This document shows, piece by piece, positions 1 through 64,000 of a stretch of DNA of 64,000 nt. Below the pieces are notes generated by a model. It was not told where the DNA came from. It saw only the letters and a list, made by a program, of their open reading frames with translations, and ran no database searches. The DNA comes from Flavobacterium weaverense (GTDB lineage Bacteria; Bacteroidota; Bacteroidia; Flavobacteriales; Flavobacteriaceae). The translations under genes and the position numbers were made by a program. How positions within the stretch are numbered: the first letter of the stretch is position 1; each line of letters begins with the position of its first letter. Where the stretch lies: positions 1 through 64,000 of the forward strand of contig NZ_REFH01000010.1 in assembly GCF_003688495.1 (NCBI RefSeq). The letters run 5' to 3'.

Positions 1-176
1 CTCATTTAAGAAACCTTTGGAGACAAGTTGTCTGTTATTATATTCTTTTGGAGGAGTACTTTTTTCTTCAAAGAATAGATGCATTTTCTCTTGTTAGATT
101 TTGGTGTTGACCAAATCAAAGTGTTCCACAATTAATTCAGGAAGGATCAGTTTTAAAAGTTCTATGTAATTCTCCA
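1..176 (-). pseudogene. Decayed N-terminal ORF of an ISAon1-type transposase (left-edge remnant)
   Basis: Read on the minus strand this stretch resembles the N-terminal partner ORF of the IS at 1533-1900: ELIVEHFDLV corresponds to EIIVEYFELI, and KEYNNRQLVSKGFLNE to KEYRPFKLSSKGFFDE. A stop interrupts it near the middle (after ...LVNTKI), so it cannot make a full product. It runs off the left edge of the window. It is too diverged from the 1533-1900 copy to be a recent duplicate. The family assignment rests on remembered naming of Bacteroidota IS proteins, not on a search. Confidence 0.6.
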
Positions 177-203
177 AAGCTTGTTATTTTAATCAGCTAA
201 ATT

Positions 204-311
204 AGGAAATCTTTCATTCCTTACCAACTTTTAGGATTGATCCCCCAAAAAGACTATTCAATGTCTTTTAAATTACAAATTGTTCAAGAAATTGAACAAG
301 GACAACTCACG
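204..311 (+). pseudogene. Fragment of an IS3-type OrfA (helix-turn-helix protein)
   Basis: An in-frame run on the plus strand includes IPQKDYSMSFKLQIVQEI followed by EQGQLT, with an ATG at 261. This resembles the start of the helix-turn-helix OrfA of IS3-family elements common in Bacteroidota. The reading stops matching at about 311, exactly where the first copy of the 225-bp transposase-end repeat begins. It is therefore a fragment of about 35 codons broken by another element. The IS3 assignment is from pattern memory. Confidence 0.5.
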
Positions 312-536
312 GATCATAACGAAAACCTGTGGAGTAGCAAAAATTAGGCATAGATGTTCGTTAGTCTAAACAAGAAAAATTCTATATTTCTCACTCCTAT
401 AATTGAGATCTTAAAGCTTTTATTTTGATATTGAAAGATTTCGCTGAAGCATTGGTACCTCTGTTGTCAAAATAGTTTAAGATTGTTTGATAATGATTCT
501 TTATTGGTCTAGATATTGTATTCAATGATTTAAACT
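312..536. repeat. Tandem duplication of the transposase 3' end, copy A
   Basis: This stretch starts gatcataacgaaaacctgtg and ends atgatttaaact. It is nearly identical to 537-762, differing at scattered positions and by small indels. The two copies abut directly. Copy A corresponds to the 3' end of the transposase ORF plus sequence beyond its stop, but is cut off from the rest of the gene. Confidence 0.85.
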
Positions 537-762
537 GATCATAACGAAAACCTGTGTAGTAGCAAAAATTAGGGATATATGTTCGATAGTCTAAACAGGA
601 AAAATTCTATGTTTCTCACTCCTCTAAATTGAGATCTAAAAGCTTTTATTTTAGCATTGAAAGATTCCGCTGAAGCATTGGTACTTCTGTTATCAAAATA
701 GTTTAAGATTGTTTGATAATGATTCTGTATTGATCTAGATATTGTATTAAATGATTTAAACT
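537..762. repeat. Tandem duplication of the transposase 3' end, copy B
   Basis: Second copy of the approximately 225-bp direct repeat. It is continuous with the transposase ORF and contains its stop at 569-571. The copies have already diverged by several substitutions, so the duplication is not very recent. Confidence 0.85.
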
Positions 763-1489
763 CAGCTTGAGCTACTTTTTCATGCCATCGAGCTAATTTA
801 CTTAGACCGTAAATTTTATCGGTAGTATTCTCAAAAACATTTCGTAAGTCTTGACATAGCTGGTATGCTTTTTCAATATCAGGATACAATTCGAATAAGA
901 ATCTCGCTCTTTCAGATTGGTTTTCAGACCATTTTGATTTGTTTTTATATAAGATATAACGGCTTCTAGCTAATAGTTGCTTAATGGTATCACCGTTTGA
1001 TAGTATTTTGGGTTCGAATTTAGTTTTTGTGAATTTAGCTTTTTCAATAGCATCATTCTCGATGTCAATTGCTTGCCATCTATATTTAATCCTGATTTCT
1101 TGTAAAGCTTCGAGCGCTAGTTTTTGGACATGGAATCGGTCCGTAACTCTTACTGCATTAGAAAAGCATTTCTTAGCAATAAGACCCATGTTAGCCGCCA
1201 TATCGAGTGTTATTTCAGTAACTGAATTCCTTAGTTTTAATGGTATTTTTTCTAGTATAGCAATTACTGTTTCTGCTTTGGTTCCAGCAATCATGGCTAC
1301 TATAGTTCCCTTTCTACCTTTGCCAGCTTTATTGGTTACAATAGTATAGAGTTCGCCATTAGAGAGAGACGTTTCATCTATTGATAATCTTTTTCCAATG
1401 TTTTCAGGAAAAATAAGCCATTGTTTTGCGTGCGACTTTTGTTTCCAAGCTTTAAAATCACTTAGGTAATCTTTGTACTGATATTGCAA
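569..1489 (-). CDS. DDE transposase of an ISAon1-type (ISL3-like) insertion sequence
   Basis: This ORF encodes 306 residues of an IS transposase that would cut and rejoin the element's ends. Visible signatures of an ISL3-like DDE fold are an early Asp in LSIDETSLSNGELYTIV, a second Asp in EITLDMAANM, the VTDRFHVQKLA segment, and a late Glu in NASAESFNAKIKAFR. The frame stays open upstream of the ATG at 1489 to about 1550 (SFYGVSGRNLQYQYKDY), overlapping the partner ORF at 1533. The two ORFs may therefore be made as one protein through frameshifting, or the upstream part may be a separate small ORF, as in RefSeq ISAon1 annotations. The catalytic region looks intact. Because the partner ORF is frameshifted and the 3' end is duplicated, the element is probably inactive. 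Confidence 0.8.
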   Translation of the reverse strand: MQYQYKDYLSDFKAWKQKSHAKQWLIFPENIGKRLSIDETSLSNGELYTIVTNKAGKGRKGTIVAMIAGTKAETVIAILEKIPLKLRNSVTEITLDMAANMGLIAKKCFSNAVRVTDRFHVQKLALEALQEIRIKYRWQAIDIENDAIEKAKFTKTKFEPKILSNGDTIKQLLARSRYILYKNKSKWSENQSERARFLFELYPDIEKAYQLCQDLRNVFENTTDKIYGLSKLARWHEKVAQAEFKSFNTISRSIQNHYQTILNYFDNRSTNASAESFNAKIKAFRSQFRGVRNIEFFLFRLSNIYP

Positions 1490-1532
1490 ATTTCTTCCTG
1501 AAACCCCATAGAAAGAGGCTATAGCTTTACAA

Positions 1533-1900
1533 TTATTTGGGTTGGAATCTATTGATCTCTTTTAAAAAAGACGCAAACTCCTGTGTTACACGAGTTCCGT
1601 CAGCTACTAAATTCCAATCTCTAAAAACTACTTTTCCAGTGTCTTCGTTCAGCCATCTTCTTCGAGTAATATGCAGGTATACTTGATGTCCACGAATAGG
1701 AAAATCCTGAACAGTTATCTCATCAAAGAAGCCTTTTGAACTTAATTTAAAAGGTCTGTATTCTTTGGGAATCGAATTAATCTCTTTTAGATACAAATGA
1801 AGTATCTCCTCTTCCTTTTTTTATAAGAAATCAATTCAAAGTATTCAACAATTATTTCGGGTAGTTGTAGCTTGATTAGTTCGCTGTAGAAATCTTGCAT
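1533..1900 (-). pseudogene. N-terminal region ORF of the ISAon1-type transposase, frameshifted
   Basis: The open part (1533-1796) has no ATG at its 5' end, only a TTG. The natural start is the ATG at 1900, giving MQDFYSELIKLQLPEIIVEYF and so on to ISYKK. That frame then hits a stop near 1782. The KEEEILHLYLKEI frame that continues to 1533 is entered only by shifting one base inside the T run at about 1815-1822. The gene is therefore a frameshifted form of a protein of about 120 residues. The indel lies in a homopolymer, so a sequencing error is possible. The downstream partner is the DDE transposase at 569-1489. Confidence 0.7.
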
Positions 1901-2016
1901 TTGCTATAATTTGGAATTACAAATATCTAGATTTTAATATTTCCACACAACAATATGTATTGATTCCCGTTCAGCCCAAAAAGTATACAGATAGTGTGGC
2001 AGTCGGTAGTGCTGTA
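1901..2016. other. IS-flanking sequence with no recognisable gene
   Basis: This is the stretch between the intact-looking IS and the next IS remnant. It is AT-rich with no coding frame. It should contain the left terminus of the IS, but I could not identify a matching terminal inverted repeat by eye. Confidence 0.4.
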
Positions 2017-2375
2017 ATCTATTAATTTCTTTTAAAAAAGCCGAAAATTATTCAGTCATGCGGGTTGCTTTTGCAACTAAAGTCCAGTCTCATTTAATAA
2101 TTTCTTCAGTGGTCTTATTGGTGCAGTGGCGTCTTTTGAAATGAAAATACACAAACTTACCTCTTACAGGAAAATCCTAAATGGTAATTTAATCAAGAAA
2201 TCTTTTTGATATTAATTCAAGAGTATTGAATTTTTTTGGAGGCTTTATTTTTTCCTAAAAAGACAGGTGCAGTATTTCTTCTTTGTCATTAGCAGAAACC
2301 ACATCAAAATGGTCAATTAAAAAACCAAGTAACATAAATTTCAAAAGCTCTGTAGAAGTCAGCTCAAATTTTTTA
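2017..2375 (-). pseudogene. Second decayed copy of the ISAon1-type N-terminal ORF
   Basis: The minus-strand translation reads STELLKFMLLGFLIDHFDV, then NDKEEILHLFF, parallel to SELIKLQLPEIIVEYFEL and KEEEILHLYL in the ORF at 1533-1900. At DNA level the stretch at about 2017-2060 (attaatttcttttaaaaaag) matches the end of that ORF at about 1549. Several in-frame stops and shifts make it non-functional. The copies differ enough to come from separate insertions of related elements. No transposase downstream partner remains beside it. Confidence 0.65.
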
Positions 2376-2427
2376 ATCGACAAATTTCTAACTTTTTTTA
2401 ACATTCCTCTCCATGTTTTATTCTTGA

Positions 2428-4053
2428 TCCATTATAACAGATGCTGAAACGGTCTTTAACTTTGCACAGGTTTTAAAATCTAATGGTAAACACGAAGAAT
2501 CAGAGCGCGAAATGAAATTATTCTGTTCTCTGCTACCAAATGATAATAGAGCGTTAAAATTCAATCAAAATTCATGCTATTTACAAAAAATAAAAAGTGC
2601 TGATCAGATGTTTGAAGTCAAGAAAATGACAATCAATTCTAATAAATCTGATTTTGGTGCAGTGCTTTATGATGACATTCTTTATTTCGTGAGTGCTAGA
2701 AAGCAGAGTGCTAAGTTATATAAACGCACTAACGAGCCATTTCTAGACCTATATCAATCGCTTTATAATTACAGTGATGAAACCTTCTCTCAACCATTAT
2801 CGTTATCAGAATTGAACACATCTTATCACGAAGGACCAGTTACAATTAGCAGCGATGGAATGACTATGTATTTTTCTAGCGAAAGTTTCAACGATAAATT
2901 AATTGTAAAAGATGACGCTAATAAATTAAAATACGGACAAGTTAATTTGTTTAAGGCTCCCAAAATTCATGGAAAATGGACTTCAATTGTAGCCGTTCCA
3001 TTTAATAGTAAGTATTATTTAACTGGGAATCCTGCAATAAACAAGGATGGAAACGTTCTGCATTTTGCATCAAATATGCCCGGTTCTATCGGAGGAACAG
3101 ATATATGGAAAGTAGATATTAATTCTGATGTAAGTTTTGGCACAGCGCAAAATATTGGTGATAAAATTAATACTGTAGGTAATGAGAATTTCCCTTTTAT
3201 ATCAGATGATGATGTACATTACTTTTCTTCCAACGGTTTAAGTGGATTTGGTGGTTTAGATGTTTTTTGGTTTGATAGTAATGTAAGTGATAATTCGATA
3301 AATCTAGGAATTCCAATTAATAGCGAAAAAGATGATTTTGCATTTACATTTAATAAAAATAGAAACTTCGGTTTTTTATCTAGTAACAGGTCGGGATTAG
3401 ATGACTTATACAATGTAGTTCCCTTGTGTAAATCAGAAGTAACTGTGGTTGTGAAAAATTCAAAAACTGGAGCTTTTTTGGCAAATTCAAATGTTACGTT
3501 CTTAAATTCAAATAAAACCAGTGTCGAATCTCAAATAACAAATAATAAAGGTGAAGTGATATATAAGAGTTCATGTGAAAAACAATTTACGATTGTAGTT
3601 TATAAAGATGGATTTATGCGTAATGCAGACTCGTTGTTAATCAATACCAATGGAATGCAGAAAATGGAGATATCGCTTGATCCTCTTGCATTAACGATAA
3701 CAGAAAACGAAATAGAATTAAATGCAATTTACTTCGAATTCAATAAAAGTGAGATTACTCCTGAAGTTGCTGCAGAATTAGATAAGCTAGCTTATATAAT
3801 GGCTCAGAATAAAAAATTAAATATTTTAATAAAATCACATACCGATAATGTGGGAAATGAAAAATATAATTTAAATCTCTCTCAAAAAAGAGCTAATTCT
3901 ACATTAGAGTATCTTATTTCAAAAGGAATTGCTGTACATCGATTAGAAGCTAAAGGTTTTGGCGAATCAGAACCTAAAGTGAATTGTAATGATAATTGCT
4001 CTGATGCTGATCACGCAATGAATAGACGATTAGAGTTTATCATTATAAAGTAA
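2428..4053 (+). pseudogene. OmpA-family protein with PD40 repeats, N-terminally truncated
   Basis: The product resembles the Bacteroidota OmpA/PD40 proteins of about 600-700 residues: signal peptide, TPR repeats, WD40-like beta-propeller repeats, a regulatory Ig-like segment, then a peptidoglycan-binding OmpA domain. Visible here are propeller strands (GPVTISSDGMTMYFSS, NPAINKDGNVLHFAS, FPFISDDDVHYFSS), a CarboxypepD_reg-like middle (about 300-370), and a C-terminal OmpA domain (IYFEFNKSEITPE, LIKSHTDNVGN, NRRLEFIII). There is no signal peptide. The first ATG is at 2512, but the frame is open back to 2428 and encodes DAETVFNFAQVLKSNGKHEE, the tail of a TPR typical of intact relatives. A stop at 2425-2427 and IS debris precede it. 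The 5' end was probably removed by IS activity. A terminator follows it. Confidence 0.8.
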
Positions 4054-4061
4054 ACGAATAT

Positions 4062-4095
4062 AAAAAAGGGATATTAAAATATAACGTCCCTTTTT
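4062..4095. terminator. Bidirectional terminator between the OmpA remnant and miaE
   Basis: AAAAAGGGA pairs with TCCCTTTTT across a loop of about 14 bases between convergent genes, giving a run of T on both strands. Confidence 0.7.
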
Positions 4096-4108
4096 AATTT
4101 CTAAAGAG

Positions 4109-4690
4109 TTATCCGTGCACTGTTTCGTTCTTACCGTATTTTACAATAATTGAAGTTTCAAACTCAATCCATTCTTGCCATCTTTTATCCACATCCACAT
4201 TATCTGCATATTTCCTCGCAAAACCAATAAAAGTAGTGTAGTGGCCCGCTTCACTAATCATCAAGTCACGGTAGAATTTGGCTAATTCCGCATCTTTTAT
4301 ATTTTCCGAAAGAACCTTAAATCGTTCGCAACTTCTCGCCTCAATCATTGCCGAGAATAATAAACGATCGCAGAGTGCATCTTTTCGGCTACCATCTTTT
4401 TTCATGAACTTAAAAAGCTCATTGACATAATGGTCTTTTCGCTCTCTTCCTAAAGTAAGTCCTTTGCTTTTGATTAACTCGTGTACTAACTGCAGGTGAT
4501 CTAATTCCTCTTTAGCGATAATTAACATTTCTGTTACTAATTCTTCTAACTCTGAATTATAAGTAACAATACTTATTGCATTTGACGCTGCTTTTTGCTC
4601 GCACCATGCGTGGTCAGTCAATATTTCTTCAATATTTGATTCAACTATATTTACCCATCTTGGGTCGGTGGCTAATTTTAGTCCTAACAT
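4109..4690 (-). CDS. miaE: tRNA-(ms2io6A)-hydroxylase MiaE
   Basis: This 193-residue protein is a ferritin-like di-iron enzyme that hydroxylates the isopentenyl side chain of ms2i6A at position 37 of tRNAs reading U-starting codons. The MiaE signature is visible: early WCEQKAA, then EELDHLQLVHELI, then IEARSCERF, and finally ISEAGHYTTF. These supply the Glu and Glu-x-x-His iron ligands in the expected order. Length matches the family. It starts at an ATG with a -7 type motif 22 bases upstream. It is monocistronic, convergent with the truncated OmpA gene. Confidence in family is high. Confidence 0.92.
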   Translation of the reverse strand: MLGLKLATDPRWVNIVESNIEEILTDHAWCEQKAASNAISIVTYNSELEELVTEMLIIAKEELDHLQLVHELIKSKGLTLGRERKDHYVNELFKFMKKDGSRKDALCDRLLFSAMIEARSCERFKVLSENIKDAELAKFYRDLMISEAGHYTTFIGFARKYADNVDVDKRWQEWIEFETSIIVKYGKNETVHG

Positions 4691-4712
4691 AATATAAAAA
4701 TTGATTTAGTTA

Positions 4713-4720
4713 CAAAATTA
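4713..4720 (-). promoter_or_regulatory. Putative -7 element of miaE
   Basis: The minus strand reads TAATTTTG, matching the Bacteroidota consensus TAnnTTTG, 22 bases before the miaE ATG. No convincing -33 TTTG is seen at the usual spacing. Confidence 0.45.
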
Positions 4721-4771
4721 GTCATTTATTGCTGATTTACTTCATTAATTAAATAGTATCCTATTTTGTAG

Positions 4772-4920
4772 TTTGGGCGTGACAGCGATAAATAAATGGC
4801 AAAACAACGTAATAGCATAGCCATTTCTATATCGCTGTCGGGCTATCCGCTGCAAGTCCTCATCTTGTTTTCGCTACGCTTCATCTAGATTCCGGTCTTT
4901 CCACTATTATCCCTCACGCA
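4772..4920. repeat. Interspersed intergenic repeat, copy 1 (left of the glycosyltransferase)
   Basis: The stretch starts ttgggcgtg and ends ccctcacgc. Inside are cgctgtcgggctatccgctg and tgcaagtcctca. The same end sequences, inverted, bound the element at 6279-6385, and tgcaagtcctca recurs at 44943. It has no coding frame. With the flanking AT-rich bases it fills the gap between miaE and the glycosyltransferase. Confidence 0.65.
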
Positions 4921-5022
4921 AGTTGCAATAGTTGAGAGATTTATATGTTATAACAGAAATTATTTCCCAAAAGACCATTATAATTGTATTATTTTGCAAC
5001 AAATTTCAAAAACAATAATCTA

Positions 5023-6258
5023 ATGCAAACGCTTTTAATTCTAGGATTTGTTTGGCCTGAACCTAATTCTTCGGCAGCAGGTGGGCGTATGATGCAGCTA
5101 ATTTCGCTGTTTAAAAAGCAGGGATTTAAAGTGGTATTTGCAAGTCCCGCCCAAGACAGTGAATTTATGATTGATTTAGCTGATTATGATGTTGAAAAAA
5201 TATCTATTCTCTTAAATAATTCTAGTTTTGATACTTTCATCACGGAACTTAATCCAGCAATAGTGTTGTTTGATCGTTTTATGATGGAAGAGCAATTTGG
5301 TTGGCGTGTTGCCGAGAATTGTCCAACTGCCTTACGAATTTTAGATACTGAAGATTTACATTGTTTGAGACTAGCAAGGCAAAAAGCATTCAAAGAAAAC
5401 CGTGAATTTAAGACTACAGATTTATTAAAGCAAGAGGTTGCAAAAAGAGAAATTGCAAGTATTTTACGTTGTGATTTGTCTCTAATGATATCAGAATTTG
5501 AAATAGAATTGCTCAAGTCTACTTTTAAAATTGAAAGCAGTTTATTTTGGTATTTACCGCTTTTATTAGAACTTGATCAAGTCAGTGCTTTAAATAAGTT
5601 GCCATCGTTTGAGGACCGAAAGGATTTTGTTTTTATTGGTAATTTTCTTCATGAACCTAATTGGAATGCCGTTCAATATCTAAAAGATACAATTTGGCCA
5701 CAAATCAGGAAGTTTCTTCCTCAGGCTAATTTAAATATATATGGAGCTTATCCGTCGCAAAAAGTTCTGCAATTAAATAATACAAGGGAAGGTTTCTTAA
5801 TTAAAGGCCGTGCAGAAGATGCGAACGAGGTAGTTAAGAATGCTCGAATCGTTCTTGCTCCGTTGCGGATAGGTGCAGGAATAAAAGGGAAATTGTTAGA
5901 AGCAATGCAATGGGGAACGCCAAGCGTAACGACGAGTATTGGCGCTGAATCAATGCAGGGAGAATTAAATTGGAATGGTTTTGTTGAAAATAATCCAGAA
6001 GCTTTTGCAAATAAAGCGGTTCAATTGTATCAAGATGAAAAACTTTGGCTAGATGCTCAGAAAAATGGAAACTTGATTATACAGCAACGCTATTTAAGAT
6101 CCTTATTTGAAGATGATTTTAAAAATCGAATTAATGAAATGATTACTAATCTTGAGGATCATCGCTTAAATAACTTTATAGGTGAGTTGTTGCAACATCA
6201 TACCTTAAGGAGTACTAAGTATATGTCAAAGTGGATTGAGGAGAAAAATAAGTTGTAG
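5023..6258 (+). CDS. Glycosyltransferase (GT-B fold, family 4-like)
   Basis: This protein of about 411 residues is predicted to move a sugar from a nucleotide-sugar donor to an unknown acceptor. The N-terminal half begins with a Rossmann strand (LLILGFVWPEPNSSAAGGR). The C-terminal half carries the donor-binding part of glycosyl transferases group 1: FIGNFLHEPNWNAVQYL, then ARIVLAPLRIGAGIKGKL followed by LEAMQWGTP. I chose the ATG at 5023 because the frame upstream has only a TTG and non-conserved residues. No signal peptide or membrane segment is seen, so it should be cytoplasmic. It stands alone, flanked by inverted copies of an intergenic repeat, and is not inside a polysaccharide cluster. 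The substrate cannot be named. Confidence 0.85.
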   Translation: MQTLLILGFVWPEPNSSAAGGRMMQLISLFKKQGFKVVFASPAQDSEFMIDLADYDVEKISILLNNSSFDTFITELNPAIVLFDRFMMEEQFGWRVAENCPTALRILDTEDLHCLRLARQKAFKENREFKTTDLLKQEVAKREIASILRCDLSLMISEFEIELLKSTFKIESSLFWYLPLLLELDQVSALNKLPSFEDRKDFVFIGNFLHEPNWNAVQYLKDTIWPQIRKFLPQANLNIYGAYPSQKVLQLNNTREGFLIKGRAEDANEVVKNARIVLAPLRIGAGIKGKLLEAMQWGTPSVTTSIGAESMQGELNWNGFVENNPEAFANKAVQLYQDEKLWLDAQKNGNLIIQQRYLRSLFEDDFKNRINEMITNLEDHRLNNFIGELLQHHTLRSTKYMSKWIEEKNKL

Positions 6259-6278
6259 AATCTTAAATTGTTGCTTTT

Positions 6279-6385
6279 GCGTGAGGGATGGAAGTGGCAT
6301 CCTTTTATGAAATGCAATGGAATAAAAGATATAGCGTACAGCCCGACCGAACTGAAACAATAGTGAAAGCGAGGACACGCCCAAA
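6279..6385. repeat. Interspersed intergenic repeat, copy 2 (right of the glycosyltransferase)
   Basis: It starts gcgtgagggat and ends cacgcccaaa, the reverse complement of the ends of copy 1 at 4772-4920. Internal blocks (gatatag, cagcccgac, gcgaggac) are also shared, in part. The two copies are in opposite orientation on either side of one gene. Confidence 0.65.
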
Positions 6386-6386
6386 T

Positions 6387-6422
6387 AAAAAACCCGTCAC
6401 TTATTAAAAATGACGGGTTTTT
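6387..6422 (-). terminator. Terminator of pdhC
   Basis: AAACCCGTCA pairs with TGACGGGTTT, and on the minus strand the hairpin is followed by a T run just past the pdhC stop. Confidence 0.85.
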
Positions 6423-6443
6423 AGTATTTATAAAAATCTGTTA

Positions 6444-8105
6444 TTATGCAAGCATCGTTACTGGATTTTCAATATATTGTTTTAAAGTTTGCAAGAACTG
6501 TGCTCCGGTTGCGCCATCGATAGTACGGTGATCACAAGCAAGAGATAACATCATTGTGTTTCCTACAACTATTTGTCCATTTTTAACAACCGGTTTTTCT
6601 ACAATTGCTCCCACAGAAAGGATTGCAGAATTTGGCTGATTAATAATAGAATTGAATTCAGTAATACCAAACATTCCAAGGTTAGAAACTGTGAATGTGC
6701 TTCCTTCCATTTCAGTAGGTAGTAGTTTTTTGTTCTTCGCTCTTCCAGCAAGATCTCTTACGCTTCCACCTATTTGAGATAAACTCATTGCATCTGTAAA
6801 TTTCAATACAGGAACTACTAGTCCATCCTCAACAGCGACAGCAACACCAATATTCACGTGATGATTGATGATAATTACATCTTCTTTCCACTGTGAATTT
6901 ATTTTTGGATGTTTCTTTAATGCTAAAGCACAAGCTTTAATTACCATATCGTTGAAAGATACTTTTGTATCAGGAACGCTATTAATAATTGCTCTTGATT
7001 TCATTGCATCATCCATTGTCACTTCAACAACTAAGTTGTAATGAGGTGCAGTAAATAATGATTCAGCTAAACGCTTCGCAATGATTTTACGCATTTGCGA
7101 ATTTTTAATTTCTTCAGTTACTACTTCTCCAGCAGGAACAAATAATTTTGCAGCAGGAGCTACAGCAGCATCTGCTTTCGCTGGTGCATCAACAGCTTTC
7201 GGTGCAGCGGCGGCAGGAGTGAAGTTTTCGATATCGCTTTTTACAATACGTCCGTTCTCACCAGAACCTTTTACTTGATTTAATTGGATTCCTTTATCAC
7301 TAGCAATTTTCTTTGCTAATGGCGAAGCTAATATTCTTTTCCCGTCATTTGATTCTTCTTGAACTATTGGTTCTGAAGCTTTTTCAACAGTTTTCTCAGC
7401 AACAGATTCTTTAGTTTCATCAATCGCAGCGGTCTCTTGTGGAGCTCCGCCAGCTTTATAATTAGAAGGTATTCCACTTACATCCGTTCCCGCAGGTCCG
7501 ATAATTGCTAAAAGACTGTCTACAGGAGCTGTATTTCCTTCTTCTATTCCAATATATAATAGTGTGCCTTCATTGAAAGATTCAAATTCCATTGTTGCTT
7601 TATCAGTTTCGATTTCAGCTAAAATATCTCCTTCGGTTACACTATCACCTACCTTTTTCAACCAAGTTGCTACAGTTCCTTCAGTCATTGTATCACTTAA
7701 GCGTGGCATAGTTACTACTACGACACCTTTAGGTAAAGATTCTGATGTAGCTGCTGAAGTTTTTGTAACTTCCTCTGTAACTTTAGTTTCACTAATCTTT
7801 GTTTCTTCTTCTTTAGCCGGCACTTCTGGGGCTGATTTTCCTGATAGTAATTCAGAAATATCTTCACCTTCTTCTCCTATAATAGCTAATAAAGAATCTA
7901 CTGGAGCAGTTTCACCTTCAGGTATACCAATATGCAAAAGAGTTCCTTCATTGAAAGACTCAAATTCCATTGTTGCTTTATCTGTTTCAATTTCAGCAAG
8001 AATATCTCCTTCACTTACTTTATCTCCTACTTTTTTAAGCCAAGCCGCTACCGTTCCTTCTGTCATGGTATCGCTTAAGCGAGGCATTGTTATTTTGATT
8101 GCCAT
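6444..8105 (-). CDS. pdhC: Pyruvate dehydrogenase complex E2, dihydrolipoamide acetyltransferase
   Basis: This 553-residue core subunit moves the acetyl group from lipoamide to coenzyme A. Domains in order: lipoyl domain 1 (lipoylated Lys43 in ETDKATMEF), lipoyl domain 2 (Lys169, same motif), a peripheral subunit-binding domain (ILASPLAKKIASDKGI, then GSGENGRIVKSDI), an Ala/Pro-rich linker, and the catalytic domain with active-site HRTIDG (His526, Asp530). The two lipoyl domains are close repeats of each other. It lies six bases after pdhA and ends at a strong terminator, so the two are co-transcribed. An E1 beta gene is not adjacent, and E3 must also be elsewhere. A 2-oxoglutarate or branched-chain E2 is less likely given the pdhA partner. 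Confidence 0.93.
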   Translation of the reverse strand: MAIKITMPRLSDTMTEGTVAAWLKKVGDKVSEGDILAEIETDKATMEFESFNEGTLLHIGIPEGETAPVDSLLAIIGEEGEDISELLSGKSAPEVPAKEEETKISETKVTEEVTKTSAATSESLPKGVVVVTMPRLSDTMTEGTVATWLKKVGDSVTEGDILAEIETDKATMEFESFNEGTLLYIGIEEGNTAPVDSLLAIIGPAGTDVSGIPSNYKAGGAPQETAAIDETKESVAEKTVEKASEPIVQEESNDGKRILASPLAKKIASDKGIQLNQVKGSGENGRIVKSDIENFTPAAAAPKAVDAPAKADAAVAPAAKLFVPAGEVVTEEIKNSQMRKIIAKRLAESLFTAPHYNLVVEVTMDDAMKSRAIINSVPDTKVSFNDMVIKACALALKKHPKINSQWKEDVIIINHHVNIGVAVAVEDGLVVPVLKFTDAMSLSQIGGSVRDLAGRAKNKKLLPTEMEGSTFTVSNLGMFGITEFNSIINQPNSAILSVGAIVEKPVVKNGQIVVGNTMMLSLACDHRTIDGATGAQFLQTLKQYIENPVTMLA

Positions 8106-8111
8106 AGTGAT

Positions 8112-9110
8112 TTATAGTTTGTGAGGTATAAAAGGATAGTTTTCTTGATCGTAAACTACATCGTAAAGTTGTTGAATTGGAGGATACTCTGATTCTTCAG
8201 CAAATTTAACGCACTCTTCAACAAGATCTTTAACTCGTTTATCGATTGCTTCGATTTCTTCTTCTGTAGCGTAATTCTGATCTTTTATAATATCAAGTAC
8301 TTGAGTAATTGGATCAATTTTTTTGTATTCTTCTACCTCTTCTTTAGATCGGTATAATTGTGCATCAGACATAGAGTGACCTCTATATCGGTATGTTTTC
8401 ATTTCTAGGAACGTTGGTCCATCACCACGACGAGCTCTATCAATTGCTTCAGTCATTGCTTCTGCAACCTTAACAGGATTCATTCCGTCAACTGGTCCAC
8501 AAGGCATTTCATATCCAAGACCTAATTTCCAAATATCAGTATGATTAGCTGTTCTTTCAACTGAAGTTCCCATTGCATAACCGTTGTTTTCAACGATAAA
8601 CACAACTGGAAGTTTCCATAACATTGCCATATTAAACGCTTCATGTAGAGAACCTTGACGCGCCGCACCATCACCAAAATAAGTCATAGTGACACCGCCA
8701 GTTTCAAAATACTTATCAGCAAAAGCTAGACCAGCACCTACAGGTATTTGTCCACCTACAATTCCGTGACCACCATAAAAACGGTGTTCTTTAGAGAAAA
8801 TGTGCATAGAACCACCCATACCTTTTGAAGTACCAGTAACTTTTCCTAAAAGTTCTGCCATTACGCGTCTAGGATCAACTCCCATACCTATTGGCTGAAC
8901 GTGATTTCTATATGCAGTAATCATTTTGTCTTTTGTCAAGTCCATTGCATGCAATGCTCCGGCTAAGACTGCCTCTTGACCATTATATAAATGTAGAAAA
9001 CCTCTAACTTTTTGTTGTATGTACAATGCTGCAAGTTTGTCTTCAAACTTTCTCCAAAGTAGCATGTCCTCATACCACTTTAAATATACTTCTTTTGTAA
9101 CTTCTTTCAT
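8112..9110 (-). CDS. pdhA: Pyruvate dehydrogenase E1 component subunit alpha
   Basis: This 332-residue subunit with beta forms the thiamine-diphosphate enzyme that decarboxylates pyruvate and acetylates the E2 lipoyl arm. Family marks are LHLYNGQEAVLAG, FYGGHGIVGGQIPVGAGLA, the ThDP/Mg motif GDGAARQGSLHEAFNMA through VENNGYAMGTS, and the phosphorylation-loop-like YRYRGHSMSD. Length is typical of the short bacterial alpha subunit. It is the first gene of a pdhA-pdhC pair, and cdd lies upstream on the same strand with a 135-base gap. A possible -7 motif is in that gap. The beta subunit is not in this window. Confidence 0.93.
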   Translation of the reverse strand: MKEVTKEVYLKWYEDMLLWRKFEDKLAALYIQQKVRGFLHLYNGQEAVLAGALHAMDLTKDKMITAYRNHVQPIGMGVDPRRVMAELLGKVTGTSKGMGGSMHIFSKEHRFYGGHGIVGGQIPVGAGLAFADKYFETGGVTMTYFGDGAARQGSLHEAFNMAMLWKLPVVFIVENNGYAMGTSVERTANHTDIWKLGLGYEMPCGPVDGMNPVKVAEAMTEAIDRARRGDGPTFLEMKTYRYRGHSMSDAQLYRSKEEVEEYKKIDPITQVLDIIKDQNYATEEEIEAIDKRVKDLVEECVKFAEESEYPPIQQLYDVVYDQENYPFIPHKL

Positions 9111-9188
9111 CTGATTTTTCTTTTGCTAAAGTGTTATCGATTTATGCCTAATAGTGCAAAATAGTTTCCTCATACAAATTTGCGAAAT

Positions 9189-9196
9189 GCAAAAAT
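9189..9196 (-). promoter_or_regulatory. Possible -7 element of pdhA
   Basis: The minus strand reads TATTTTTG about 80 bases before the pdhA ATG, in the gap after cdd. It fits TAnnTTTG, but no -33 partner is clear. Confidence 0.3.
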
Positions 9197-9245
9197 AACA
9201 CATTCCAACTTAGAACTAAAATTTAATAGGTGATATTTAGAACTT

Positions 9246-9728
9246 TTACAAGAATTTTTTATCAAACATAAACGGTAGTAAGTTTTTTAAAGATTCTGAT
9301 TTGTATATCGCTCCAATTTCTCCCATAAAGTATATTTGTATAGGCTGCTCTTGTTTGATTTCATACTCAGCGATAGATTGTCTGCAAGACCCACATGGAG
9401 GTATTGGAGCAGTGGTTTGATTTGTATCTGAAGCTGCCGTAATTGCCATTTTTACAATCTTGGCATTTGGATATTTTCCACCCGCATAAAATATCGCAAC
9501 GCGTTCAGCGCACAATCCTGACGGATAAGCCGCATTTTCTTGATTTGACCCTACTATAACTTCTCCATTATCTAAAGCGATAGCTACACCAACTCTAAAT
9601 TTAGAATATGGAGCATATGCATTTTTTCTTGCTTCAATAGCTTCAGTCATTAATTCTTGAACATCATTTGGCAACTCTTCAACAGTATCAAATGCATTAA
9701 ACTTTGTTGTAAATGTAATTTCTTTCAT
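9246..9728 (-). CDS. cdd: Cytidine deaminase
   Basis: This 160-residue zinc enzyme deaminates cytidine and deoxycytidine in pyrimidine salvage. The zinc and proton-shuttle motif is GLCAERVA (Cys73, Glu75), and the second zinc motif is PPCGSCRQ (Cys112, Cys115). AYAPYSKFRVG is the conserved substrate-loop region. I start it at the ATG at 9728 (MKEITF). The longer frame to 9752 (MDFFSLIN) would begin inside the porV terminator hairpin and is not family-like. It sits between porV and pdhA on the same strand. Confidence 0.93.
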   Translation of the reverse strand: MKEITFTTKFNAFDTVEELPNDVQELMTEAIEARKNAYAPYSKFRVGVAIALDNGEVIVGSNQENAAYPSGLCAERVAIFYAGGKYPNAKIVKMAITAASDTNQTTAPIPPCGSCRQSIAEYEIKQEQPIQIYFMGEIGAIYKSESLKNLLPFMFDKKFL

Positions 9729-9740
9729 ATTTATAAGGGA

Positions 9741-9777
9741 AAAAAAATCCAAATTTCAAAAGTTCGAAATTTGGATT
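9741..9777 (-). terminator. Terminator of porV
   Basis: AATCCAAATTTC pairs with GAAATTTGGATT around an eight-base loop, followed on the minus strand by a seven-base T run. It separates porV from cdd and rules out the longer cdd start. Confidence 0.88.
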
Positions 9778-9800
9778 ATTATTTGTAAATAAATTATTAT

Positions 9801-10970
9801 TTAATATTCGTCGTATTTATCACCAAAATTAAACGTTAATGAGAATCGCAGCGTATTTTCTAAAGGGTTTTTTACTTTAGATGCAGAAAATAAATAGGAA
9901 ACGTCTACTTTAACTACATTATACTTGAAACCTGCTCCAAGTGAGAAAAACTGTCTTGTTCCTTTAAAAGGACTTTCATGAAAGTATCCCATACGCATTG
10001 CAAATGAGTCTTGATATAAATATTCTGCTCCCACTGCATAAGTGATTTCTTTAATTTCTTCACTAAAACCATCTGGTGCATCACCAAATGATTTAAAAAC
10101 TCCTGAAGTCCACCCTATAGAACGATAGTTGTCATTATTCTTACTGTATTCTTCATCTGTAATATTTCCGTCACCATTTAAATCTGGATTTTGAGGACTT
10201 GGCACTAATAATTTATTGAATTCAACATTCAATGCCACTTCATTGTAATCGTCTAAAATAAAATCAAAACCAGTTCCGATTTTTAGATTAGCCGGCAAGA
10301 AATTATTGTTATAATCGTCCTTATCATAACTAATCTTTGGGCCTAAATTTTGTATATTGAATCCTGCTCTCCATCTTCCAGTAAATTCACTAAAAGCTAT
10401 CTCTTCAGATTGAAAGAAACCTGCAACGTCTACTGCAAATGAACTTGCAGAAGTAGCATCATTGTTTTCATCAGGAAATTTTAAATTAGAGTTTATAAAA
10501 CGACCAGCAATTGCCATAGAAAATTTCTCACTTAATTTTAGTGAATACGATCCGTCTATTGCAAATTCGTTTGGAGAAACAGTTGCAAAATCTTCGTTTA
10601 AATCTCCTGTTTTACGTAACTCAATATCACCTAAGCCAAAATATCTGATACTTCCAGCAAATGCACTTCTCTCATTTAATTTGTTATAGTATGTCAATTG
10701 AGCTAGTGAGATATCGTTTACTAAGTCAGTTAAATAAGGAGTATAACTTACTGAAAAACCTTGCTTATCTGTAGCAAATGCGTATTTAGCAGGGTTCCAT
10801 TGTTGTGAAAAAGCATCAGCAGATGTCGCAACACCCATATCGCCCATACCAGCTGCTCTAGCATCTGCAGCAACTAATAAAAATGGAACTCCTGGTGAGA
10901 TAACACGATCCTGTGCTTTCGCAGAAGAAATAATTATTAAAGAAAGGATAATGAATAAAGTTTTTTTCAT
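9801..10970 (-). CDS. porV: Type IX secretion outer membrane shuttle protein PorV (LptO)
   Basis: PorV is a FadL-like outer-membrane beta-barrel that receives cargo with a type IX C-terminal domain from the translocon and delivers it to the PorU sortase. The 389-residue product has a signal peptide (KKTLFIILSLIIISSAKAQ), then the family's start DRVISPGVPFLLVAADARAAGMGDMGVAT. Amphipathic strands follow, ending in FSLTFNFGDKYDEY. It lies 33 bases downstream of porU on the same strand. A -7 type motif in that gap suggests it can also be transcribed alone, and a strong terminator follows. Confidence 0.93.
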   Translation of the reverse strand: MKKTLFIILSLIIISSAKAQDRVISPGVPFLLVAADARAAGMGDMGVATSADAFSQQWNPAKYAFATDKQGFSVSYTPYLTDLVNDISLAQLTYYNKLNERSAFAGSIRYFGLGDIELRKTGDLNEDFATVSPNEFAIDGSYSLKLSEKFSMAIAGRFINSNLKFPDENNDATSASSFAVDVAGFFQSEEIAFSEFTGRWRAGFNIQNLGPKISYDKDDYNNNFLPANLKIGTGFDFILDDYNEVALNVEFNKLLVPSPQNPDLNGDGNITDEEYSKNNDNYRSIGWTSGVFKSFGDAPDGFSEEIKEITYAVGAEYLYQDSFAMRMGYFHESPFKGTRQFFSLGAGFKYNVVKVDVSYLFSASKVKNPLENTLRFSLTFNFGDKYDEY

Positions 10971-10992
10971 TGTAGGAATAATGTTAATTGAA

Positions 10993-11000
10993 CAAATATA
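10993..11000 (-). promoter_or_regulatory. Putative -7 element of porV
   Basis: The minus strand reads TATATTTG 22 bases before the porV ATG, in the short gap after porU. This suggests expression of porV separate from porU. Confidence 0.45.
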
Positions 11001-11003
11001 GTA

Positions 11004-14000
11004 TTAAAGTATAACAAGTTTTTCAAATTTTTCACTTTTCAAATTCGTTAACGTAGATTTTACTGTGAGCTTGTATATATAGACCCCTTTTCCAATTTTA
11101 TCTCCGAAATCATCTTTACCGTTCCAGCTAAGTTCTCTAGATAAAAAACCTTCGGTGCTAATAATCTGGTTTTTAGTCCAGACTACTTTCCCAGTAATTG
11201 TCATTACTTGAACTTGAACTTCTAGCAGTTCGTAAGGTCTATTATGAGTAAACCAAAACTCTGTGTAATTAACGAATGGATTAGGATAATTCAAAACATT
11301 ACTTAGTGAAAGCTTATCATCTCCCGCAACTATAAATTGAATCTCCGCAGTTACAGGATTGTTATAAACATCCCAAGCTTTGAACGAAATAATATGTAAA
11401 CCCGCTGATAGTTTACGCAATGGAAAACGCAGTGTTCCATTTGTAAAATCATCTAACTTAGTTTGGTAATAATCATTTAAAATAAAAGGATTGCTTACAT
11501 CTCCATCAAGAATTGCAACAATATCATGACCTATTCCGCTAGCGGTATTTATTCCATTTTCATCTTCTAGTATGGCAACTAAGAATGGAGATTCATTAGT
11601 CGTTCCTCCTGAAACGAAAGTTTCATCATTCATATATAACTTCACTCTTGGACTAATATTGTCTGCGACTGCATTTTCATTAATTCCTCCTACCAAGATA
11701 TTTGAATCATATCCAGTTTCATTTTCGAGAACATTATCCTTTTTGGCGTAAAAACTGATTCTTCCGTTTGCTAATGGAACTCTAATATCTCTTGGCACCA
11801 CAAAGCTAAACTCAAATTGACCATTAGTAACGGAAGCATTTCCTCTAAAAGTAGTTTCACCTAAGACATTAAAGTTCATCGCAGGACTATAGCCATCGTT
11901 ATTGTAAGTTGCTCTTAAAATTGTCTTATCGAATAATGTTGTAGCTATCTCGCCCGTATAGTTGGTTAACGGATTATCGTTCTCATCTGTTATTTCACCA
12001 GTCAATTTCATCTTCGATAAAGATTTGAAATTATCAGTTGTTTGTGTCACAGGAACGTCATTAATCTTTGTGAGTTTGATCTTTGGTTTTGGCAGCGCCA
12101 AAACTAATGCAGGATCGCCAATATAAAATACAACATTTGTAGCTGAATTTGGATTGCTGTTTTTAGAAATTCGCAAGGCTTCAGCGATAGAAGTATATTG
12201 GTTTGAACCGTATGACAACAAGTTTTTAGTGAGCAAATCATTAAAATTTTCAGCACTAGACTGACCAATAGAACGTATCGTTGTAATCATTGCAATTGCT
12301 CCACCTTTAGGATTCCAATACGTGAATTCTCCTGCTGTTGGTCTAAAAGGATTGTCAAAACGCGAAAATTCACATGTGATGGTAATAAATAAAGGATATT
12401 TATACTGGTTACTCAAAGTTTGTCCATCTGATTTTTCCCAAATTCGCTCTGCTGATAATCCATCTTCACCACCGTGTCCTAGATAATTAAATACTAACGC
12501 TCCTTTCTCAAAAGCATTAAAGAAGTCGGTTCTTGCTTTAGGATATCGATTTCCACCTGCCGAAGCTTCTTGAGTGTAGGAATCGAGAAATATTTTTTGA
12601 ACATTAAAAAAAGGCTTTTCAGCGCTAATTTTGTTCGCAAGTTTGTTTTGTCTATTTTGTAAACTAGCATCTGCGGCAATATCTGAATCATCAGAAAGTA
12701 GCACAAAATTATTTCTCCAACTTCCGTAAGACTTTAAATCGTGGTATTCAATGACTTTGTTTACCATTTCGTCAGCTTGTTTTGGATTGTTTACAAGCAT
12801 TCTTCCAACAGCGATATCAATACCTCCAAAAAATGAAACTATATTCCCTTCAGCAGGATCCATTAATCCAAAGAAATCGTCAGAAGCAAAAGAGGATTCT
12901 CCTGAGGAATTACCGTTTAGTGCATGATAGATAGGAACAACATTTGTGTTATTGGGTATTCTATTTTTAAAATCATAGGAAGCATCGCCAAAAAGGTTGA
13001 CATATTTCACTCTTTTTTCTGTTGACGAAGCATTTTCGTAAACATATTTAATACAATTGCGTATCGCTGCAATATCTTGTTTACCGGAAGAAAACTCCTG
13101 ATATATTAAATCTAGTGGAATTACTTTTACGTTAAGGTTTGAACGATTTCTATGAAAAGCAGCTAGCTTTTCTGCTTGAGAGGTTAGAAAATCAGGTGTA
13201 ACTATAATGTAGTCGATGTCTTTAAACTGACCTTGGCTGTTTTTGAATAATGTACCTTTTAAATTCTGATTTGCTATTTTTGATTTATTCTCTTTTAAAG
13301 GAGTGTAATAATCATTTTCATCTATTGCGATGTATTTTCTAAGTTCGCCTAAATTAGCCTTAAAGCTAACCGTATTTTGATTTGCGTTTTCAATTTTACC
13401 CACGTTATACAGATCAGTAATGTCCCAAATCTGACTTATACCCATCGCATTTGAAATCTCGTAATTAGCAATTCCGTTAATGATAGCAGATTGATCGTGC
13501 TGAAATCGAAATTGTTTCCCGTAACCTTGAAGTTTTCTTTTGGCTATAAGCCGAATGTTATCCAGAAAACCTTTAGAGCCTGGAACTCCATTGTTATTGT
13601 ATTTCAATTTGATTTTTGTAGTTTCTGCCCCTGTGAAGGTAATATTTGCGGGTAGTGACGCTGTTGTGAATTCGATTTCAGAACCCGGACTTATTGCAGA
13701 GAATGCTAACGATGGAAGCGCAGTTCCATTTGCAACTATTTCAAAATTAGTTGCAGTAAATGATGCAGAAGCAGCGGTAAGCATGATTTTTACAGGAACT
13801 GAAGGGTCAACATTTGGAAAGCTAAATTCAAATTCTTGTTCATTTTTTACATCAAATGATTCGCCAAACCACTGTCTACCCAATCTTGCAATGTTAACAA
13901 GATCAACTTCATGGAATTGATAATCGTCAAATGTATTAAGATTTAAAGTGCTACTTCCTGTGGGTTGTACCATTGGTTTTATCCTTTTTCCATCACCACC

Positions 14001-14834
14001 TTCAACGGTTAAATAGTAATATGAGTTTTTATCATATAAATTAAGATTAGTTCTACTTTCAGTATTCCAAGTATCAACACCTTCGGCATAAAATAGAATG
14101 TAATCTTCGTTGTTAAAAATACCGTCGCTCTCACCACTTATTTGGATCGCATTTTCGACTAAGTCATTAGGATATAAAATGCTATTTGATAATGGTAACA
14201 TGCGACCGCCGTTCCCGAATAATTTTATCTTTCGGGGATCTACCTTATTAAGGTCAAGACCAAGTTGCTGCAGAAAATTTTTAGAGATTTTATAAATCCC
14301 TGATTTTTCGACATAAAATCTGTACCAATTTCCGCTGGACAAAACAGAATTAGAAATAACATTTGAGGTGTTATTTATTTGTGCGGTTCTAAAGTTGCTG
14401 CTTTCTATCTCGTAAGAAAAAGAAATAATTCTTTTGAAGCCAAATTCATCTTTAATAATAGGAGAAAGATTTATAAAAGCTTCTTTGATTTCGCGAGATT
14501 TTGAGATTATTAGAGATGGATTTACTGTTGTTGGAATATTAGCAGCAGATAAATCGCCTAGTTGATCCTTTGAAATATTTTCGAATTTAATATTGGATAA
14601 CATAATTTTTCCTTCATCAAATGCGACTGGCGCTTGTGATTTTAAAGTAAAAAGAATTGTTTTTGTAGCATTGTCGTAATGAAAACTATTTCCTGTAAAT
14701 TGAGGAATTACAACTTTGTAGTCGCCGTAAGACATTTCTTTTTTTTCTAACCATTCTATATTTATATCTCCTTTTTTTTGGGCAAAAGAAACAAGCGGAA
14801 GTAGGCTTAAGATTGCCAAAAATAGTTTTCTCAT
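11004..14834 (-). CDS. porU: Type IX secretion system sortase PorU
   Basis: PorU is the surface cysteine peptidase/transpeptidase that removes the C-terminal signal of type IX cargo and attaches it to an acidic-LPS-type anchor. The 1276-residue product starts with a signal peptide (MRKLFLAILSLLPLVSFAQ), then beta-rich N-terminal domains. The gingipain-like C25 domain has YLGHGGEDG (His787) and TITCEFSRF (Cys821). The C-terminus carries its own type IX signal domain (NVLNYPNPF, ending GKGVYIYKLTVKS). Length matches Flavobacterium PorU. The porU-porV order is the usual one in this family, and gldJ diverges from it across 199 bases. Confidence 0.94.
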   Translation of the reverse strand: MRKLFLAILSLLPLVSFAQKKGDINIEWLEKKEMSYGDYKVVIPQFTGNSFHYDNATKTILFTLKSQAPVAFDEGKIMLSNIKFENISKDQLGDLSAANIPTTVNPSLIISKSREIKEAFINLSPIIKDEFGFKRIISFSYEIESSNFRTAQINNTSNVISNSVLSSGNWYRFYVEKSGIYKISKNFLQQLGLDLNKVDPRKIKLFGNGGRMLPLSNSILYPNDLVENAIQISGESDGIFNNEDYILFYAEGVDTWNTESRTNLNLYDKNSYYYLTVEGGDGKRIKPMVQPTGSSTLNLNTFDDYQFHEVDLVNIARLGRQWFGESFDVKNEQEFEFSFPNVDPSVPVKIMLTAASASFTATNFEIVANGTALPSLAFSAISPGSEIEFTTASLPANITFTGAETTKIKLKYNNNGVPGSKGFLDNIRLIAKRKLQGYGKQFRFQHDQSAIINGIANYEISNAMGISQIWDITDLYNVGKIENANQNTVSFKANLGELRKYIAIDENDYYTPLKENKSKIANQNLKGTLFKNSQGQFKDIDYIIVTPDFLTSQAEKLAAFHRNRSNLNVKVIPLDLIYQEFSSGKQDIAAIRNCIKYVYENASSTEKRVKYVNLFGDASYDFKNRIPNNTNVVPIYHALNGNSSGESSFASDDFFGLMDPAEGNIVSFFGGIDIAVGRMLVNNPKQADEMVNKVIEYHDLKSYGSWRNNFVLLSDDSDIAADASLQNRQNKLANKISAEKPFFNVQKIFLDSYTQEASAGGNRYPKARTDFFNAFEKGALVFNYLGHGGEDGLSAERIWEKSDGQTLSNQYKYPLFITITCEFSRFDNPFRPTAGEFTYWNPKGGAIAMITTIRSIGQSSAENFNDLLTKNLLSYGSNQYTSIAEALRISKNSNPNSATNVVFYIGDPALVLALPKPKIKLTKINDVPVTQTTDNFKSLSKMKLTGEITDENDNPLTNYTGEIATTLFDKTILRATYNNDGYSPAMNFNVLGETTFRGNASVTNGQFEFSFVVPRDIRVPLANGRISFYAKKDNVLENETGYDSNILVGGINENAVADNISPRVKLYMNDETFVSGGTTNESPFLVAILEDENGINTASGIGHDIVAILDGDVSNPFILNDYYQTKLDDFTNGTLRFPLRKLSAGLHIISFKAWDVYNNPVTAEIQFIVAGDDKLSLSNVLNYPNPFVNYTEFWFTHNRPYELLEVQVQVMTITGKVVWTKNQIISTEGFLSRELSWNGKDDFGDKIGKGVYIYKLTVKSTLTNLKSEKFEKLVIL

Positions 14835-15033
14835 TGTTTTTCTAAACGTAAATATTGAGCGCTTATTATTAATTAGTAAAAATAAATCATTTCATGTAAT
14901 TGTAATAATAAAAATTATAAATTTGCGTTATATTAGATAAATTAATGTTAAAGTTAGATTTGTCAAAAAACGTATAGGCGATTAATTGTTAATTATTATA
15001 TTGCGCCACTAAAATTATTACCTACTAAAGAGT
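14835..15033. promoter_or_regulatory. Divergent porU/gldJ promoter region
   Basis: This 199-base AT-rich region must hold start signals for both genes. The only near match on the gldJ side is TATATTGC around 14998-15005, one base short of TAnnTTTG. Nothing convincing is seen for porU. Confidence 0.35.
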
Positions 15034-16716
15034 ATGAAAGCAAAGAGAATTATGGGCATACAGTTGTTACTATCAATCGTTTTGGTTGCTGGTTTCTCTA
15101 GTTGCAGTAAAAAATCCAGTTCTAAGAACACTTCTAGAGCGACGGGTTGGAACATGGATAGCAAGAAAGGCTCGAGCAAGAAAAAGCAAGAAGCAGGGCC
15201 AGGATTGGTTTTTGTTGAAGGCGGTACTTTTACTATGGGTAGAGTTCAAGATGATGTTATGCATGACTGGAATAATACGCCAACACAACAGCACGTTCAG
15301 TCTTTTTATATGGATGAGACAGAGGTTACAAATTCAATGTATTTAGACTATTTAGATTGGTTGAAAAGTGTGTATCCACCAACAGAGGAAAATTATAAAA
15401 ACATTTATGAAGGTGCATCTCCAGATACTTTAGTATGGAGAAATAGATTAGGTTATAATGAAACGATGACTAATAATTACCTTAGACATCCATCATATGC
15501 TGAATATCCTGTTGTAGGAGTTAATTGGATTCAAGCGGTTGAATTTAGTAACTGGAGAACGCAACGTGTGAATGAAGCACTGTTAGAAAAAAACGGATAT
15601 TTGAAAAAGAATGCAAAAACACTTGATGTTACGGCTGAGAGTAATTTTGACACTGAAACATATCTAAACTCACCAACTTCTGCTTACGGTGGAGATGAAA
15701 CTATCGTATTGAAAGGTGGAAAAGGAGCTAAAAAGAGTCCAAAAGCAGGAAAGAATGGTACTGTAGTTCAACCTAAAAATGTTTATGCACAGCGCTCTTC
15801 AGGAATACTTCTTCCTGAATATAGATTACCTACTGAAGCTGAATGGGAATATGCTGCTGCTGCAGATGTAGGTCAAAGAGAATATAACATTTACAAAGGT
15901 CAGAAGAAATATCCTTGGTCAGGTGGTTACACCCGTTCTGGAAAAAGACAAAATAGAGGTGATCAATTGGCTAACTTCAAACAAGGTAATGGTGATTATG
16001 GTGGAATCGCGGGTTGGTCTGATGATGGTGCTGATATCACAAATGAGGTAAAAAAATACCCAGCAAATGATTTCGGATTGTATGATATGGCTGGAAACGT
16101 TGCAGAATGGGTTCAAGATGTTTACAGACCTATAATTGACAATGAAGCTAATGATTTCAACTACTTTAGAGGGAATCAGTATACTAAGAACAAAATTGGT
16201 CCTGATGGCAAAATTGAAATTGTTACAAAGGACAATATGAAGTTTGATACTTTAAGTAATGGTAAAATAATCGCAAGAAATTTTCCAGGTCAAATTGCAC
16301 AAGTTCCAATTGATGAACAAGAGACTTACTTGAGACAGAATTTTGATAAGAGTGACAACGTTAACTATAGAGATGGTGACAAGCAGTCAACCCGATATTA
16401 TAAGTTTAACGACGAGTCTTCAGATGATAAATCGAAATCTGATAAATTAATGTATAATTCGCCTAAACACAATGTAACGACAGACAGCTTAGGTAGAATG
16501 GTTAGAAAATATGATCAGTCTAGTAAAAGAACTACTTTGATAAATGATGAATCAAGAGTTTACAAAGGAGGTTCATGGAGAGATAGAGCCTATTGGTTAG
16601 ATCCGGCTCAAAGAAGATACTTTCCTCAAGATATGGCTACGGACTACATTGGTTTTAGATGTGCAATGTCTAGAGTAGGTCCAAAAGCAGACAAGAAAAG
16701 ATCAGCAAGAAATTAA
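15034..16716 (+). CDS. gldJ: Gliding motility lipoprotein GldJ
   Basis: GldJ is an outer-membrane-associated lipoprotein needed for gliding and type IX secretion in Flavobacterium. The 560-residue product starts with a lipoprotein signal (LLSIVLVAGFSSCSKK; lipidated Cys in SSC). An FGE/sulfatase-modifying-like fold follows: LVFVEGGTFTMGR, DETEVTNSMYLDYLDW, YPVVGVNWIQAVEFSNWR, RLPTEAEWEYAAA, AGNVAEWVQDVY, and near the end SWRDRAYWLDPAQRRYF. The C-terminus is basic (KADKKRSARN). The formylglycine-generating function is not expected. It is transcribed away from porU and ends at a strong terminator before murF. Confidence 0.94.
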   Translation: MKAKRIMGIQLLLSIVLVAGFSSCSKKSSSKNTSRATGWNMDSKKGSSKKKQEAGPGLVFVEGGTFTMGRVQDDVMHDWNNTPTQQHVQSFYMDETEVTNSMYLDYLDWLKSVYPPTEENYKNIYEGASPDTLVWRNRLGYNETMTNNYLRHPSYAEYPVVGVNWIQAVEFSNWRTQRVNEALLEKNGYLKKNAKTLDVTAESNFDTETYLNSPTSAYGGDETIVLKGGKGAKKSPKAGKNGTVVQPKNVYAQRSSGILLPEYRLPTEAEWEYAAAADVGQREYNIYKGQKKYPWSGGYTRSGKRQNRGDQLANFKQGNGDYGGIAGWSDDGADITNEVKKYPANDFGLYDMAGNVAEWVQDVYRPIIDNEANDFNYFRGNQYTKNKIGPDGKIEIVTKDNMKFDTLSNGKIIARNFPGQIAQVPIDEQETYLRQNFDKSDNVNYRDGDKQSTRYYKFNDESSDDKSKSDKLMYNSPKHNVTTDSLGRMVRKYDQSSKRTTLINDESRVYKGGSWRDRAYWLDPAQRRYFPQDMATDYIGFRCAMSRVGPKADKKRSARN

Positions 16717-16739
16717 ATTTATATTAAAAATAAAAATAG

Positions 16740-16768
16740 AAGCCCTTTGATTAGGGCTTTTGTTTTTT
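16740..16768 (+). terminator. Terminator of gldJ
   Basis: AAGCCCT pairs with AGGGCTT and is followed by TTGTTTTTTT. It lies between gldJ and murF. Confidence 0.85.
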
Positions 16769-16781
16769 TAACACCTTTCAG

Positions 16782-18065
16782 ATGGATATTAAGTACATTC
16801 ATGGTTTATTTTTAAAGTGTAATGCGGTAGTTATAGATACACGTAAAATAGTAGCGAACTCTTTTTTTGTTGCTTTAAAAGGAGATCGGTTTGATGCTAA
16901 TACTTTTGTGAATGAAGCATTAGATAAAGGAGCTTCATACGTTATTATTGATGATGCTTCTTGTTTTGTCGACGAACGCACAATTGTAGTTCAGGATAGT
17001 TTAGTTGCGTTGCAACAGCTTGCCATGTATCACAGGGAATATTTAGGATTGCCGATTATAGCGCTTACGGGAAGCAATGGAAAAACAACTACAAAAGAGC
17101 TTATTAATGTTGTTCTTTCAAAAAAGTTTAAAACTAAAGCTACAGTAGGAAATTTAAATAATCATATCGGAGTGCCATTAACATTGCTTTCTTTCAATTC
17201 GGATACAGAAATAGGTATTGTAGAAATGGGAGCGAATCATAAAAAAGAAATTGAGTTTTTATGCGAATTAGCAAAACCAGATTATGGTTATATAACTAAT
17301 TTTGGAAAAGCACATTTAGAGGGATTTGGCGGAGTTGAAGGTGTTATTCAAGGGAAAAGCGAAATGTATCATTACTTATCCAATGAGAGCAAGATTGTAT
17401 TCATCAATTTAGAAGATGCTATTCAGGTTGAGAAGTCTAAAAGTCTAAAATCCTATACATTTGGTGTTAACAGATCGACAGCTGATCTTAATATAACGAA
17501 TATAACGGCAAATCCTTTAGTGGCGGTTAGTTATGAAGGCAATACAATTAACTCTCATTTAATAGGGCTTTACAATGCAAACAATATTAATGCTGCTATA
17601 GCTATTGGAAAATACTTCAAAGTTATAGATGCGGATATAAAAAGTGCTTTAGAAGCATATGTTCCCGAAAATAATAGATCGCAGTTACTTAAAAAAGGTT
17701 CGAACCAAATCATATTGGATGCTTATAATGCAAATCCTAGTAGTATGAAAGTAGCTATTGAAAACTATATACAGTTGAGCGATTTAAATAAAATAATGAT
17801 TTTAGGGGATATGTTTGAGTTAGGAGACGAAAGCGACAAAGAACATCAAGAAATTGTTGACATGCTTAAAAACGAAAAAAATATAAAGTGTTATTTTGTT
17901 GGTGCTGCTTTTTATAAAGCGAGAGTGGAAGCTGATAATTTTTATTTTTATGATTCTTTTGATAGTTTTTCAGTTGATTTATCTAATTCTATTTTTAAGA
18001 ACAATTCGATTTTAATAAAAGGTTCGAGAGGAATGGCGTTAGAGCGTACGCTAGATTTTATTTAA
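16782..18065 (+). CDS. murF: UDP-N-acetylmuramoyl-tripeptide--D-alanyl-D-alanine ligase
   Basis: MurF adds D-Ala-D-Ala to the UDP-MurNAc-tripeptide, the last cytoplasmic step of the peptidoglycan stem. The 427-residue product shows the Mur ligase layout: N-terminal UDP-binding domain (VVIDTRKIVANSFFVALKG), the ATP P-loop ALTGSNGKTTTKELI, VEMGANHKKEI, NFGKAHLEGF, and a C-terminal domain with LDAYNANPSSM and ILGDMFELGDES. The last two separate MurF from FolC and Mpl. It stands outside a dcw cluster, 13 bases after the gldJ terminator and followed by its own terminator. Confidence 0.95.
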   Translation: MDIKYIHGLFLKCNAVVIDTRKIVANSFFVALKGDRFDANTFVNEALDKGASYVIIDDASCFVDERTIVVQDSLVALQQLAMYHREYLGLPIIALTGSNGKTTTKELINVVLSKKFKTKATVGNLNNHIGVPLTLLSFNSDTEIGIVEMGANHKKEIEFLCELAKPDYGYITNFGKAHLEGFGGVEGVIQGKSEMYHYLSNESKIVFINLEDAIQVEKSKSLKSYTFGVNRSTADLNITNITANPLVAVSYEGNTINSHLIGLYNANNINAAIAIGKYFKVIDADIKSALEAYVPENNRSQLLKKGSNQIILDAYNANPSSMKVAIENYIQLSDLNKIMILGDMFELGDESDKEHQEIVDMLKNEKNIKCYFVGAAFYKARVEADNFYFYDSFDSFSVDLSNSIFKNNSILIKGSRGMALERTLDFI

Positions 18066-18094
18066 TAAATTCCTTTCTTGATAAGAAATTAAAG

Positions 18095-18126
18095 ATGCCA
18101 TCACATTATATGTTGATGGCATTTTA
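18095..18126 (+). terminator. Terminator of murF
   Basis: ATGCCATCA pairs with TGATGGCAT, followed by a short T tract (TTTTAATT). Confidence 0.7.
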
Positions 18127-18421
18127 ATTACGATTGTTTCTCGAAGTTTTAGGATTCTACAAGTTACGAATTATCAGCTTTTTAACTTTTAAGGTATTTT
18201 TAGATAGTGATTCATGTAGGTGTTTCTGTATTCAAATTTTTTTTCTTAACTCTTATTATAGCTATCCTAATATAAAATGGGTATTGGGCAAGTGTTGGGT
18301 AAATTTTATACAGTTTTATAATCTGAAATTTATCGTAATCGTTTGAATTACAGTCCTTGTTTTATTGGAATGAGAGTTGCTTAGTATTTAGAAAATAAAT
18401 CCTAATCAATTAATTCTTAAT
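18127..18421. other. Intergenic region before the GT2 synthase
   Basis: This AT-rich stretch of about 295 bases has no supported gene. A 70-codon frame at 18134-18346 has no family-like features. The promoter and leader of the glycosyltransferase presumably lie here, but no clear TAnnTTTG is found near its ATG. Confidence 0.4.
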
Positions 18422-19831
18422 ATGAAAACACAAACTATCCCAACCAAAGAAAATTTTTTACCCAATGAAAGCAATACGCTATCTAAAGATTCTAGTTTTT
18501 CAGCAAGTAGCTTCGCTAATAATATTGTCTTAGTAGCAACAATGGCGTTATTAATTATTGGAGCTTCTTTCGTTTATTATCTACAACCTGATTTTTATAA
18601 TTTTAATCAAACAAGAATCAATTCCTCAATTGGTTTGACATTTATCATAATCACTTCTGCTTTACTTTTATTTAAAGTGTTGTTCTTCTTTTACAATGTC
18701 TATCTATACTTTCAATATAAATCTATAGAATCTGTAACTGATGAATTACTGCCAACTTGCACTATCATCGTACCGGCATATAACGAAGGCAAATTAGTTT
18801 ATGAAACATTAGTGAGTATTGCCAACAGTGATTTTCCTAAAAATAAGCTGCAGATATTAGCAATTGATGATGGAAGTAAAGATGATACTTGGTATTGGAT
18901 GAATAAAGCTAAGGAAGTTTTAGGTGATAGGATATCTGTTTTTCAACAACCAGAGAACAAAGGTAAAAGACACGCTTTATATCGTGGTTTCAATTTAGGG
19001 ACTGGAGATGTTTTTGTAACAATTGATAGTGACTCCATTATTAAAAAAGATACTTTAAGAAATTTAGTAAGTCCATTTATAGTTGACGAGAGCTGTGGAG
19101 CTGTAGCAGGTAACGTTCGAGTACTGAATAATAAAAACGCCATTTTGCCTAAGATGCTTAATGTTAGTTTTGTGATGAGTTTTGAATTTGTAAGGTCTGT
19201 GGAAAGTCAAGTAGGAAGTGTGCTTTGTACTCCTGGTGCGCTAGCTGCATATAAAAGTTCAGCAGTTTTCAATTGCTTGCCAGAATGGATTGATCAAAAG
19301 TTTATGGGAGTTGCATCAGACATTGGTGAAGATAGAGCCATGACGAATATGATTTTAAAACAAGGAAAGAAAGTTCTTTTTCAGCGTAATGCAATTGTGC
19401 TAACAGACGTTCCCGAGCAATATAAAGGATTGTATAAAATGTTCATTCGTTGGGGTAGAAGTAACGTTCGTGAAAATCTAGTTATGGCTAAGTTTGTTTT
19501 CACTAATTTTAGAAAGGAATCTAAGTTAGGAGCAAGGTTACTGTTTACAAATCAGTTTTTAACTTTGGTAATGACATATCCTTTTCTAATTTTTATGTTG
19601 TATTTTATAATCGTTCAGCCTTTGCTTTTTCTAAGTTCAACGCTCTTGGCGATATTGATATTTGCGAGTTTTCCAGTTTTCTTTTATGCTAAAAAGTACA
19701 GTGCGGCAGAATCCTTATGGGCATACGCATATAGTGTTTTATATACTTTTGGATTATTTTGGATCTCTCCATATGCGATAGCTACAGCTGGAAAAAGCGG
19801 TTGGTTAACTAGAGAATTGCCAGTAAAATAA
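18422..19831 (+). CDS. Membrane glycosyltransferase family 2 (polysaccharide synthase type)
   Basis: This 469-residue protein resembles processive GT2 synthases such as PgaC, NodC and chitin-synthase-like enzymes. Order: two N-terminal membrane segments (about 38-58 and 70-95), a GT2 domain with TIIVPAYNEGKLVYETL and LAIDDGSKDD, a DSDS motif (TIDSDSI), GEDRAMTNMIL, and the (Q/R)xxRW-like FIRWGRSN, then three C-terminal membrane segments ending in WISPYAIATAGKSGWLTREL. The Asp residues and RW motif point to an active beta-linking synthase. It stands alone with its own terminator and no epimerase or deacetylase beside it, so the polymer is unknown. Confidence 0.85.
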   Translation: MKTQTIPTKENFLPNESNTLSKDSSFSASSFANNIVLVATMALLIIGASFVYYLQPDFYNFNQTRINSSIGLTFIIITSALLLFKVLFFFYNVYLYFQYKSIESVTDELLPTCTIIVPAYNEGKLVYETLVSIANSDFPKNKLQILAIDDGSKDDTWYWMNKAKEVLGDRISVFQQPENKGKRHALYRGFNLGTGDVFVTIDSDSIIKKDTLRNLVSPFIVDESCGAVAGNVRVLNNKNAILPKMLNVSFVMSFEFVRSVESQVGSVLCTPGALAAYKSSAVFNCLPEWIDQKFMGVASDIGEDRAMTNMILKQGKKVLFQRNAIVLTDVPEQYKGLYKMFIRWGRSNVRENLVMAKFVFTNFRKESKLGARLLFTNQFLTLVMTYPFLIFMLYFIIVQPLLFLSSTLLAILIFASFPVFFYAKKYSAAESLWAYAYSVLYTFGLFWISPYAIATAGKSGWLTRELPVK

Positions 19832-19938
19832 TTTTTTTTGAAATGTTTACTTTCGTTTAATTCTCAATTTATTAATGAAGAGTTGATGTGCTAAGTACTT
19901 CATTTTTGACAAAAACTTAAAATAAAAGTGAATCAAAG

Positions 19939-19973
19939 AATCGTTTCAATTTCAAATTGAGACGATTTTTTTT
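19939..19973 (+). terminator. Terminator of the GT2 synthase
   Basis: AATCGTTTCAATTT pairs with AAATTGAGACGATT, followed by a T run. One G-T pair lies in the stem. Confidence 0.85.
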
Positions 19974-20095
19974 ATGCATAGAAATGTATAGTAACGGATC
20001 AATACATATAGTCATGGGGAAATAGTAAAATCTAGATATTTGCTTTTACTAAATTCAGTATTAAATAAAATTTTTTAAAGTTCAGTTTTATGAAA

Positions 20096-20134
20096 TAAAA
20101 AAAAACCTCCAAAATCAAATGAATTTGGAGGTTT
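20096..20134 (-). terminator. Terminator of tRNA-Val
   Basis: AAACCTCCAAA pairs with TTTGGAGGTTT, followed on the minus strand by a run of T, just past the tRNA 3' end. Confidence 0.85.
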
Positions 20135-20141
20135 GTAAATT

Positions 20142-20219
20142 TGGTGGGCGATGAGGGGTTCGAACCCCCGACCCCCTCGGTGTAAACGAGGTGCTCTGAA
20201 CCAGCTGAGCTAATCGCCC
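20142..20219 (-). tRNA. tRNA-Val (anticodon UAC)
   Basis: The minus strand folds as a cloverleaf. The acceptor GGGCGAT pairs with ATCGCCC. The D arm is AGCTCAGCTGGTTCAGAGC. The anticodon stem CCTCG/CGAGG encloses loop TTTACAC, with TAC as anticodon. The T arm has GGTTCGAACCCC, and the 3' CCA is encoded. UAC reads GUN valine codons. It is a single tRNA with its own terminator and an upstream -7 motif. Confidence 0.95.
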
Positions 20220-20259
20220 TACTACAATTTAGTAACTTTCGTTTCCGTTATTGCGTGTG

Positions 20260-20267
20260 CAAATATA
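20260..20267 (-). promoter_or_regulatory. Putative -7 element of tRNA-Val
   Basis: The minus strand reads TATATTTG about 40 bases before the mature tRNA 5' end, in the gap after folC. Confidence 0.45.
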
Positions 20268-20306
20268 CATCACTTTTCTACAATTGCAAGTAAAAAATAA
20301 AAAAAA

Positions 20307-21527
20307 TTATAAAATTTCTGCTACAACAAAAGTGCTTCCGCCAATGTAGATGAAGTCGGATTTTGCTGCATTACTTATGGCGTTTTGGTAAGCTTCTGAA
20401 ATTGAATTGTATACTTGTCCTATGAGTTGAAAAGAAGTTGCTTTTTCTTTTAAAATTGTTGCGTCTAGTCCACGAAAAATAGTTGGTTTACAGAAATAAT
20501 AAATTGCATTTTTAGGGAATAGCGGTAGAATTTCATCTAAATCTTTATCATTTACAACTCCTAATACAATGTGTAATCTATCAAAACTCTCTTTTTTGAT
20601 CTGATTCATCACGATTTGAAGACCGCTCTTGTTGTGTGCGGTGTCACAAATAACTTTTGGAGATTCACCTATTTGTTGCCATCTACCCTGTAGGTTAGTA
20701 TTTTTTACAATATTTAGTAGTCCCGATTTTATATTTTCATCACTTATTTTAAATTCTTGTTGCTTATTTAAAACGGCAATAGTTTGAAGTACAGTTTTTT
20801 TATTGTGAAATTGGTAATCACCTATTAAATCAGAAGGAAAATTAATCGAAATTAAATCTGAAGCAAGATAGATCTCCGAACTTTTTTCTTTGGCTTTAGC
20901 CAAAAAAACTTTTTTTGATTCTACATCATATTCTCCTATTACTACTGGAACTAAAGATTTGATTATTCCTGCCTTTTCAGACGCAATCGATTCGACTGTG
21001 TTTCCAAGAAATTGCGTGTGATCTAAGCTAATATTTGTTATTACAGATACAAGAGGTGTAATAATGTTAGTAGCGTCTAATCGGCCTCCTAAGCCCACTT
21101 CAATAATAGCAATATCTACATTTTCTTTTGCGAAATAATCGAATGCTAGACCTACGGACATTTCGAAAAAACTCATCGACTGTTTTTCTAAGTAGGATTT
21201 ATGTTTTTTAATAAAGTCGCAAACAAAATCTTCAGAGATTTCCAGTCCATTAATTTTTATCCGTTCTCTAAAATCTTTTAAATGAGGTGATGTGTATAGA
21301 CCAACCTTATATCCTGCTTCTTGTAAAATTGAGGATAGCATGTGAGATGTGGAGCCTTTTCCATTAGTTCCGGCTACATGAATGCAATTTAATTTTTTTT
21401 CAGGATTGCCTAAGTGTTCAGATAATGAAATAATGTTGGTCAGGTCTTCCTTGTAAGCCGATGCGCCTTGAGTTTGGTACATTGGTAGTTGATTAAACAT
21501 CCACTGCGTTGTTTCTTGATAATTCAT
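20307..21527 (-). CDS. folC: Bifunctional dihydrofolate/folylpolyglutamate synthase
   Basis: FolC adds glutamate to dihydropteroate and further glutamates to reduced folates. The 406-residue product is a Mur-ligase relative with the FolC P-loop HVAGTNGKGSTSHML, the TSPHLKDFRERI loop, EVGLGGRLDATNII, and a C-terminal domain with LQGRWQQIGE and ICDTAHNKSG. LGGRLDATN and the DxAHN motif are diagnostic against MurF. It lies downstream of tonB on the same strand, behind a terminator hairpin. Another -7-like TATCTTTG sits within that hairpin's loop region at 21551-21558. Confidence 0.94.
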   Translation of the reverse strand: MNYQETTQWMFNQLPMYQTQGASAYKEDLTNIISLSEHLGNPEKKLNCIHVAGTNGKGSTSHMLSSILQEAGYKVGLYTSPHLKDFRERIKINGLEISEDFVCDFIKKHKSYLEKQSMSFFEMSVGLAFDYFAKENVDIAIIEVGLGGRLDATNIITPLVSVITNISLDHTQFLGNTVESIASEKAGIIKSLVPVVIGEYDVESKKVFLAKAKEKSSEIYLASDLISINFPSDLIGDYQFHNKKTVLQTIAVLNKQQEFKISDENIKSGLLNIVKNTNLQGRWQQIGESPKVICDTAHNKSGLQIVMNQIKKESFDRLHIVLGVVNDKDLDEILPLFPKNAIYYFCKPTIFRGLDATILKEKATSFQLIGQVYNSISEAYQNAISNAAKSDFIYIGGSTFVVAEIL

Positions 21528-21540
21528 GAGGTCTATAAAT

Positions 21541-21572
21541 AATAAAAACTCAAAGATACTTGAGTTTTTATT
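21541..21572. terminator. Terminator of the exbB-exbD-tonB operon
   Basis: AATAAAAACTCAA pairs perfectly with TTGAGTTTTTATT around a six-base loop between tonB and folC. On the minus strand it is followed by ATTT. TATCTTTG across the loop could also serve as a folC -7 element. Confidence 0.7.
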
Positions 21573-21586
21573 ATTTATAGTTATGA

Positions 21587-22384
21587 TTATTCTCCAATTT
21601 TGAAATTCACGGTTATGAATCCAATTTGAGTTTCAGGCGCTTTTGAATCGGGTTGCCATCTATATTTCCTGGCTGTGGCCAATGCAGGTTCTATCAAACA
21701 CGGATTGGTATTGGTCGTTCCTTTCGTATATTTTGCAGCAATTACATTACCACTTCTATTTACTGTAATTTGTACTACAACAGTTCCAAATTCATTACAT
21801 TTTTGTACTTCTTTTCCTCTAGAACTAATGCTGCGGCCATTTAATCCCCAACCGCTTCCATTACCGCTTCCAGTTCCTGAGCCATAATAACTATTTGCGT
21901 AAGGATTTCCATTTGGACTTCCCTTATCTCCTGGAAGATTATCGTTACCTTCTCCGCCTTGTGCTTTTCCATCCGACTTAGGACCATTTATCAAACTTGA
22001 TAATGCGTCAGAAGTACTTTTTGAAGGCTTTGGATTTTCTTTTGGTTTCGGTTTTACTTCCTCTTTAGCGGTTTGCTTAGTAGGTTGAATTTTTTTAGCT
22101 TCCTTTATTACGACAGCTTCTTCAATATCTTGAGAAAGCACATCGTCATTGCTAGCCGCCGCTTCTTTTGCTGCCTCCGCTTTAGGAGCAGATTGGATGG
22201 CTTCTGTAGGTTGGATATTTCCAGAACCAAATTCCGTCGTACCAAAATTAATTGCTATTCCATTTTCGGGAGGAGGATCTAATGAGGTCAATCCTAAATA
22301 AAAGAACAAAACAAAAAGAATCACAAAAATTACTGATGTGATTACAAATGATTTCTTTTCTTCTTTTGTTTCTATATATTTCAT
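21587..22384 (-). CDS. Energy transducer TonB
   Basis: This 265-residue TonB-type protein carries proton-motive energy from ExbB/ExbD to outer-membrane TonB-dependent receptors. It has one N-terminal membrane anchor (about residues 14-34, SFVITSVIFVILFVLFFYLG), a long charged Lys/Glu/Pro-rich periplasmic spacer (about 50-130), a Gly/Ser/Asn-rich stretch (about 140-185, GSGTGSGNGSGWG), and a C-terminal TonB-like domain with VVVQITVNRSGNVIAAKYT and RKYRWQPD. It follows exbD by 31 bases and ends the operon. The Gly-rich spacer is an unusual but not unique feature. Several tonB genes are usual in Flavobacterium, so receptor specificity is unknown. Confidence 0.9.
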   Translation of the reverse strand: MKYIETKEEKKSFVITSVIFVILFVLFFYLGLTSLDPPPENGIAINFGTTEFGSGNIQPTEAIQSAPKAEAAKEAAASNDDVLSQDIEEAVVIKEAKKIQPTKQTAKEEVKPKPKENPKPSKSTSDALSSLINGPKSDGKAQGGEGNDNLPGDKGSPNGNPYANSYYGSGTGSGNGSGWGLNGRSISSRGKEVQKCNEFGTVVVQITVNRSGNVIAAKYTKGTTNTNPCLIEPALATARKYRWQPDSKAPETQIGFITVNFKIGE

Positions 22385-22415
22385 GTAGAATAAATCTTTT
22401 TTTAAGACAAATAAA

Positions 22416-22808
22416 CTATTTAGGTCTAACCGCTAAAACTACTTTAATCTGGTTTCTATTAGCAATGTCTAAAACGTTTACCGCTTTCTCAATAGGAACT
22501 CCTTCTTCAGCTCTTAGAACAATAGCTTTTTCTTTATCTGATGAAAAAAGACCTAGTAATTTTGATTCTAATTCAGATTCAGACACTGGTTCTTTGTCAA
22601 TAAAAAATTGTAATTCTTTATTGATGCTCACTGAAATGTTTTTATTGCTATCCGTTTTTCCTTTTGCTTTTGGTAGAACTAAATCTAATGCATTAGTCGT
22701 AACCATTGTTGATGTAAGCATAAAAAATATCAGTAATAAAAACACAATATCAGTCATTGAAGACATATTGAATTCTGCGCTAACTTTATTTCTTCCTCTT
22801 AAATTCAT
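22416..22808 (-). CDS. exbD: Biopolymer transporter ExbD
   Basis: ExbD is the small stator subunit that, with ExbB, forms the proton channel driving TonB. The 130-residue product has a short cytoplasmic N-terminus (MNLRGRNKVSAEFNMSS) and one membrane helix holding the essential Asp (MTDIVFLLLIFFMLTS). A periplasmic domain follows, ending VVLAVRPK. Two bases separate it from exbB. Confidence 0.92.
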   Translation of the reverse strand: MNLRGRNKVSAEFNMSSMTDIVFLLLIFFMLTSTMVTTNALDLVLPKAKGKTDSNKNISVSINKELQFFIDKEPVSESELESKLLGLFSSDKEKAIVLRAEEGVPIEKAVNVLDIANRNQIKVVLAVRPK

Positions 22809-22810
22809 AA

Positions 22811-23515
22811 TTATGCAGGGTCGTTTAATAAGTCTAAAAAGTCAACTGCGTTCGCTTCCATCTGGTGAACGATTTTATCTGTTTTTACTACCAAGTGGTT
22901 GTAACCCACATAAGCAATAATTCCAACGACTAAACCAACAACAGTAGTTGTCATTGCGGTATAAATTCCTTCAGAAAGTGCACCAACTTCAATTTGTCCG
23001 CCAGAGCTTGCCATTTTGTGGAATGCTTGAATCATACCAACAACTGTTCCTAAAAATCCAGTCATAGGACCTGCTCCAGAAATAGTAGCTAACATGCTTA
23101 CATTTTTTTCTAATTTATAAATCTCAAGCTTTCCAGCATTTTCGATAGCAGTATTAATATCGTCGAGCGGCTTTCCAATTCTTGAAATTCCTTTCTCAAT
23201 TAAACGTGCGACAGGTGATTTATAATGAGCACATGCGATTTTAGCGTTATCGATTCGGCCATTCTTGATATTATCTTTGATTTGTGCCATGAAATTCACA
23301 TCAATTTTTGAAGCAGCATTGATAGCCAGTAGGCGTTCAAAATAAAGATATAAAGCAACAAAAAACATTAAAAATAAAGCAGTCATTATAATTTGACCTG
23401 CTAGTCCTCCGCTAGTTAGTAGCTCGATTATAGATAATGTTTTTTCAACAGGAACTGCATCAACTAAACTTTCTTTCGCAACAGATAGGCTGTCCGCTTG
23501 TAACAATAGACTCAT
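22811..23515 (-). CDS. exbB: MotA/TolQ/ExbB proton channel family protein
   Basis: This 234-residue protein is the multi-pass subunit of the ExbB-ExbD proton channel. Membrane segments are visible at about 38-58 (GQIIMTALFLMFFVALYLYF), 140-165 (SMLATISGAGPMTGFLGTVV) and 190-210 (MTTTVVGLVVGIIAYVGYN). GPMTGFLGTVVGMIQAF is the conserved pore motif of the family. It heads the exbB-exbD-tonB operon. Its role is to feed the TonB encoded two genes down, rather than TolA or flagellar MotB, because the partner here is a TonB. Confidence 0.92.
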   Translation of the reverse strand: MSLLLQADSLSVAKESLVDAVPVEKTLSIIELLTSGGLAGQIIMTALFLMFFVALYLYFERLLAINAASKIDVNFMAQIKDNIKNGRIDNAKIACAHYKSPVARLIEKGISRIGKPLDDINTAIENAGKLEIYKLEKNVSMLATISGAGPMTGFLGTVVGMIQAFHKMASSGGQIEVGALSEGIYTAMTTTVVGLVVGIIAYVGYNHLVVKTDKIVHQMEANAVDFLDLLNDPA

Positions 23516-23621
23516 AGAAATTTTATTTATTATGAAAACGCTAATATATTATAAAAATTGCTATTTACTTCGATTATAATTAGCAACTCAAAGGATTTAT
23601 TTAAGGTGTAAATTTAGGAAT

Positions 23622-23673
23622 AAAAAAAAGTCAGTTTATGCATTTGTTGTTATAACAATGCATTAAACTGACT
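23622..23673 (-). terminator. Terminator of the Glu/Leu/Phe/Val dehydrogenase gene
   Basis: A long stem (AGTCAGTTTA...TAAACTGACT, with further pairing of ATGCATTG-type bases inside) is followed on the minus strand by an eight-base T run. Confidence 0.85.
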
Positions 23674-23724
23674 AATTATTTACCTCCGTCTAAATAACAA
23701 AAGCTACTATCGTGTAAAATTGAT

Positions 23725-24951
23725 TTAAACTAATTGTTTCAAAGCAATTTCAAATGCTGACGCACTTATGTTTGTTTTTGAATTATTTAGCGCGTGAGCT
23801 TTTTCTATCGCTGCTTTAATGGTTGCTGAAGTATCTTGAAAAATAGCTTCATCGGTCATTTCAACTCTTTTCTCCATAAGGAAAGCAAATACTCTAGCCA
23901 TTCCGCAATTAGAGATAAAGTCAGGAATTAAGCTGATTTTGTTGTCAATATGCTCCATTATTGGTCCGAAGAAAATTGCTGTATCGGCAAAAGGTACATT
24001 TGCACCACAAGAAATAACCTCAAGTCCATTAGCGATTAAGCTGTCAATTTGTGATTGAGTGACTAAACGTGAAGCTGCACAAGGAGTAAATATTTCAGCA
24101 CCTATCGTCCAGATTTTCTCATTGATTTCATCAAAAGGGATCATATTCTCAGCGACAAGCTTGTTTCCATCTTTTGTAAGGTAAAAAGCTTTAATTTCGT
24201 CAAAAGTGTATCCTTCTTCGTTTATAATTCCACCATCTCTATCAATTATACCAATAATTTTTGCACCCATACCTGCTAAGTAAAATGCAGCTGCCGATCC
24301 TACATTCCCAAAACCTTGTACGATTGCTTTTTTTCCTTTAACATCTCCGCCGTAAATATCGTAATAGTTTTTTACTGCTTCAGCAACGCCAAAACCTGTA
24401 ATCATATCTGCTACGGTATATTTTCGTAAAACGTCAGGTGAATATTTTGTATCTTCAATTACTTTCACAACGCCTTGACGCAATTGTCCAATTCTATTGA
24501 TTTTCTCTGCTTCAGTTGGTTTAAAATGCCCATTGAAAACACCTTCTTGCGGGTGCCAAATACCACATTCTTCCGTCATTGGGATAACTTCATGCGTTTC
24601 GTCGACATTTAAATCACCTCCTGTACCATAGTAGCTTTTCAATAAAGGAGAAACTGCTTTAAACCAACGTTCTAAAACTCCTTTTTTTCTCGAGTCATTT
24701 GGATCAAAATTTATTCCAGATTTGGCACCACCAATTGCTGGCCCAGCCACTGAAAATTTTACCTCCATAGTTTTTGCCAAAGACAAAACTTCATTCATAT
24801 CTAAACCTTTTCTCATGCGAGTTCCACCACCTGCAGCTCCACCACGTAGTGAATTAATGACTGTCCATCCTTCTGCTTCTGTTTCAGCGTCCTTCCAATG
24901 GAAAACTATTTCCGGTTCTTTATTTTCGAATTTATTTAATAAATCTTTCAT
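23725..24951 (-). CDS. Glu/Leu/Phe/Val family dehydrogenase
   Basis: This 408-residue NAD(P)-linked amino acid dehydrogenase interconverts an amino acid and its 2-oxo acid plus ammonia. The dimerisation domain has SLRGGAAGGGTRM and FSVAGPAIGGAKSGINFDP with the catalytic Lys. The Rossmann domain has VQGFGNVGSAAAFYLAGMGA. The Gly-rich N-terminal motif fits the family better than classic hexameric GdhA. Substrate choice among Glu, Leu, Phe and Val cannot be read by eye. It is monocistronic with a -7 motif 24 bases upstream and a strong terminator. Confidence 0.88.
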   Translation of the reverse strand: MKDLLNKFENKEPEIVFHWKDAETEAEGWTVINSLRGGAAGGGTRMRKGLDMNEVLSLAKTMEVKFSVAGPAIGGAKSGINFDPNDSRKKGVLERWFKAVSPLLKSYYGTGGDLNVDETHEVIPMTEECGIWHPQEGVFNGHFKPTEAEKINRIGQLRQGVVKVIEDTKYSPDVLRKYTVADMITGFGVAEAVKNYYDIYGGDVKGKKAIVQGFGNVGSAAAFYLAGMGAKIIGIIDRDGGIINEEGYTFDEIKAFYLTKDGNKLVAENMIPFDEINEKIWTIGAEIFTPCAASRLVTQSQIDSLIANGLEVISCGANVPFADTAIFFGPIMEHIDNKISLIPDFISNCGMARVFAFLMEKRVEMTDEAIFQDTSATIKAAIEKAHALNNSKTNISASAFEIALKQLV

Positions 24952-24975
24952 TTTTTACGATATGTTTAATTTAGG

Positions 24976-24983
24976 CAAATATA
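24976..24983 (-). promoter_or_regulatory. Putative -7 element of the amino acid dehydrogenase
   Basis: The minus strand reads TATATTTG 24 bases before the ATG. Confidence 0.45.
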
Positions 24984-25243
24984 AATAATAGAGTAATGTG
25001 AATTATGTATTTTGAGTTTTATTTTAAATCTTGCAGATTGTTTTAAATTTTGGATACTAAACTAAAAATTACTCGATAATAGTGGAGCATTAAAAAATAG
25101 TATGTGTCTTAGTTTGAATTTGTAGTTTTAGTATGATTTTTTATCTTTAAACAATTGCTAAATTCACGAAAACGTTTGAAATTAAATATTAAATAATTAC
25201 TTTTGAGGACCAATTTAAGAACATTTAATTTATAAAAAAACAT

Positions 25244-26383
25244 ATGGATTTTAATCTATCAGAGGAACATTTAATGATTCAACAAGCAGCTAAAGATTTT
25301 GCTGTAGCAGAATTATTATCTGGTGTTATTGAACGTGACGAACATTCAAAATTTCCTACAGAGCAAGTGAAAATGATGGCCGAGTTAGGGTTTATGGGAA
25401 TGATGGTCGATCCAAAATATGGTGGTTCAGGTTTAGATAGTATTTCTTATGTTTTAGCATTGACTGAGATTTCTAAAATTGATGCTTCTGCAGCTGTTAT
25501 TATGTCTGTGAACAACTCATTAGTATGTGCAGGTATTGAAAAATACTGTAATGAAGAACAAAAAATGAAATACTTAGTTCCCCTTGCTAAAGGAGAAGTC
25601 ATAGGTGCTTTTTGCTTATCAGAGCCAGAAGCCGGTTCAGATGCAACTTCACAAAAAACCACTGCAATCGATAAAGGAGATCACTATTTATTAAATGGTA
25701 CTAAAAACTGGATTACCAATGGTTCTTCGGCATCTACTTATATTGTAATTGCACAAACTGATATTGAGAAAGGACATAAAGGAATCAACGCTTTTATCGT
25801 TGAAAAAGGTTGGACTGGATTTGATATTGGTCCAAAAGAAAAAAAGATGGGTATTCGTGGATCAGACACGCATTCCTTAATGTTTACTGATGTAAAGATT
25901 CCAAAAGAAAACAGAATTGGAGCAGATGGATTTGGTTTTAATTTTGCAATGGCTGTTTTAAATGGTGGTAGAATTGGAATTGCTTCTCAAGCGTTAGGAA
26001 TAGCAACTGGTGCTTACGATCTTGCTTTAAAATATTCTCAAGAACGCAAAGCATTTGGAAAAGAAATTTTCAAACACCAAGCAATTGCTTTTAAATTAGC
26101 AGATATGGCGACGCAAATTATGGCAGCCAAAATGCTAGTTCTAAAAGCAGCTTCAGAAAGAGATGAAGGAAAAGACATTTCTCAATCTGGTGCAATGGCA
26201 AAATTGTTTGCTTCCCAAACGGCGATGGACACCACAATCGAAGCAGTTCAAATACACGGTGGAAATGGATATGTTTCAGAATATCATGTAGAGCGTATGA
26301 TGCGTGATGCTAAAATTACTCAGATTTATGAAGGTACTTCTGAAATTCAACGCATTGTAATTTCAAGAACTTTGATTTCTTAA
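25244..26383 (+). CDS. Acyl-CoA dehydrogenase (short-chain/butyryl type)
   Basis: This 379-residue flavoenzyme oxidises acyl-CoA to the trans-2-enoyl-CoA. Visible marks are FCLSEPEAGSDATSQKT and NGTKNWITNG (FAD contacts), GGRIGIASQALGIATGAYD, QERKAFGKEIFKHQAI, QIHGGNGYVSEYHVERMMRD, and the catalytic Glu in QIYEGTSEIQR. Length is standard. Its close similarity to butyryl/short-chain enzymes is a judgement from motif spacing. It stands alone with a 292-base AT-rich upstream gap, in which I see nothing else, and a terminator. Confidence 0.92.
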   Translation: MDFNLSEEHLMIQQAAKDFAVAELLSGVIERDEHSKFPTEQVKMMAELGFMGMMVDPKYGGSGLDSISYVLALTEISKIDASAAVIMSVNNSLVCAGIEKYCNEEQKMKYLVPLAKGEVIGAFCLSEPEAGSDATSQKTTAIDKGDHYLLNGTKNWITNGSSASTYIVIAQTDIEKGHKGINAFIVEKGWTGFDIGPKEKKMGIRGSDTHSLMFTDVKIPKENRIGADGFGFNFAMAVLNGGRIGIASQALGIATGAYDLALKYSQERKAFGKEIFKHQAIAFKLADMATQIMAAKMLVLKAASERDEGKDISQSGAMAKLFASQTAMDTTIEAVQIHGGNGYVSEYHVERMMRDAKITQIYEGTSEIQRIVISRTLIS

Positions 26384-26403
26384 AAATATTATTTTAATTA
26401 TAG

Positions 26404-26437
26404 AACCCTTTCTAATTTCGGTTAGAAAGGGTTTTTC
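26404..26437 (+). terminator. Terminator of the acyl-CoA dehydrogenase gene
   Basis: AACCCTTTCTA pairs with TAGAAAGGGTT, followed by TTTCTTTT. Confidence 0.85.
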
Positions 26438-26439
26438 TT

Positions 26440-27006
26440 TTAGACACTTTTGTTCATGTCATAAGCTAAAATAAGATAGTCGTTGCTATTAAATTGAAAA
26501 TCAGCTATTATTTCCCATTTTAGTTTTTCAATATGTGCTTTACGAGATGGTATGTTAGTTTTGTTAATAAAAGTCAAGCTTAATGGGTATTTACTCTTCA
26601 TGTTCACACGCATGAATTCAAAAAACGGACTGATTAAACCATTGCCTCTATATTCTTTATGAATACAAACAGGTCCATACTGAAAGCTACTATCAGTGTT
26701 AAATTTATGATCTAAAAAGTGAAGTTCAGGTAATAGCGAAATCATGTGATTGAATATGGGCCACTGATTGAAGAAATCCCAACTTCCAGTAAAAATATAA
26801 GCAATAATCTTAGTTTTATCTTTTGCCACAAATAAATTTTGACACTCAATAACTTCTGTTAACTGTGCAATTGTAAATGGCGTTGTCACAAAACCACCAA
26901 CTTTTTCCTCCTCAGATAAATTCGAAACTAAATAAAGTTCTTGCAATGCCAGAACACCTTCGATGTCATTTAAAGTTGCTATTTCAAATCGTATATTTTC
27001 TATCAT
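26440..27006 (-). CDS. GNAT family N-acetyltransferase
   Basis: This 188-residue protein looks like a GCN5-related acetyltransferase acting on an unknown acceptor. Supporting features are an early IRFEIATLNDIEGVLALQEL, a central strand LFVAKDKTKIIAYIFTG, and the acetyl-CoA loop-like GPVCIHKEYRGNGLISPFF (a variant of Q/RxxGxG/A). The end has LTFINKTNIPSRKAHIEKL, where the N and hydrophobic helix of GNAT folds lie. It is monocistronic and convergent with the acyl-CoA dehydrogenase. The family is fairly clear; the substrate is not. Confidence 0.75.
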   Translation of the reverse strand: MIENIRFEIATLNDIEGVLALQELYLVSNLSEEEKVGGFVTTPFTIAQLTEVIECQNLFVAKDKTKIIAYIFTGSWDFFNQWPIFNHMISLLPELHFLDHKFNTDSSFQYGPVCIHKEYRGNGLISPFFEFMRVNMKSKYPLSLTFINKTNIPSRKAHIEKLKWEIIADFQFNSNDYLILAYDMNKSV

Positions 27007-27125
27007 TAAAAGGAAAATTTAAATTAGTGTGTTTATTCAAAATTAAGAAAAATTTAATTACGCTTTGTTTTTAAAATCCAAAAACAATCCTTTGCTTAAA
27101 GCGAGGCTATTTTGACGTTTTTGCT

Positions 27126-27133
27126 TATTTTTG
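27126..27133 (+). promoter_or_regulatory. -7 type element four bases from the SDR ATG
   Basis: TATTTTTG is followed by TACA and then the ATG of the SDR gene. If used as a -7 element, transcription would begin at or beside the start codon. Confidence 0.5.
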
Positions 27134-27137
27134 TACA

Positions 27138-27815
27138 ATGAAAAATATTATAATTACCGGTACAAGTAGAGGTATAGGTCATGAGTTAGCACTGCAGTTT
27201 GCAAATTCAGGACATCAAGTGCTAGCAATATCGAGAAAAATTCCACAGACATTATTGGGAAATGCAAATATAACTTGTCTTTCAGTTGATTTATCTAATG
27301 AATCAGAATTAAGTAAAGTAAGTGATTTTGTTTCGAAATCGTGGAAGCAAATAGATGCTATTATTCATAATGCCGGAAGCTTAATTTTGAAACCTTTTGC
27401 AGAAACTTCGCAAGAAGATTTCGAAAACATTTATAAAGTCAATGTTTTTGGGGTTGCTAATTTGACTCGGATTGCATTGCCTTATTTGCAAAAAGGAAGT
27501 CATGTGGTAACTATTAGTTCGATGGGCGGAATTCAAGGAAGCTTGAAATTTGCGGGACTTGCAGCCTATAGTTCTAGTAAAGGAGCTGTTATTACACTTA
27601 TGGAATTACTAGCTGAGGAATATAAAGAGCGTGGAATTTCTTTTAATGTATTAGCATTAGGTTCTGTGCAAACAGAAATGCTCGAAGAAGCTTTTCCAGG
27701 ATATCAAGCTCCAATTTCAGCAAACGAAATGGCTGATTATATTTTCAATTTTACTTTGACAGGAAATAAATATTTCAATGGTAAGGTGTTGCAAGTATCT
27801 TCAACTAATCCATAA
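27138..27815 (+). CDS. Short-chain dehydrogenase/reductase (SDR)
   Basis: This 225-residue NAD(P)-dependent oxidoreductase has the classical SDR marks: TGTSRGIGHELALQF (cofactor loop), IIHNAGSLI (NNAG variant), Ser in TISSMGG, and the YSSSKGA catalytic Tyr and Lys. The substrate is unknown. The gene starts at an ATG four bases after a -7 type motif and is followed after 26 bases by the SprT-like gene. The two are probably co-transcribed. Confidence 0.9.
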   Translation: MKNIIITGTSRGIGHELALQFANSGHQVLAISRKIPQTLLGNANITCLSVDLSNESELSKVSDFVSKSWKQIDAIIHNAGSLILKPFAETSQEDFENIYKVNVFGVANLTRIALPYLQKGSHVVTISSMGGIQGSLKFAGLAAYSSSKGAVITLMELLAEEYKERGISFNVLALGSVQTEMLEEAFPGYQAPISANEMADYIFNFTLTGNKYFNGKVLQVSSTNP

Positions 27816-27841
27816 ATAAAACTTTTAAGTTAGATTTAATT

Positions 27842-28444
27842 TTGAGTGAAACCTTATCAAGATATCTTCCCGAGCACGCCGTAAAACCAGTTTTCGAACT
27901 AATTGTAGCTAATCAAGTGCATCTTAAAATCGTCAATGAACGACAAACTCGTCATGGAGATTATCGAAAAGGATTAAATGGAAAGCACGAAATAACGGTT
28001 AATTCAAACTTAAATAAATACAAGTTTTTGATTACATTAATTCATGAAATCTCTCATTTAGTTGCTTTTGAAAAATTTGGAAGAAACATAAAACCACATG
28101 GTAATGAGTGGAAATTTTCTTTTCAGCGCTTGATGGTTCCTTATATTAGACCAGAGATTTTCCCTGCTCAATTATTGCCACTGTTAGCAAGACACTTTAA
28201 AAACCCAACTGCTAGTAGCGACACTGACACAACTTTAGCATTAGCATTGAAACAGTTTGATCAGGTAAACGATAAAAATTATGTTTTCGAAATTCCTTAT
28301 GGAAGTATTTTTAGAATTTCGAATGGTAAAATTTTCAAGAAAATAGCGGTCCGAACGAAACGTTTTGAATGTCTGGAGATAAGTTCAGGCAAGATGTATT
28401 TATTTAATCCTAACGCTGAGGTAGAGTTGTTGAAAACGAACTAG
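27842..28444 (+). CDS. SprT-like zinc metalloprotease domain protein
   Basis: This 200-residue product carries a SprT-type zincin motif, LIHEISHLVAF, with the downstream PHGNEWKFSFQRL that supplies the third ligand region. A role in protein quality control or DNA-protein repair, as for SPRTN, is only by analogy. The start is unusual: a TTG (27842) gives MSETLSRYLPEH, while no ATG lies near. The N-terminus looks genuine, so I accept the TTG. It follows the SDR gene by 26 bases. No signal peptide is seen, so it is cytoplasmic. Confidence 0.8.
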   Translation: MSETLSRYLPEHAVKPVFELIVANQVHLKIVNERQTRHGDYRKGLNGKHEITVNSNLNKYKFLITLIHEISHLVAFEKFGRNIKPHGNEWKFSFQRLMVPYIRPEIFPAQLLPLLARHFKNPTASSDTDTTLALALKQFDQVNDKNYVFEIPYGSIFRISNGKIFKKIAVRTKRFECLEISSGKMYLFNPNAEVELLKTN

Positions 28445-28510
28445 TTATCATTATCTTACTGTTTAATTGCTTCATTTTATAGAAAGAAAAGGATTATAAA
28501 ATATTATTTT

Positions 28511-28518
28511 TATATTTG
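28511..28518 (+). promoter_or_regulatory. Putative -7 element of the exported hypothetical gene
   Basis: TATATTTG lies 26 bases before the ATG at 28545. Confidence 0.45.
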
Positions 28519-28544
28519 TTTCAATCAATTTCTAAAGTAGAATA

Positions 28545-28997
28545 ATGAATCCATTTACAACAGTACTATTTCTATTCTTTTTTATTAATTTCAGCTATGC
28601 ACAGCAGCGCGGAATTTATTTAACTTCAAAAAAAGGAAGTGGACACACATATCTCGTAGAGAACAGAAGAATAAAAGTAAAACTGCATAATAATCAAAAA
28701 ATTGCAGGAAATTTTAAAATCATAGATACTGCAACCATCGTTATAAAAGGAACTGAAATTAAAATAGATTCAATTTTAAAAATTAGAAAAGCTTCAACTT
28801 TCTCTACAGTTTTAAGTCCTATTTCTATTGCTAGCGGAGGTCTTTTAACAATGGCAGGTGTCTCAGTTCTCACCTCAGGTGGCTATCTAGCTTCAGTTGG
28901 TATAATCCCTATGGTTTATGGTTCTGTATTTATCATTGTACCTTTAATAGGTAAACAGCATAAGCGTGATAAATGGAATTATAAAATCGAAAATTAG
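28545..28997 (+). CDS. Exported hypothetical protein with two hydrophobic segments
   Basis: This 150-residue protein is not recognised. It has a signal peptide (NPFTTVLFLFFFINFSYAQ), a beta-rich Lys-rich part (about 20-85, RIKVKLHNNQKIAGNFKI, TIVIKGTEIKI), and two membrane-like segments (about 90-110 and 118-138) that are rich in Gly, Ser and Val. It ends basic (KQHKRDKWNYKIEN). The middle resembles the strand pattern of a small barrel or OB-like fold, but this is a guess. It stands between the SprT-like gene and the leftward mlaF-like gene. No function can be assigned. Confidence 0.7.
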   Translation: MNPFTTVLFLFFFINFSYAQQRGIYLTSKKGSGHTYLVENRRIKVKLHNNQKIAGNFKIIDTATIVIKGTEIKIDSILKIRKASTFSTVLSPISIASGGLLTMAGVSVLTSGGYLASVGIIPMVYGSVFIIVPLIGKQHKRDKWNYKIEN

Positions 28998-29008
28998 TAT
29001 AGATTTTA

Positions 29009-29770
29009 TTACTCCTTTAAATATGCTTCTCTTACTTTTCTAAATAAATTAGAAGAGTAAACAAAATCAACTACTGCTTCATTATCGGTAATAAAAATTT
29101 CTTCTTTGGTTCCTTGCCAAGCTTTTAGACCATTTTTTAGGAACAAGATATTATCACCAATCTCCATAACCGAATTCATATCGTGTGTATTAATCACGGT
29201 TGTGATATCGTATTCTTCAGTGATTTCCTTAATTAAGTTGTCAATTAGGGTGGAAGTATTTGGATCAAGACCAGAGTTGGGTTCGTCACAAAAAAGGTAT
29301 TTTGGTCGGTTTACGATTGCTCGTGCAATGGCAACCCTTTTTTGCATTCCTCCTGATATTTCAGAAGGTAATTTATGATGCGCATCTTTAAGTGCTACTC
29401 TTTCAAGTACAAAGTCAACACGCTCTTTAATCATAGCTTTATTGTCTTTGGTGAACATTCGCAAAGGAAAACCAACATTCTCAGCTACAGTCATGGAATC
29501 AAAAAGTGCGCTTCCTTGAAATACCATTCCTATTTCCGTTCTAAGGTCTCTCTTCTCATCTGGCGCTAATTCAGAATATATTCTACCATCAAAACATATC
29601 TGTCCTGATTCAGGTGTATGAATACCTAAAAGACTTTTTAGTAAAACTGTTTTTCCAGATCCACTTTGTCCTATAATCAAATTGGTTTTTCCAGTTTCAA
29701 AAACTGTCGAAATACCTTTAAGGATTTTATTTCCACCAAATGATTTTTCTATGTTTTTTAATTCTATCAT
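29009..29770 (-). CDS. ABC transporter ATP-binding protein (MlaF-like)
   Basis: This ATPase of about 253 residues powers a Mla-type phospholipid transporter. It has Walker A GQSGSGKTVLLKSLLG, the signature EISGGMQKRVAIARAI, and Walker B LFCDEPNSGLDP. The GMQKR signature and length fit MlaF-type ATPases. I start it at the ATG at 29770 (MIELKNIEKSF); the longer frame to 29830 lies inside the permease gene. Its ATG overlaps the permease stop by four bases (ATGA), so translation is coupled. No MCE-domain MlaD gene is adjacent. Confidence 0.9.
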   Translation of the reverse strand: MIELKNIEKSFGGNKILKGISTVFETGKTNLIIGQSGSGKTVLLKSLLGIHTPESGQICFDGRIYSELAPDEKRDLRTEIGMVFQGSALFDSMTVAENVGFPLRMFTKDNKAMIKERVDFVLERVALKDAHHKLPSEISGGMQKRVAIARAIVNRPKYLFCDEPNSGLDPNTSTLIDNLIKEITEEYDITTVINTHDMNSVMEIGDNILFLKNGLKAWQGTKEEIFITDNEAVVDFVYSSNLFRKVREAYLKE

Positions 29771-30516
29771 GATCCTAGTAACAGTTGCGTTAATATATAG
29801 TTGAAAAGTATTATTGAAACTGATGTCCAAACAAATGAAACTGTACTTGCTTTACCAACTTCAAGAGCTCCACCTTTCATGTAATAACCATGGAAAGAAG
29901 GTATAGTTGCTAATAATAATGCGAAAATTAATGTTTTTAGAAAGGCATATGCAATATGGAATGGAATAAAATCCATTTGTGCTCCATTAATGAATTCAGC
30001 ACTTGATATGAAACCACCATAAACACCAGCCATCCATCCACCTAGAATACCTAGAAACATTGCAATTCCAATAAGAAAAGGATATAATAAAAGCGCTATA
30101 ATTTTAGGAAATACTAAATAATTCAAAGCATTAACTCCCATTACCTCTAGAGCATCAATTTGCTCCGTAACTCTCATTGTACCGATGCTAGAAGTAATAA
30201 ACGATCCCATTTTTCCCGCCATAATGATTGAAATAAATGTTGGAGCAAACTCTAAAATCACAGATTGTCTTGTAGCGAATCCAATAAGATATTTAGGTAT
30301 CAGCGGATTAGTTAGGTTTAATGCAGTTTGAATTGCCACAACACCTCCAACGAAGAAGGAAATAAAGGCTACAATTCCTAGAGATCCAATAATCAAGTCA
30401 TCAATTTCCTTGAAAATTAAATTCCGCATTACAGACCATTTGGTTTGCTTGTTAAAGATTTCTTTTAGCATCAGGAAATATCTTCCTATTTGCGTTATAT
30501 ATCGAAGGAGCATCAT
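29767..30516 (-). CDS. MlaE family lipid ABC transporter permease
   Basis: This 249-residue protein is the permease of a Mla-type phospholipid transporter. Several membrane segments are visible, with the MlaE-type stretches IGSLGIVAFISFFVGGVVA, LEFAPTFISIIMAGKMGSF, and ITSSIGTMRVTEQIDALEVMG. It is translationally coupled to the ATPase by an ATGA overlap. A -7 type TAATTTTG lies 25 bases upstream. The partner MCE substrate-binding protein (MlaD) is not beside it. Confidence 0.9.
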   Translation of the reverse strand: MMLLRYITQIGRYFLMLKEIFNKQTKWSVMRNLIFKEIDDLIIGSLGIVAFISFFVGGVVAIQTALNLTNPLIPKYLIGFATRQSVILEFAPTFISIIMAGKMGSFITSSIGTMRVTEQIDALEVMGVNALNYLVFPKIIALLLYPFLIGIAMFLGILGGWMAGVYGGFISSAEFINGAQMDFIPFHIAYAFLKTLIFALLLATIPSFHGYYMKGGALEVGKASTVSFVWTSVSIILFNYILTQLLLGS

Positions 30517-30541
30517 AGTTATGTGAATAAGGGCTAAATTA

Positions 30542-30549
30542 CAAAATTA
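30542..30549 (-). promoter_or_regulatory. Putative -7 element of the mlaE-mlaF pair
   Basis: The minus strand reads TAATTTTG 25 bases before the permease ATG. The eight bases are the same as at miaE. Confidence 0.45.
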
Positions 30550-30584
30550 GTTACGAGTTATTTGTCAATTTGGTTTAGTTTTCA

Positions 30585-31433
30585 CTAGAAAACCTTTTCT
30601 TTCATTTTTTTTAAGCGGTACTTTCTAATAAATTTTGCTTGTTCTGCCGTTACCATTAGTGGTGTTTTAGCTGATTTAGCTTTCCAGAATCCTTTTATAT
30701 AATCCAAAAAGAGTAGTGGTTTCTTTTTCATCATCGCTAATTTTGCCGAGGCAATAGCGGTGATTGTAAATCCGTAACCTAAGGTGTAAAAAGCTTCACC
30801 TTGTTTATATCGAGCTGTTTTGTTGTAGTTAGCTCCTGTTGGTTTTAAGTGTTTTACCTGTAAAGACTCATCTGTGACTACTTTCCAATTGTAGAATTTA
30901 CAAAGCAATTCATCAACGGTGTCCCAACCCATTTGCGGTTTTAAACCACCTATTTGTTTAAAGACCTCTTTGCGATACGCTTTCAATGCCCCGCGAATAT
31001 GGTCTTTGTCCGTTAGATTTTCTAAAATCCATTCTCCATTTTTTTCGATATAACAAAATCCGCCAACCATACCTATTTGAGGATCTGATTTAAAATGCTT
31101 GTCAATCGTTTCCAAATAATTAAGAGGGAAAATTAAATCGGCGTCAATTTTTACAATCACATCGTAATTATCATCCAAGGTTTCAAAACCTGTTTGGAAA
31201 GCTTGAATTACTTTGCTTCCAGGTAAATGAATAGCGCTTGATTTTTTTTCGACCAATGATATAAATGGATTTTGCTTTGCAAAAGATTCAACTATTTCAG
31301 CTGTTGTATCAGTAGAATTATCATTTACAATTACCACTTTTTTTGGCAAAAGCGTTTGAGAAACTAAAGACTCTAATGTCAGTGCAATAAATTGCTCTTC
31401 ATTGTGAGCTGGAATAACGATGTAATAATTCAT
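30585..31433 (-). CDS. Glycosyltransferase family 2
   Basis: This 282-residue protein is a GT-A-fold glycosyltransferase. It begins YYIVIPAHNEEQFIALTLESL, has VVIVNDNSTD, and a metal-binding DxD-like stretch VIVKIDADLIFP. IGGLKPQMGWDTVDELLC corresponds to the acceptor-side motif. No clear membrane helix is seen. It precedes a methyltransferase gene by about 60 bases in the gene order (methyltransferase upstream), so the pair may be co-transcribed and modify the same glycan or glycolipid. The sugar and acceptor are unknown. Confidence 0.85.
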   Translation of the reverse strand: MNYYIVIPAHNEEQFIALTLESLVSQTLLPKKVVIVNDNSTDTTAEIVESFAKQNPFISLVEKKSSAIHLPGSKVIQAFQTGFETLDDNYDVIVKIDADLIFPLNYLETIDKHFKSDPQIGMVGGFCYIEKNGEWILENLTDKDHIRGALKAYRKEVFKQIGGLKPQMGWDTVDELLCKFYNWKVVTDESLQVKHLKPTGANYNKTARYKQGEAFYTLGYGFTITAIASAKLAMMKKKPLLFLDYIKGFWKAKSAKTPLMVTAEQAKFIRKYRLKKMKEKVF

Positions 31434-31494
31434 TAAATGTATGTTTGACTTTGTAACTTTTTCAAAGGCGTTAAATTTTAGAAAGCTACCAAGT

Positions 31495-32019
31495 TTATTT
31501 TATTTTTTCAGCATAAACAATGTAATACCTCGGAGTGAATTTTCTCAACAAAGGACGGATGCCAATTTTCTTTACTGGGTTGGTCCATTTTTGGCGGTCA
31601 ATTATTTTCCAACCTGTTTTTTCCAAAAGCCAATCTAGTTGCCAATCTTCAAATTCATGATAATGTCGGTCCCACATATCTGTTTTACTTCGATAAGCCG
31701 GCGAAAACCAAAGACGCAACGGAATAGAGATAAAAAGTTTGTCTGATTTTATTTCGTTTAATATCGTGTAAGGATTCAAAAGATGTTCGAAAATTTCGAA
31801 AGCAGTAACAACATCAGTTTTTGCTGACTGAAAAACAGTTTGGTCGTTGTCTAAATCTTGCCCAGTAGTATTTGTAACAGTATATCCGTCTTCTTTCATT
31901 ATTTTAGAAAAAGGATTTTCAACGCCTAAATCTAAGATAGTGGAGGAATTTGTAATATGTTTATTTAGGAATTCTAAAGTATGTTTGAATCTTTTATTAG
32001 GAAACGTTTTTTCGTACAT
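31495..32019 (-). CDS. Class I SAM-dependent methyltransferase
   Basis: This 174-residue protein has the Rossmann-type AdoMet site: NSSTILDLGVENPFSKIM (motif I, DLG), VVTAFEIFEHLLNPYTIL (motif post II, FEH), and LFISIPLRLWF. The DxFEHLxNP pattern is typical of type 11/23 methyltransferases. The target may be a small molecule or a glycan precursor given the GT2 downstream. A -7 type motif lies 86 bases upstream. Confidence 0.8.
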   Translation of the reverse strand: MYEKTFPNKRFKHTLEFLNKHITNSSTILDLGVENPFSKIMKEDGYTVTNTTGQDLDNDQTVFQSAKTDVVTAFEIFEHLLNPYTILNEIKSDKLFISIPLRLWFSPAYRSKTDMWDRHYHEFEDWQLDWLLEKTGWKIIDRQKWTNPVKKIGIRPLLRKFTPRYYIVYAEKIK

Positions 32020-32104
32020 GGCGATTTCGACGAACGGAATTCTATTTCGTTCTTTATCTTAGTTAATTTTGTGCGAGAATCATTTTTCATAAAGATTCTG
32101 CGTG

Positions 32105-32112
32105 CAAATATA
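32105..32112 (-). promoter_or_regulatory. Putative -7 element of the methyltransferase-GT2 pair
   Basis: The minus strand reads TATATTTG, 86 bases before the methyltransferase ATG. Confidence 0.35.
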
Positions 32113-32259
32113 CTAATAAAAGTGTTTTTGATTCTTGTTTTTTAGCTCAGATGGTCTCGATATTTCGGGAGAAAATCCCGGAGCTTCAAGATGTAGTTTT
32201 TCAAGATGCAAAAAGCGAATGTAAGAAGCTTCATTGCATCGTTGAAAAACAAATTTTGG

Positions 32260-32300
32260 AGTTAGGAATTGCAATCTACAGCTGGATTAGCTGCTGCTTA
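32260..32300. repeat. Member of the AGCTATTCCAGCT-type intergenic repeat
   Basis: On the minus strand 32292-32269 reads AGCTAATCCAGCT then GTAGATTGCAA. This matches AGCTATTCCAGCT then ATCCTTTGCAA at 55624 with few differences. It sits in the gap between the FabH-like gene and the methyltransferase. Confidence 0.5.
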
Positions 32301-32343
32301 TAATAAAGCAATTAATTGTTTCTTTAATTTAAAAACAACAGTT

Positions 32344-33402
32344 TTAGTATCTGTAAATAAAAGCATTAACATTCATTCCAGCTCCAACAGAAGCAAAGAG
32401 AAGGATATCGCCCTTAACAATTTTTTGATCTTTAATTTCGCCTCGTACTAGTAAATCAAGTAGAGTAGGAACCGTAGCGACACTACTGTTACCTAATTCA
32501 TGAATACTCATCGGCATTATGTCTTGTGGAACTGATTTCCCATGCAACTTATAAAAACGATGAATAATTGCTTCATCCATTTTTTCGTTAGCTTGGTGAA
32601 TTAGTATTTTTTTGACATCGTCAATTCCGAGTCCGCTTTTGTCTAAACAACTTTTCATAGCTGCTGGAACAGTGTTTAAAGCAAATTCGTATATTTTACG
32701 ACCGTGCATTTTTATGTAACGTGTATCTGGATCTAGATCTGGATTGTATGATTTTCCGAAAAACAAGTAATTAGCTTCATCCATTGCATAGGTACCACTT
32801 TCATAAGATAGTAAACCTGAATCATCATCAGATGCTTCAATTATAGATGCACCAGCTCCGTCAGAATAAATCATTGAGTCTCTATCGTGCTCATCAACAA
32901 CACGAGATAAAGTTTCAGAACCAATAACTAAACAACGCTTAGCCATGCCTGATTTTATAAATGCGTTAGCCTGAAGCACACCTTCAATCCATCCTGGACA
33001 TCCAAAAAGGATATCGTATGCAACACATTTAGGATTTTTTATTTGTAATTTATGCTTTACTCTTGTTGCTAAACTAGGAAGCATGTCAGACTGAATGGCT
33101 CCTTTTTTTACATCTCCAAAATTATGTGCAAAAATGATATAATCTATTGTTTCTGGATCGATGGCTGCACTTGCAATAGCTTTTTGAGCGGCGAAATAAG
33201 CTAAATCAGAAGAAGATAAGTGGTCTTCTGCATAGCGTCTTTGTTCGATTCCTGTGATTCCTTTGAATTTATTGATAACAACTTCATTAGGATAACCAAA
33301 TGCACTTCCATCATCGTTTAAAAATACATGGTTTCCAAAGTCTGCATTGCTTATTCTCTTTTCAGGAATATAACTTCCTATGCCGGTTATTTTTATTTTC
33401 AT
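32344..33402 (-). CDS. 3-oxoacyl-ACP synthase III family protein (FabH-like)
   Basis: This 352-residue thiolase-fold condensing enzyme has the FabH triad: catalytic Cys135 in LFGCPGW, the His in LIHQANEKM, and the Asn in ELGNSSVATVP. The ATG at 33402 (MKIKITGIGSYIPEKR) is preferred over the upstream TTG (33417). It may start fatty-acid synthesis or act in a specialised pathway such as flexirubin-like pigment. It is not next to other fab genes, so I do not call it fabH. Confidence 0.88.
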   Translation of the reverse strand: MKIKITGIGSYIPEKRISNADFGNHVFLNDDGSAFGYPNEVVINKFKGITGIEQRRYAEDHLSSSDLAYFAAQKAIASAAIDPETIDYIIFAHNFGDVKKGAIQSDMLPSLATRVKHKLQIKNPKCVAYDILFGCPGWIEGVLQANAFIKSGMAKRCLVIGSETLSRVVDEHDRDSMIYSDGAGASIIEASDDDSGLLSYESGTYAMDEANYLFFGKSYNPDLDPDTRYIKMHGRKIYEFALNTVPAAMKSCLDKSGLGIDDVKKILIHQANEKMDEAIIHRFYKLHGKSVPQDIMPMSIHELGNSSVATVPTLLDLLVRGEIKDQKIVKGDILLFASVGAGMNVNAFIYRY

Positions 33403-33617
33403 TGCGTTTCTTTCCAAATTTTATGCTAATTTAAACATAAAAAAATTATTACTATCACAATATTTACTATGCGTGCATATAATTATTGAATAACAAGTAT
33501 TTAGCTATATTATTTAATATTTTATTATAAATCTAAAATAAAAATGTGATTTTGTCACTCCGTTCATTTAAATCAATAAATAAATTTTTTACCTCAATTA
33601 TTTAGAAGTTTAAATTT
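33403..33617. other. Intergenic region between gcvP and the FabH-like gene
   Basis: This AT-rich stretch has no gene and no clear element. It presumably holds the FabH-like gene's promoter, but no TAnnTTTG is seen near its ATG. Confidence 0.35.
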
Positions 33618-33650
33618 CAAAAAAAAATGTCCCGATTTCTCGAGACATTT
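33618..33650 (-). terminator. Terminator of gcvP
   Basis: AAATGTCTCGAG pairs with CGGGACATTT with slight mismatch around AAAT, followed on the minus strand by a T run. Confidence 0.75.
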
Positions 33651-33660
33651 AGTTTTTTTT

Positions 33661-36510
33661 CTAGCTTTCCATGTACGCTTCAATTGGCGCACAAGAACAA
33701 TTTAGATTTCTATCACCATAAGCTTCATCGACTCGACGAACTGTAGGCCAGAATTTATTTTCAGCTATGTAATCTAATGGGAATGCTGCTGTTTCACGAC
33801 TGTAAGGGAAAATCCAATTATCAGTAGTTACCATCATTAAAGTATGTGGCGCATTTTTCAAAACATTATTTGAATTATCTAAAGTAACTTCTTCAATTTC
33901 TTTTCTGATTGCAATCATTGCATCACAAAAACGATCTAACTCTTCTAAGTTTTCACTTTCAGTAGGTTCAATCATCAAAGTTCCAGCAACAGGGAAAGAA
34001 ACAGTAGGAGCGTGGAAGCCGTAATCCATCAATCGTTTTGCAATATCAGTTACTTCAATTCCTTTTTCTTTAAATGGACGACATTCTAGAATCATCTCGT
34101 GAGCTGCACGACCCATTTCACCAGAATATAATGTGTCATAATGACCATTTAACTTCTCTTTTATGTAATTAGCATTTAAGATTGCATATTCAGTTGATTG
34201 TTTTAAACCTTCTGCACCTAACATGCAGATGTATCCGTAAGAAATCAAGCAAACTAGTGCAGAGCCCCATGGAGCAGCTGAAATAGCTGTAATAGCATTT
34301 TCGCCACCTGTTGGAATCACTGGATTTGTAGGTAAAAATGGAACTAACTGTGGAGCAACGCATATTGGTCCAACACCTGGTCCACCACCACCGTGAGGAA
34401 TAGCGAATGTTTTATGTAAATTTAAATGACATACGTCTGCACCAATAGTTGCTGGGTTCGTTAAACCAACTTGTGCGTTCATATTCGCGCCATCCATATA
34501 TACTTGTCCACCATTATCGTGAATCAATTGCGTAATTTCTTTAATAGCACTTTCAAAAACTCCATGAGTAGATGGATAAGTAACCATTAAACAAGAAAGA
34601 TTGTCTTTGTGTAAAATTGCTTTTGCACGTAAATCTTCTACGTCTATATTTCCGTTTTCCAATGTTTTAGTAACAACTACTTTCATTCCCGCCATAGCTG
34701 CAGACGCAGGATTTGTTCCGTGAGCTGAAGATGGAATCAAAGCAATATTTCTGTGGTGATCTCCTCTTGATTGGTGGTATGCACGAATAACCATAAGTCC
34801 TGCATATTCTCCTTGAGCACCAGAATTTGGTTGTAAAGTAGTTCCAGCAAAACCTGTAATTACATTTAATTGTTGCTCTAATTTAGTCAGCATTTCTTGG
34901 TAACCTTGCGCTTGATCTAAAGGTGCAAATGGGTGAATGTTGTTCCATTGAGCGTTGCTTAAAGGCAACATTTCTGAAGCTGCATTCAATTTCATTGTAC
35001 AAGATCCAAGAGAAATCATAGAATGATTCAACGCTAAATCTTTACGCTCTAGCATTTTGATGTAACGCATCAAAGCTGTTTCAGAATGGTGTTTTGCAAA
35101 AACGTCATGTTCTAAGAAACTTGAAGTTCTTTCAACGCTTTCTGGAAAATGATTGGTTTTAGATAAAGTATCAATTGTTAGTGCTTGAGTTCCTTTTGCA
35201 GAAGCAAAAATGCTGACAATTTTATTTAAATCAGCGATACTTGTTGTTTCATTCAAAGAGATTGAAATCGCATTTTCATCGATGTAATGAAAGTTCACTT
35301 CATTTCGAACTGCAATTTCTTTTACTTTTTGAGCATCAGCCTTTATTACAATTGTATCAAAAAATGCAGTATTCGTTTGTTCGAAACCTAATTTTTCTAA
35401 AGTGTTAGCTAAAGTTACCGCTGAAGCGTGCACTTTGCTAGCAATATATTTCAGTCCTTTTGGACCGTGATAAACAGCGTACATCCCTGCCATAACAGAT
35501 AATAAAACCTGCGCAGTACAAATGTTTGAAGTTGCTTTATCACGCTTGATATGTTGTTCACGTGTTTGTAACGCCATACGAAGTGCGCGATTACCATTAG
35601 TGTCAATAGTTACACCAATGATTCTTCCTGGCATGCTTCGTTTGTATTCATCTTTAGTTGCAAAATAAGCTGCATGCGGTCCTCCGTAACCTAACGGAAT
35701 TCCGAAACGCTGTGTTGTTCCTAAAACTACAGCCGCTCCCATTTCGCCTGGAGGAGTTAATTTTGCTAAACTTAAAATATCAGCAGCAACTGCTACTTTA
35801 ATTTCGTTTTCTGCTGCTTTAGCTATAAAATCTGCATAATCATAAACTTGTCCAAATTTTCCTGGATATTGAAGGATTGCTCCGAAGAAATCAGTAGAAA
35901 AATCAAATTCTTGGTGATCTCCTACAACTAATTCAACACCAATAGGAGTTGAGCGAGTTTGTAAAACAGACAAGGTTTGTGGTAAAATTGCATCAGAAAC
36001 AAAAAACTTACATACGTTCGCTTTCTTTTGATCACGAGTTCGCACATCAAATAACAATGCCATTGCTTCAGCAGCTGCAGTTGCTTCATCAAGAAGTGAA
36101 GCATTTGCGATTTCCATTCCACTTAGTTCGATAACCATTGTTTGGAAATTTAAAATTGCTTCAAGTCTACCTTGAGCAATTTCCGCTTGATACGGAGTGT
36201 AAGCAGTGTACCATCCTGGATTTTCAAAAACATTTCTTTGAATTACAGCAGGAATAATTGCCGCATTGTAACCTAATCCAATGTAAGATTGAAACATTTT
36301 ATTCTTGTTCCCCAATTGAGTAATGTGATTTGCAAACTCATATTCGGTCATTGCAGGCTCTAAATCTAAATCTGATTTTAAGCGAATGTCACTTGGAATA
36401 GTTTCATCAATCAATTGATCTAGAGTGTCGGCACCAATTGTCTTCAACATATGTTCTAAATCATTTTCTCTTGGACCGATGTGTCTTAATGCAAAAGCGT
36501 CTGTTTTCAT
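33661..36510 (-). CDS. gcvP: Glycine dehydrogenase (aminomethyl-transferring), P-protein
   Basis: The 949-residue PLP enzyme decarboxylates glycine and passes the aminomethyl group to the H protein of the glycine cleavage system. It is the single-chain form: N-terminal half with [20 protein letters not shown] and [16 protein letters not shown]-terminal half with [17 protein letters not shown], and the PLP-Lys motif [18 protein letters not shown]. It begins [21 protein letters not shown]. It is monocistronic with its own terminator; gcvT and gcvH are not beside it. No glycine riboswitch-like structure is evident in the 147-base upstream gap. Confidence 0.96.
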
Positions 36511-36645
36511 TGTATATAAAATGTGTTGTGTGTTTGTTATTCTAAAAGGCTGTAAAATTAAATATTAATATGCTATAAATAGCCTTTTTTAAGTTGATTT
36601 TCTGTGAATTTTTCAACTAAAAGCCGTTCTTATTAACACTTTGAT

Positions 36646-36653
36646 TAATTTTG
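36646..36653 (+). promoter_or_regulatory. -7 type element four bases from the UbiA-like gene's ATG
   Basis: TAATTTTG is followed by TCTA and then the ATG. The spacing equals that at the SDR, TPR and rlmB genes. Confidence 0.5.
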
Positions 36654-36657
36654 TCTA

Positions 36658-37470
36658 ATGAGGATTTTTAAGCTACTTCTTGATTTTTACATAAATAGCA
36701 GTATACACGTGGCTTTGTCGTGTTATACCTTAGTCCGAATGACGTATTATATGTTCCACATTCCTAATGATGAAGCAACTGCTAATTTTGTTTTTTTTGG
36801 AACCATAGTGGGCTATAATTTTGTAAAATACGATGCTTTGGCTCGAGCCAAAAAAGAAAAAATGAAAACGGAATTAAAGCTAATTGCCTTATTTAGTTTT
36901 TGTTCACTAATTATGATTGGTTATTATTTTTTTCAATTAGAAAGAATTACCCAAATTGTAGCGGTAGTTTTTTTAGCTATTACATTGTTATATACATTAC
37001 CTTTTTTTCCCAACAGAAGAAATGCCAGAAACTGGGCTGGAGTAAAAATTTATATTGTAGCATTATGTTGGGTTGGTGTAACGATAGGATTGCCAATTTT
37101 AAATGCAGAAATACCTATCACATCCGATTTTTATCTGAAATGTATACAAAGGTTTATTCTTGTTTTTTGCTTAGTAATTGTCTTTGAAATCATCGATTTA
37201 TCAAATGATGATCCGCATTTACAAACAGTTCCTCAGCAAATAGGAGTACGGAAAACAAAAACGCTAGGTATATCGTTGATGATTCTCTTTTATCTTTTAG
37301 AATTTTTGAAAAATGGTTTTGATCAAAAGCAGCTGTTAGTCAATGCTGTTTTGTTTGTTTTGTTATCTTTCTTACTTCTTTTCGCTAATGAAAACCGCTC
37401 TAGATATTACACTTCATTTTGGGTCGAAGGAATTCCTGTTTTATGGTGGTTAATGGTCGTTTTTATTTAG
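36658..37470 (+). CDS. Divergent UbiA-like integral membrane protein
   Basis: This 270-residue protein has about seven to nine hydrophobic segments. Two stretches recall UbiA prenyltransferases: NFVKYDALARAKK in the place of the first Asp-rich motif, and IIDLSNDDPHLQTVPQQIG in the place of the second, with Asp residues kept there but the first motif weak. LPFFPNRRNARNWAGVK is also like the loop between them. It may transfer a prenyl group, or be an inactive relative. The gene is isolated, with a -7 type motif four bases before the ATG. Family-level confidence is moderate. Confidence 0.6.
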   Translation: MRIFKLLLDFYINSSIHVALSCYTLVRMTYYMFHIPNDEATANFVFFGTIVGYNFVKYDALARAKKEKMKTELKLIALFSFCSLIMIGYYFFQLERITQIVAVVFLAITLLYTLPFFPNRRNARNWAGVKIYIVALCWVGVTIGLPILNAEIPITSDFYLKCIQRFILVFCLVIVFEIIDLSNDDPHLQTVPQQIGVRKTKTLGISLMILFYLLEFLKNGFDQKQLLVNAVLFVLLSFLLLFANENRSRYYTSFWVEGIPVLWWLMVVFI

Positions 37471-37570
37471 AAAAATAAATAGCGCTTGACAATTTTAGAG
37501 TTATCAGTAAACTATTGCTGAAAACCTCTTTACAGGTACTCAAATGTTTATTTTCCCAATTAATTATTAG

Positions 37571-38284
37571 TTATAATTTAATTTTTCTCTTGACTTCAAT
37601 TGTAATAGCAGAACCAACCGCTAGAAATACGGAGCTTGGTTCTAGATCCTTAATAAAAGCAAATTCTTTTCCATAAACTCCTCCAAAATCGATAACTGAT
37701 GTGTTGCTTATCACCTTGTATTGTTGCCATCTTGGATGTGTTACTTGGTACTCAATAGTTTCATTTTCATTGACCTTATTATAACCAAAATAATGTTCAG
37801 TTATAAATTCAGCTTCTGAATTGGGTTCGATTTCTACGGCATTTTTTTCAGTTTCTACCTGAATGGTATTCCACTTATTATTTATTTTCCACTGGTAAAT
37901 GAATTCTCGTGAGTTCTTATTGACACTCAACTTATGCTTCATAGGCAAAGTGCTGTAGTGTTCATTGTAAAAAGTGTTTGCTATAAATGAAATAGCAAAT
38001 TTAGGTACAATCTCGCTAATGAAGACAGCACCTCTTTTCCAAGTTCCATTTTCAAATCTTCTAACATAAAATCTTAAATTGACTTCTTCAAAATCAGAGT
38101 GAAATGGAATTTTTATTCCTAGAACTCTAACTTTTTCGAAAAGGAATCCAATGAAACTCACATAGCATTTCCCATTCCATAAATCAAGTTCTGTTCCGTT
38201 TGGCACATACTTTTTTAGAATCTCTGGATTGACCTCATAATTGATCATAGCTAGATTATTCCATTCTGCTTTTAAAAAACTCAT
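37571..38284 (-). CDS. YqjF family protein (DUF2071)
   Basis: This 237-residue protein matches the YqjF/DUF2071 pattern of unknown function: LAMINYEVNPEILKKYVP, WNGKCYVSFIGFLF, FEEVNLRFYVRR and KRGAVFISEIVPKFAI. The family resembles acetoacetate decarboxylase folds, but I see no proof of enzymatic activity. It is cytoplasmic and downstream of the M3 peptidase on the same strand, behind a terminator. Confidence 0.82.
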   Translation of the reverse strand: MSFLKAEWNNLAMINYEVNPEILKKYVPNGTELDLWNGKCYVSFIGFLFEKVRVLGIKIPFHSDFEEVNLRFYVRRFENGTWKRGAVFISEIVPKFAISFIANTFYNEHYSTLPMKHKLSVNKNSREFIYQWKINNKWNTIQVETEKNAVEIEPNSEAEFITEHYFGYNKVNENETIEYQVTHPRWQQYKVISNTSVIDFGGVYGKEFAFIKDLEPSSVFLAVGSAITIEVKRKIKL

Positions 38285-38320
38285 AACTTTTATTTTTTTA
38301 TACGATCGAATTAAATGTAA

Positions 38321-38352
38321 TAAAAAACCGAAGCAATGCTACTCCGGTTTTT
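38321..38352. terminator. Terminator of the M3 peptidase gene
   Basis: AAAACCG pairs with CGGTTTT, followed on the minus strand by TTTATT. It could act in both directions. Confidence 0.65.
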
Positions 38353-38369
38353 ATATTTGATAAAAAGCT

Positions 38370-40397
38370 TTAGATTAATCCCGCTCTTCGTAGCAAAGCA
38401 TCCGGTTTTGGTTCTTGACCTCTAAAGCGTTTGTATAATTCCATAGGTGGTTCAGTTCCACCTTTAGAAAGTATATTGCCTTTAAATTTGTTAGCGACTT
38501 CTTTATTAAAAATTCCTTTTTCTTTAAAGTATTCAAAAGCGTCAGCATCTAAAACTTCTGCCCATTTATAACTATAGTATCCAGATGAATAACCTCCTTG
38601 AAAAATATGAGAGAATGCAGTCGACATTGCATTTTTAGCAACTTCAGGATACAACTGCGTTGCCGCAAACTGTTCCGTTTCAAAAGCTTTAATATCTGTA
38701 ATATTTGAAGGATCTTGTCCGTGCCAACCCATATCCAATAAACCAAAACTCAACTGACGCATTGTTGCCATTCCTTCTTGAAAACTGGCGCTTTCTTTAA
38801 TTTTTTCTACTAAATCCATTGGTATCATTTCGCCTGTTTGATAATGGTGCGCAAATAATGATAACGCTTCTGGTTCGTAACACCAGTTTTCCATAATTTG
38901 GCTTGGCAGCTCTACAAAATCCCAAAATACTGAAGTTCCTGATAAACTAGGATAAGTAGTATTTGCTAATATTCCGTGCAAAGCATGTCCAAATTCGTGA
39001 AATAAAGTGGTCACTTCATTGAATGTTAAAAGTGATGGCTTAGTTTCTGTTGGTTTTGTAAAATTACAAACAATAGAAATGTGTGGACGCTCATTCGATC
39101 CATCTTTTATATACTGTGACTTATAGGATGTCATCCATGCTCCATTGCGCTTTCCTTTTCTTGGAAAAAAATCAGCGTAAAAAACTGCAACTAAATTATT
39201 GTTATCGTCCTTCACTTCATAAGTTGCAACTTCTTCATGGTATTTATCAATCGCTTTAGTTGCTTCAAAATGTAAACCAAATAATTTTTCAGCAGTTATA
39301 AAAGCACCTTCTAGTACTTTTTCTAATTGAAAATAAGGCTTTAACTTTTCATCATCTAAATCAAATAATTTTTGTTTCAGCTTTTCAGAGTAGTACGCGC
39401 CATCCCATTTTTCTAATTGCTCTATACCGTCTAGTTCTTTGGCGAAAGCCGTCAATTCAGCAAATTCTTTTAATGCAGCTGGTTTGGCCTTTGCAAGTAA
39501 ATCATTTGAAAAGGAAAGTACTTTCTCTGGGCTTTGTGCCATTCTTTCTTCTAAAACAAAATGCGCATGAGTTGCATAACCTAACAATTGCGCTCTGTCA
39601 AAACGGAGTTTTGCAATTTTAAGAACATTCTGTTGATTATCGAATTCATTATTTTGAAAACCTTTAGCACCAGAAGCAATAGCCATTTTTTTACGCAATT
39701 CTCTACTGTCAGCGTAAGTAACAAAAGGAATATAACTTGGATAGTCAAGTGTAAATATCCAACCTTCTTTTTCTTGGCTTTGAGCCAAAGAACGAGCGGC
39801 TTCTATCGTCCCTTCTGGCAATCCTGCTAAATCATCTTTATTTGTAAGATGCATTTGAAAAGCCTGCGTTTCAGCCAATGCATTCTCACCAAATTTTAAA
39901 CTTGTCTTCGATAATTCCTTATCGATTTCTCGAAGTTTTGCTTTTTTATCTTCACTAAGATTGGCACCATTGCGAGAAAAGCTTTTATATTTTTTGTCTA
40001 ATAAAGTGGTTTGTTCCGGGTTGAGGTTCAATGATGCTTTCTGATCATATACTGCTTTTACTTTTGCAAAAAGTGCCGCATTTAGAGTAATGTCATTACT
40101 AAAGTCTGATAGTAATGGCGAAACCTCTTGCGCAATTTTCTGAATTTCGTCATTAGTTTCTGCTGAATTCAGATTGAAGAAAATGCTAGAAATTCGATCC
40201 AGAATGTAACCGCTATAATCTAAAGCTTCTATTGTGTTTTCAAAAGTAGGAATTACTTCGTTCTGAACTATCGCGTCAATTTCGGCTTTTGCCAATGCGA
40301 TACCTTCTATGAATGCTGGAAGATAATCTTCATTTTTTATTTTAGAAAAAGGGGCTGTATTATGAAGTGTATTAAATAGTGTTGTTAGTATGCTCAT
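38370..40397 (-). CDS. M3 family metallopeptidase (peptidyl-dipeptidase Dcp-like)
   Basis: This 675-residue zinc peptidase cleaves small peptides; Dcp removes C-terminal dipeptides. The zinc motif is FHEFGHALHGIL, with the second Glu-bearing helix WDFVELPSQIMENW after it. GGYSSGYYSYKWAEVLDADAF is the conserved C-terminal substrate loop. There is no signal peptide, so it is likely cytoplasmic. A -7 type TACCTTTG lies 40 bases upstream. Length suits Dcp rather than PepF. Oligopeptidase A is the nearest alternative. Confidence 0.9.
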   Translation of the reverse strand: MSILTTLFNTLHNTAPFSKIKNEDYLPAFIEGIALAKAEIDAIVQNEVIPTFENTIEALDYSGYILDRISSIFFNLNSAETNDEIQKIAQEVSPLLSDFSNDITLNAALFAKVKAVYDQKASLNLNPEQTTLLDKKYKSFSRNGANLSEDKKAKLREIDKELSKTSLKFGENALAETQAFQMHLTNKDDLAGLPEGTIEAARSLAQSQEKEGWIFTLDYPSYIPFVTYADSRELRKKMAIASGAKGFQNNEFDNQQNVLKIAKLRFDRAQLLGYATHAHFVLEERMAQSPEKVLSFSNDLLAKAKPAALKEFAELTAFAKELDGIEQLEKWDGAYYSEKLKQKLFDLDDEKLKPYFQLEKVLEGAFITAEKLFGLHFEATKAIDKYHEEVATYEVKDDNNNLVAVFYADFFPRKGKRNGAWMTSYKSQYIKDGSNERPHISIVCNFTKPTETKPSLLTFNEVTTLFHEFGHALHGILANTTYPSLSGTSVFWDFVELPSQIMENWCYEPEALSLFAHHYQTGEMIPMDLVEKIKESASFQEGMATMRQLSFGLLDMGWHGQDPSNITDIKAFETEQFAATQLYPEVAKNAMSTAFSHIFQGGYSSGYYSYKWAEVLDADAFEYFKEKGIFNKEVANKFKGNILSKGGTEPPMELYKRFRGQEPKPDALLRRAGLI

Positions 40398-40437
40398 TTG
40401 AATTTATTTTTATAAAAAAATCTATTTTTAATTATAA

Positions 40438-40445
40438 CAAAGGTA
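40438..40445 (-). promoter_or_regulatory. Putative -7 element of the M3 peptidase gene
   Basis: The minus strand reads TACCTTTG 40 bases before the ATG. Confidence 0.4.
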
Positions 40446-40613
40446 GCGAATAATTTAAAAATTGAACTTGAAGTAGATTATGATTTGGCTCAATTTAATG
40501 CGACAGTAAATCTGTTATTTAAATGTTATTTATTTCTTTTCTCAGTAAGAAAGCCTTAAATTGTAAAAAATGATTGGTTTTTAAATAAGCAAATCAAAAA
40601 AAAATAAGAAAAC

Positions 40614-41285
40614 ATGAAATATCAGATTACAATAAATAGAGCGAATACGGTAGATGAGATAGAAGAATATTGGATAAATGACGATTATGTAAAATTGTTA
40701 GCAAAATTTGATTATCCAGATGCAGATGGTTCCGATAGAGCGACTTTAAAAGAATTGTTGTTCATGGCAATTTCAGACTTCGAACCAAAAGATGCTGCTG
40801 TCATAATGCTAGAGTATAAGTTAGCAGAAGACTTGAACCATGGACAAATTCATCAAATTTCAAATGATATGTTACTAGACAAAGTTTGCGAGGAATATCC
40901 TGAAATTAGATTGCACTCTACTTTGTTCCATATTAATCAGTTGCTTTTTAAAGCGTATAATGGAAAGTTTCCAAATGCTAAAGCAACGATCCTTGAATGT
41001 TCTTTTGAATTAATAGAAGGTGAGAATGAAAATGCTTTAACCAAAGAGAATATTTTAAAATTATTGAATTATGGATTGTCAGATAGTAACTTGATTAAGC
41101 GATTATTTGATCACGCTATGAATGAAAACGCACCGTTTCCTGAGGCAGAAGATGTACTATGGGATGTTACAACTTCAGATAATGTCAATTTTACAATTAC
41201 GACTTCAGAGTATTGGTTAAGTAAGGATGATGTTAATTCTTCACAATATGAAGCTGTCTTAGAAATTCCAGTTGAGATTGAATAA
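40614..41285 (+). CDS. Hypothetical cytoplasmic acidic protein
   Basis: This 223-residue protein is not recognised. It has no signal peptide, no membrane segment and no cysteine-rich motif. It is acidic and Leu/Asn-rich, with mostly helical N-terminal and middle parts (about 30-170). The end (about 185-223) is beta-like, with NVNFTITTSEYWLS and YEAVLEIPVEIE. The start codon follows an A-rich run (gaaaac) rather than a strong RBS. A strong terminator follows. It is divergent from the M3 peptidase and convergent with purE. Codon use looks like that of the neighbours. Confidence 0.7.
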   Translation: MKYQITINRANTVDEIEEYWINDDYVKLLAKFDYPDADGSDRATLKELLFMAISDFEPKDAAVIMLEYKLAEDLNHGQIHQISNDMLLDKVCEEYPEIRLHSTLFHINQLLFKAYNGKFPNAKATILECSFELIEGENENALTKENILKLLNYGLSDSNLIKRLFDHAMNENAPFPEAEDVLWDVTTSDNVNFTITTSEYWLSKDDVNSSQYEAVLEIPVEIE

Positions 41286-41310
41286 ATTAAGTATCGACTT
41301 AAATTAATGC

Positions 41311-41348
41311 AAAATGCCCTCAAAATATCAGTGTTTTGAGGGCATTTT
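41311..41348. terminator. Terminator of the 40614 gene (also faces purE)
   Basis: AAAATGCCCTCAAAA pairs perfectly with TTTTGAGGGCATTTT around an eight-base loop between convergent genes. Confidence 0.85.
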
Positions 41349-41392
41349 AGGTTTTAAAAATTTAAAATTAATTTGAAAAGTTCAAATCAATT

Positions 41393-41881
41393 TTATTTTT
41401 TATTCAGGCTGTCAGATGCGATAATAACTGATTCTTTTAATTCTGTTTTATATTTTATGATCTTTTCCATCACAGTCTTATCGTGACTTCCTATGATTTG
41501 AGCCGCTAATATTCCTGCATTTTTTGCTCCGTTAAGCGCTACGGTTGCAACGGGAACACCGCCCGGCATTTGTAAAATAGAAAGAACGCTATCCCATCCA
41601 TCTATTGAATTGCTAGACTTAACAGGAACTCCTATCACTGGAAGTGGAGACATAGAAGCGACCATTCCTGGTAAATGAGCAGCTCCACCAGCACCAGCAA
41701 TCACCACTGATATTCCACGTGTGTGTGCATTTGTGCTGAAATCAAATAATTTCTCAGGTGTTCTGTGCGCAGAAACAATATCTACCTCGATTTCGATTTC
41801 AAAAGCCTTTAAAATATCTATCGCTTCTTGCATTACAGGCATGTCTGAAATGCTTCCCATTATTATGGCTACTTTGCTCAT
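41393..41881 (-). CDS. purE: 5-(carboxyamino)imidazole ribonucleotide mutase
   Basis: PurE (162 residues) moves the carboxyl group of N5-CAIR to give CAIR in purine synthesis. The class I signature is visible: VAIIMGSISDMPVMQEA, VSAHRTPEKLFDF, VVIAGAGGAAHLPGMVAS and IGVPVKSS. It lies 72 bases downstream of purK, its direct partner in the pathway. It has a short Lys-rich tail, LNKK. Confidence 0.95.
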   Translation of the reverse strand: MSKVAIIMGSISDMPVMQEAIDILKAFEIEIEVDIVSAHRTPEKLFDFSTNAHTRGISVVIAGAGGAAHLPGMVASMSPLPVIGVPVKSSNSIDGWDSVLSILQMPGGVPVATVALNGAKNAGILAAQIIGSHDKTVMEKIIKYKTELKESVIIASDSLNKK

Positions 41882-41953
41882 TTTTTTTATTTTTGAAAAC
41901 TCATTTTACAAATTAGCTGCAATTATATAAGCTGCAATCTGTCAAATTTGTGT

Positions 41954-43111
41954 TTATGTGTTACTTATAACTCTTATCGTATTTTTTACATCTTCAGCAA
42001 TTCTTCTAGCTTCAACAATATCACTATTTACAATTGTTACATGTCCCATTTTTCTAAACGGACGTGTTTGTTTCTTTCCATAAATATGTGGCGTAACACC
42101 ATTCCAAGCTAAAATCTTTTCAATATTTTCATAAACAACATCACCAGAAAATCCTTCGGCACCCACAAGGTTAACCATAATTCCAGCTACTTTACTATCT
42201 GTATTCCCTAAAGGTAAATCTAAAATAGCTCGTAAATGATTTTCAAATTGTGACGTATAACTCGCTTCGATTGAATAGTGTCCAGAATTATGTGGTCGTG
42301 GAGCTACTTCATTTACGATGATTTCATCGTCTTCCGTTTGAAACATTTCAACAGCTAAAAGACCAACATGATTAAATTTTTCAGAAACATTTAGCGCGAT
42401 TGCTCTCGCTTTATCAGCGACTTCTGGATTGATGCGAGCGGGACAAATTACATATTCTACTTGATTGGCTTCAGGATGGAATTCCATTTCAACCACAGGA
42501 TACGTTTTTATTTGTCCTGACGGAGAACGACAAACGATCACTGCTAATTCATTTTTAAACGGAATCATTTCTTCAGCAATGCATTCTACATTCGCTAGAT
42601 TATCTAAATCGGCAATTTCTCTTATCACTTTTACGCCGTTGCCATCGTAACCAAATTCAGTACATTTCCACACAAATGGTAATTGTATTTTTGATTCTAA
42701 TATGGCGACAATCAAAGATTTTATGTCATCGAATCTTGTGTAATTAGCTGTAGGAATTGCGTGTTTGGTGTAGTAATCTTTTTGAATTCCTTTATTCTGG
42801 ATTAATTTTAATGTTTTAGGTGAAGGATAAACTTTTAATCCTTCATCTTCTAATTTAACGAGTGCGTCGAGATTGACTAGTTCGATTTCAAAAGTTAAAA
42901 CATTTACTAACTTCCCAAAATTATAAACCGTTTCATAATCCATCAAGTCTCCTTTGAAGAATTGGTCACACGCAATTTTGCACGGCGCTTCGTCGCTTGG
43001 ATCTAGAACGTATGTTTGTATGTCAAATTTTCGAGTGTCAAACAATAGCATTTTACCTAGTTGTCCACCGCCAAGTATTCCTAATTTAAAATCAGAAGAA
43101 AAATAATTCAT
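41954..43111 (-). CDS. purK: 5-(carboxyamino)imidazole ribonucleotide synthase
   Basis: PurK (385 residues) makes N5-CAIR from AIR, bicarbonate and ATP. It has an ATP-grasp fold with the N-terminal LGILGGGQLGKMLLFD, a central PFVWKCTEFGYDGNGVKVI, and VNEVAPRPHNSGHYSIEA near the metal site. The latter motif is characteristic of PurK. It precedes purE and has a -7 motif 20 bases upstream. Confidence 0.95.
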   Translation of the reverse strand: MNYFSSDFKLGILGGGQLGKMLLFDTRKFDIQTYVLDPSDEAPCKIACDQFFKGDLMDYETVYNFGKLVNVLTFEIELVNLDALVKLEDEGLKVYPSPKTLKLIQNKGIQKDYYTKHAIPTANYTRFDDIKSLIVAILESKIQLPFVWKCTEFGYDGNGVKVIREIADLDNLANVECIAEEMIPFKNELAVIVCRSPSGQIKTYPVVEMEFHPEANQVEYVICPARINPEVADKARAIALNVSEKFNHVGLLAVEMFQTEDDEIIVNEVAPRPHNSGHYSIEASYTSQFENHLRAILDLPLGNTDSKVAGIMVNLVGAEGFSGDVVYENIEKILAWNGVTPHIYGKKQTRPFRKMGHVTIVNSDIVEARRIAEDVKNTIRVISNT

Positions 43112-43131
43112 TGTGTAGTTGTATGTTTTGG

Positions 43132-43139
43132 CAAAGATA
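43132..43139 (-). promoter_or_regulatory. Putative -7 element of purK-purE
   Basis: The minus strand reads TATCTTTG 20 bases before the purK ATG. Confidence 0.45.
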
Positions 43140-43165
43140 CTTTTTAAACACTAATTCCGAAAATG

Positions 43166-43696
43166 CTATTTAATTTTCTTCAAAATTTCTCGAGCTACGG
43201 CTTTATAGGCATACGAATGTTTATGAGAATCATCAATTAGGATGCGTTGCAATTCAGGATATATCCACTTGTTGGTTTTACCAAATGCAAAAAGAGCTCT
43301 AATAGCGTACGCTTTTGTGGCTACTTTAACGCTGTCAGTGATTAGCCAGTCAAGACAACTTTCGATTATTTGTTCTTCTTGAAATTTTGCTAAAACATGA
43401 TACTTGCTCAAAAACATGCAAATTTTTGAAATAGAGCGCAATGCACTTTCATTTTTAAATTCTGTTAGTTTGTCACAAAAGTTAGGAAGGTATTCCTTAA
43501 TAAACTCGATTTTTTCCTGTAAAACTAACTCCATAATCCAGCAAGCCTTGTAGTGGTTTTTGTCATTGGTATTTAAAGCAATCTCAAATAAATCGGCAAA
43601 GAGATTTCCGTGCTTCAAGACCTCTTTCGCAATTGAATCTCTGCTAGACCGATGAGCGTTACTATTATTTATATTTTTATAAAGATCACTATTCAT
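43166..43696 (-). CDS. HEAT-repeat-like helical hypothetical protein
   Basis: This 176-residue protein is made of amphipathic helices with HEAT-like spacing: YKACWIMELVLQEKIEFI, LRSISKICMFLSKYHVL and VATKAYAIRALFAFGKTNKW, ending SYAYKAVAREILKKIK. It has no catalytic motif, signal peptide or membrane segment. It lies upstream of purK on the same strand, and homologues I recall may be labelled adenylosuccinate lyase by database carry-over. I see no lyase signature here. A binding or scaffold role is more likely, but this is inference. Confidence 0.65.
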   Translation of the reverse strand: MNSDLYKNINNSNAHRSSRDSIAKEVLKHGNLFADLFEIALNTNDKNHYKACWIMELVLQEKIEFIKEYLPNFCDKLTEFKNESALRSISKICMFLSKYHVLAKFQEEQIIESCLDWLITDSVKVATKAYAIRALFAFGKTNKWIYPELQRILIDDSHKHSYAYKAVAREILKKIK

Positions 43697-43772
43697 TATA
43701 GAAAAAACATATTATTTTCAAATGTACATTATTCTTATGGTTCTAAATCTGAATTCCCAATTCATAAATTGC

Positions 43773-43780
43773 TATATTTG
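43773..43780 (+). promoter_or_regulatory. Putative -7 element of hpt
   Basis: TATATTTG is followed by CC and then 22 further bases to the hpt ATG. It is a perfect consensus match. Confidence 0.55.
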
Positions 43781-43803
43781 CCCATTATTTTAAACTTGAA
43801 AAA

Positions 43804-44334
43804 ATGATACAACTTCACGATAAACAATTTGTTCCATTTATTACTGCCAAAGAAATTGAATTTGCTTTGACTAAAATGGTCGCTCAAATAGAGGATGATT
43901 TTATTGGTGAAACTCCAGTATTTATAGGAGTATTAAATGGTTCTTTCATGGTAGTTTCTGATTTTATGAAATTATATAAAAAACCTTGTGAAGTTTCTTT
44001 TATAAAAATGGCATCTTATGAAGGAACTGAGACCACAAATGACGTAAAACAATTGATTGGTCTTAATCAAGATTTAACTGGAAGAAGTGTCATTATAATA
44101 GAAGATATTGTTGATACCGGAAACACTTTAGTAGAGTTAAAAGAGCTTTTCAAGAAACAAAACGTGAAACATTTTAAAATAGCAACACTATTTTTTAAAC
44201 CAGAAGCATATACTAAAGACGTTAAAATAGATTACGTTGGGATTAGAATTCCAAACAAATTTATTGTTGGATACGGATTAGATTATGATGGTTTAGGAAG
44301 AAACTTACCAGAAGTATATAAACTAAAAGAATAA
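43804..44334 (+). CDS. hpt: Hypoxanthine phosphoribosyltransferase
   Basis: This 176-residue purine salvage enzyme makes IMP or GMP from hypoxanthine or guanine and PRPP. The PRPP motif is VIIIEDIVDTGNTLVEL, and KMASYEGTETTNDVKQLI is the flexible loop near the active site. VGIRIPNKFIVGYGLDYD is the C-terminal base-binding region. It is 15 bases upstream of adk, so the two form a salvage pair, and is divergent from the HEAT-like gene and purK-purE. Confidence 0.94.
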   Translation: MIQLHDKQFVPFITAKEIEFALTKMVAQIEDDFIGETPVFIGVLNGSFMVVSDFMKLYKKPCEVSFIKMASYEGTETTNDVKQLIGLNQDLTGRSVIIIEDIVDTGNTLVELKELFKKQNVKHFKIATLFFKPEAYTKDVKIDYVGIRIPNKFIVGYGLDYDGLGRNLPEVYKLKE

Positions 44335-44349
44335 CTACACAACCACAAC

Positions 44350-44922
44350 ATGACTAATATTGTTTTATTTGGAAAGCCAGGAGCTGGTAAAGGAACTCAA
44401 GCTGAGTTTTTGAAAGAAAAATATAAATTAACGCACATATCAACTGGAGATGTATTTCGTTTTAATCTAAAAAACGATACAGAGCTAGGCAAACAAGCCA
44501 GAGTTTACATGGATGCTGGAGATTTAGTTCCAGATGAATTAACGACTAAAATGCTGATTGATGAGGTGAATAAACACTCGGATACTAACGGGATTTTATT
44601 TGATGGTTATCCAAGAACACTTGCTCAAGCTGAAGCATTAGATGCATTTCTTGTTTCAATAGGTTCAAAAGTATCAGCAACAGTTGCTCTTGAAGCTGAT
44701 GATGAGATTTTAGTACAGCGTTTGTTAGAAAGAGGAAAAACTAGTGGTAGAATAGATGATCAAGATGAAAGCAAAATCAGAAATCGCTATGAAGAGTATA
44801 ATGAAAAAACAGCTCCGCTAATTAGTTATTACGACGCTCAAAATAAATTTCACTCTGTAAATGGAATTGGTTCAATTGCAGAAATTACCGATAGAGTGAG
44901 TAAAGTTATAGATAGTTTATAG
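44350..44922 (+). CDS. adk: Adenylate kinase
   Basis: Adk (190 residues) interconverts ATP, ADP and AMP. It has the P-loop LFGKPGAGKGTQAEFL, THISTGDVFRFNL, GILFDGYPRTLAQAEAL, and a short LID lacking the zinc-type insertion (LLERGKTSGRIDDQDESKI). This is the short-form kinase. It is downstream of hpt and ends 220 bases before the CBS-domain gene, with a repeat element in between. Confidence 0.95.
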   Translation: MTNIVLFGKPGAGKGTQAEFLKEKYKLTHISTGDVFRFNLKNDTELGKQARVYMDAGDLVPDELTTKMLIDEVNKHSDTNGILFDGYPRTLAQAEALDAFLVSIGSKVSATVALEADDEILVQRLLERGKTSGRIDDQDESKIRNRYEEYNEKTAPLISYYDAQNKFHSVNGIGSIAEITDRVSKVIDSL

Positions 44923-44923
44923 A

Positions 44924-45065
44924 AGCTATTCCAGCTTTACGTTGCAAGTCCTCAATTCTAAAAAGTATTTTCTAAGTCATAAAAGGAGCTTCCGCTGGTC
45001 GCTCTTTTTTGTCAAGAAAATTACCTTTTATAAATTCCGGGCTTTGCACTGCAATCTGGGCTAAA
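44924..45065. repeat. Member of the AGCTATTCCAGCT-type intergenic repeat
   Basis: It begins AGCTATTCCAGCT then TTACGTTGCAAGTCCTCA, continues through ggagcttccgctggtcgctc, and ends gggctttgcactgcaatctgg. The first block matches 55624-55646, and TGCAAGTCCTCA also occurs at 4850 inside repeat copy 1. It fills most of the 220-base gap after adk. Confidence 0.6.
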
Positions 45066-45142
45066 GTATTAAATAATAAACACACTCGATTTTAAAAAAC
45101 GAAAAATCGATTTAGAATACCTAAACAAATTAAAATAAGAAC

Positions 45143-46417
45143 TTGGAAATAATAATAATATTTTTTCTAATACTGCTAAATGGGGTTTTCTCCATGTCAG
45201 AAATCGCCTTGATTTCAGCACGAAAAAATAGATTAGAAACTGCAGCAAAAAAAGGAAATAAGAGCGCGAAAATTGCTTTAGATTTGGCAAACTCGCCAAA
45301 TAAATTTTTGTCAACTGTACAAATAGGGATTACCTTGATAGGTATTCTTACTGGTATTTATAGTGGTGACAAGATCACTAAAGATGTTGAAACCTTTTAT
45401 CAAGGATTTCAATTGCTTTTACCGTACGCACATCCGCTGGCTGTAGGTTCTGTAGTTGTTATCTTGACATTCTTTTCATTAGTTTTAGGAGAGTTACTGC
45501 CTAAAAGAATAGGATTAAATCATCCCGAAGCAATCGCTAAGGCAGTCGCTTTACCTATGAAAATTGTTTCTATTGTGACAGCACCTTTCATTTGGTTGCT
45601 AACACATTCCACAGAATTCTTATTGAATGTATTGCAAATAAAACCTACCGCCGACGGAAGAGTAACGGAAGAGGAAATAAAAGCAATCATCAAAGAAGGA
45701 ACTGAAGGTGGAGAAGTACAAGAGATAGAACAAGATATTGTGGAACGCGTTTTTCACATTGGAGATAGAAAAATAAATTCTTTGATGACGCATAGGAAAG
45801 CAGTAATGTTTTTGCCTCTTGATGCCAACAAGGAAGAAGTAAAGGAGTTCATGCTTAAAGAGCTGCATTCTATTTATCCGGTTTATAATGGGAATTATGA
45901 TGAGATTGTAGGTGTTGTTAACCTTAAACATATTTTCGCCAATTTTGAAAATCCAAATTTCAATCTTGCAAATATTATGACTGAGGCTCCTTTTATGATG
46001 GAGCAAACTACGGCTTATGTTGCACTTGAAAACTTTAAGAAAACAGGTATTCATTACGCATTTGTGTCTGACGAATATGGAGTTTTTCAAGGAATAATAA
46101 CACTAAACGATATTTTAGAAGCCCTTGTAGGTGATGCTTCTGAATTTTATAAGGATGATTTCCAATTAATAGAAAGAGAAGATGGAACGTGGTTAGTTGA
46201 TGGACATTATTCACTACATGATTTCTTAACTTATTTTGAATTAGACGAATTAATCAATGATTATGAAGTGACTACGGTTAGCGGATTAATTATGACGGAA
46301 TTGTCTCGTATCCCAAAACAAGGAGAGAAGTTAATATGGCAAAAATTTGAGTTGGAAGTAATTGACATGGATGGAGTGAAGATTGATAAAGTAATGGTCA
46401 AAGCATTACAAATGTAA
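45143..46417 (+). CDS. CNNM/HlyC-type transporter-associated protein with CBS domains
   Basis: This 424-residue membrane protein of the hemolysin/CNNM family has a DUF21 membrane region (about 1-150: MEIIIIFFLILLNGVFSMSEIALISARKNRL and three more hydrophobic stretches), two CBS motifs (HRKAVMFLPLDANKEE, FVSDEYGVFQGIITLNDILEALVG), and a C-terminal CorC/HlyC domain (DDFQLIEREDGTWLVDG). A role in Mg or Co efflux is by family analogy. The start is a TTG at 45143, with no nearby ATG and a genuine-looking N-terminus. It is followed by obgE after 73 bases, with a weak hairpin (AAACTCA/TGAGTTT) between. Confidence 0.88.
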   Translation: MEIIIIFFLILLNGVFSMSEIALISARKNRLETAAKKGNKSAKIALDLANSPNKFLSTVQIGITLIGILTGIYSGDKITKDVETFYQGFQLLLPYAHPLAVGSVVVILTFFSLVLGELLPKRIGLNHPEAIAKAVALPMKIVSIVTAPFIWLLTHSTEFLLNVLQIKPTADGRVTEEEIKAIIKEGTEGGEVQEIEQDIVERVFHIGDRKINSLMTHRKAVMFLPLDANKEEVKEFMLKELHSIYPVYNGNYDEIVGVVNLKHIFANFENPNFNLANIMTEAPFMMEQTTAYVALENFKKTGIHYAFVSDEYGVFQGIITLNDILEALVGDASEFYKDDFQLIEREDGTWLVDGHYSLHDFLTYFELDELINDYEVTTVSGLIMTELSRIPKQGEKLIWQKFELEVIDMDGVKIDKVMVKALQM

Positions 46418-46490
46418 TAATAGTTATATATCGTTTAGAAACTCAAAATGAGTTTTGATGGATATAGTTGAAAATTGAATAGTAGAAAAA

Positions 46491-47492
46491 ATGACAGAGG
46501 GGAATTTTGTAGATTACGTAAAAATATTTGTTTCTTCCGGAAAAGGTGGGAAAGGATCAACGCATTTGCATAGAGAAAAATTTATTGAAAAAGGTGGACC
46601 TGATGGTGGTGATGGTGGTCGTGGTGGACACGTTTTTTTAGTTGGAAACAAAAGTCTTTGGACATTATTTCATCTAAAATTTGCAAGACACGTTAAAGCA
46701 GGAAATGGTGGAGACGGTAGTGGAGACCGAAGTACGGGTGCTGATGGAGATGACAAATACATCGAAGTCCCATTAGGTACTGTAGTGAAAGATAAAGAAA
46801 CCGGAGAGATATTATTTGAAATTACTGAAGACGGTGAAAAACAAGTTCTTTCTCGTGGAGGTAAAGGTGGTTTAGGGAACTGGCATTTTAGAAGTTCGAC
46901 AAATCAAACGCCTAGATACTCGCAACCGGGTTTACCTGGAATAGAGATGGACGTAATTTTAGAATTAAAAGTTCTTGCTGATGTAGGTTTAGTAGGTTTC
47001 CCTAATGCTGGAAAATCAACTTTATTATCAGTTCTGACATCTGCAAAACCTAAAATTGCTGATTATCCTTTTACAACTTTAAAACCTAACCTTGGAATTG
47101 TAGCATATAGAGATTTTCAATCTTTTGTAATCGCTGATATTCCTGGTATTATTGAAGGAGCAGCAGAGGGAAAAGGATTAGGACATTATTTCTTACGTCA
47201 TATTGAACGTAATTCAACTTTGCTATTCTTGGTACCTGTGGATACTCCAGATATAAAAGGAGAATACGACATTTTAGTGAATGAATTGACTAAATACAAT
47301 CCAGAGATGTTGGATAAGGAACGTATGGTGGTTATTTCTAAATGTGATATGCTTGATGATGAGTTGAAAGTCGAATTAAAAGCAGAATTAGACGTATCGT
47401 TTAAAGGTATTCCATACATGTTTATTTCCTCTGTTGCGCAACAAGGATTGACAGAATTGAAAGACAAACTTTGGAAAATGTTAAATGAATAA
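46491..47492 (+). CDS. obgE: GTPase ObgE/CgtA
   Basis: ObgE (333 residues) is a GTPase tied to ribosome maturation and stress control. It has the Gly-rich Obg fold (about 1-160: [32 protein letters not shown]) and then the G domain: [47 protein letters not shown]. The fourth motif reads SKCD in place of NKxD, which is a mild deviation. The C-terminal extension of some Obg proteins is absent. A strong terminator follows. Confidence 0.95.
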
Positions 47493-47511
47493 ATAATAAA
47501 AATTTTTGTAA

Positions 47512-47546
47512 AAAAGGTGTTCTAGAAATAGAGCACCTTTTTTTTA
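47512..47546 (+). terminator. Terminator of obgE
   Basis: AAAGGTGTTCTA pairs with TAGAGCACCTTT, one G-T or mismatch, followed by a T run. Confidence 0.85.
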
Positions 47547-47668
47547 TAATTTTATTAAATTCTTAAAATTGTATTAAAAATTAGAGACGTATTGATGTTT
47601 GTTTACTTAATAGATGCCGAGATTGCGAAAATGATTTATATTCGCAGAACTAAAAAAATATTTATATT

Positions 47669-49813
47669 ATGAAAAAAATTATTTTATTCTTTACCATGTG
47701 CCTTGTTGCTTTTCCAGCAAAAGCAGATGAAGGAATGTGGTTTTTGATGTTTATTGAAAGATTGAACCATAGAGATATGGAGAAAATGGGTTTACAACTT
47801 ACATCAGAAGAAATTTACAGTATCAACAATCATAGTTTGAAAGATGCCATCGTTCAGTTCAATGGTGGATGTACTGCTGAAATGGTTTCAAAAGAAGGTT
47901 TAGTGCTTACAAATCATCACTGTGGTTACGATGCAATTGCTGAGCTTTCATCAGAAGAACAAAATTATTTAAAAAATGGTTTTTGGGCTAAAGATAGAAG
48001 TGCTGAGATGAAACCCAAATCATTATTCGTTCGTTTCTTCGTTCGTATGGATGATGTTTCTAAAAGAATTTTGTCGAAAGTAAACGATAAAATGACTGAA
48101 GCAGAAAGAAATAAAGCAATTCAACAAGAAATGTCCCTTATTGAAAAAGAAAATAGCGAAGGTGGAAAATATACTGTTTCGGTTCGTCCTTTCTTTCAAG
48201 GGAATGAATATTACTATTTCGTTTATCAAGATTATAAAGATGTTCGTTTAGTAGGAACTCCTCCAGAAAGTGTTGGGAAATTTGGTGGAGACACTGATAA
48301 TTGGGAATGGCCAAGACATACAGGTGACTTCTCTATGTTTAGAGTTTATGCAGATGCCAATGGTAATCCAGCAGAATATTCTAAAGAAAATGTACCATTG
48401 CAACCAAAGCACCATTTACCAGTGAGTATCAAAGGTGTTCAGGAAAATGATTTTGCTATGATTTTAGGATATCCTGGTCGTACAAATCGTTGGATGCCAG
48501 CAGGTGGAATTGAGCAAAATGTAAAATTTGCTTATCCGGCGTGGGTTGAAGGTGCTAAAACTGGAATGGATGTAATGAAACGCTACATGGATAAAGATGA
48601 AGCTGTAAAGTTAGAATATGCTTCTAAGTACGCTTCAACTGCTAACTACTGGAAAAACCGTCAAGGAATGATTGATGCGTTGACTAAGGCAGGAACTGCA
48701 CAAACTAAATCTAAAGAAGAAGCTAAATTTAATGCTTGGGCAAATAAGAAAGCAAACAAAGCTAAATATGGTACTGTGATCGCTACGATTAATAAATATT
48801 ACGCTGAAACAAATTTAAAAACGAGTCATGATAACTATTTGTCTCAATTAATGAGAACAGCTGCTTATGGTGGTGTTCCCGCTAATTTAGGTAATTCACT
48901 TATTGCTTATTTCAAAGAAAATGATGCGAAAAGACAAGAAATGCTTCCTAGATTAAATGCATATGTTGAGAATGTTTATGGTAAATTTCACGCTCCATTG
49001 GAGAAAGATATTTTTGCTGCTCAATTAAATTTGTATACTGTTAAAGGAGCTGCTTATGGCCTGCCTGAAGCTATTTCAAAATTGAAAGCAGAGAACAAAG
49101 GTGACTTTACTGCTTATGTAAATATGGCTGTTGCCAAAAGTATATTTGCTACTAAAGAAAGCGTTATGGCTTTCATGAAAGATCCAAAACCTGAAAATAT
49201 TGTAAATGATCCTTTATATGTTGTTTCTAATGAACTAGCTGTGAAAATGAGAGCAAGATCAGTAGAACAAATAAAAGCAGCTGATGATTTTGAAATCGCT
49301 TTTCGCAATTTAGTAGCAGGTTTACGTGAATCCAAAATGAACTCTATTAAATATCCAGATGCTAACTCTACTTTGAGATTGAGCTACGGAAAAGTTCGTG
49401 CTTTGCCAGCTGATAAACGCAATGATGCACAAATAAACAATTATACGACTATGACCGGAATGGTTAAAAAGTATAAAGCAGGTGATCAAGAATTTGATTT
49501 GCCAGCTCGTTTGTTAGAGTTGCATGCAGCTAAAGATTACGGACAATATGCAGACAAAAACGGTTACATGCCAATAAATTTCTTGACTGATAATGATATT
49601 ACAGGTGGAAATTCAGGTTCGCCAGTTTTAAACGGAAAAGGAGAACTTACAGGTATAGCTTTTGACGGAAATATTGAAGCAATGGCAGGAGATGTTATTT
49701 TTGACGCAGAATTACAAAGAACAATTAACGTAGATATACGTTATGTACTTTGGATTATTGATAAGTACGCAGGTGCTAAACATATCATTGACGAAATGAC
49801 GATTGTCAAATAG
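47669..49813 (+). CDS. S46 family peptidase, DPP7-type dipeptidyl-peptidase
   Basis: This 714-residue exported serine peptidase removes N-terminal dipeptides from peptides in the periplasm. It starts with a signal peptide (KKIILFFTMCLVAFPAKAD), then EGMWFLMFIERLN. The catalytic His is in TNHHCGYDAI (His83/84), and the nucleophile is Ser649 in TGGNSGSPVLNG. Eighteen residues after the Ser the sequence reads FDGN, giving Gly667 where DPP7 has Gly and DPP11 has Arg. By that rule it should prefer hydrophobic rather than acidic P1 residues. It stands alone with its own terminator. Confidence 0.9.
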   Translation: MKKIILFFTMCLVAFPAKADEGMWFLMFIERLNHRDMEKMGLQLTSEEIYSINNHSLKDAIVQFNGGCTAEMVSKEGLVLTNHHCGYDAIAELSSEEQNYLKNGFWAKDRSAEMKPKSLFVRFFVRMDDVSKRILSKVNDKMTEAERNKAIQQEMSLIEKENSEGGKYTVSVRPFFQGNEYYYFVYQDYKDVRLVGTPPESVGKFGGDTDNWEWPRHTGDFSMFRVYADANGNPAEYSKENVPLQPKHHLPVSIKGVQENDFAMILGYPGRTNRWMPAGGIEQNVKFAYPAWVEGAKTGMDVMKRYMDKDEAVKLEYASKYASTANYWKNRQGMIDALTKAGTAQTKSKEEAKFNAWANKKANKAKYGTVIATINKYYAETNLKTSHDNYLSQLMRTAAYGGVPANLGNSLIAYFKENDAKRQEMLPRLNAYVENVYGKFHAPLEKDIFAAQLNLYTVKGAAYGLPEAISKLKAENKGDFTAYVNMAVAKSIFATKESVMAFMKDPKPENIVNDPLYVVSNELAVKMRARSVEQIKAADDFEIAFRNLVAGLRESKMNSIKYPDANSTLRLSYGKVRALPADKRNDAQINNYTTMTGMVKKYKAGDQEFDLPARLLELHAAKDYGQYADKNGYMPINFLTDNDITGGNSGSPVLNGKGELTGIAFDGNIEAMAGDVIFDAELQRTINVDIRYVLWIIDKYAGAKHIIDEMTIVK

Positions 49814-49831
49814 ATTAGACTTATAAATTCT

Positions 49832-49880
49832 AAAAGCCTCTTAACTTGTAATTAAAAATAAGTTAAGAGGCTTTTTTTAT
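49832..49880 (+). terminator. Terminator of the S46 peptidase gene
   Basis: AAAAGCCTCTTAACTT pairs with AAGTTAAGAGGCTTTT around an AT-rich loop, followed by a T run. Confidence 0.9.
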
Positions 49881-49927
49881 AATACAAACCTTTTCAGTTG
49901 AAAATAGAATTCAATTATAAATTTCGT

Positions 49928-49935
49928 TATTTTTG
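49928..49935 (+). promoter_or_regulatory. -7 type element four bases from the TPR gene's ATG
   Basis: TATTTTTG is followed by AACA and then the ATG. The same eight bases and same spacing precede the SDR gene at 27138. Confidence 0.5.
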
Positions 49936-49939
49936 AACA

Positions 49940-50641
49940 ATGAAACATATTATTTTTTTATTTATACCAATGATGATGTGGTCTCAATCAAACTTTGAAA
50001 AAGCGGAGAAATTGTTTCAAGAACAAAAGTACGAACAAGCGCAAAAAATGTTTGAATCGCTTATTAGTTCTAATCCATCTGATTTAAAAAGTATCGAATA
50101 TTTAGGAGATATTGCGGGACAAAATCAGTCGTGGGATAAAGCTATTGCGTATTATAAGAAACTCAAATCATTGAAACCTCTAGAAGCAAATTACTATTAC
50201 AAATATGGTGGAGCTTTAGGAATGAAAGCTAAAGATGCAAATAAGTTTAAAGCACTTGGAATGATTGATGAGGTTAAAGGGTCATTCGAAAAAGCCATCA
50301 CTTTAAATCCAAAACACATTGAAGCACGATGGGCTCTAATAGAATTATATATTCAACTTCCTGGCATTATTGGCGGAAGCGAATCAAAAGCAATAAAATA
50401 TTCTAATGAATTGTTGCAAATTTCGGCAGTGGATGGCTACTTATCTCGAGGACATATTGATGAGTACTTCAAACGGTATGAAGCAGCTGAAAAACAATAC
50501 AAAAAAGCGATTTCGCTAACAGATTCCAAGACAAGCTACAATAAGCTAGCGAATCTTTATAAAAATAAAATGAGAACACCTGAAAAAGCTAAGTCTGTTT
50601 TAGAATCTTATAATGATAAAAAAAATCAAAGTAGAATGTAA
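49940..50641 (+). CDS. Exported tetratricopeptide-repeat protein
   Basis: This 233-residue protein has a short signal peptide (KHIIFLFIPMMMWSQ) and then TPR-like helices: FEKAEKLFQEQKYEQAQKMFESLI, DLKSIEYLGDIAGQ, WDKAIAYYKKLKSLKP, KGSFEKAITLNPKHIEARWALIELY, and ends with YEAAEKQYKKAISL and NKLANLYKN. TPR folds bind other proteins; the partner is unknown. It is 38 bases upstream of mpl and may lead the mpl-radC-yjjG run. It starts unusually close to a -7 type motif. Confidence 0.82.
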   Translation: MKHIIFLFIPMMMWSQSNFEKAEKLFQEQKYEQAQKMFESLISSNPSDLKSIEYLGDIAGQNQSWDKAIAYYKKLKSLKPLEANYYYKYGGALGMKAKDANKFKALGMIDEVKGSFEKAITLNPKHIEARWALIELYIQLPGIIGGSESKAIKYSNELLQISAVDGYLSRGHIDEYFKRYEAAEKQYKKAISLTDSKTSYNKLANLYKNKMRTPEKAKSVLESYNDKKNQSRM

Positions 50642-50678
50642 TCACTTTGACGTAAAAAATTTAAACTAAATAACTAGA

Positions 50679-52037
50679 ATGCGTACACATTTTATAGCGA
50701 TAGGCGGTAGCGCGATGCACAATCTTGCACTTGCTTTACACAACAAAGGATACAAAGTTACAGGTAGTGATGACGCCATTTTTGAGCCATCAAAATCTAG
50801 ATTAGATAAAAAAGGAATTTTGCCAGCAGAATTAGGTTGGTTTCCTGAAAAAATAACCACTGATATTGAAGCCGTTATTCTTGGAATGCATGCAAAAGCT
50901 GATAATCCGGAATTATTAAAAGCGCAGGAATTAGGACTTACAATTTATTCCTATCCTGAGTTTTTATACGAACAATCTAAAAATAAAACGCGTGTCGTAA
51001 TTGGTGGTTCACACGGAAAAACTACAATAACTTCAATGATTCTGCATGTTATGCATTATCATGATATTGCTGTCGATTACATGGTTGGTGCGCAATTAGA
51101 AGGTTTTGAAACTATGGTTCATCTTACTGAAGAAAATGATTTTATCGTTTTAGAAGGGGATGAGTATCTATCATCACCTATCGATAGGCGACCTAAATTT
51201 CACTTATACCAACCCAATATTGCCTTAATTTCTGGTATTGCTTGGGATCATATTAATGTCTTCCCGACCTATGAAAATTACGTGGAGCAGTTTGAGGTTT
51301 TTATTGGCAAAATTACTAACGGCGGAATTCTAGTTTATAATGAAGAAGATCCTGAGGTAAAACGAGTTGCCGAAGCTGCAACAAATCCAATCCGTAAGAT
51401 GGCATATCATACGCCTAAGTATTCAGTTGAGGATGGGATAACATTACTTGAAACTCCTGAGGGCGATATGCCAATAGAAGTTTTTGGAGCGCATAATTTA
51501 AATAATTTGGCTGGAGCCAAATGGATTTGTCAAAACATGGGAGTTGACGAAGCTGATTTTTATGAGGCAATTGCTAGTTTCAAAGGAGCATCAAAACGTT
51601 TAGAGAAAATAGCTGAAAGTAAAAATAGAGTAGCGTACAAAGATTTTGCTCATTCGCCTAGTAAGGTATCAGCAACAACAAAAGCGGTGAAGGAACAATA
51701 TCCAAATAGAACTTTGATTGCGTGCTTAGAATTGCATACGTATAGCAGTTTAAATGCTGAATTTCTCAAAGAGTATGAAGGTGCGCTGGAATATGCAGAT
51801 AAAGCTGTTGTATTCTATTCGCCAGACGCTGTAAAAATAAAGCAACTTGAAGAAGTAACTTATGACCAAATTGCAAATGCATTCAATCGTAAAGACTTAA
51901 TAATTTACACCAATCCTGATGAATTTAAAGATTTCCTATTCAATCAAGATTTTGAAAATTCGGCTTTACTATTGATGAGTTCAGGTAATTATGGAGGATT
52001 AAATTTTGACGAAGTAAAAGATTTAATTTTGGGTTAG
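50679..52037 (+). CDS. mpl: UDP-N-acetylmuramate:tripeptide ligase Mpl (murein recycling)
   Basis: Mpl (452 residues) rejoins recycled L-Ala-gamma-D-Glu-meso-Dap tripeptide to UDP-MurNAc. The Mur ligase P-loop is VVIGGSHGKTTITSMIL, with YMVGAQLEGFETM, EGDEYLSSPIDRRPKFHLY, and a C-terminal domain with KDFAHSPSKVSATTKA and LELHTYSSLN. The N-terminus MRTHFIAIGGSAMHNLALAL and YLSSPIDRRPKF separate Mpl from MurC. It precedes radC by 35 bases in what looks like one run. Confidence 0.94.
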   Translation: MRTHFIAIGGSAMHNLALALHNKGYKVTGSDDAIFEPSKSRLDKKGILPAELGWFPEKITTDIEAVILGMHAKADNPELLKAQELGLTIYSYPEFLYEQSKNKTRVVIGGSHGKTTITSMILHVMHYHDIAVDYMVGAQLEGFETMVHLTEENDFIVLEGDEYLSSPIDRRPKFHLYQPNIALISGIAWDHINVFPTYENYVEQFEVFIGKITNGGILVYNEEDPEVKRVAEAATNPIRKMAYHTPKYSVEDGITLLETPEGDMPIEVFGAHNLNNLAGAKWICQNMGVDEADFYEAIASFKGASKRLEKIAESKNRVAYKDFAHSPSKVSATTKAVKEQYPNRTLIACLELHTYSSLNAEFLKEYEGALEYADKAVVFYSPDAVKIKQLEEVTYDQIANAFNRKDLIIYTNPDEFKDFLFNQDFENSALLLMSSGNYGGLNFDEVKDLILG

Positions 52038-52072
52038 CAGTCGTTACTAAAAATAAATATAAAATCAAAAGT

Positions 52073-52768
52073 ATGGCTGAAAATTCCTTTTTCCCGATTA
52101 CGAATTGGTCCGAAGACGATAGGCCAAGAGAAAAGCTAATGCTGAAAGGTAAAAGCGCTTTAAGTGATGCGGAATTGATTGCAGTTTTGATAGGATCGGG
52201 CAGTCGAAATGAATCGGCGGTTGATTTAAGTAAAAGGATTTTGTCAAGTGTCGACAATAATTTGAATGCATTAGGTAAATTATCAATTTCACAATTGATG
52301 ACTTTTAGAGGAATAGGAGAGGTGAAAGCGATATCGATTATAGCGGCTTTAGAATTAGGAAGACGTAGGCGTTCAGAAGAAGCGGTAGAATTAAAAAAAG
52401 TTACTTCTAGTAAAGTAATCTTTGAAATTATGCAACCTATAATAGGTGAATTGCCGCACGAGGAGTTTTGGATCATTTACATGAATAATTCTAATAAAGT
52501 AATATCAAAATCTCAGCTCAGTAAAGGTGGAATTACTGGCACTTTAGTTGATGTTCGAATAGTATTCAAAACTGCACTCGAGATGGGAGCAACGGCATTG
52601 ATATTATGTCACAACCACCCTTCAGGAACATTGGTTCCTAGTGAAGCTGATAAACAAATCACAAGAAAGCTTAAATTAGCAGGAGAAAGTTTAGAAATAA
52701 AGGTATTAGATCATCTTATCGTTACCGAAGCAAGTTATTTTAGCTTTGCAGATGAAGGAATATTTTAA
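52073..52768 (+). CDS. radC: RadC family JAB-domain protein
   Basis: This 231-residue protein is annotated in its family as DNA repair protein RadC, although its repair role is disputed. It starts with helix-hairpin-helix-like MLKGKSALSDAELIAVLIGSG, and the C-terminal JAB/MPN domain has the metal motif HNHPSGTLVPSEAD with the upstream Glu in GELPHEEFWII. It is four genes into the TPR-mpl-radC-yjjG run, with ten bases to the next gene. Confidence 0.93.
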   Translation: MAENSFFPITNWSEDDRPREKLMLKGKSALSDAELIAVLIGSGSRNESAVDLSKRILSSVDNNLNALGKLSISQLMTFRGIGEVKAISIIAALELGRRRRSEEAVELKKVTSSKVIFEIMQPIIGELPHEEFWIIYMNNSNKVISKSQLSKGGITGTLVDVRIVFKTALEMGATALILCHNHPSGTLVPSEADKQITRKLKLAGESLEIKVLDHLIVTEASYFSFADEGIF

Positions 52769-52777
52769 ATTTATAAA

Positions 52778-53467
52778 ATGAAACAAACACATATAAAAGA
52801 CGTATTCTTTGATTTAGATCATACATTGTGGGATTTTGACAAAAATTCAGAGTTAACCTTTGGTGGCATATTTAGTAGGAGCCATCCTGAAATTGAAATC
52901 AAAGATTTTATTGGAAAATATGTTCCTATTAATCAAGAATGCTGGAAATTATACCAGTACGATAAAATTACACATGAGGAACTGCGGTACAATCGGTTGA
53001 AAAATTCATTTGACGCAATAAATTATTCAATATCAGATATTGAAATAGATAAAATATCAGATGAATATATTGCTTTTTTACCTGAAAATAATCATCTTTT
53101 TGAAGGCACAATGGAACTTTTAGAATACTTAAAACCAAATTATAATTTACATATTATAACAAATGGTTTTGCTGAGGTTCAATTTAAAAAAATGAACAAT
53201 TCTAAAATCACTTCGTATTTTTCGACAATTACTAATTCTGAAATGGCCGGTGTCAAAAAACCAAATCCAATAATTTTTGACTTTGCTTTAGATTTGGCAA
53301 AAGCCAATAAAGAAAATAGTATTATGATTGGTGATAGTTTAGATGCTGATGTTCAAGGAGCACTAGATGCCGGTTTAGACGCAATTTATTTCAATGAGAG
53401 CAATAGTGCTGTCGAAGACCACATTAAACATATTAATCATTTATTAGAACTTAAAAAATATTTATAA
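52778..53467 (+). CDS. YjjG-like HAD nucleotidase
   Basis: This 229-residue HAD-superfamily phosphatase is like YjjG, which dephosphorylates non-canonical pyrimidine nucleotides. It has motif I DVFFDLDHTLWDF, motif II with ITNGFAEVQF, and motif IV SIMIGDSLDADVQGALDAG. The WDFDKNSE segment is typical of YjjG. It lies ten bases after radC and two bases before the next gene, so the run is tightly packed. Confidence 0.88.
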   Translation: MKQTHIKDVFFDLDHTLWDFDKNSELTFGGIFSRSHPEIEIKDFIGKYVPINQECWKLYQYDKITHEELRYNRLKNSFDAINYSISDIEIDKISDEYIAFLPENNHLFEGTMELLEYLKPNYNLHIITNGFAEVQFKKMNNSKITSYFSTITNSEMAGVKKPNPIIFDFALDLAKANKENSIMIGDSLDADVQGALDAGLDAIYFNESNSAVEDHIKHINHLLELKKYL

Positions 53468-53469
53468 TT

Positions 53470-54219
53470 ATGAAAAAGTCATTCATATTATTCTTGATAC
53501 TTGTAGTGAGTAATTCTTTCGCGCAATCGATTAATGATTATAGCGCTGTTATCGTGCCCTTAAAATATGATTTTTTGAAAGAGGAAAATCAATATCGTTT
53601 GAACACCTTGACAAAATACAATTTCATCAATGCAGGTTTTGTTGCGTTTTACGCTGAGGAAACTCTTCCTGCAGAATATAATGATCGTTGCAGTGTATTA
53701 CGTGCTAATGTGGAGAAGGAAAATGGGTTTTTAGTAACAAAGTTATATATTACATTAAGGGATTGTAATGACAAAGTTGTCTTTAAATCCGCAGTAGGAC
53801 GCAGCAAAGAAAAAGAATTTAAACTTGCTTATGCTGATGCATTGAACGAGGCTTTTAAGTCTATTTATGATTTACAGTATAAGTATAGTGGTGTAACTGT
53901 AAAAACTCAAGAAGCAGTTGTTCAGCAAACAGTGATAGCGCCTGCAGTAGATAAAGCGATTCCTGCTGAAGTAACAAAATCGGCTGTGATTTTAAATGAT
54001 GTTAATATGTTGTATGCTCAGGCAACTGCGACAGGTTTTCAGTTGATTGATAGCACACCAAAAGTAGTAATGAAATTGATGAAAACTTCGCAACCAAATT
54101 CCTTTATCGCTATTAGAGATGCGATTCAAGGTTCGTTGATTTTAAAAGAAAATCAATGGTTTTTTGAATACTATAAAAATGACCAATTAGTTTCTGAGAG
54201 GGTGAATGTTAAGTTTTAG
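53470..54219 (+). CDS. Exported hypothetical protein
   Basis: This 249-residue protein is not recognised, but begins with a signal peptide (KKSFILFLILVVSNSFAQS) and SINDYSAVIVPLKYDFLK. The N-terminal two-thirds is beta-rich (about 20-130: NTLTKYNFINAGFVAFY, KVVFKSAVGRSKEKEF). The C-terminal part (about 175-249) is separate, with LYAQATATGFQLIDSTPKV and a short SERVNVKF end. It lies two bases after the YjjG-like gene, so it is probably co-transcribed with mpl-radC-yjjG. A function in the envelope is inference. Confidence 0.75.
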   Translation: MKKSFILFLILVVSNSFAQSINDYSAVIVPLKYDFLKEENQYRLNTLTKYNFINAGFVAFYAEETLPAEYNDRCSVLRANVEKENGFLVTKLYITLRDCNDKVVFKSAVGRSKEKEFKLAYADALNEAFKSIYDLQYKYSGVTVKTQEAVVQQTVIAPAVDKAIPAEVTKSAVILNDVNMLYAQATATGFQLIDSTPKVVMKLMKTSQPNSFIAIRDAIQGSLILKENQWFFEYYKNDQLVSERVNVKF

Positions 54220-54262
54220 TACTTTAATTATATGCCAATTGCCAATAGCTAATAGCTAGAAT

Positions 54263-55540
54263 TTAATATCCGTATTTATCTTTCCAACGGTTTTTAAGAA
54301 ATTCCCGGATGCTATTCTCTCTTGAATTGTTTCCGGGAATATATATTGGGTTTTTACTTAAAGCGTCTGGTAAAAATTCTTGCTCTGCAAAATTATTAGC
54401 ATAATCATGCGAGTATTTATACTCTTCACCATATCCTAATTCTTTCATCAATTTGGTTGGTGCATTTCTCAAATGAATCGGCACTGGTAAATCCCCCGTT
54501 TGTTTTACTAATTGTTGCGCAGTTCCTATTGCTAGATACGAAGCGTTGCTTTTAGCTGAAGTTGCAAGATAAACGGCACATTGACTGAGAATAATTCTGC
54601 TCTCTGGATAACCAATAGTTGTTACGGCTTGAAATGTATTATTTGCCATGATAAAAGCTGTCGGGTTTGCATTACCAATATCTTCACTACTCAAGATAAG
54701 CATCCTTCTTGCAATAAATTTTACGTCTTCGCCACCTTCAATCATTCTAGCCAACCAGTAAACGGCTCCATTAGGATCACTACCGCGAATGGATTTTATA
54801 AATGCAGAAACGATGTCATAATGTTGCTCACCTGATTTGTCATACAAAACGGTGTTTTGTTGCACTAATTCAAAAACGCGTTTGTTAGTGATGATAATTT
54901 CGTCTTCATTAGAAGCGTTTACTACTAGTTCAAAAATATTCAATAGTTTGCGTCCGTCGCCTCCAGAAAGACGCAGTAAAGCCTCTGTTTCGTTTAGTCT
55001 TATATCTTTAGTTGCTAAATAGGCATCAGTTGTCATCGCTCGGTCTAAAAGTGCTTCTAGATCTTTTTTTGTGAAAGCATTCAATACATAAACTTGGCAG
55101 CGAGAAAGTAAAGCGGGAATAACTTCAAAACTCGGATTTTCTGTAGTAGCACCTATCAGTGTTATCCAACCTTTTTCTACTGCTGCTAATAAAGAGTCTT
55201 GCTGCGATTTACTAAAACGATGAATTTCATCAATAAAAAGAATAGGATTTCGTGCAGTAAACAAACCGCCACTTTGCTTTGCTTTTTCAATAACATCTCT
55301 AATATCCTTAACACCAGAATTTATAGCGCTCAAAATATAGAAAGGACGTTTAGATTCTTGCGCAATAATTTGTGCTAAAGTGGTTTTCCCTGTTCCCGGC
55401 GGACCCCAAAAAATTATTGAAGGAATAATTCCTTTTATAATTTGTTGCGTTAAAGATCCGTTTGGGCCAACTAAATGATCCTGACTAATATACTCTTCAA
55501 GTTTTTGAGGGCGAATGCGTTCTGCAAGTGGTGCTTCCAT
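54263..55540 (-). CDS. rarA: Replication-associated recombination ATPase RarA (MgsA)
   Basis: RarA (about 425 residues) is a clamp-loader-like AAA+ ATPase that acts at stalled replication forks. It has Walker [17 protein letters not shown], Walker [17 protein letters not shown], sensor 1 [20 protein letters not shown], and [14 protein letters not shown]-terminal RarA-type marks are [17 protein letters not shown] and [17 protein letters not shown] start it at the ATG at 55540 ([12 protein letters not shown]); the frame beyond has only a TTG. It is monocistronic. Confidence 0.94.
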
Positions 55541-55623
55541 TTTATTACTTTTATTCCGAGATAAAGATTTGTACAATTCAGTTTAGCGCTGCTAATACAG
55601 TGTAAAATTACTATTTTTTTAGG

Positions 55624-55705
55624 AGCTATTCCAGCTATCCTTTGCAATCTTGCATGCCGAACACCGGCAATCAAGGATTTTTATTTCTATCTGGGCTATT
55701 AGAGT
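55624..55705. repeat. Member of the AGCTATTCCAGCT-type intergenic repeat
   Basis: It begins AGCTATTCCAGCT then ATCCTTTGCAATCTTGC, and includes gaacaccggcaatcaagg and atctgggctattag. The first block matches 44924 and, inverted, 32292-32269. It lies in the 424-base gap between rarA and the rhomboid gene. Confidence 0.6.
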
Positions 55706-55791
55706 ATTATTCAAAAAGAAAATCGTTAATAGGTAGATTAAATTTCGATTCTTACTTTCCGCTTTGCGATGATATTCGGCTAGTTAAAGGA

Positions 55792-55824
55792 ATCTTTGTC
55801 AAAGTTTAGAACTTTGACAAAGAT
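55792..55824. repeat. Perfect 15-bp inverted repeat
   Basis: ATCTTTGTCAAAGTT, the spacer TAG, then AACTTTGACAAAGAT: the arms are exact reverse complements. There is no T run on either side, so a terminator is not the obvious reading. It is in the gap between rarA and the rhomboid gene, about 140 bases before the latter's ATG. Confidence 0.85.
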
Positions 55825-55964
55825 GTACACTATAATAAATTCCTCTAGAAGGTATTCTATTATTGTTAACCGTGATCATCTTCAGCATAAAGATGACAAA
55901 ATAGCACTATTTTTACTTTGGTTCCATTATTGAAAAGATAAGTAACTATCCAACACGATAAAAG

Positions 55965-56747
55965 ATGAGCGACAAACATTTTAAATTTACTAACGCTTTG
56001 ATTACAGCACCTCTTTTATTTGTTGTTGTATTGTGGCTAGTATTTTGGCTTGATTTTCGATTCGATTTTAAATTTGTGCAAAACGGAATTTACCCTCGGT
56101 CTTTTTCTGGTTTACAAGGTGTAATCTTTAGTCCTTTTATCCATGCTGATTTAGAACATTTATATAATAATTCAATTCCTATTTTAGTTCTTTTAGCAGC
56201 ATTGCAGTTTTTTTACCCAAAGCAATCTCTAGCAGTAATAGTTTATGGCATTTTATTGTCGGGTATGATAACATGGATTATTGGTAGGGAAAATTACCAT
56301 ATTGGCGCAAGCGGATTGATTTATGTGTTATTTAGCTTTATCTTTTTCAAAGGAATTCAAACAAAACATATCCGACTCGTTGCCTTATCGCTTGCCGTTA
56401 TCGTTGTTTACGGTGGACTAGTATGGTACATTTTTCCAACACCTGATGTTCGTGGTGAAAAATCAATTTCTTGGGAAGGACATTTAGCAGGATTGTTGAC
56501 TGGATTTATTCTATCGATTATTTATAAAACACCTGAATTTAAAAAAGTGGCCAAATATGAATGGGAAATGCCTGACTACGATCCAATAAACGATAAATTT
56601 ATGCAGCGATTTGATGATAGTGGTAATTTTGTCAATTTACCGGTAGTAGTGGAGGAGGAGCCAGTTATAAGCTACTTTTCGACTGATTTATCAGTTAATT
56701 ATATAATTGTGGTAAACGAAAAAAACGAATCAAAACCGGAGTCTTGA
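55965..56747 (+). CDS. Rhomboid family intramembrane serine protease
   Basis: This 260-residue membrane protease cleaves transmembrane substrates. The catalytic dyad is Ser116 in IGASGLIYVLF and His173 in WEGHLAGLLTG, both inside predicted helices. An entry loop FIHADLEHLYNNS matches the family. About six hydrophobic segments are visible, with a soluble C-terminal tail (about 195-260). The stop lies within a terminator hairpin. The substrate is unknown. Confidence 0.9.
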   Translation: MSDKHFKFTNALITAPLLFVVVLWLVFWLDFRFDFKFVQNGIYPRSFSGLQGVIFSPFIHADLEHLYNNSIPILVLLAALQFFYPKQSLAVIVYGILLSGMITWIIGRENYHIGASGLIYVLFSFIFFKGIQTKHIRLVALSLAVIVVYGGLVWYIFPTPDVRGEKSISWEGHLAGLLTGFILSIIYKTPEFKKVAKYEWEMPDYDPINDKFMQRFDDSGNFVNLPVVVEEEPVISYFSTDLSVNYIIVVNEKNESKPES

Positions 56748-56753
56748 TTCGTT
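56724..56753 (+). terminator. Terminator of the rhomboid gene, overlapping its stop
   Basis: AACGAATCAA pairs with TTGATTCGTT, with the stop codon inside the right half. The tail is short (TATTATATATTTTC). Confidence 0.6.
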
Positions 56754-56795
56754 TATTATATATTTTCTAAATCTTTTTTAAAAAGAATGATCGTT

Positions 56796-57533
56796 TTATT
56801 GTTGTCTTTGTCTTACCGCTTCATATAGAAAAGCACCACAAGCCACGGAAACATTTAGTGAGCCGATAGTTCCAAACATTGGTAATTTAGCTTTCTCATC
56901 AACGATTTTTAAAACAGATGGGTTTACACCACGATCTTCTGAACCCATAATGATTGCTACCGGTTCGTCTAATGCAATTTCGTAGATATTTTTATCTGTT
57001 TTTTCAGTTGCAGCAACAGTTTTAATTCCGCTAGCTTGTAAAAGAAAAATAGCATCTTTAATATGTTCCACCTTGCAAATAGGAATATTGAATACTGCTC
57101 CAGCGGATGTTTTTACTGTATCGCCATTTACAGGTGCAGAACCTGCTTTTTGAACTATAATTCCATTTACGCCTGTACATTCGGCAGTACGAATTATTGC
57201 ACCAAAATTACGTGCATCAGATATTTGATCTAAGATTAAGAACAACGGTTTTTTTCCGTTTTCAACAACTGATTCTATTAAAGTTTCTAAGTCAAAAAAT
57301 GAAATAGGAGAAATTGTTGCTACAGCACCTTGATGGTTATTAGGCGTTAGTCTATTTAGTTTTTCAACGGGAACATAGGAAAAATTAATATTTCCTCGCT
57401 TCATCACTTTCATTAAGTCTTTCATTAGTCCGCTGCTAGCTTCCTTCTGAATGTAGACTTTATCTACTGTAGCGCCTGCTTGGATTGCTTCAATGATCGC
57501 TCTAATCCCAAATATTTGATGTTCTTTTTCCAT
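56796..57533 (-). CDS. rlmB: 23S rRNA (guanosine2251-2'-O)-methyltransferase RlmB
   Basis: RlmB (245 residues) methylates the 2'-O of a peptidyl-transferase-region guanosine. It has an N-terminal substrate-binding domain (about 1-75), then the SPOUT fold with DARNFGAIIRTAECTGVN (motif 1), AIIMGSEDRGVNPSVL (motif 2) and IGSLNVSVACGAFLYEA (motif 3). The knotted C-terminal motifs are complete. A -7 type TATCTTTG lies four bases before the ATG. TrmH-type tRNA methyltransferases are the nearest alternative. Confidence 0.92.
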   Translation of the reverse strand: MEKEHQIFGIRAIIEAIQAGATVDKVYIQKEASSGLMKDLMKVMKRGNINFSYVPVEKLNRLTPNNHQGAVATISPISFFDLETLIESVVENGKKPLFLILDQISDARNFGAIIRTAECTGVNGIIVQKAGSAPVNGDTVKTSAGAVFNIPICKVEHIKDAIFLLQASGIKTVAATEKTDKNIYEIALDEPVAIIMGSEDRGVNPSVLKIVDEKAKLPMFGTIGSLNVSVACGAFLYEAVRQRQQ

Positions 57534-57537
57534 TGTG

Positions 57538-57545
57538 CAAAGATA
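57538..57545 (-). promoter_or_regulatory. -7 type element four bases from the rlmB ATG
   Basis: The minus strand reads TATCTTTG, then CACA, then ATG. Spacing equals that at the SDR, UbiA-like and TPR genes. Confidence 0.5.
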
Positions 57546-57583
57546 TAAAAAAAACCCATCAGTTGGTACTGATGGGTTTTTAA
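57546..57583 (-). terminator. Terminator of the SusC-SusD operon
   Basis: AAAACCCATCAG pairs with CTGATGGGTTTT around a short loop, followed on the minus strand by a T run between susD and rlmB. Confidence 0.88.
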
Positions 57584-57603
57584 GTATTTAATTTTGGACT
57601 AAA

Positions 57604-59055
57604 TTAGAATTTATCCCAGAATATTTTAGTTGAAAGAGCATTACCGCCTATTGCAGCAATTGCAGCGTCAACATTAGCAGTATTTAAAGTCTGCTCTCTT
57701 GCAGGGTAAGAATAACGAACTGGTACAGCAGCGATTCCGTTATAAGCAGCAACTGGTGCTACTAAAATTGGGAAATCTAATCTTCTGTAAGAACTCCATG
57801 CTTCAAAACCTCTGTTGTATAATGCAAACCAAGCTTGTTCACCAATCTTTTGTTTGTAAGTACCAGTAGCTGTTGCATAAGCAACATCAGGTCTAGCTAA
57901 ATAAGTAGCAATATCAGTAGCGCCTACTCCCCAGCTTTCCATTGATGCAGTGATTGCAGCATTGTAGTGAGTTGTAACAGTACCACCTACAGCAACACCT
58001 TTAGCCACAGCTTCTGCCAATAAAAATTCTATTTCAACATAGTCAAAGATAGTTCCTGGGTAAGAAGGTACAGTTAAACTTGGGTTGATTTTAGAGAAAT
58101 TTTCGTAAGTGTTTCCAGCTCCGTAGATACCTCCTGAATAAGTAGTCGCTCCATCATTCAATGCGAAGTATTTTGCTCTTCTTGGATCAGATTTAGCATT
58201 CATTTTATCTACCAAAGTATTAGCAGGAACAAAGTCATTTCTACCTGAAGCAACTAAATCAACAAACAGTGGGTTTGCATTTGGCTGTGCTCCTAAGTAA
58301 TTTAATTTTGCATTTTCACTATTTGAAGCAATCGTACCAGCTGCAACAGCTGCTAATATTTCAGTAGTTGCGTAAGCTGGTTCAACATCAAACATGTTAA
58401 CAGCTAAACGTAAACGCAATGAGTTAGCAAATTTTTTCCACTTTGCAGCAGATCCACCATTAACTAAATCAGCAGTTCCAAAACTACCTGCTGTAGTTGA
58501 CAACGCAGCTACATCAGCAGTTAATCTAGTGATTAAGTCTTTATAGATTGTTTTTGCATCATCGTACTTAGGTAATGGTTTAGTTGAAATGTCATTTGAT
58601 TCAGTGTAAGGAATATTACCAAAAGTATCAACTAAAATACTGTAAGAATAAGCGATATGAATATCAATAATTGCTTTCTTGTTAATCAAAATAGCTGTTT
58701 CAGTAGCATTTAGCGGTGTTTGAGCGTCTAATAGCATTTTTGATTCTCTCAAATCTGTAATTACATCGCGATAAAACACAGTCCAGTGCGTATCTGGAAT
58801 AGAACGTGTCGTGATATTATACTGACTTTCATCAGGATAAGTAGTTTCAGTCCAGTGCTGTGCGAATAAACGGAAAACATTATTATTTACACTAGTACTT
58901 TGCATTTGGTTTACCATTGCTTTTTGGGCAGATGTAAATAAATACTCAGGTTGTGTTGTGGTCGGATTTTTTTTGTCTTCATTTAATCCGGTAATATCAT
59001 CAGTACAAGAAACTGATAGTGCGACAAACGCCATTAATAATACTATCTTTTTCAT
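57604..59055 (-). CDS. SusD/RagB family nutrient-binding lipoprotein
   Basis: This 483-residue surface lipoprotein binds a nutrient and hands it to SusC. It begins with a lipoprotein signal (MKKIVLLMAFVALSVSC, lipidated Cys in VSC) and the region DDITGLNEDKKNPTTTQPEYLFTS typical of the SusD-like group 2 subfamily. A helical TPR-like core follows (WTVFYRDVITDLRESKML, AIIDIHIAYSYSILVDTFG), ending IFWDKF. It follows susC by three bases. No sugar-active enzymes, sulfatases or regulators are adjacent, so the substrate is unknown; this subfamily often takes oligopeptides or oligosaccharides. Confidence 0.88.
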   Translation of the reverse strand: MKKIVLLMAFVALSVSCTDDITGLNEDKKNPTTTQPEYLFTSAQKAMVNQMQSTSVNNNVFRLFAQHWTETTYPDESQYNITTRSIPDTHWTVFYRDVITDLRESKMLLDAQTPLNATETAILINKKAIIDIHIAYSYSILVDTFGNIPYTESNDISTKPLPKYDDAKTIYKDLITRLTADVAALSTTAGSFGTADLVNGGSAAKWKKFANSLRLRLAVNMFDVEPAYATTEILAAVAAGTIASNSENAKLNYLGAQPNANPLFVDLVASGRNDFVPANTLVDKMNAKSDPRRAKYFALNDGATTYSGGIYGAGNTYENFSKINPSLTVPSYPGTIFDYVEIEFLLAEAVAKGVAVGGTVTTHYNAAITASMESWGVGATDIATYLARPDVAYATATGTYKQKIGEQAWFALYNRGFEAWSSYRRLDFPILVAPVAAYNGIAAVPVRYSYPAREQTLNTANVDAAIAAIGGNALSTKIFWDKF

Positions 59056-59058
59056 AAT

Positions 59059-62000
59059 TTAGAATTTAAATGTTAGGTTACAACCGATATTTCTTGTCGA
59101 TGGTAATGAACCAGCTGAATAACCAGAAGATAAGTTACCAGATGCTAAACCAGATTCTGGATCTGCTTCTGGAAGGTTTTTGTGAATGATCCAAAGATTA
59201 GAACCAACAACACTGAATTTCATGTCTGTTAATCTTAATTTTGATGTAATTGAAGTAGGGAAACTGTAAGTAATATTTACTTCTCTTAATTTCACGAAAG
59301 ATGCATCATAGATGAAAGCAGCATTTGGAGCTCTTCTATAACCAAAAACATTACCGTACTCTTCCGGAGCAGATGTTCTAACTGTATTTGGAGTTCCGTT
59401 TGCTTGAACACCTTTAAGGATTAGACCTCCACCGTTTGCAAGTGTATTACGTACTGGTTTACCTAAATCATTTAATCCTGCAGTTGATTGTGATATTCCT
59501 AATGCTTGACCGTATGATTGATCTAGAGAGAAAATATCTCCACCTTTTTGCATATCAATTAAGAAACCAAGAGATAAATTTTTGTAAGTAAATTTGTTAC
59601 GAACACCACCAGTCCAATCTGGAGTAACATTACCAATTACATTGTTGGTAGATGTATTGATTACATAACGTCCTAGTGGGCTAATAACTCTTTCACCGTT
59701 AAGGTATGTAAAGTCAGTTCCTTTAATCGCTCCGTAAGCTTGTCCTACTTGTGCGTTAATAGTAACTCCACCTTGGAAACTTCCTAATTGTAAATTTGGA
59801 AGACCTTCATTTAAACTTACTACTTCATTTTTATTAGTAGCCCAGTTAACAAATATGTCCCACGTGAAATCATTTGTTCTTACTGGAGTCAAATTAAATT
59901 GAACCTCAATACCTTTATTTTCAACAGAACCTGCATTTACATATCTTGAAGAATAACCTGTAGATGTTGGGTAAGATACTGGGAAAATTTGATCAACACT
60001 CAACGTTTTGTAAGCAGCAACATCAAATCCAAGTCTTCTCTTGAAGAATTGCATTTCTAAACCAAGTTCTTGTGTCGTTGATTTTACTGGACGTAAAGCT
60101 GAGTTGTTCTTAGTAGAAGGAACGGAATAAATTTGGTTTGAACCAAATGGATCTGATTTATCATAAGCGTCAACTAAAGCTTGTGAAGGAGAACCTAATG
60201 GGCTTTCAGCATAACTAGCTCTTAATTTACCAAAAGATAACCATGGAGCATCGATAGATTTTGTAAATACATAACTTCCAGAAATCGAAGAAGTAGGCAT
60301 TGAGTTATTTCCAGCAGGTAATACGGAGAATGCATCACGTCTATAAGTTCCATCAACAAAGATAAAATCTTTGTATCCAAAAGAAGCAGAAGCATAGTAA
60401 GAGTTAACTCCTGTATTTACTTCAGATTCAACTGGGAAAGGGTTAGCTGCAACTGAGTTAGATAGACTATAGATTCCAGGAACAATTAATCCACCTTGCG
60501 TTGAAGCTAAGATAGACGTTGTTCTAATTCTATTTGCAGTACCTCCAAGGATTCCGTTGAAAGTAATGTCTTCGCTGATGTTTTTCTTGAATGCTAAGAA
60601 GAAATCATAATTTTGCTCAGAGAAATTACGGTTGAATTTTTGGTATCCTGAAGATTCTGACAAACGGTTAATACCAAATGCTTGTGCTTTTGCACCAAAA
60701 GCTCTTCTTTCTTCTCTTAATTCAGCGTAAGTATCTGTAGATACACGTCCAGTTGCAGTTAACCAGTCTGTAAATTTATAATCTAATTTTACGTAACCGT
60801 TAAAACGATTTCTTTCGTCATTTTGGTAATTCTGGTATCTTTCAAAGTAAGGGTTGTCCCAGAAAGCTGGAATAAGGTTACCTTTAATTGGGCTTGTCAT
60901 GTTCCAAGAGATGTTTTTACCACCTGATCTATCATAAGCTTGTTTTAGTTCGCTAATATCAACGTTAGTTTGCCACCACTGACGGAACAAACCTGTAATG
61001 TTAGCGCTATATCCTGTTGAGTTTCTACCTACTGTAGTTTGTGCGTTGTAGTTCACATAAGAAGATAAAGATAATTTATCTGAAATTTCGTGACTAAATT
61101 TCAAACTAAAGCTATTTTTCTTCATTTCAGAATTTGGCATTAAACCAGTTTGTCTGAAATTATTATAGTTTAAAACAAAATTAGTTTTGTCATTACCGTC
61201 TTCCAAAGAGATTGAATTACCAATAGAAAGTGGCGTTTCAAAAAATGAAAGTGGAGTGTTTTTTGCAGCTTGCCAAGGAGTAGCTTTACCGAATTGATCA
61301 GTAAATGGTGTAAATGCACTCCATTGATAAACCATAATACTTGGATCATAAGCAGCTCCCCATGAACCATCTTCATAAGTAGGAACTACATTGTCAATTG
61401 TTCCGTCACCATTAATGTCTGCTCTGTCAAAAGGACCTTTTCCAGTTGGACCGTAATAAGGACCATAACCAGCTCCGTATTTATCTTGGTATTTAACAAA
61501 TGTTGATTTGTCAATACTACCAACTGTAACTTCAGAAGATATGGTTACTCCTAAACCTTTTTTAGCTCTTCCTTTTTTAGTCGTAATCATTACTACACCA
61601 TTACCAGCTTGGTAACCGTATAATGCTGATGCAGCCGCTCCTTTTAAAACGTTTACTGATTCAATATCATCAGGATTGATATCCATTGCACTGTTTCCAT
61701 AGTCATATGTTGTACCAGAACCTGTAGTTTGGCCACCAGTATTAGAGTTTACGTTTGAATTGTTCAATGGAACACCATCAATTACTACAAGCATCTGATT
61801 ACTTCCAGTAAGGTTTTTAATACCACGAGATACAATGTTAGTAGAACCACCAAAGTTGTTGTTTCTTCTAATTGCTACTCCTGCTACTTTACCTGAAAGT
61901 TCATTGAAGAAGTTTCCACTTCCTGAACCTGCAGTGATATCACCACCTTTTACTTCTTGCGAAGCATAAGTAAGAGATTTTTTCTCTCTTCTTATTCCTA

Positions 62001-62328
62001 ATGCTGTTGTAACGACAGCACCTTCTAGTTCGATTGCTTCACTTGCTAGTTTGACGTTCATAGAACTTGAACTTGCTTTAACCTCTTGAGATTTCATCCC
62101 GATGTAGCTAAATACAAGCACTTGGCTAGGTGTTGCTCTGATAGAATACTTTCCATCAAAATCAGTTTGTGTTCCAGATTGAGTTCCTTTGACTAATACG
62201 CTCACGCCTGGTAAAGGCAATCCTGAATTGTCGGAAACAGTTCCTGAAACGGCTCTTTCTTGCGCAAATGTAATCTGCGCCACTAATGCTATTAATAGCA
62301 TTAAGAATCCATTGAACTTTAGTTTCAT
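59059..62328 (-). CDS. SusC/RagA family TonB-linked outer membrane transporter
   Basis: This 1089-residue TonB-dependent outer-membrane channel imports large nutrients with its SusD partner. It has a signal peptide (KLKFNGFLMLLIALVAQITFAQ), a carboxypeptidase-regulatory-like domain (about 23-95: VSGTVSDNSGLPLPGVSVLVKG), a plug with VVTTALGIRREKKSLTYASQ and IDGVPLNNSNVNSNT, then beta-barrel strands ending in STRNIGCNLTFKF. The order SusC-SusD with three bases between is standard. The locus continues leftward to a terminator and is flanked on the right by a second partial SusD gene. Confidence 0.92.
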   Translation of the reverse strand: MKLKFNGFLMLLIALVAQITFAQERAVSGTVSDNSGLPLPGVSVLVKGTQSGTQTDFDGKYSIRATPSQVLVFSYIGMKSQEVKASSSSMNVKLASEAIELEGAVVTTALGIRREKKSLTYASQEVKGGDITAGSGSGNFFNELSGKVAGVAIRRNNNFGGSTNIVSRGIKNLTGSNQMLVVIDGVPLNNSNVNSNTGGQTTGSGTTYDYGNSAMDINPDDIESVNVLKGAAASALYGYQAGNGVVMITTKKGRAKKGLGVTISSEVTVGSIDKSTFVKYQDKYGAGYGPYYGPTGKGPFDRADINGDGTIDNVVPTYEDGSWGAAYDPSIMVYQWSAFTPFTDQFGKATPWQAAKNTPLSFFETPLSIGNSISLEDGNDKTNFVLNYNNFRQTGLMPNSEMKKNSFSLKFSHEISDKLSLSSYVNYNAQTTVGRNSTGYSANITGLFRQWWQTNVDISELKQAYDRSGGKNISWNMTSPIKGNLIPAFWDNPYFERYQNYQNDERNRFNGYVKLDYKFTDWLTATGRVSTDTYAELREERRAFGAKAQAFGINRLSESSGYQKFNRNFSEQNYDFFLAFKKNISEDITFNGILGGTANRIRTTSILASTQGGLIVPGIYSLSNSVAANPFPVESEVNTGVNSYYASASFGYKDFIFVDGTYRRDAFSVLPAGNNSMPTSSISGSYVFTKSIDAPWLSFGKLRASYAESPLGSPSQALVDAYDKSDPFGSNQIYSVPSTKNNSALRPVKSTTQELGLEMQFFKRRLGFDVAAYKTLSVDQIFPVSYPTSTGYSSRYVNAGSVENKGIEVQFNLTPVRTNDFTWDIFVNWATNKNEVVSLNEGLPNLQLGSFQGGVTINAQVGQAYGAIKGTDFTYLNGERVISPLGRYVINTSTNNVIGNVTPDWTGGVRNKFTYKNLSLGFLIDMQKGGDIFSLDQSYGQALGISQSTAGLNDLGKPVRNTLANGGGLILKGVQANGTPNTVRTSAPEEYGNVFGYRRAPNAAFIYDASFVKLREVNITYSFPTSITSKLRLTDMKFSVVGSNLWIIHKNLPEADPESGLASGNLSSGYSAGSLPSTRNIGCNLTFKF

Positions 62329-62339
62329 TTTATAATGTT

Positions 62340-62737
62340 TTGAATTAGTCTCGCAAACCTCTTAATAAATCGTTAAAATTCCTAATTTCTTTTAACTTTT
62401 AACACCAAGTGGCTGTTTTTATTATATTAAAAGTACTTTATCTAACAAAATATGATTCAAAATTCATTTTTAATAATTGTGAGAATTCACTGGTATCGCA
62501 CTGATAGTAAGGTTTCACTGTATTTTTTTATCATTTTATGTAGGATATTTACTTATCTACAATATAAACTCACTTAAAATTTATTTTATCAGCATTATTA
62601 TGAAAATGTTGATTTTAGAGTTCAATTTCGCATTAAAAATTATTTGTAGTATAAAATAAAGTTCTGTTTAAAAATTATACTCAAATAGTATAAAAGTGTC
62701 AATACTGTGGTAAATTATTCTAAATATCTGTAAATGA
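62340..62737. other. Upstream region of susC, no gene seen
   Basis: About 400 AT-rich bases lie between the susC ATG and the upstream terminator. No ORF, tRNA or strong hairpin is seen. No clear TAnnTTTG is found on the minus strand near the susC start. Promoter or other control signals must be here but are not visible by eye. Confidence 0.4.
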
Positions 62738-62775
62738 AAAACGTCCTTTTAAATTTATTTAAAAGGACGTTTAAC
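62738..62775 (-). terminator. Terminator after the surface lipoprotein gene
   Basis: AAACGTCCTTTTAAAT pairs with ATTTAAAAGGACGTTT with a three-base loop; a short T tract follows on the minus strand. Confidence 0.75.
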
Positions 62776-62795
62776 TAATATAAAAATGTTACTCT

Positions 62796-63617
62796 TTATT
62801 GCTTCACGAAACTTGTTTCTATTGTTCCCGCAAAGCATCCAATACTAACACACCTCTTAAATTCTAGATCCATAGACATGTCACATGAATTATAGTTAGA
62901 AGCATCTGCTTCTATAGTTGTAGCCCATATTGGACCATATGAAGGATGCATTGATAATACTGCTCCTTTAGGAACAAAAGTAATCGTACCGTTAACTGGA
63001 TCAGGATTTAATTCGATTAAAATCTTCTCTGCTCCCGTCGTGATTAATAACGTATTTGGTTGTGCTCCTAAGGTAATTACTGAAGTTTTAGAACTTGTAC
63101 CAGTAGTAGAAGTATAGTTACCTAAAAAACTATTTAAGTTTAAAGGACATACTGCTTGTAAAACTATTTTAGCTTTATTTCTATCAGAAACACCTTTACT
63201 TGAAGATTCAACTTTTAAAACCAATGTTTTAGCGTTGAAAGAGTCAAGGTTAGCTGTAATTACTTTTACTTCAGCATTTACACTCATCTCTCCAGCTGGA
63301 ATAGTATACGTAGTTTTTTCTAACGTATATTCTTTTCCAGAAACTGCAGTAGAACTAGGATCTACACTAATAGTAATAGTTACTGGCTCGTTTATTGGCT
63401 CATTGTTACCGCCAATAATTGTTAATGGATAATTGTAAGTTTGAATTTTTCCATCTTGCAAAAATTTAGCAGTTGTGCTTGCTTTAGCAAATTGAGCAAG
63501 AATCGGCCCTTTTCCAAATTCAGTTTTGTCTTGTTCCAAAACTGCATCACAGGAGCTAAAAGCTACCATGAGCATTATAAGTCCTGCGACTTTTGATCTT
63601 ATTGAAATATTTCTCAT
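62796..63617 (-). CDS. Surface lipoprotein with Ig-like domain, downstream of a SusD gene
   Basis: This lipoprotein of about 273 residues starts with a lipoprotein signal (VAGLIMLMVAFSSCDAV, lipidated Cys in SSC). A Calx-beta/Ig-like domain follows at about 55-150 (EPVTITISVDPSSTAVSGK, TIPAGEMSVNAEVKVI, AKTLVLKVE). The C-terminal domain (about 160-273) has CPLNLNSFLGNYT and cysteines near the end (NSCDMSM, RCVSIGCFAG). I start it at the ATG at 63617; the longer frame uses a TTG. It follows the partial SusD gene by about 11 bases. It may help bind or retain the same nutrient as that pair, as SusE-type proteins do; this is inference. Confidence 0.75.
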   Translation of the reverse strand: MRNISIRSKVAGLIMLMVAFSSCDAVLEQDKTEFGKGPILAQFAKASTTAKFLQDGKIQTYNYPLTIIGGNNEPINEPVTITISVDPSSTAVSGKEYTLEKTTYTIPAGEMSVNAEVKVITANLDSFNAKTLVLKVESSSKGVSDRNKAKIVLQAVCPLNLNSFLGNYTSTTGTSSKTSVITLGAQPNTLLITTGAEKILIELNPDPVNGTITFVPKGAVLSMHPSYGPIWATTIEADASNYNSCDMSMDLEFKRCVSIGCFAGTIETSFVKQ

Positions 63618-63628
63618 AATTATATTTT

Positions 63629-64000
63629 TTATTTCCAAAATGGGTTAGAAGTAAAAGCAGTTTGTGCAGTTTGTTTTGGTACGTTTAACGAGTTTCTTGA
63701 ATTTTCAGATCCTGGATAAAGCAATCTAACTGGTCTAATTCCTCCTCCTTCTGCAGGTTGAGGTAATCCAGCTGGGAAGCCAGTTCTAGTTTTTTCAATC
63801 CATAATTCAATAGACGATGTACCATTTAATGCTACCCACTTTTGAGTAATGATTGCTTGAACTTTTGCACTCAAGTTGCCTGTTGTTGGCCAAGCAACAT
63901 TTGGTAATGCTTGAGAATAGTAAGTTACGGCAGCAGTTGCGGCAGTAGGCACTCCAAGTCTAGTAAATGAAGCGGTAATTGCTTGCTCGTACTTAGTTTT
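63629..64000 (-). CDS. SusD/RagB-like lipoprotein, C-terminal fragment (runs off the window)
   Basis: The minus-strand frame is open from the right edge to the stop at 63629. It encodes the C-terminal part of a SusD-like group 2 protein: KTKYEQAITASFTRLGVP, IITQKWVALNGTSSIELWIE, GIRPVRLLYPGSENSRNS, and the short end SNPFWK. The counterpart in the complete SusD gene is at 57604 (KIGEQAWFALYNRGFEAW, VPVRYSYPAREQ, IFWDKF). The window edge cuts off the rest of the protein. Confidence 0.8.
   Translation of the reverse strand, partial: KTKYEQAITASFTRLGVPTAATAAVTYYSQALPNVAWPTTGNLSAKVQAIITQKWVALNGTSSIELWIEKTRTGFPAGLPQPAEGGGIRPVRLLYPGSENSRNSLNVPKQTAQTAFTSNPFWK

Follow-up and report, generated by a model that had tools for sequence, protein, structure and literature searches.

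The window analysed here (the whole stretch of 64,000 nucleotides, i.e. bases 1-64000 of contig C4, whose base 1 is the contig end; the genome comprises 3.40 Mb in 15 contigs) carries close to its left edge a PorE-like gene that lacks its 5' end. With a probability of about 70%, we regard this gene as a young, non-functional 3' remnant of a deleted surface-anchoring triad, joined to the end of an insertion sequence (IS). The ancestral triad would have encoded (i) a large surface protein, (ii) a PorP/SprF-like shuttle and (iii) a PorE-like cell-wall anchor, the remnant representing the last of these genes. An IS-associated event would have brought codon ~86 of the anchor gene up against the left end of an ISAon1-family (ISL3) element; the preceding 85 codons, most likely together with the two upstream genes, would have been deleted, probably through recombination between IS copies or from an IS end. 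The remnant is presumably non-functional, since its protein would not enter the periplasm and would lack its partners, and the event seems to be young relative to the decay of the adjoining IS piece, which would account for the frame being still open.

The frame at positions 2428-4053 of the plus strand is open throughout (541 residues); it is preceded by a TGA at 2425-2427 and closed by a stop codon at 4051-4053. The following features were distinguished within it:

2431..4053, plus strand: PorE-like gene lacking its 5' end, with a TPR stub, a beta-propeller, a carboxypeptidase-regulatory-like region and an OmpA domain (the open frame begins at 2428)
2512..4053, plus strand: longest ATG-started ORF (513 aa), without a signal peptide

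Judged by its domains, the product is a PorE-like protein with a propeller and an OmpA domain. In Pfam, it matched PF00691 (OmpA domain; 72.6 bits, cut-off 27.2) and PF07676 (PD40 propeller repeat; 25.5 bits, cut-off 20.9), while the match to PF13620 (carboxypeptidase-regulatory-like; 17 bits) was below the cut-off of 32.3, in a region where the predicted model has strands. The alignment to the NCBIfam CHU_0125 OmpA model (NF053607) extends from profile position 85 of 639 to near the end. The scores obtained with this model (348 bits, cut-off 620) and with the NCBIfam PorE model (307 bits, cut-off 600) are below the cut-offs, as are those of the intact relative in locus L032 (401 and 348 bits, respectively). 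Only the last part of the N-terminal TPR domain is left. In the predicted structure of the remnant (mean pLDDT 80.6) the domains after this stub fold, whereas its residues 1-29 are unfolded (pLDDT mostly <50). An OmpA-type C-terminal domain and a beta-propeller are shared with PorE of Porphyromonas gingivalis, which, unlike the window protein with its score under the PorE cut-off, is a full-length T9SS lipoprotein. When the intact L032 relative, rather than the window protein, was used as the query, the best structure match was 6top (PDB label 'OmpA family protein'), which we take to be the structure of the C-terminal domain of P. gingivalis PorE.

Orthologues were sought in 40 genomes, including that of the host (39 with a match), and then in a wider set of 398 genomes (202 with a match at E 1e-120 or better). 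The ten that were aligned have 620-624 residues, a hydrophobic leader at the start and 53-60% identity to the remnant, which matches them without a break from residue ~86 to the C-terminal end (DAETVFNFAQVLKSNGK marks where the alignment begins). About 85 residues are thus missing, comprising the signal peptide and the greater part of the TPR, and the 3' 86% of the gene remains. At the junction the relatives mostly have K-Q-D-A-E-T and the window has I-T-D-A-E-T after another I; the start of the gene-derived sequence was therefore placed between positions 2431 and 2440. The IS terminus (TTGATCC, 2424-2430) accounts for the codon at 2428-2430 and for the in-frame TGA that precedes it. The first-pass annotation of this DNA had proposed a 5' truncation, with a frame open back to 2428, a first ATG at 2512, and loss of the signal peptide and of the greater part of the TPR, and our analysis agrees with it in all these points. 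It had also expected the match to end abruptly at about residue 170: the break is indeed abrupt, but its position is ~86.

The same annotation named intact homologues starting at the ATG at 2512 as the finding that would speak against truncation. No intact orthologue of this kind was seen among the matches listed in the 398-genome search, and the methionine at 2512 corresponds to an internal residue conserved in all ten aligned relatives. Among the matches listed, the relatives' open frames have at least 568 aa, versus 541 in the window; of the shorter frames seen in the 40-genome search, some lie at contig edges and some belong to more distant paralogues (six paralogues were inspected). When named genomes were searched with the remnant protein, no more than three relatives were obtained, all of them distant (33-34%). 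The genus does contain four PorE-like proteins of 520-527 aa without a TPR, so that the window gene might be conceived of as a natural form of this type with its true start at or near 2512. This is very improbable: all four start with signal peptides (hydropathy 2.6-3.5), whereas the window frame extends upstream of its conserved internal methionine into clear TPR homology. These four proteins are encoded at loci L156, L157, L159 and L160, that of L156 directly after a PorP-like gene. In addition, a PorE-like frame at L158 (1915-3973, genome G008), of 519 aa from the first ATG and without a signal peptide, lies 500 bp after a PorP-like gene, and possibly represents a second, independent 5' decay.

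The region upstream of the remnant (1-2430) is mostly filled by four pieces of ISAon1-family elements and 67 bp of other sequence, in agreement with the earlier description of these 2.4 kb as IS remnants:

1..243, minus strand: piece A, left end of an additional ISAon1-family copy that is truncated where the contig ends; 97% identity to the terminal part of contig C8
244..310, no strand given: spacer of 67 bp between IS pieces
311..535, minus strand: piece B, partial second copy of the right end of piece C (225-226 bp spacing)
537..1966, minus strand: piece C, near full-length ISAon1-family element adjoining the broken side of piece D (NF049917, 512.8 bits, cut-off 250)
1964..2430, minus strand: piece D, decayed remainder of an ISAon1-family element (its left-end third); 80% identical to bases 1-468 of the element of genome G127 (377 of 470)

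The plus-strand translation of the 67-bp spacer may resemble the start of an IS3-type OrfA. In piece C the transposase ORF is open (330 codons) and the N-terminal ORF is frameshifted, as judged by eye; the piece also matches NF049916 (125.3 bits, cut-off 55). We inspected 14 ISAon1-family copies in four genomes (G127, G164, G060 and G172) and found the left end GGATCA in nine of them (the script placed the boundary elsewhere in the other five) and the right end TGATCC. The window copies resemble the family in their two-ORF layout, in transposase models above the cut-off and in the GGATCA...TGATCC ends, and differ from it in being partial, nested and decayed. Piece A ends in the GGATCA motif near position 243, and the left end of piece C has one extra base. 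One copy in G172 is flanked by the 8-bp repeat attatacc (by eye); the other side of piece D is lost. The first base of piece D (GGATCA...) is at 2430, directly against the gene, and the TGA before 2428 comes from the end of this piece. Homology to the PorE-like relatives starts within 10 bases of this terminus, and the cut thus placed supports the suggested IS-mediated loss of the 5' end, whether by IS insertion, by deletion from an IS end or by recombination between IS copies. Elsewhere in the window, a segment of ~50 bp (19993-20042, minus strand) with 87% identity to the IS left end was detected beside a tRNA (20145-20219).

The two sides of the junction are unequally preserved: piece D carries five nonsense changes in ~115 codons, compared with no stop or frameshift in 540 codons of the gene, where 19-23 nonsense changes would be expected under equal neutral exposure. 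The probability that all five would then fall in D is about 2e-4 to 4e-4, and a single insertion followed by neutral decay of both D and the gene was rejected. With this equal-age neutral clock rejected, we offer no date. The truncation may be younger than the decay of D, the stub may still be selected, or D may have moved while already defective. Recombination between IS copies is one way in which the junction could be younger than D's decay.

A young event is also favoured by the residues before the ATG, whose sequence gives no sign of longer decay. Residues 5-28, which would be non-coding if translation started at 2512, retain 54-67% identity to the relatives, and the codons from the junction to this ATG show a mean identity of 0.58 (0.70-0.81 among the relatives themselves), compared with 0.42 (0.55-0.63) for residues 29-60 and 0.57 (0.62-0.72) for the remainder.

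Two results, the far stronger decay of D than of the adjoining gene and a codon model without relaxation, count against a non-functional remnant. They raise the alternative that the truncated protein is still made (from the ATG at 2512 or from upstream) and is under selection, either in the cytoplasm or otherwise exported, perhaps for its propeller or OmpA domain. In the branch-model test omega was 0.023 on the window branch and 0.059 elsewhere (2 delta lnL 6.2, with saturated synonymous sites), and omega = 1 on the whole window branch was rejected (2 delta lnL about 150). There was thus no sign of relaxed selection on this branch in the codon model, in which the G060 branch had an omega of 0.124 (2 delta lnL 10.2) and synonymous branch values reached 27. 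Such signals may, however, predate the truncation, as synonymous sites are saturated and the branch spans all the time since the split from the other genomes. The OmpA domain is changed at only 2 of 46 otherwise invariant columns, a value equal to that of G060, but its branch is 1.79 (1.07-3.20) times as long as that of G060, and the whole remnant protein is changed at 25 of 194 such columns, against 0-12 of 169-181 in the relatives.

This excess of change appears modest, because somewhat fast change on the window branch is seen in the adjacent glycosyltransferase as well (9 of 174 invariant columns changed; 1-28 of 166-193 in the relatives). Relative to G060, the branch ratio was 1.53 (1.24-1.88) for the remnant protein, 1.37 (0.94-1.92) for the glycosyltransferase, 0.85 for PDH E2, 0.99 for E1 and 0.25 for MiaE. 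The highest ratio was that of the TPR stub (2.67; 1.51-6.05), no more than a hint of relaxed constraint. A strong acceleration of the remnant was rejected (Fisher test against the glycosyltransferase and E2, P 0.56; 0.03 with MiaE added). The position of G060 as the closest relative is uncertain, with a support of 0.94 in the PorE-like gene but 0.11 and 0.62 in two others, and the MiaE tree groups the window with G238.

No export signal was recognized. The highest 11-residue hydropathy near the N-terminus of the remnant is 0.48, compared with 2.5-3.2 in the ten relatives, and by this measure there is no Sec or lipoprotein signal peptide. The product should therefore stay in the cytoplasm, as had been predicted. 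No promoter of the form TTG-N17-23-TANNTTTG was found on the plus strand before position 6500. A de novo promoter was considered at 2457, where TANNTTTG occurs, and was discarded for want of a TTG at 17-23 bases; a scan for sigma-70-like promoters gave 13 sites, with 14.1 expected. The lack of a signal peptide and of such a promoter, together with a partner that was not found (see below), makes a retained protein distinctly unlikely. That selection preserved an anchor devoid of export signal, TPR and both partner genes as a novel protein of reduced length, its frame staying open during the decay of the IS responsible for the cut, is more doubtful still.

The gene order around the remnant was compared with 19 loci of relatives, using two synteny anchors of the window:

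4109..4690, minus strand: MiaE-like gene
5023..6258, plus strand: glycosyltransferase gene

The PorE-like gene follows a PorP/SprF-like gene in all 19 loci. In 17 of them PorP is immediately preceded by a gene whose C-terminal domain resembles that of the L033 surface protein; in L041 the surface gene lies at a distance of two genes, and L037 lacks one in the vicinity of PorP. The downstream order MiaE - glycosyltransferase - PDH E2 - E1 is the same as in the window in ten of the 19. The L032 PorP gene matches TIGR03519, and the L033 surface protein matches the T9SS type B sorting domain model. Based on this one family match and on the similarity of the domain in the other loci, the large surface protein is probably a type B T9SS substrate. 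Five of eight loci scanned have rRNA genes upstream of the surface gene; in the other three the contigs end inside or near that gene.

At the window locus, the PorP/SprF-like gene and the type B substrate that should precede the PorE-like gene were not found. The search for them was extended to the readable contigs of the same genome; contigs C10-C15 (six contigs, 11,015 bp) were read as N. In the readable part (i) no PorP orthologue was found (two queries; best match 40%, a paralogue on C7, compared with 75-98% identity among ten relatives), (ii) the missing N-terminus, which the first-pass annotation had suggested looking for elsewhere in the genome, was not found either (best match 35-36%, the C7 paralogue), and (iii) no surface-gene orthologue was found, the only matches being two ~40% identical stretches at the start of C8. 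With the upstream partner genes likewise not found, the loss probably extended beyond the 5' end of a single gene.

Three observations weigh against deletion of a whole triad: the triad is not universal (L037, L041), the match to a large surface frame at C8:120-1298 ends at a contig edge, and, with C10-C15 read as N and the window starting at a contig end, the missing part could still exist. The gene might then be split rather than deleted, with its 5' part, PorP and the surface gene lying beyond the IS cluster in unassembled or unread sequence. The window does begin inside an IS copy, and in several relatives, too, a contig break falls within or close to the surface gene. We nevertheless consider a split unlikely. 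PorP and 255 bp of the PorE-like gene would amount to more than 1 kb without a match elsewhere in the genome, whose completeness is given as 99.87% and whose smallest contig has 1,063 bp; no readable contig carries the missing part. The two stretches at C8:120-1298 belong to one frame of ~1,290 residues, which is cut off by the edge of C8; this frame pairs better with the end of C7, where complete PorP and PorE-like (646 aa) paralogues follow a surface gene that is cut by the contig end and has no start. The frames at the C8 start (L162) and C7 end (L043) are probably one surface gene of a paralogous triad.

Deletion of the triad, which we prefer, would have removed a known type of system. The published model (PMC9143113) assigns the retention of type B substrates at the surface to PorP-like proteins, and the link between PorP and peptidoglycan to PorE-like proteins. 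F. johnsoniae is described as having five operons that combine a type B substrate and an SprF-like shuttle with a PorE homologue (PMC12618676). These operons (e.g. Fjoh_3952-3951-3950) have the domain make-up of the remnant, and their order (surface protein - PorP - PorE-like) is that of the 17 relatives' loci; in the window, no more than the 3' 86% of the PorE-like gene was found, and its partners and export signal were not found. In the relatives, the gene probably contributes to fastening a large surface protein to the cell wall.

The case for gene loss is clear and fairly ordinary, and no account of this truncation was found in a literature search of titles and abstract openings. The locus offers a clean example of a Flavobacterium losing a surface-anchoring triad at a site where several relatives keep it beside an rRNA operon. 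It is also a warning for annotation, as a call from the ATG at 2512 gives a plausible 'OmpA family protein' of 513 aa without an export signal or readable partners.

In other genomes (G396, G377, G397, G387 and G386), two to three equally scoring PorE-like copies per genome were seen among the matches listed, some of them on opposite strands. For F. psychrophilum, PMC5808330 reports that the chromosome underwent an inversion between oppositely oriented copies of a three-gene region of this kind. Finally, two matches to the Flavo-1 RNA above the Rfam gathering score were detected in the window, at 6274-6352 (plus strand) and 55624-55701 (minus strand).
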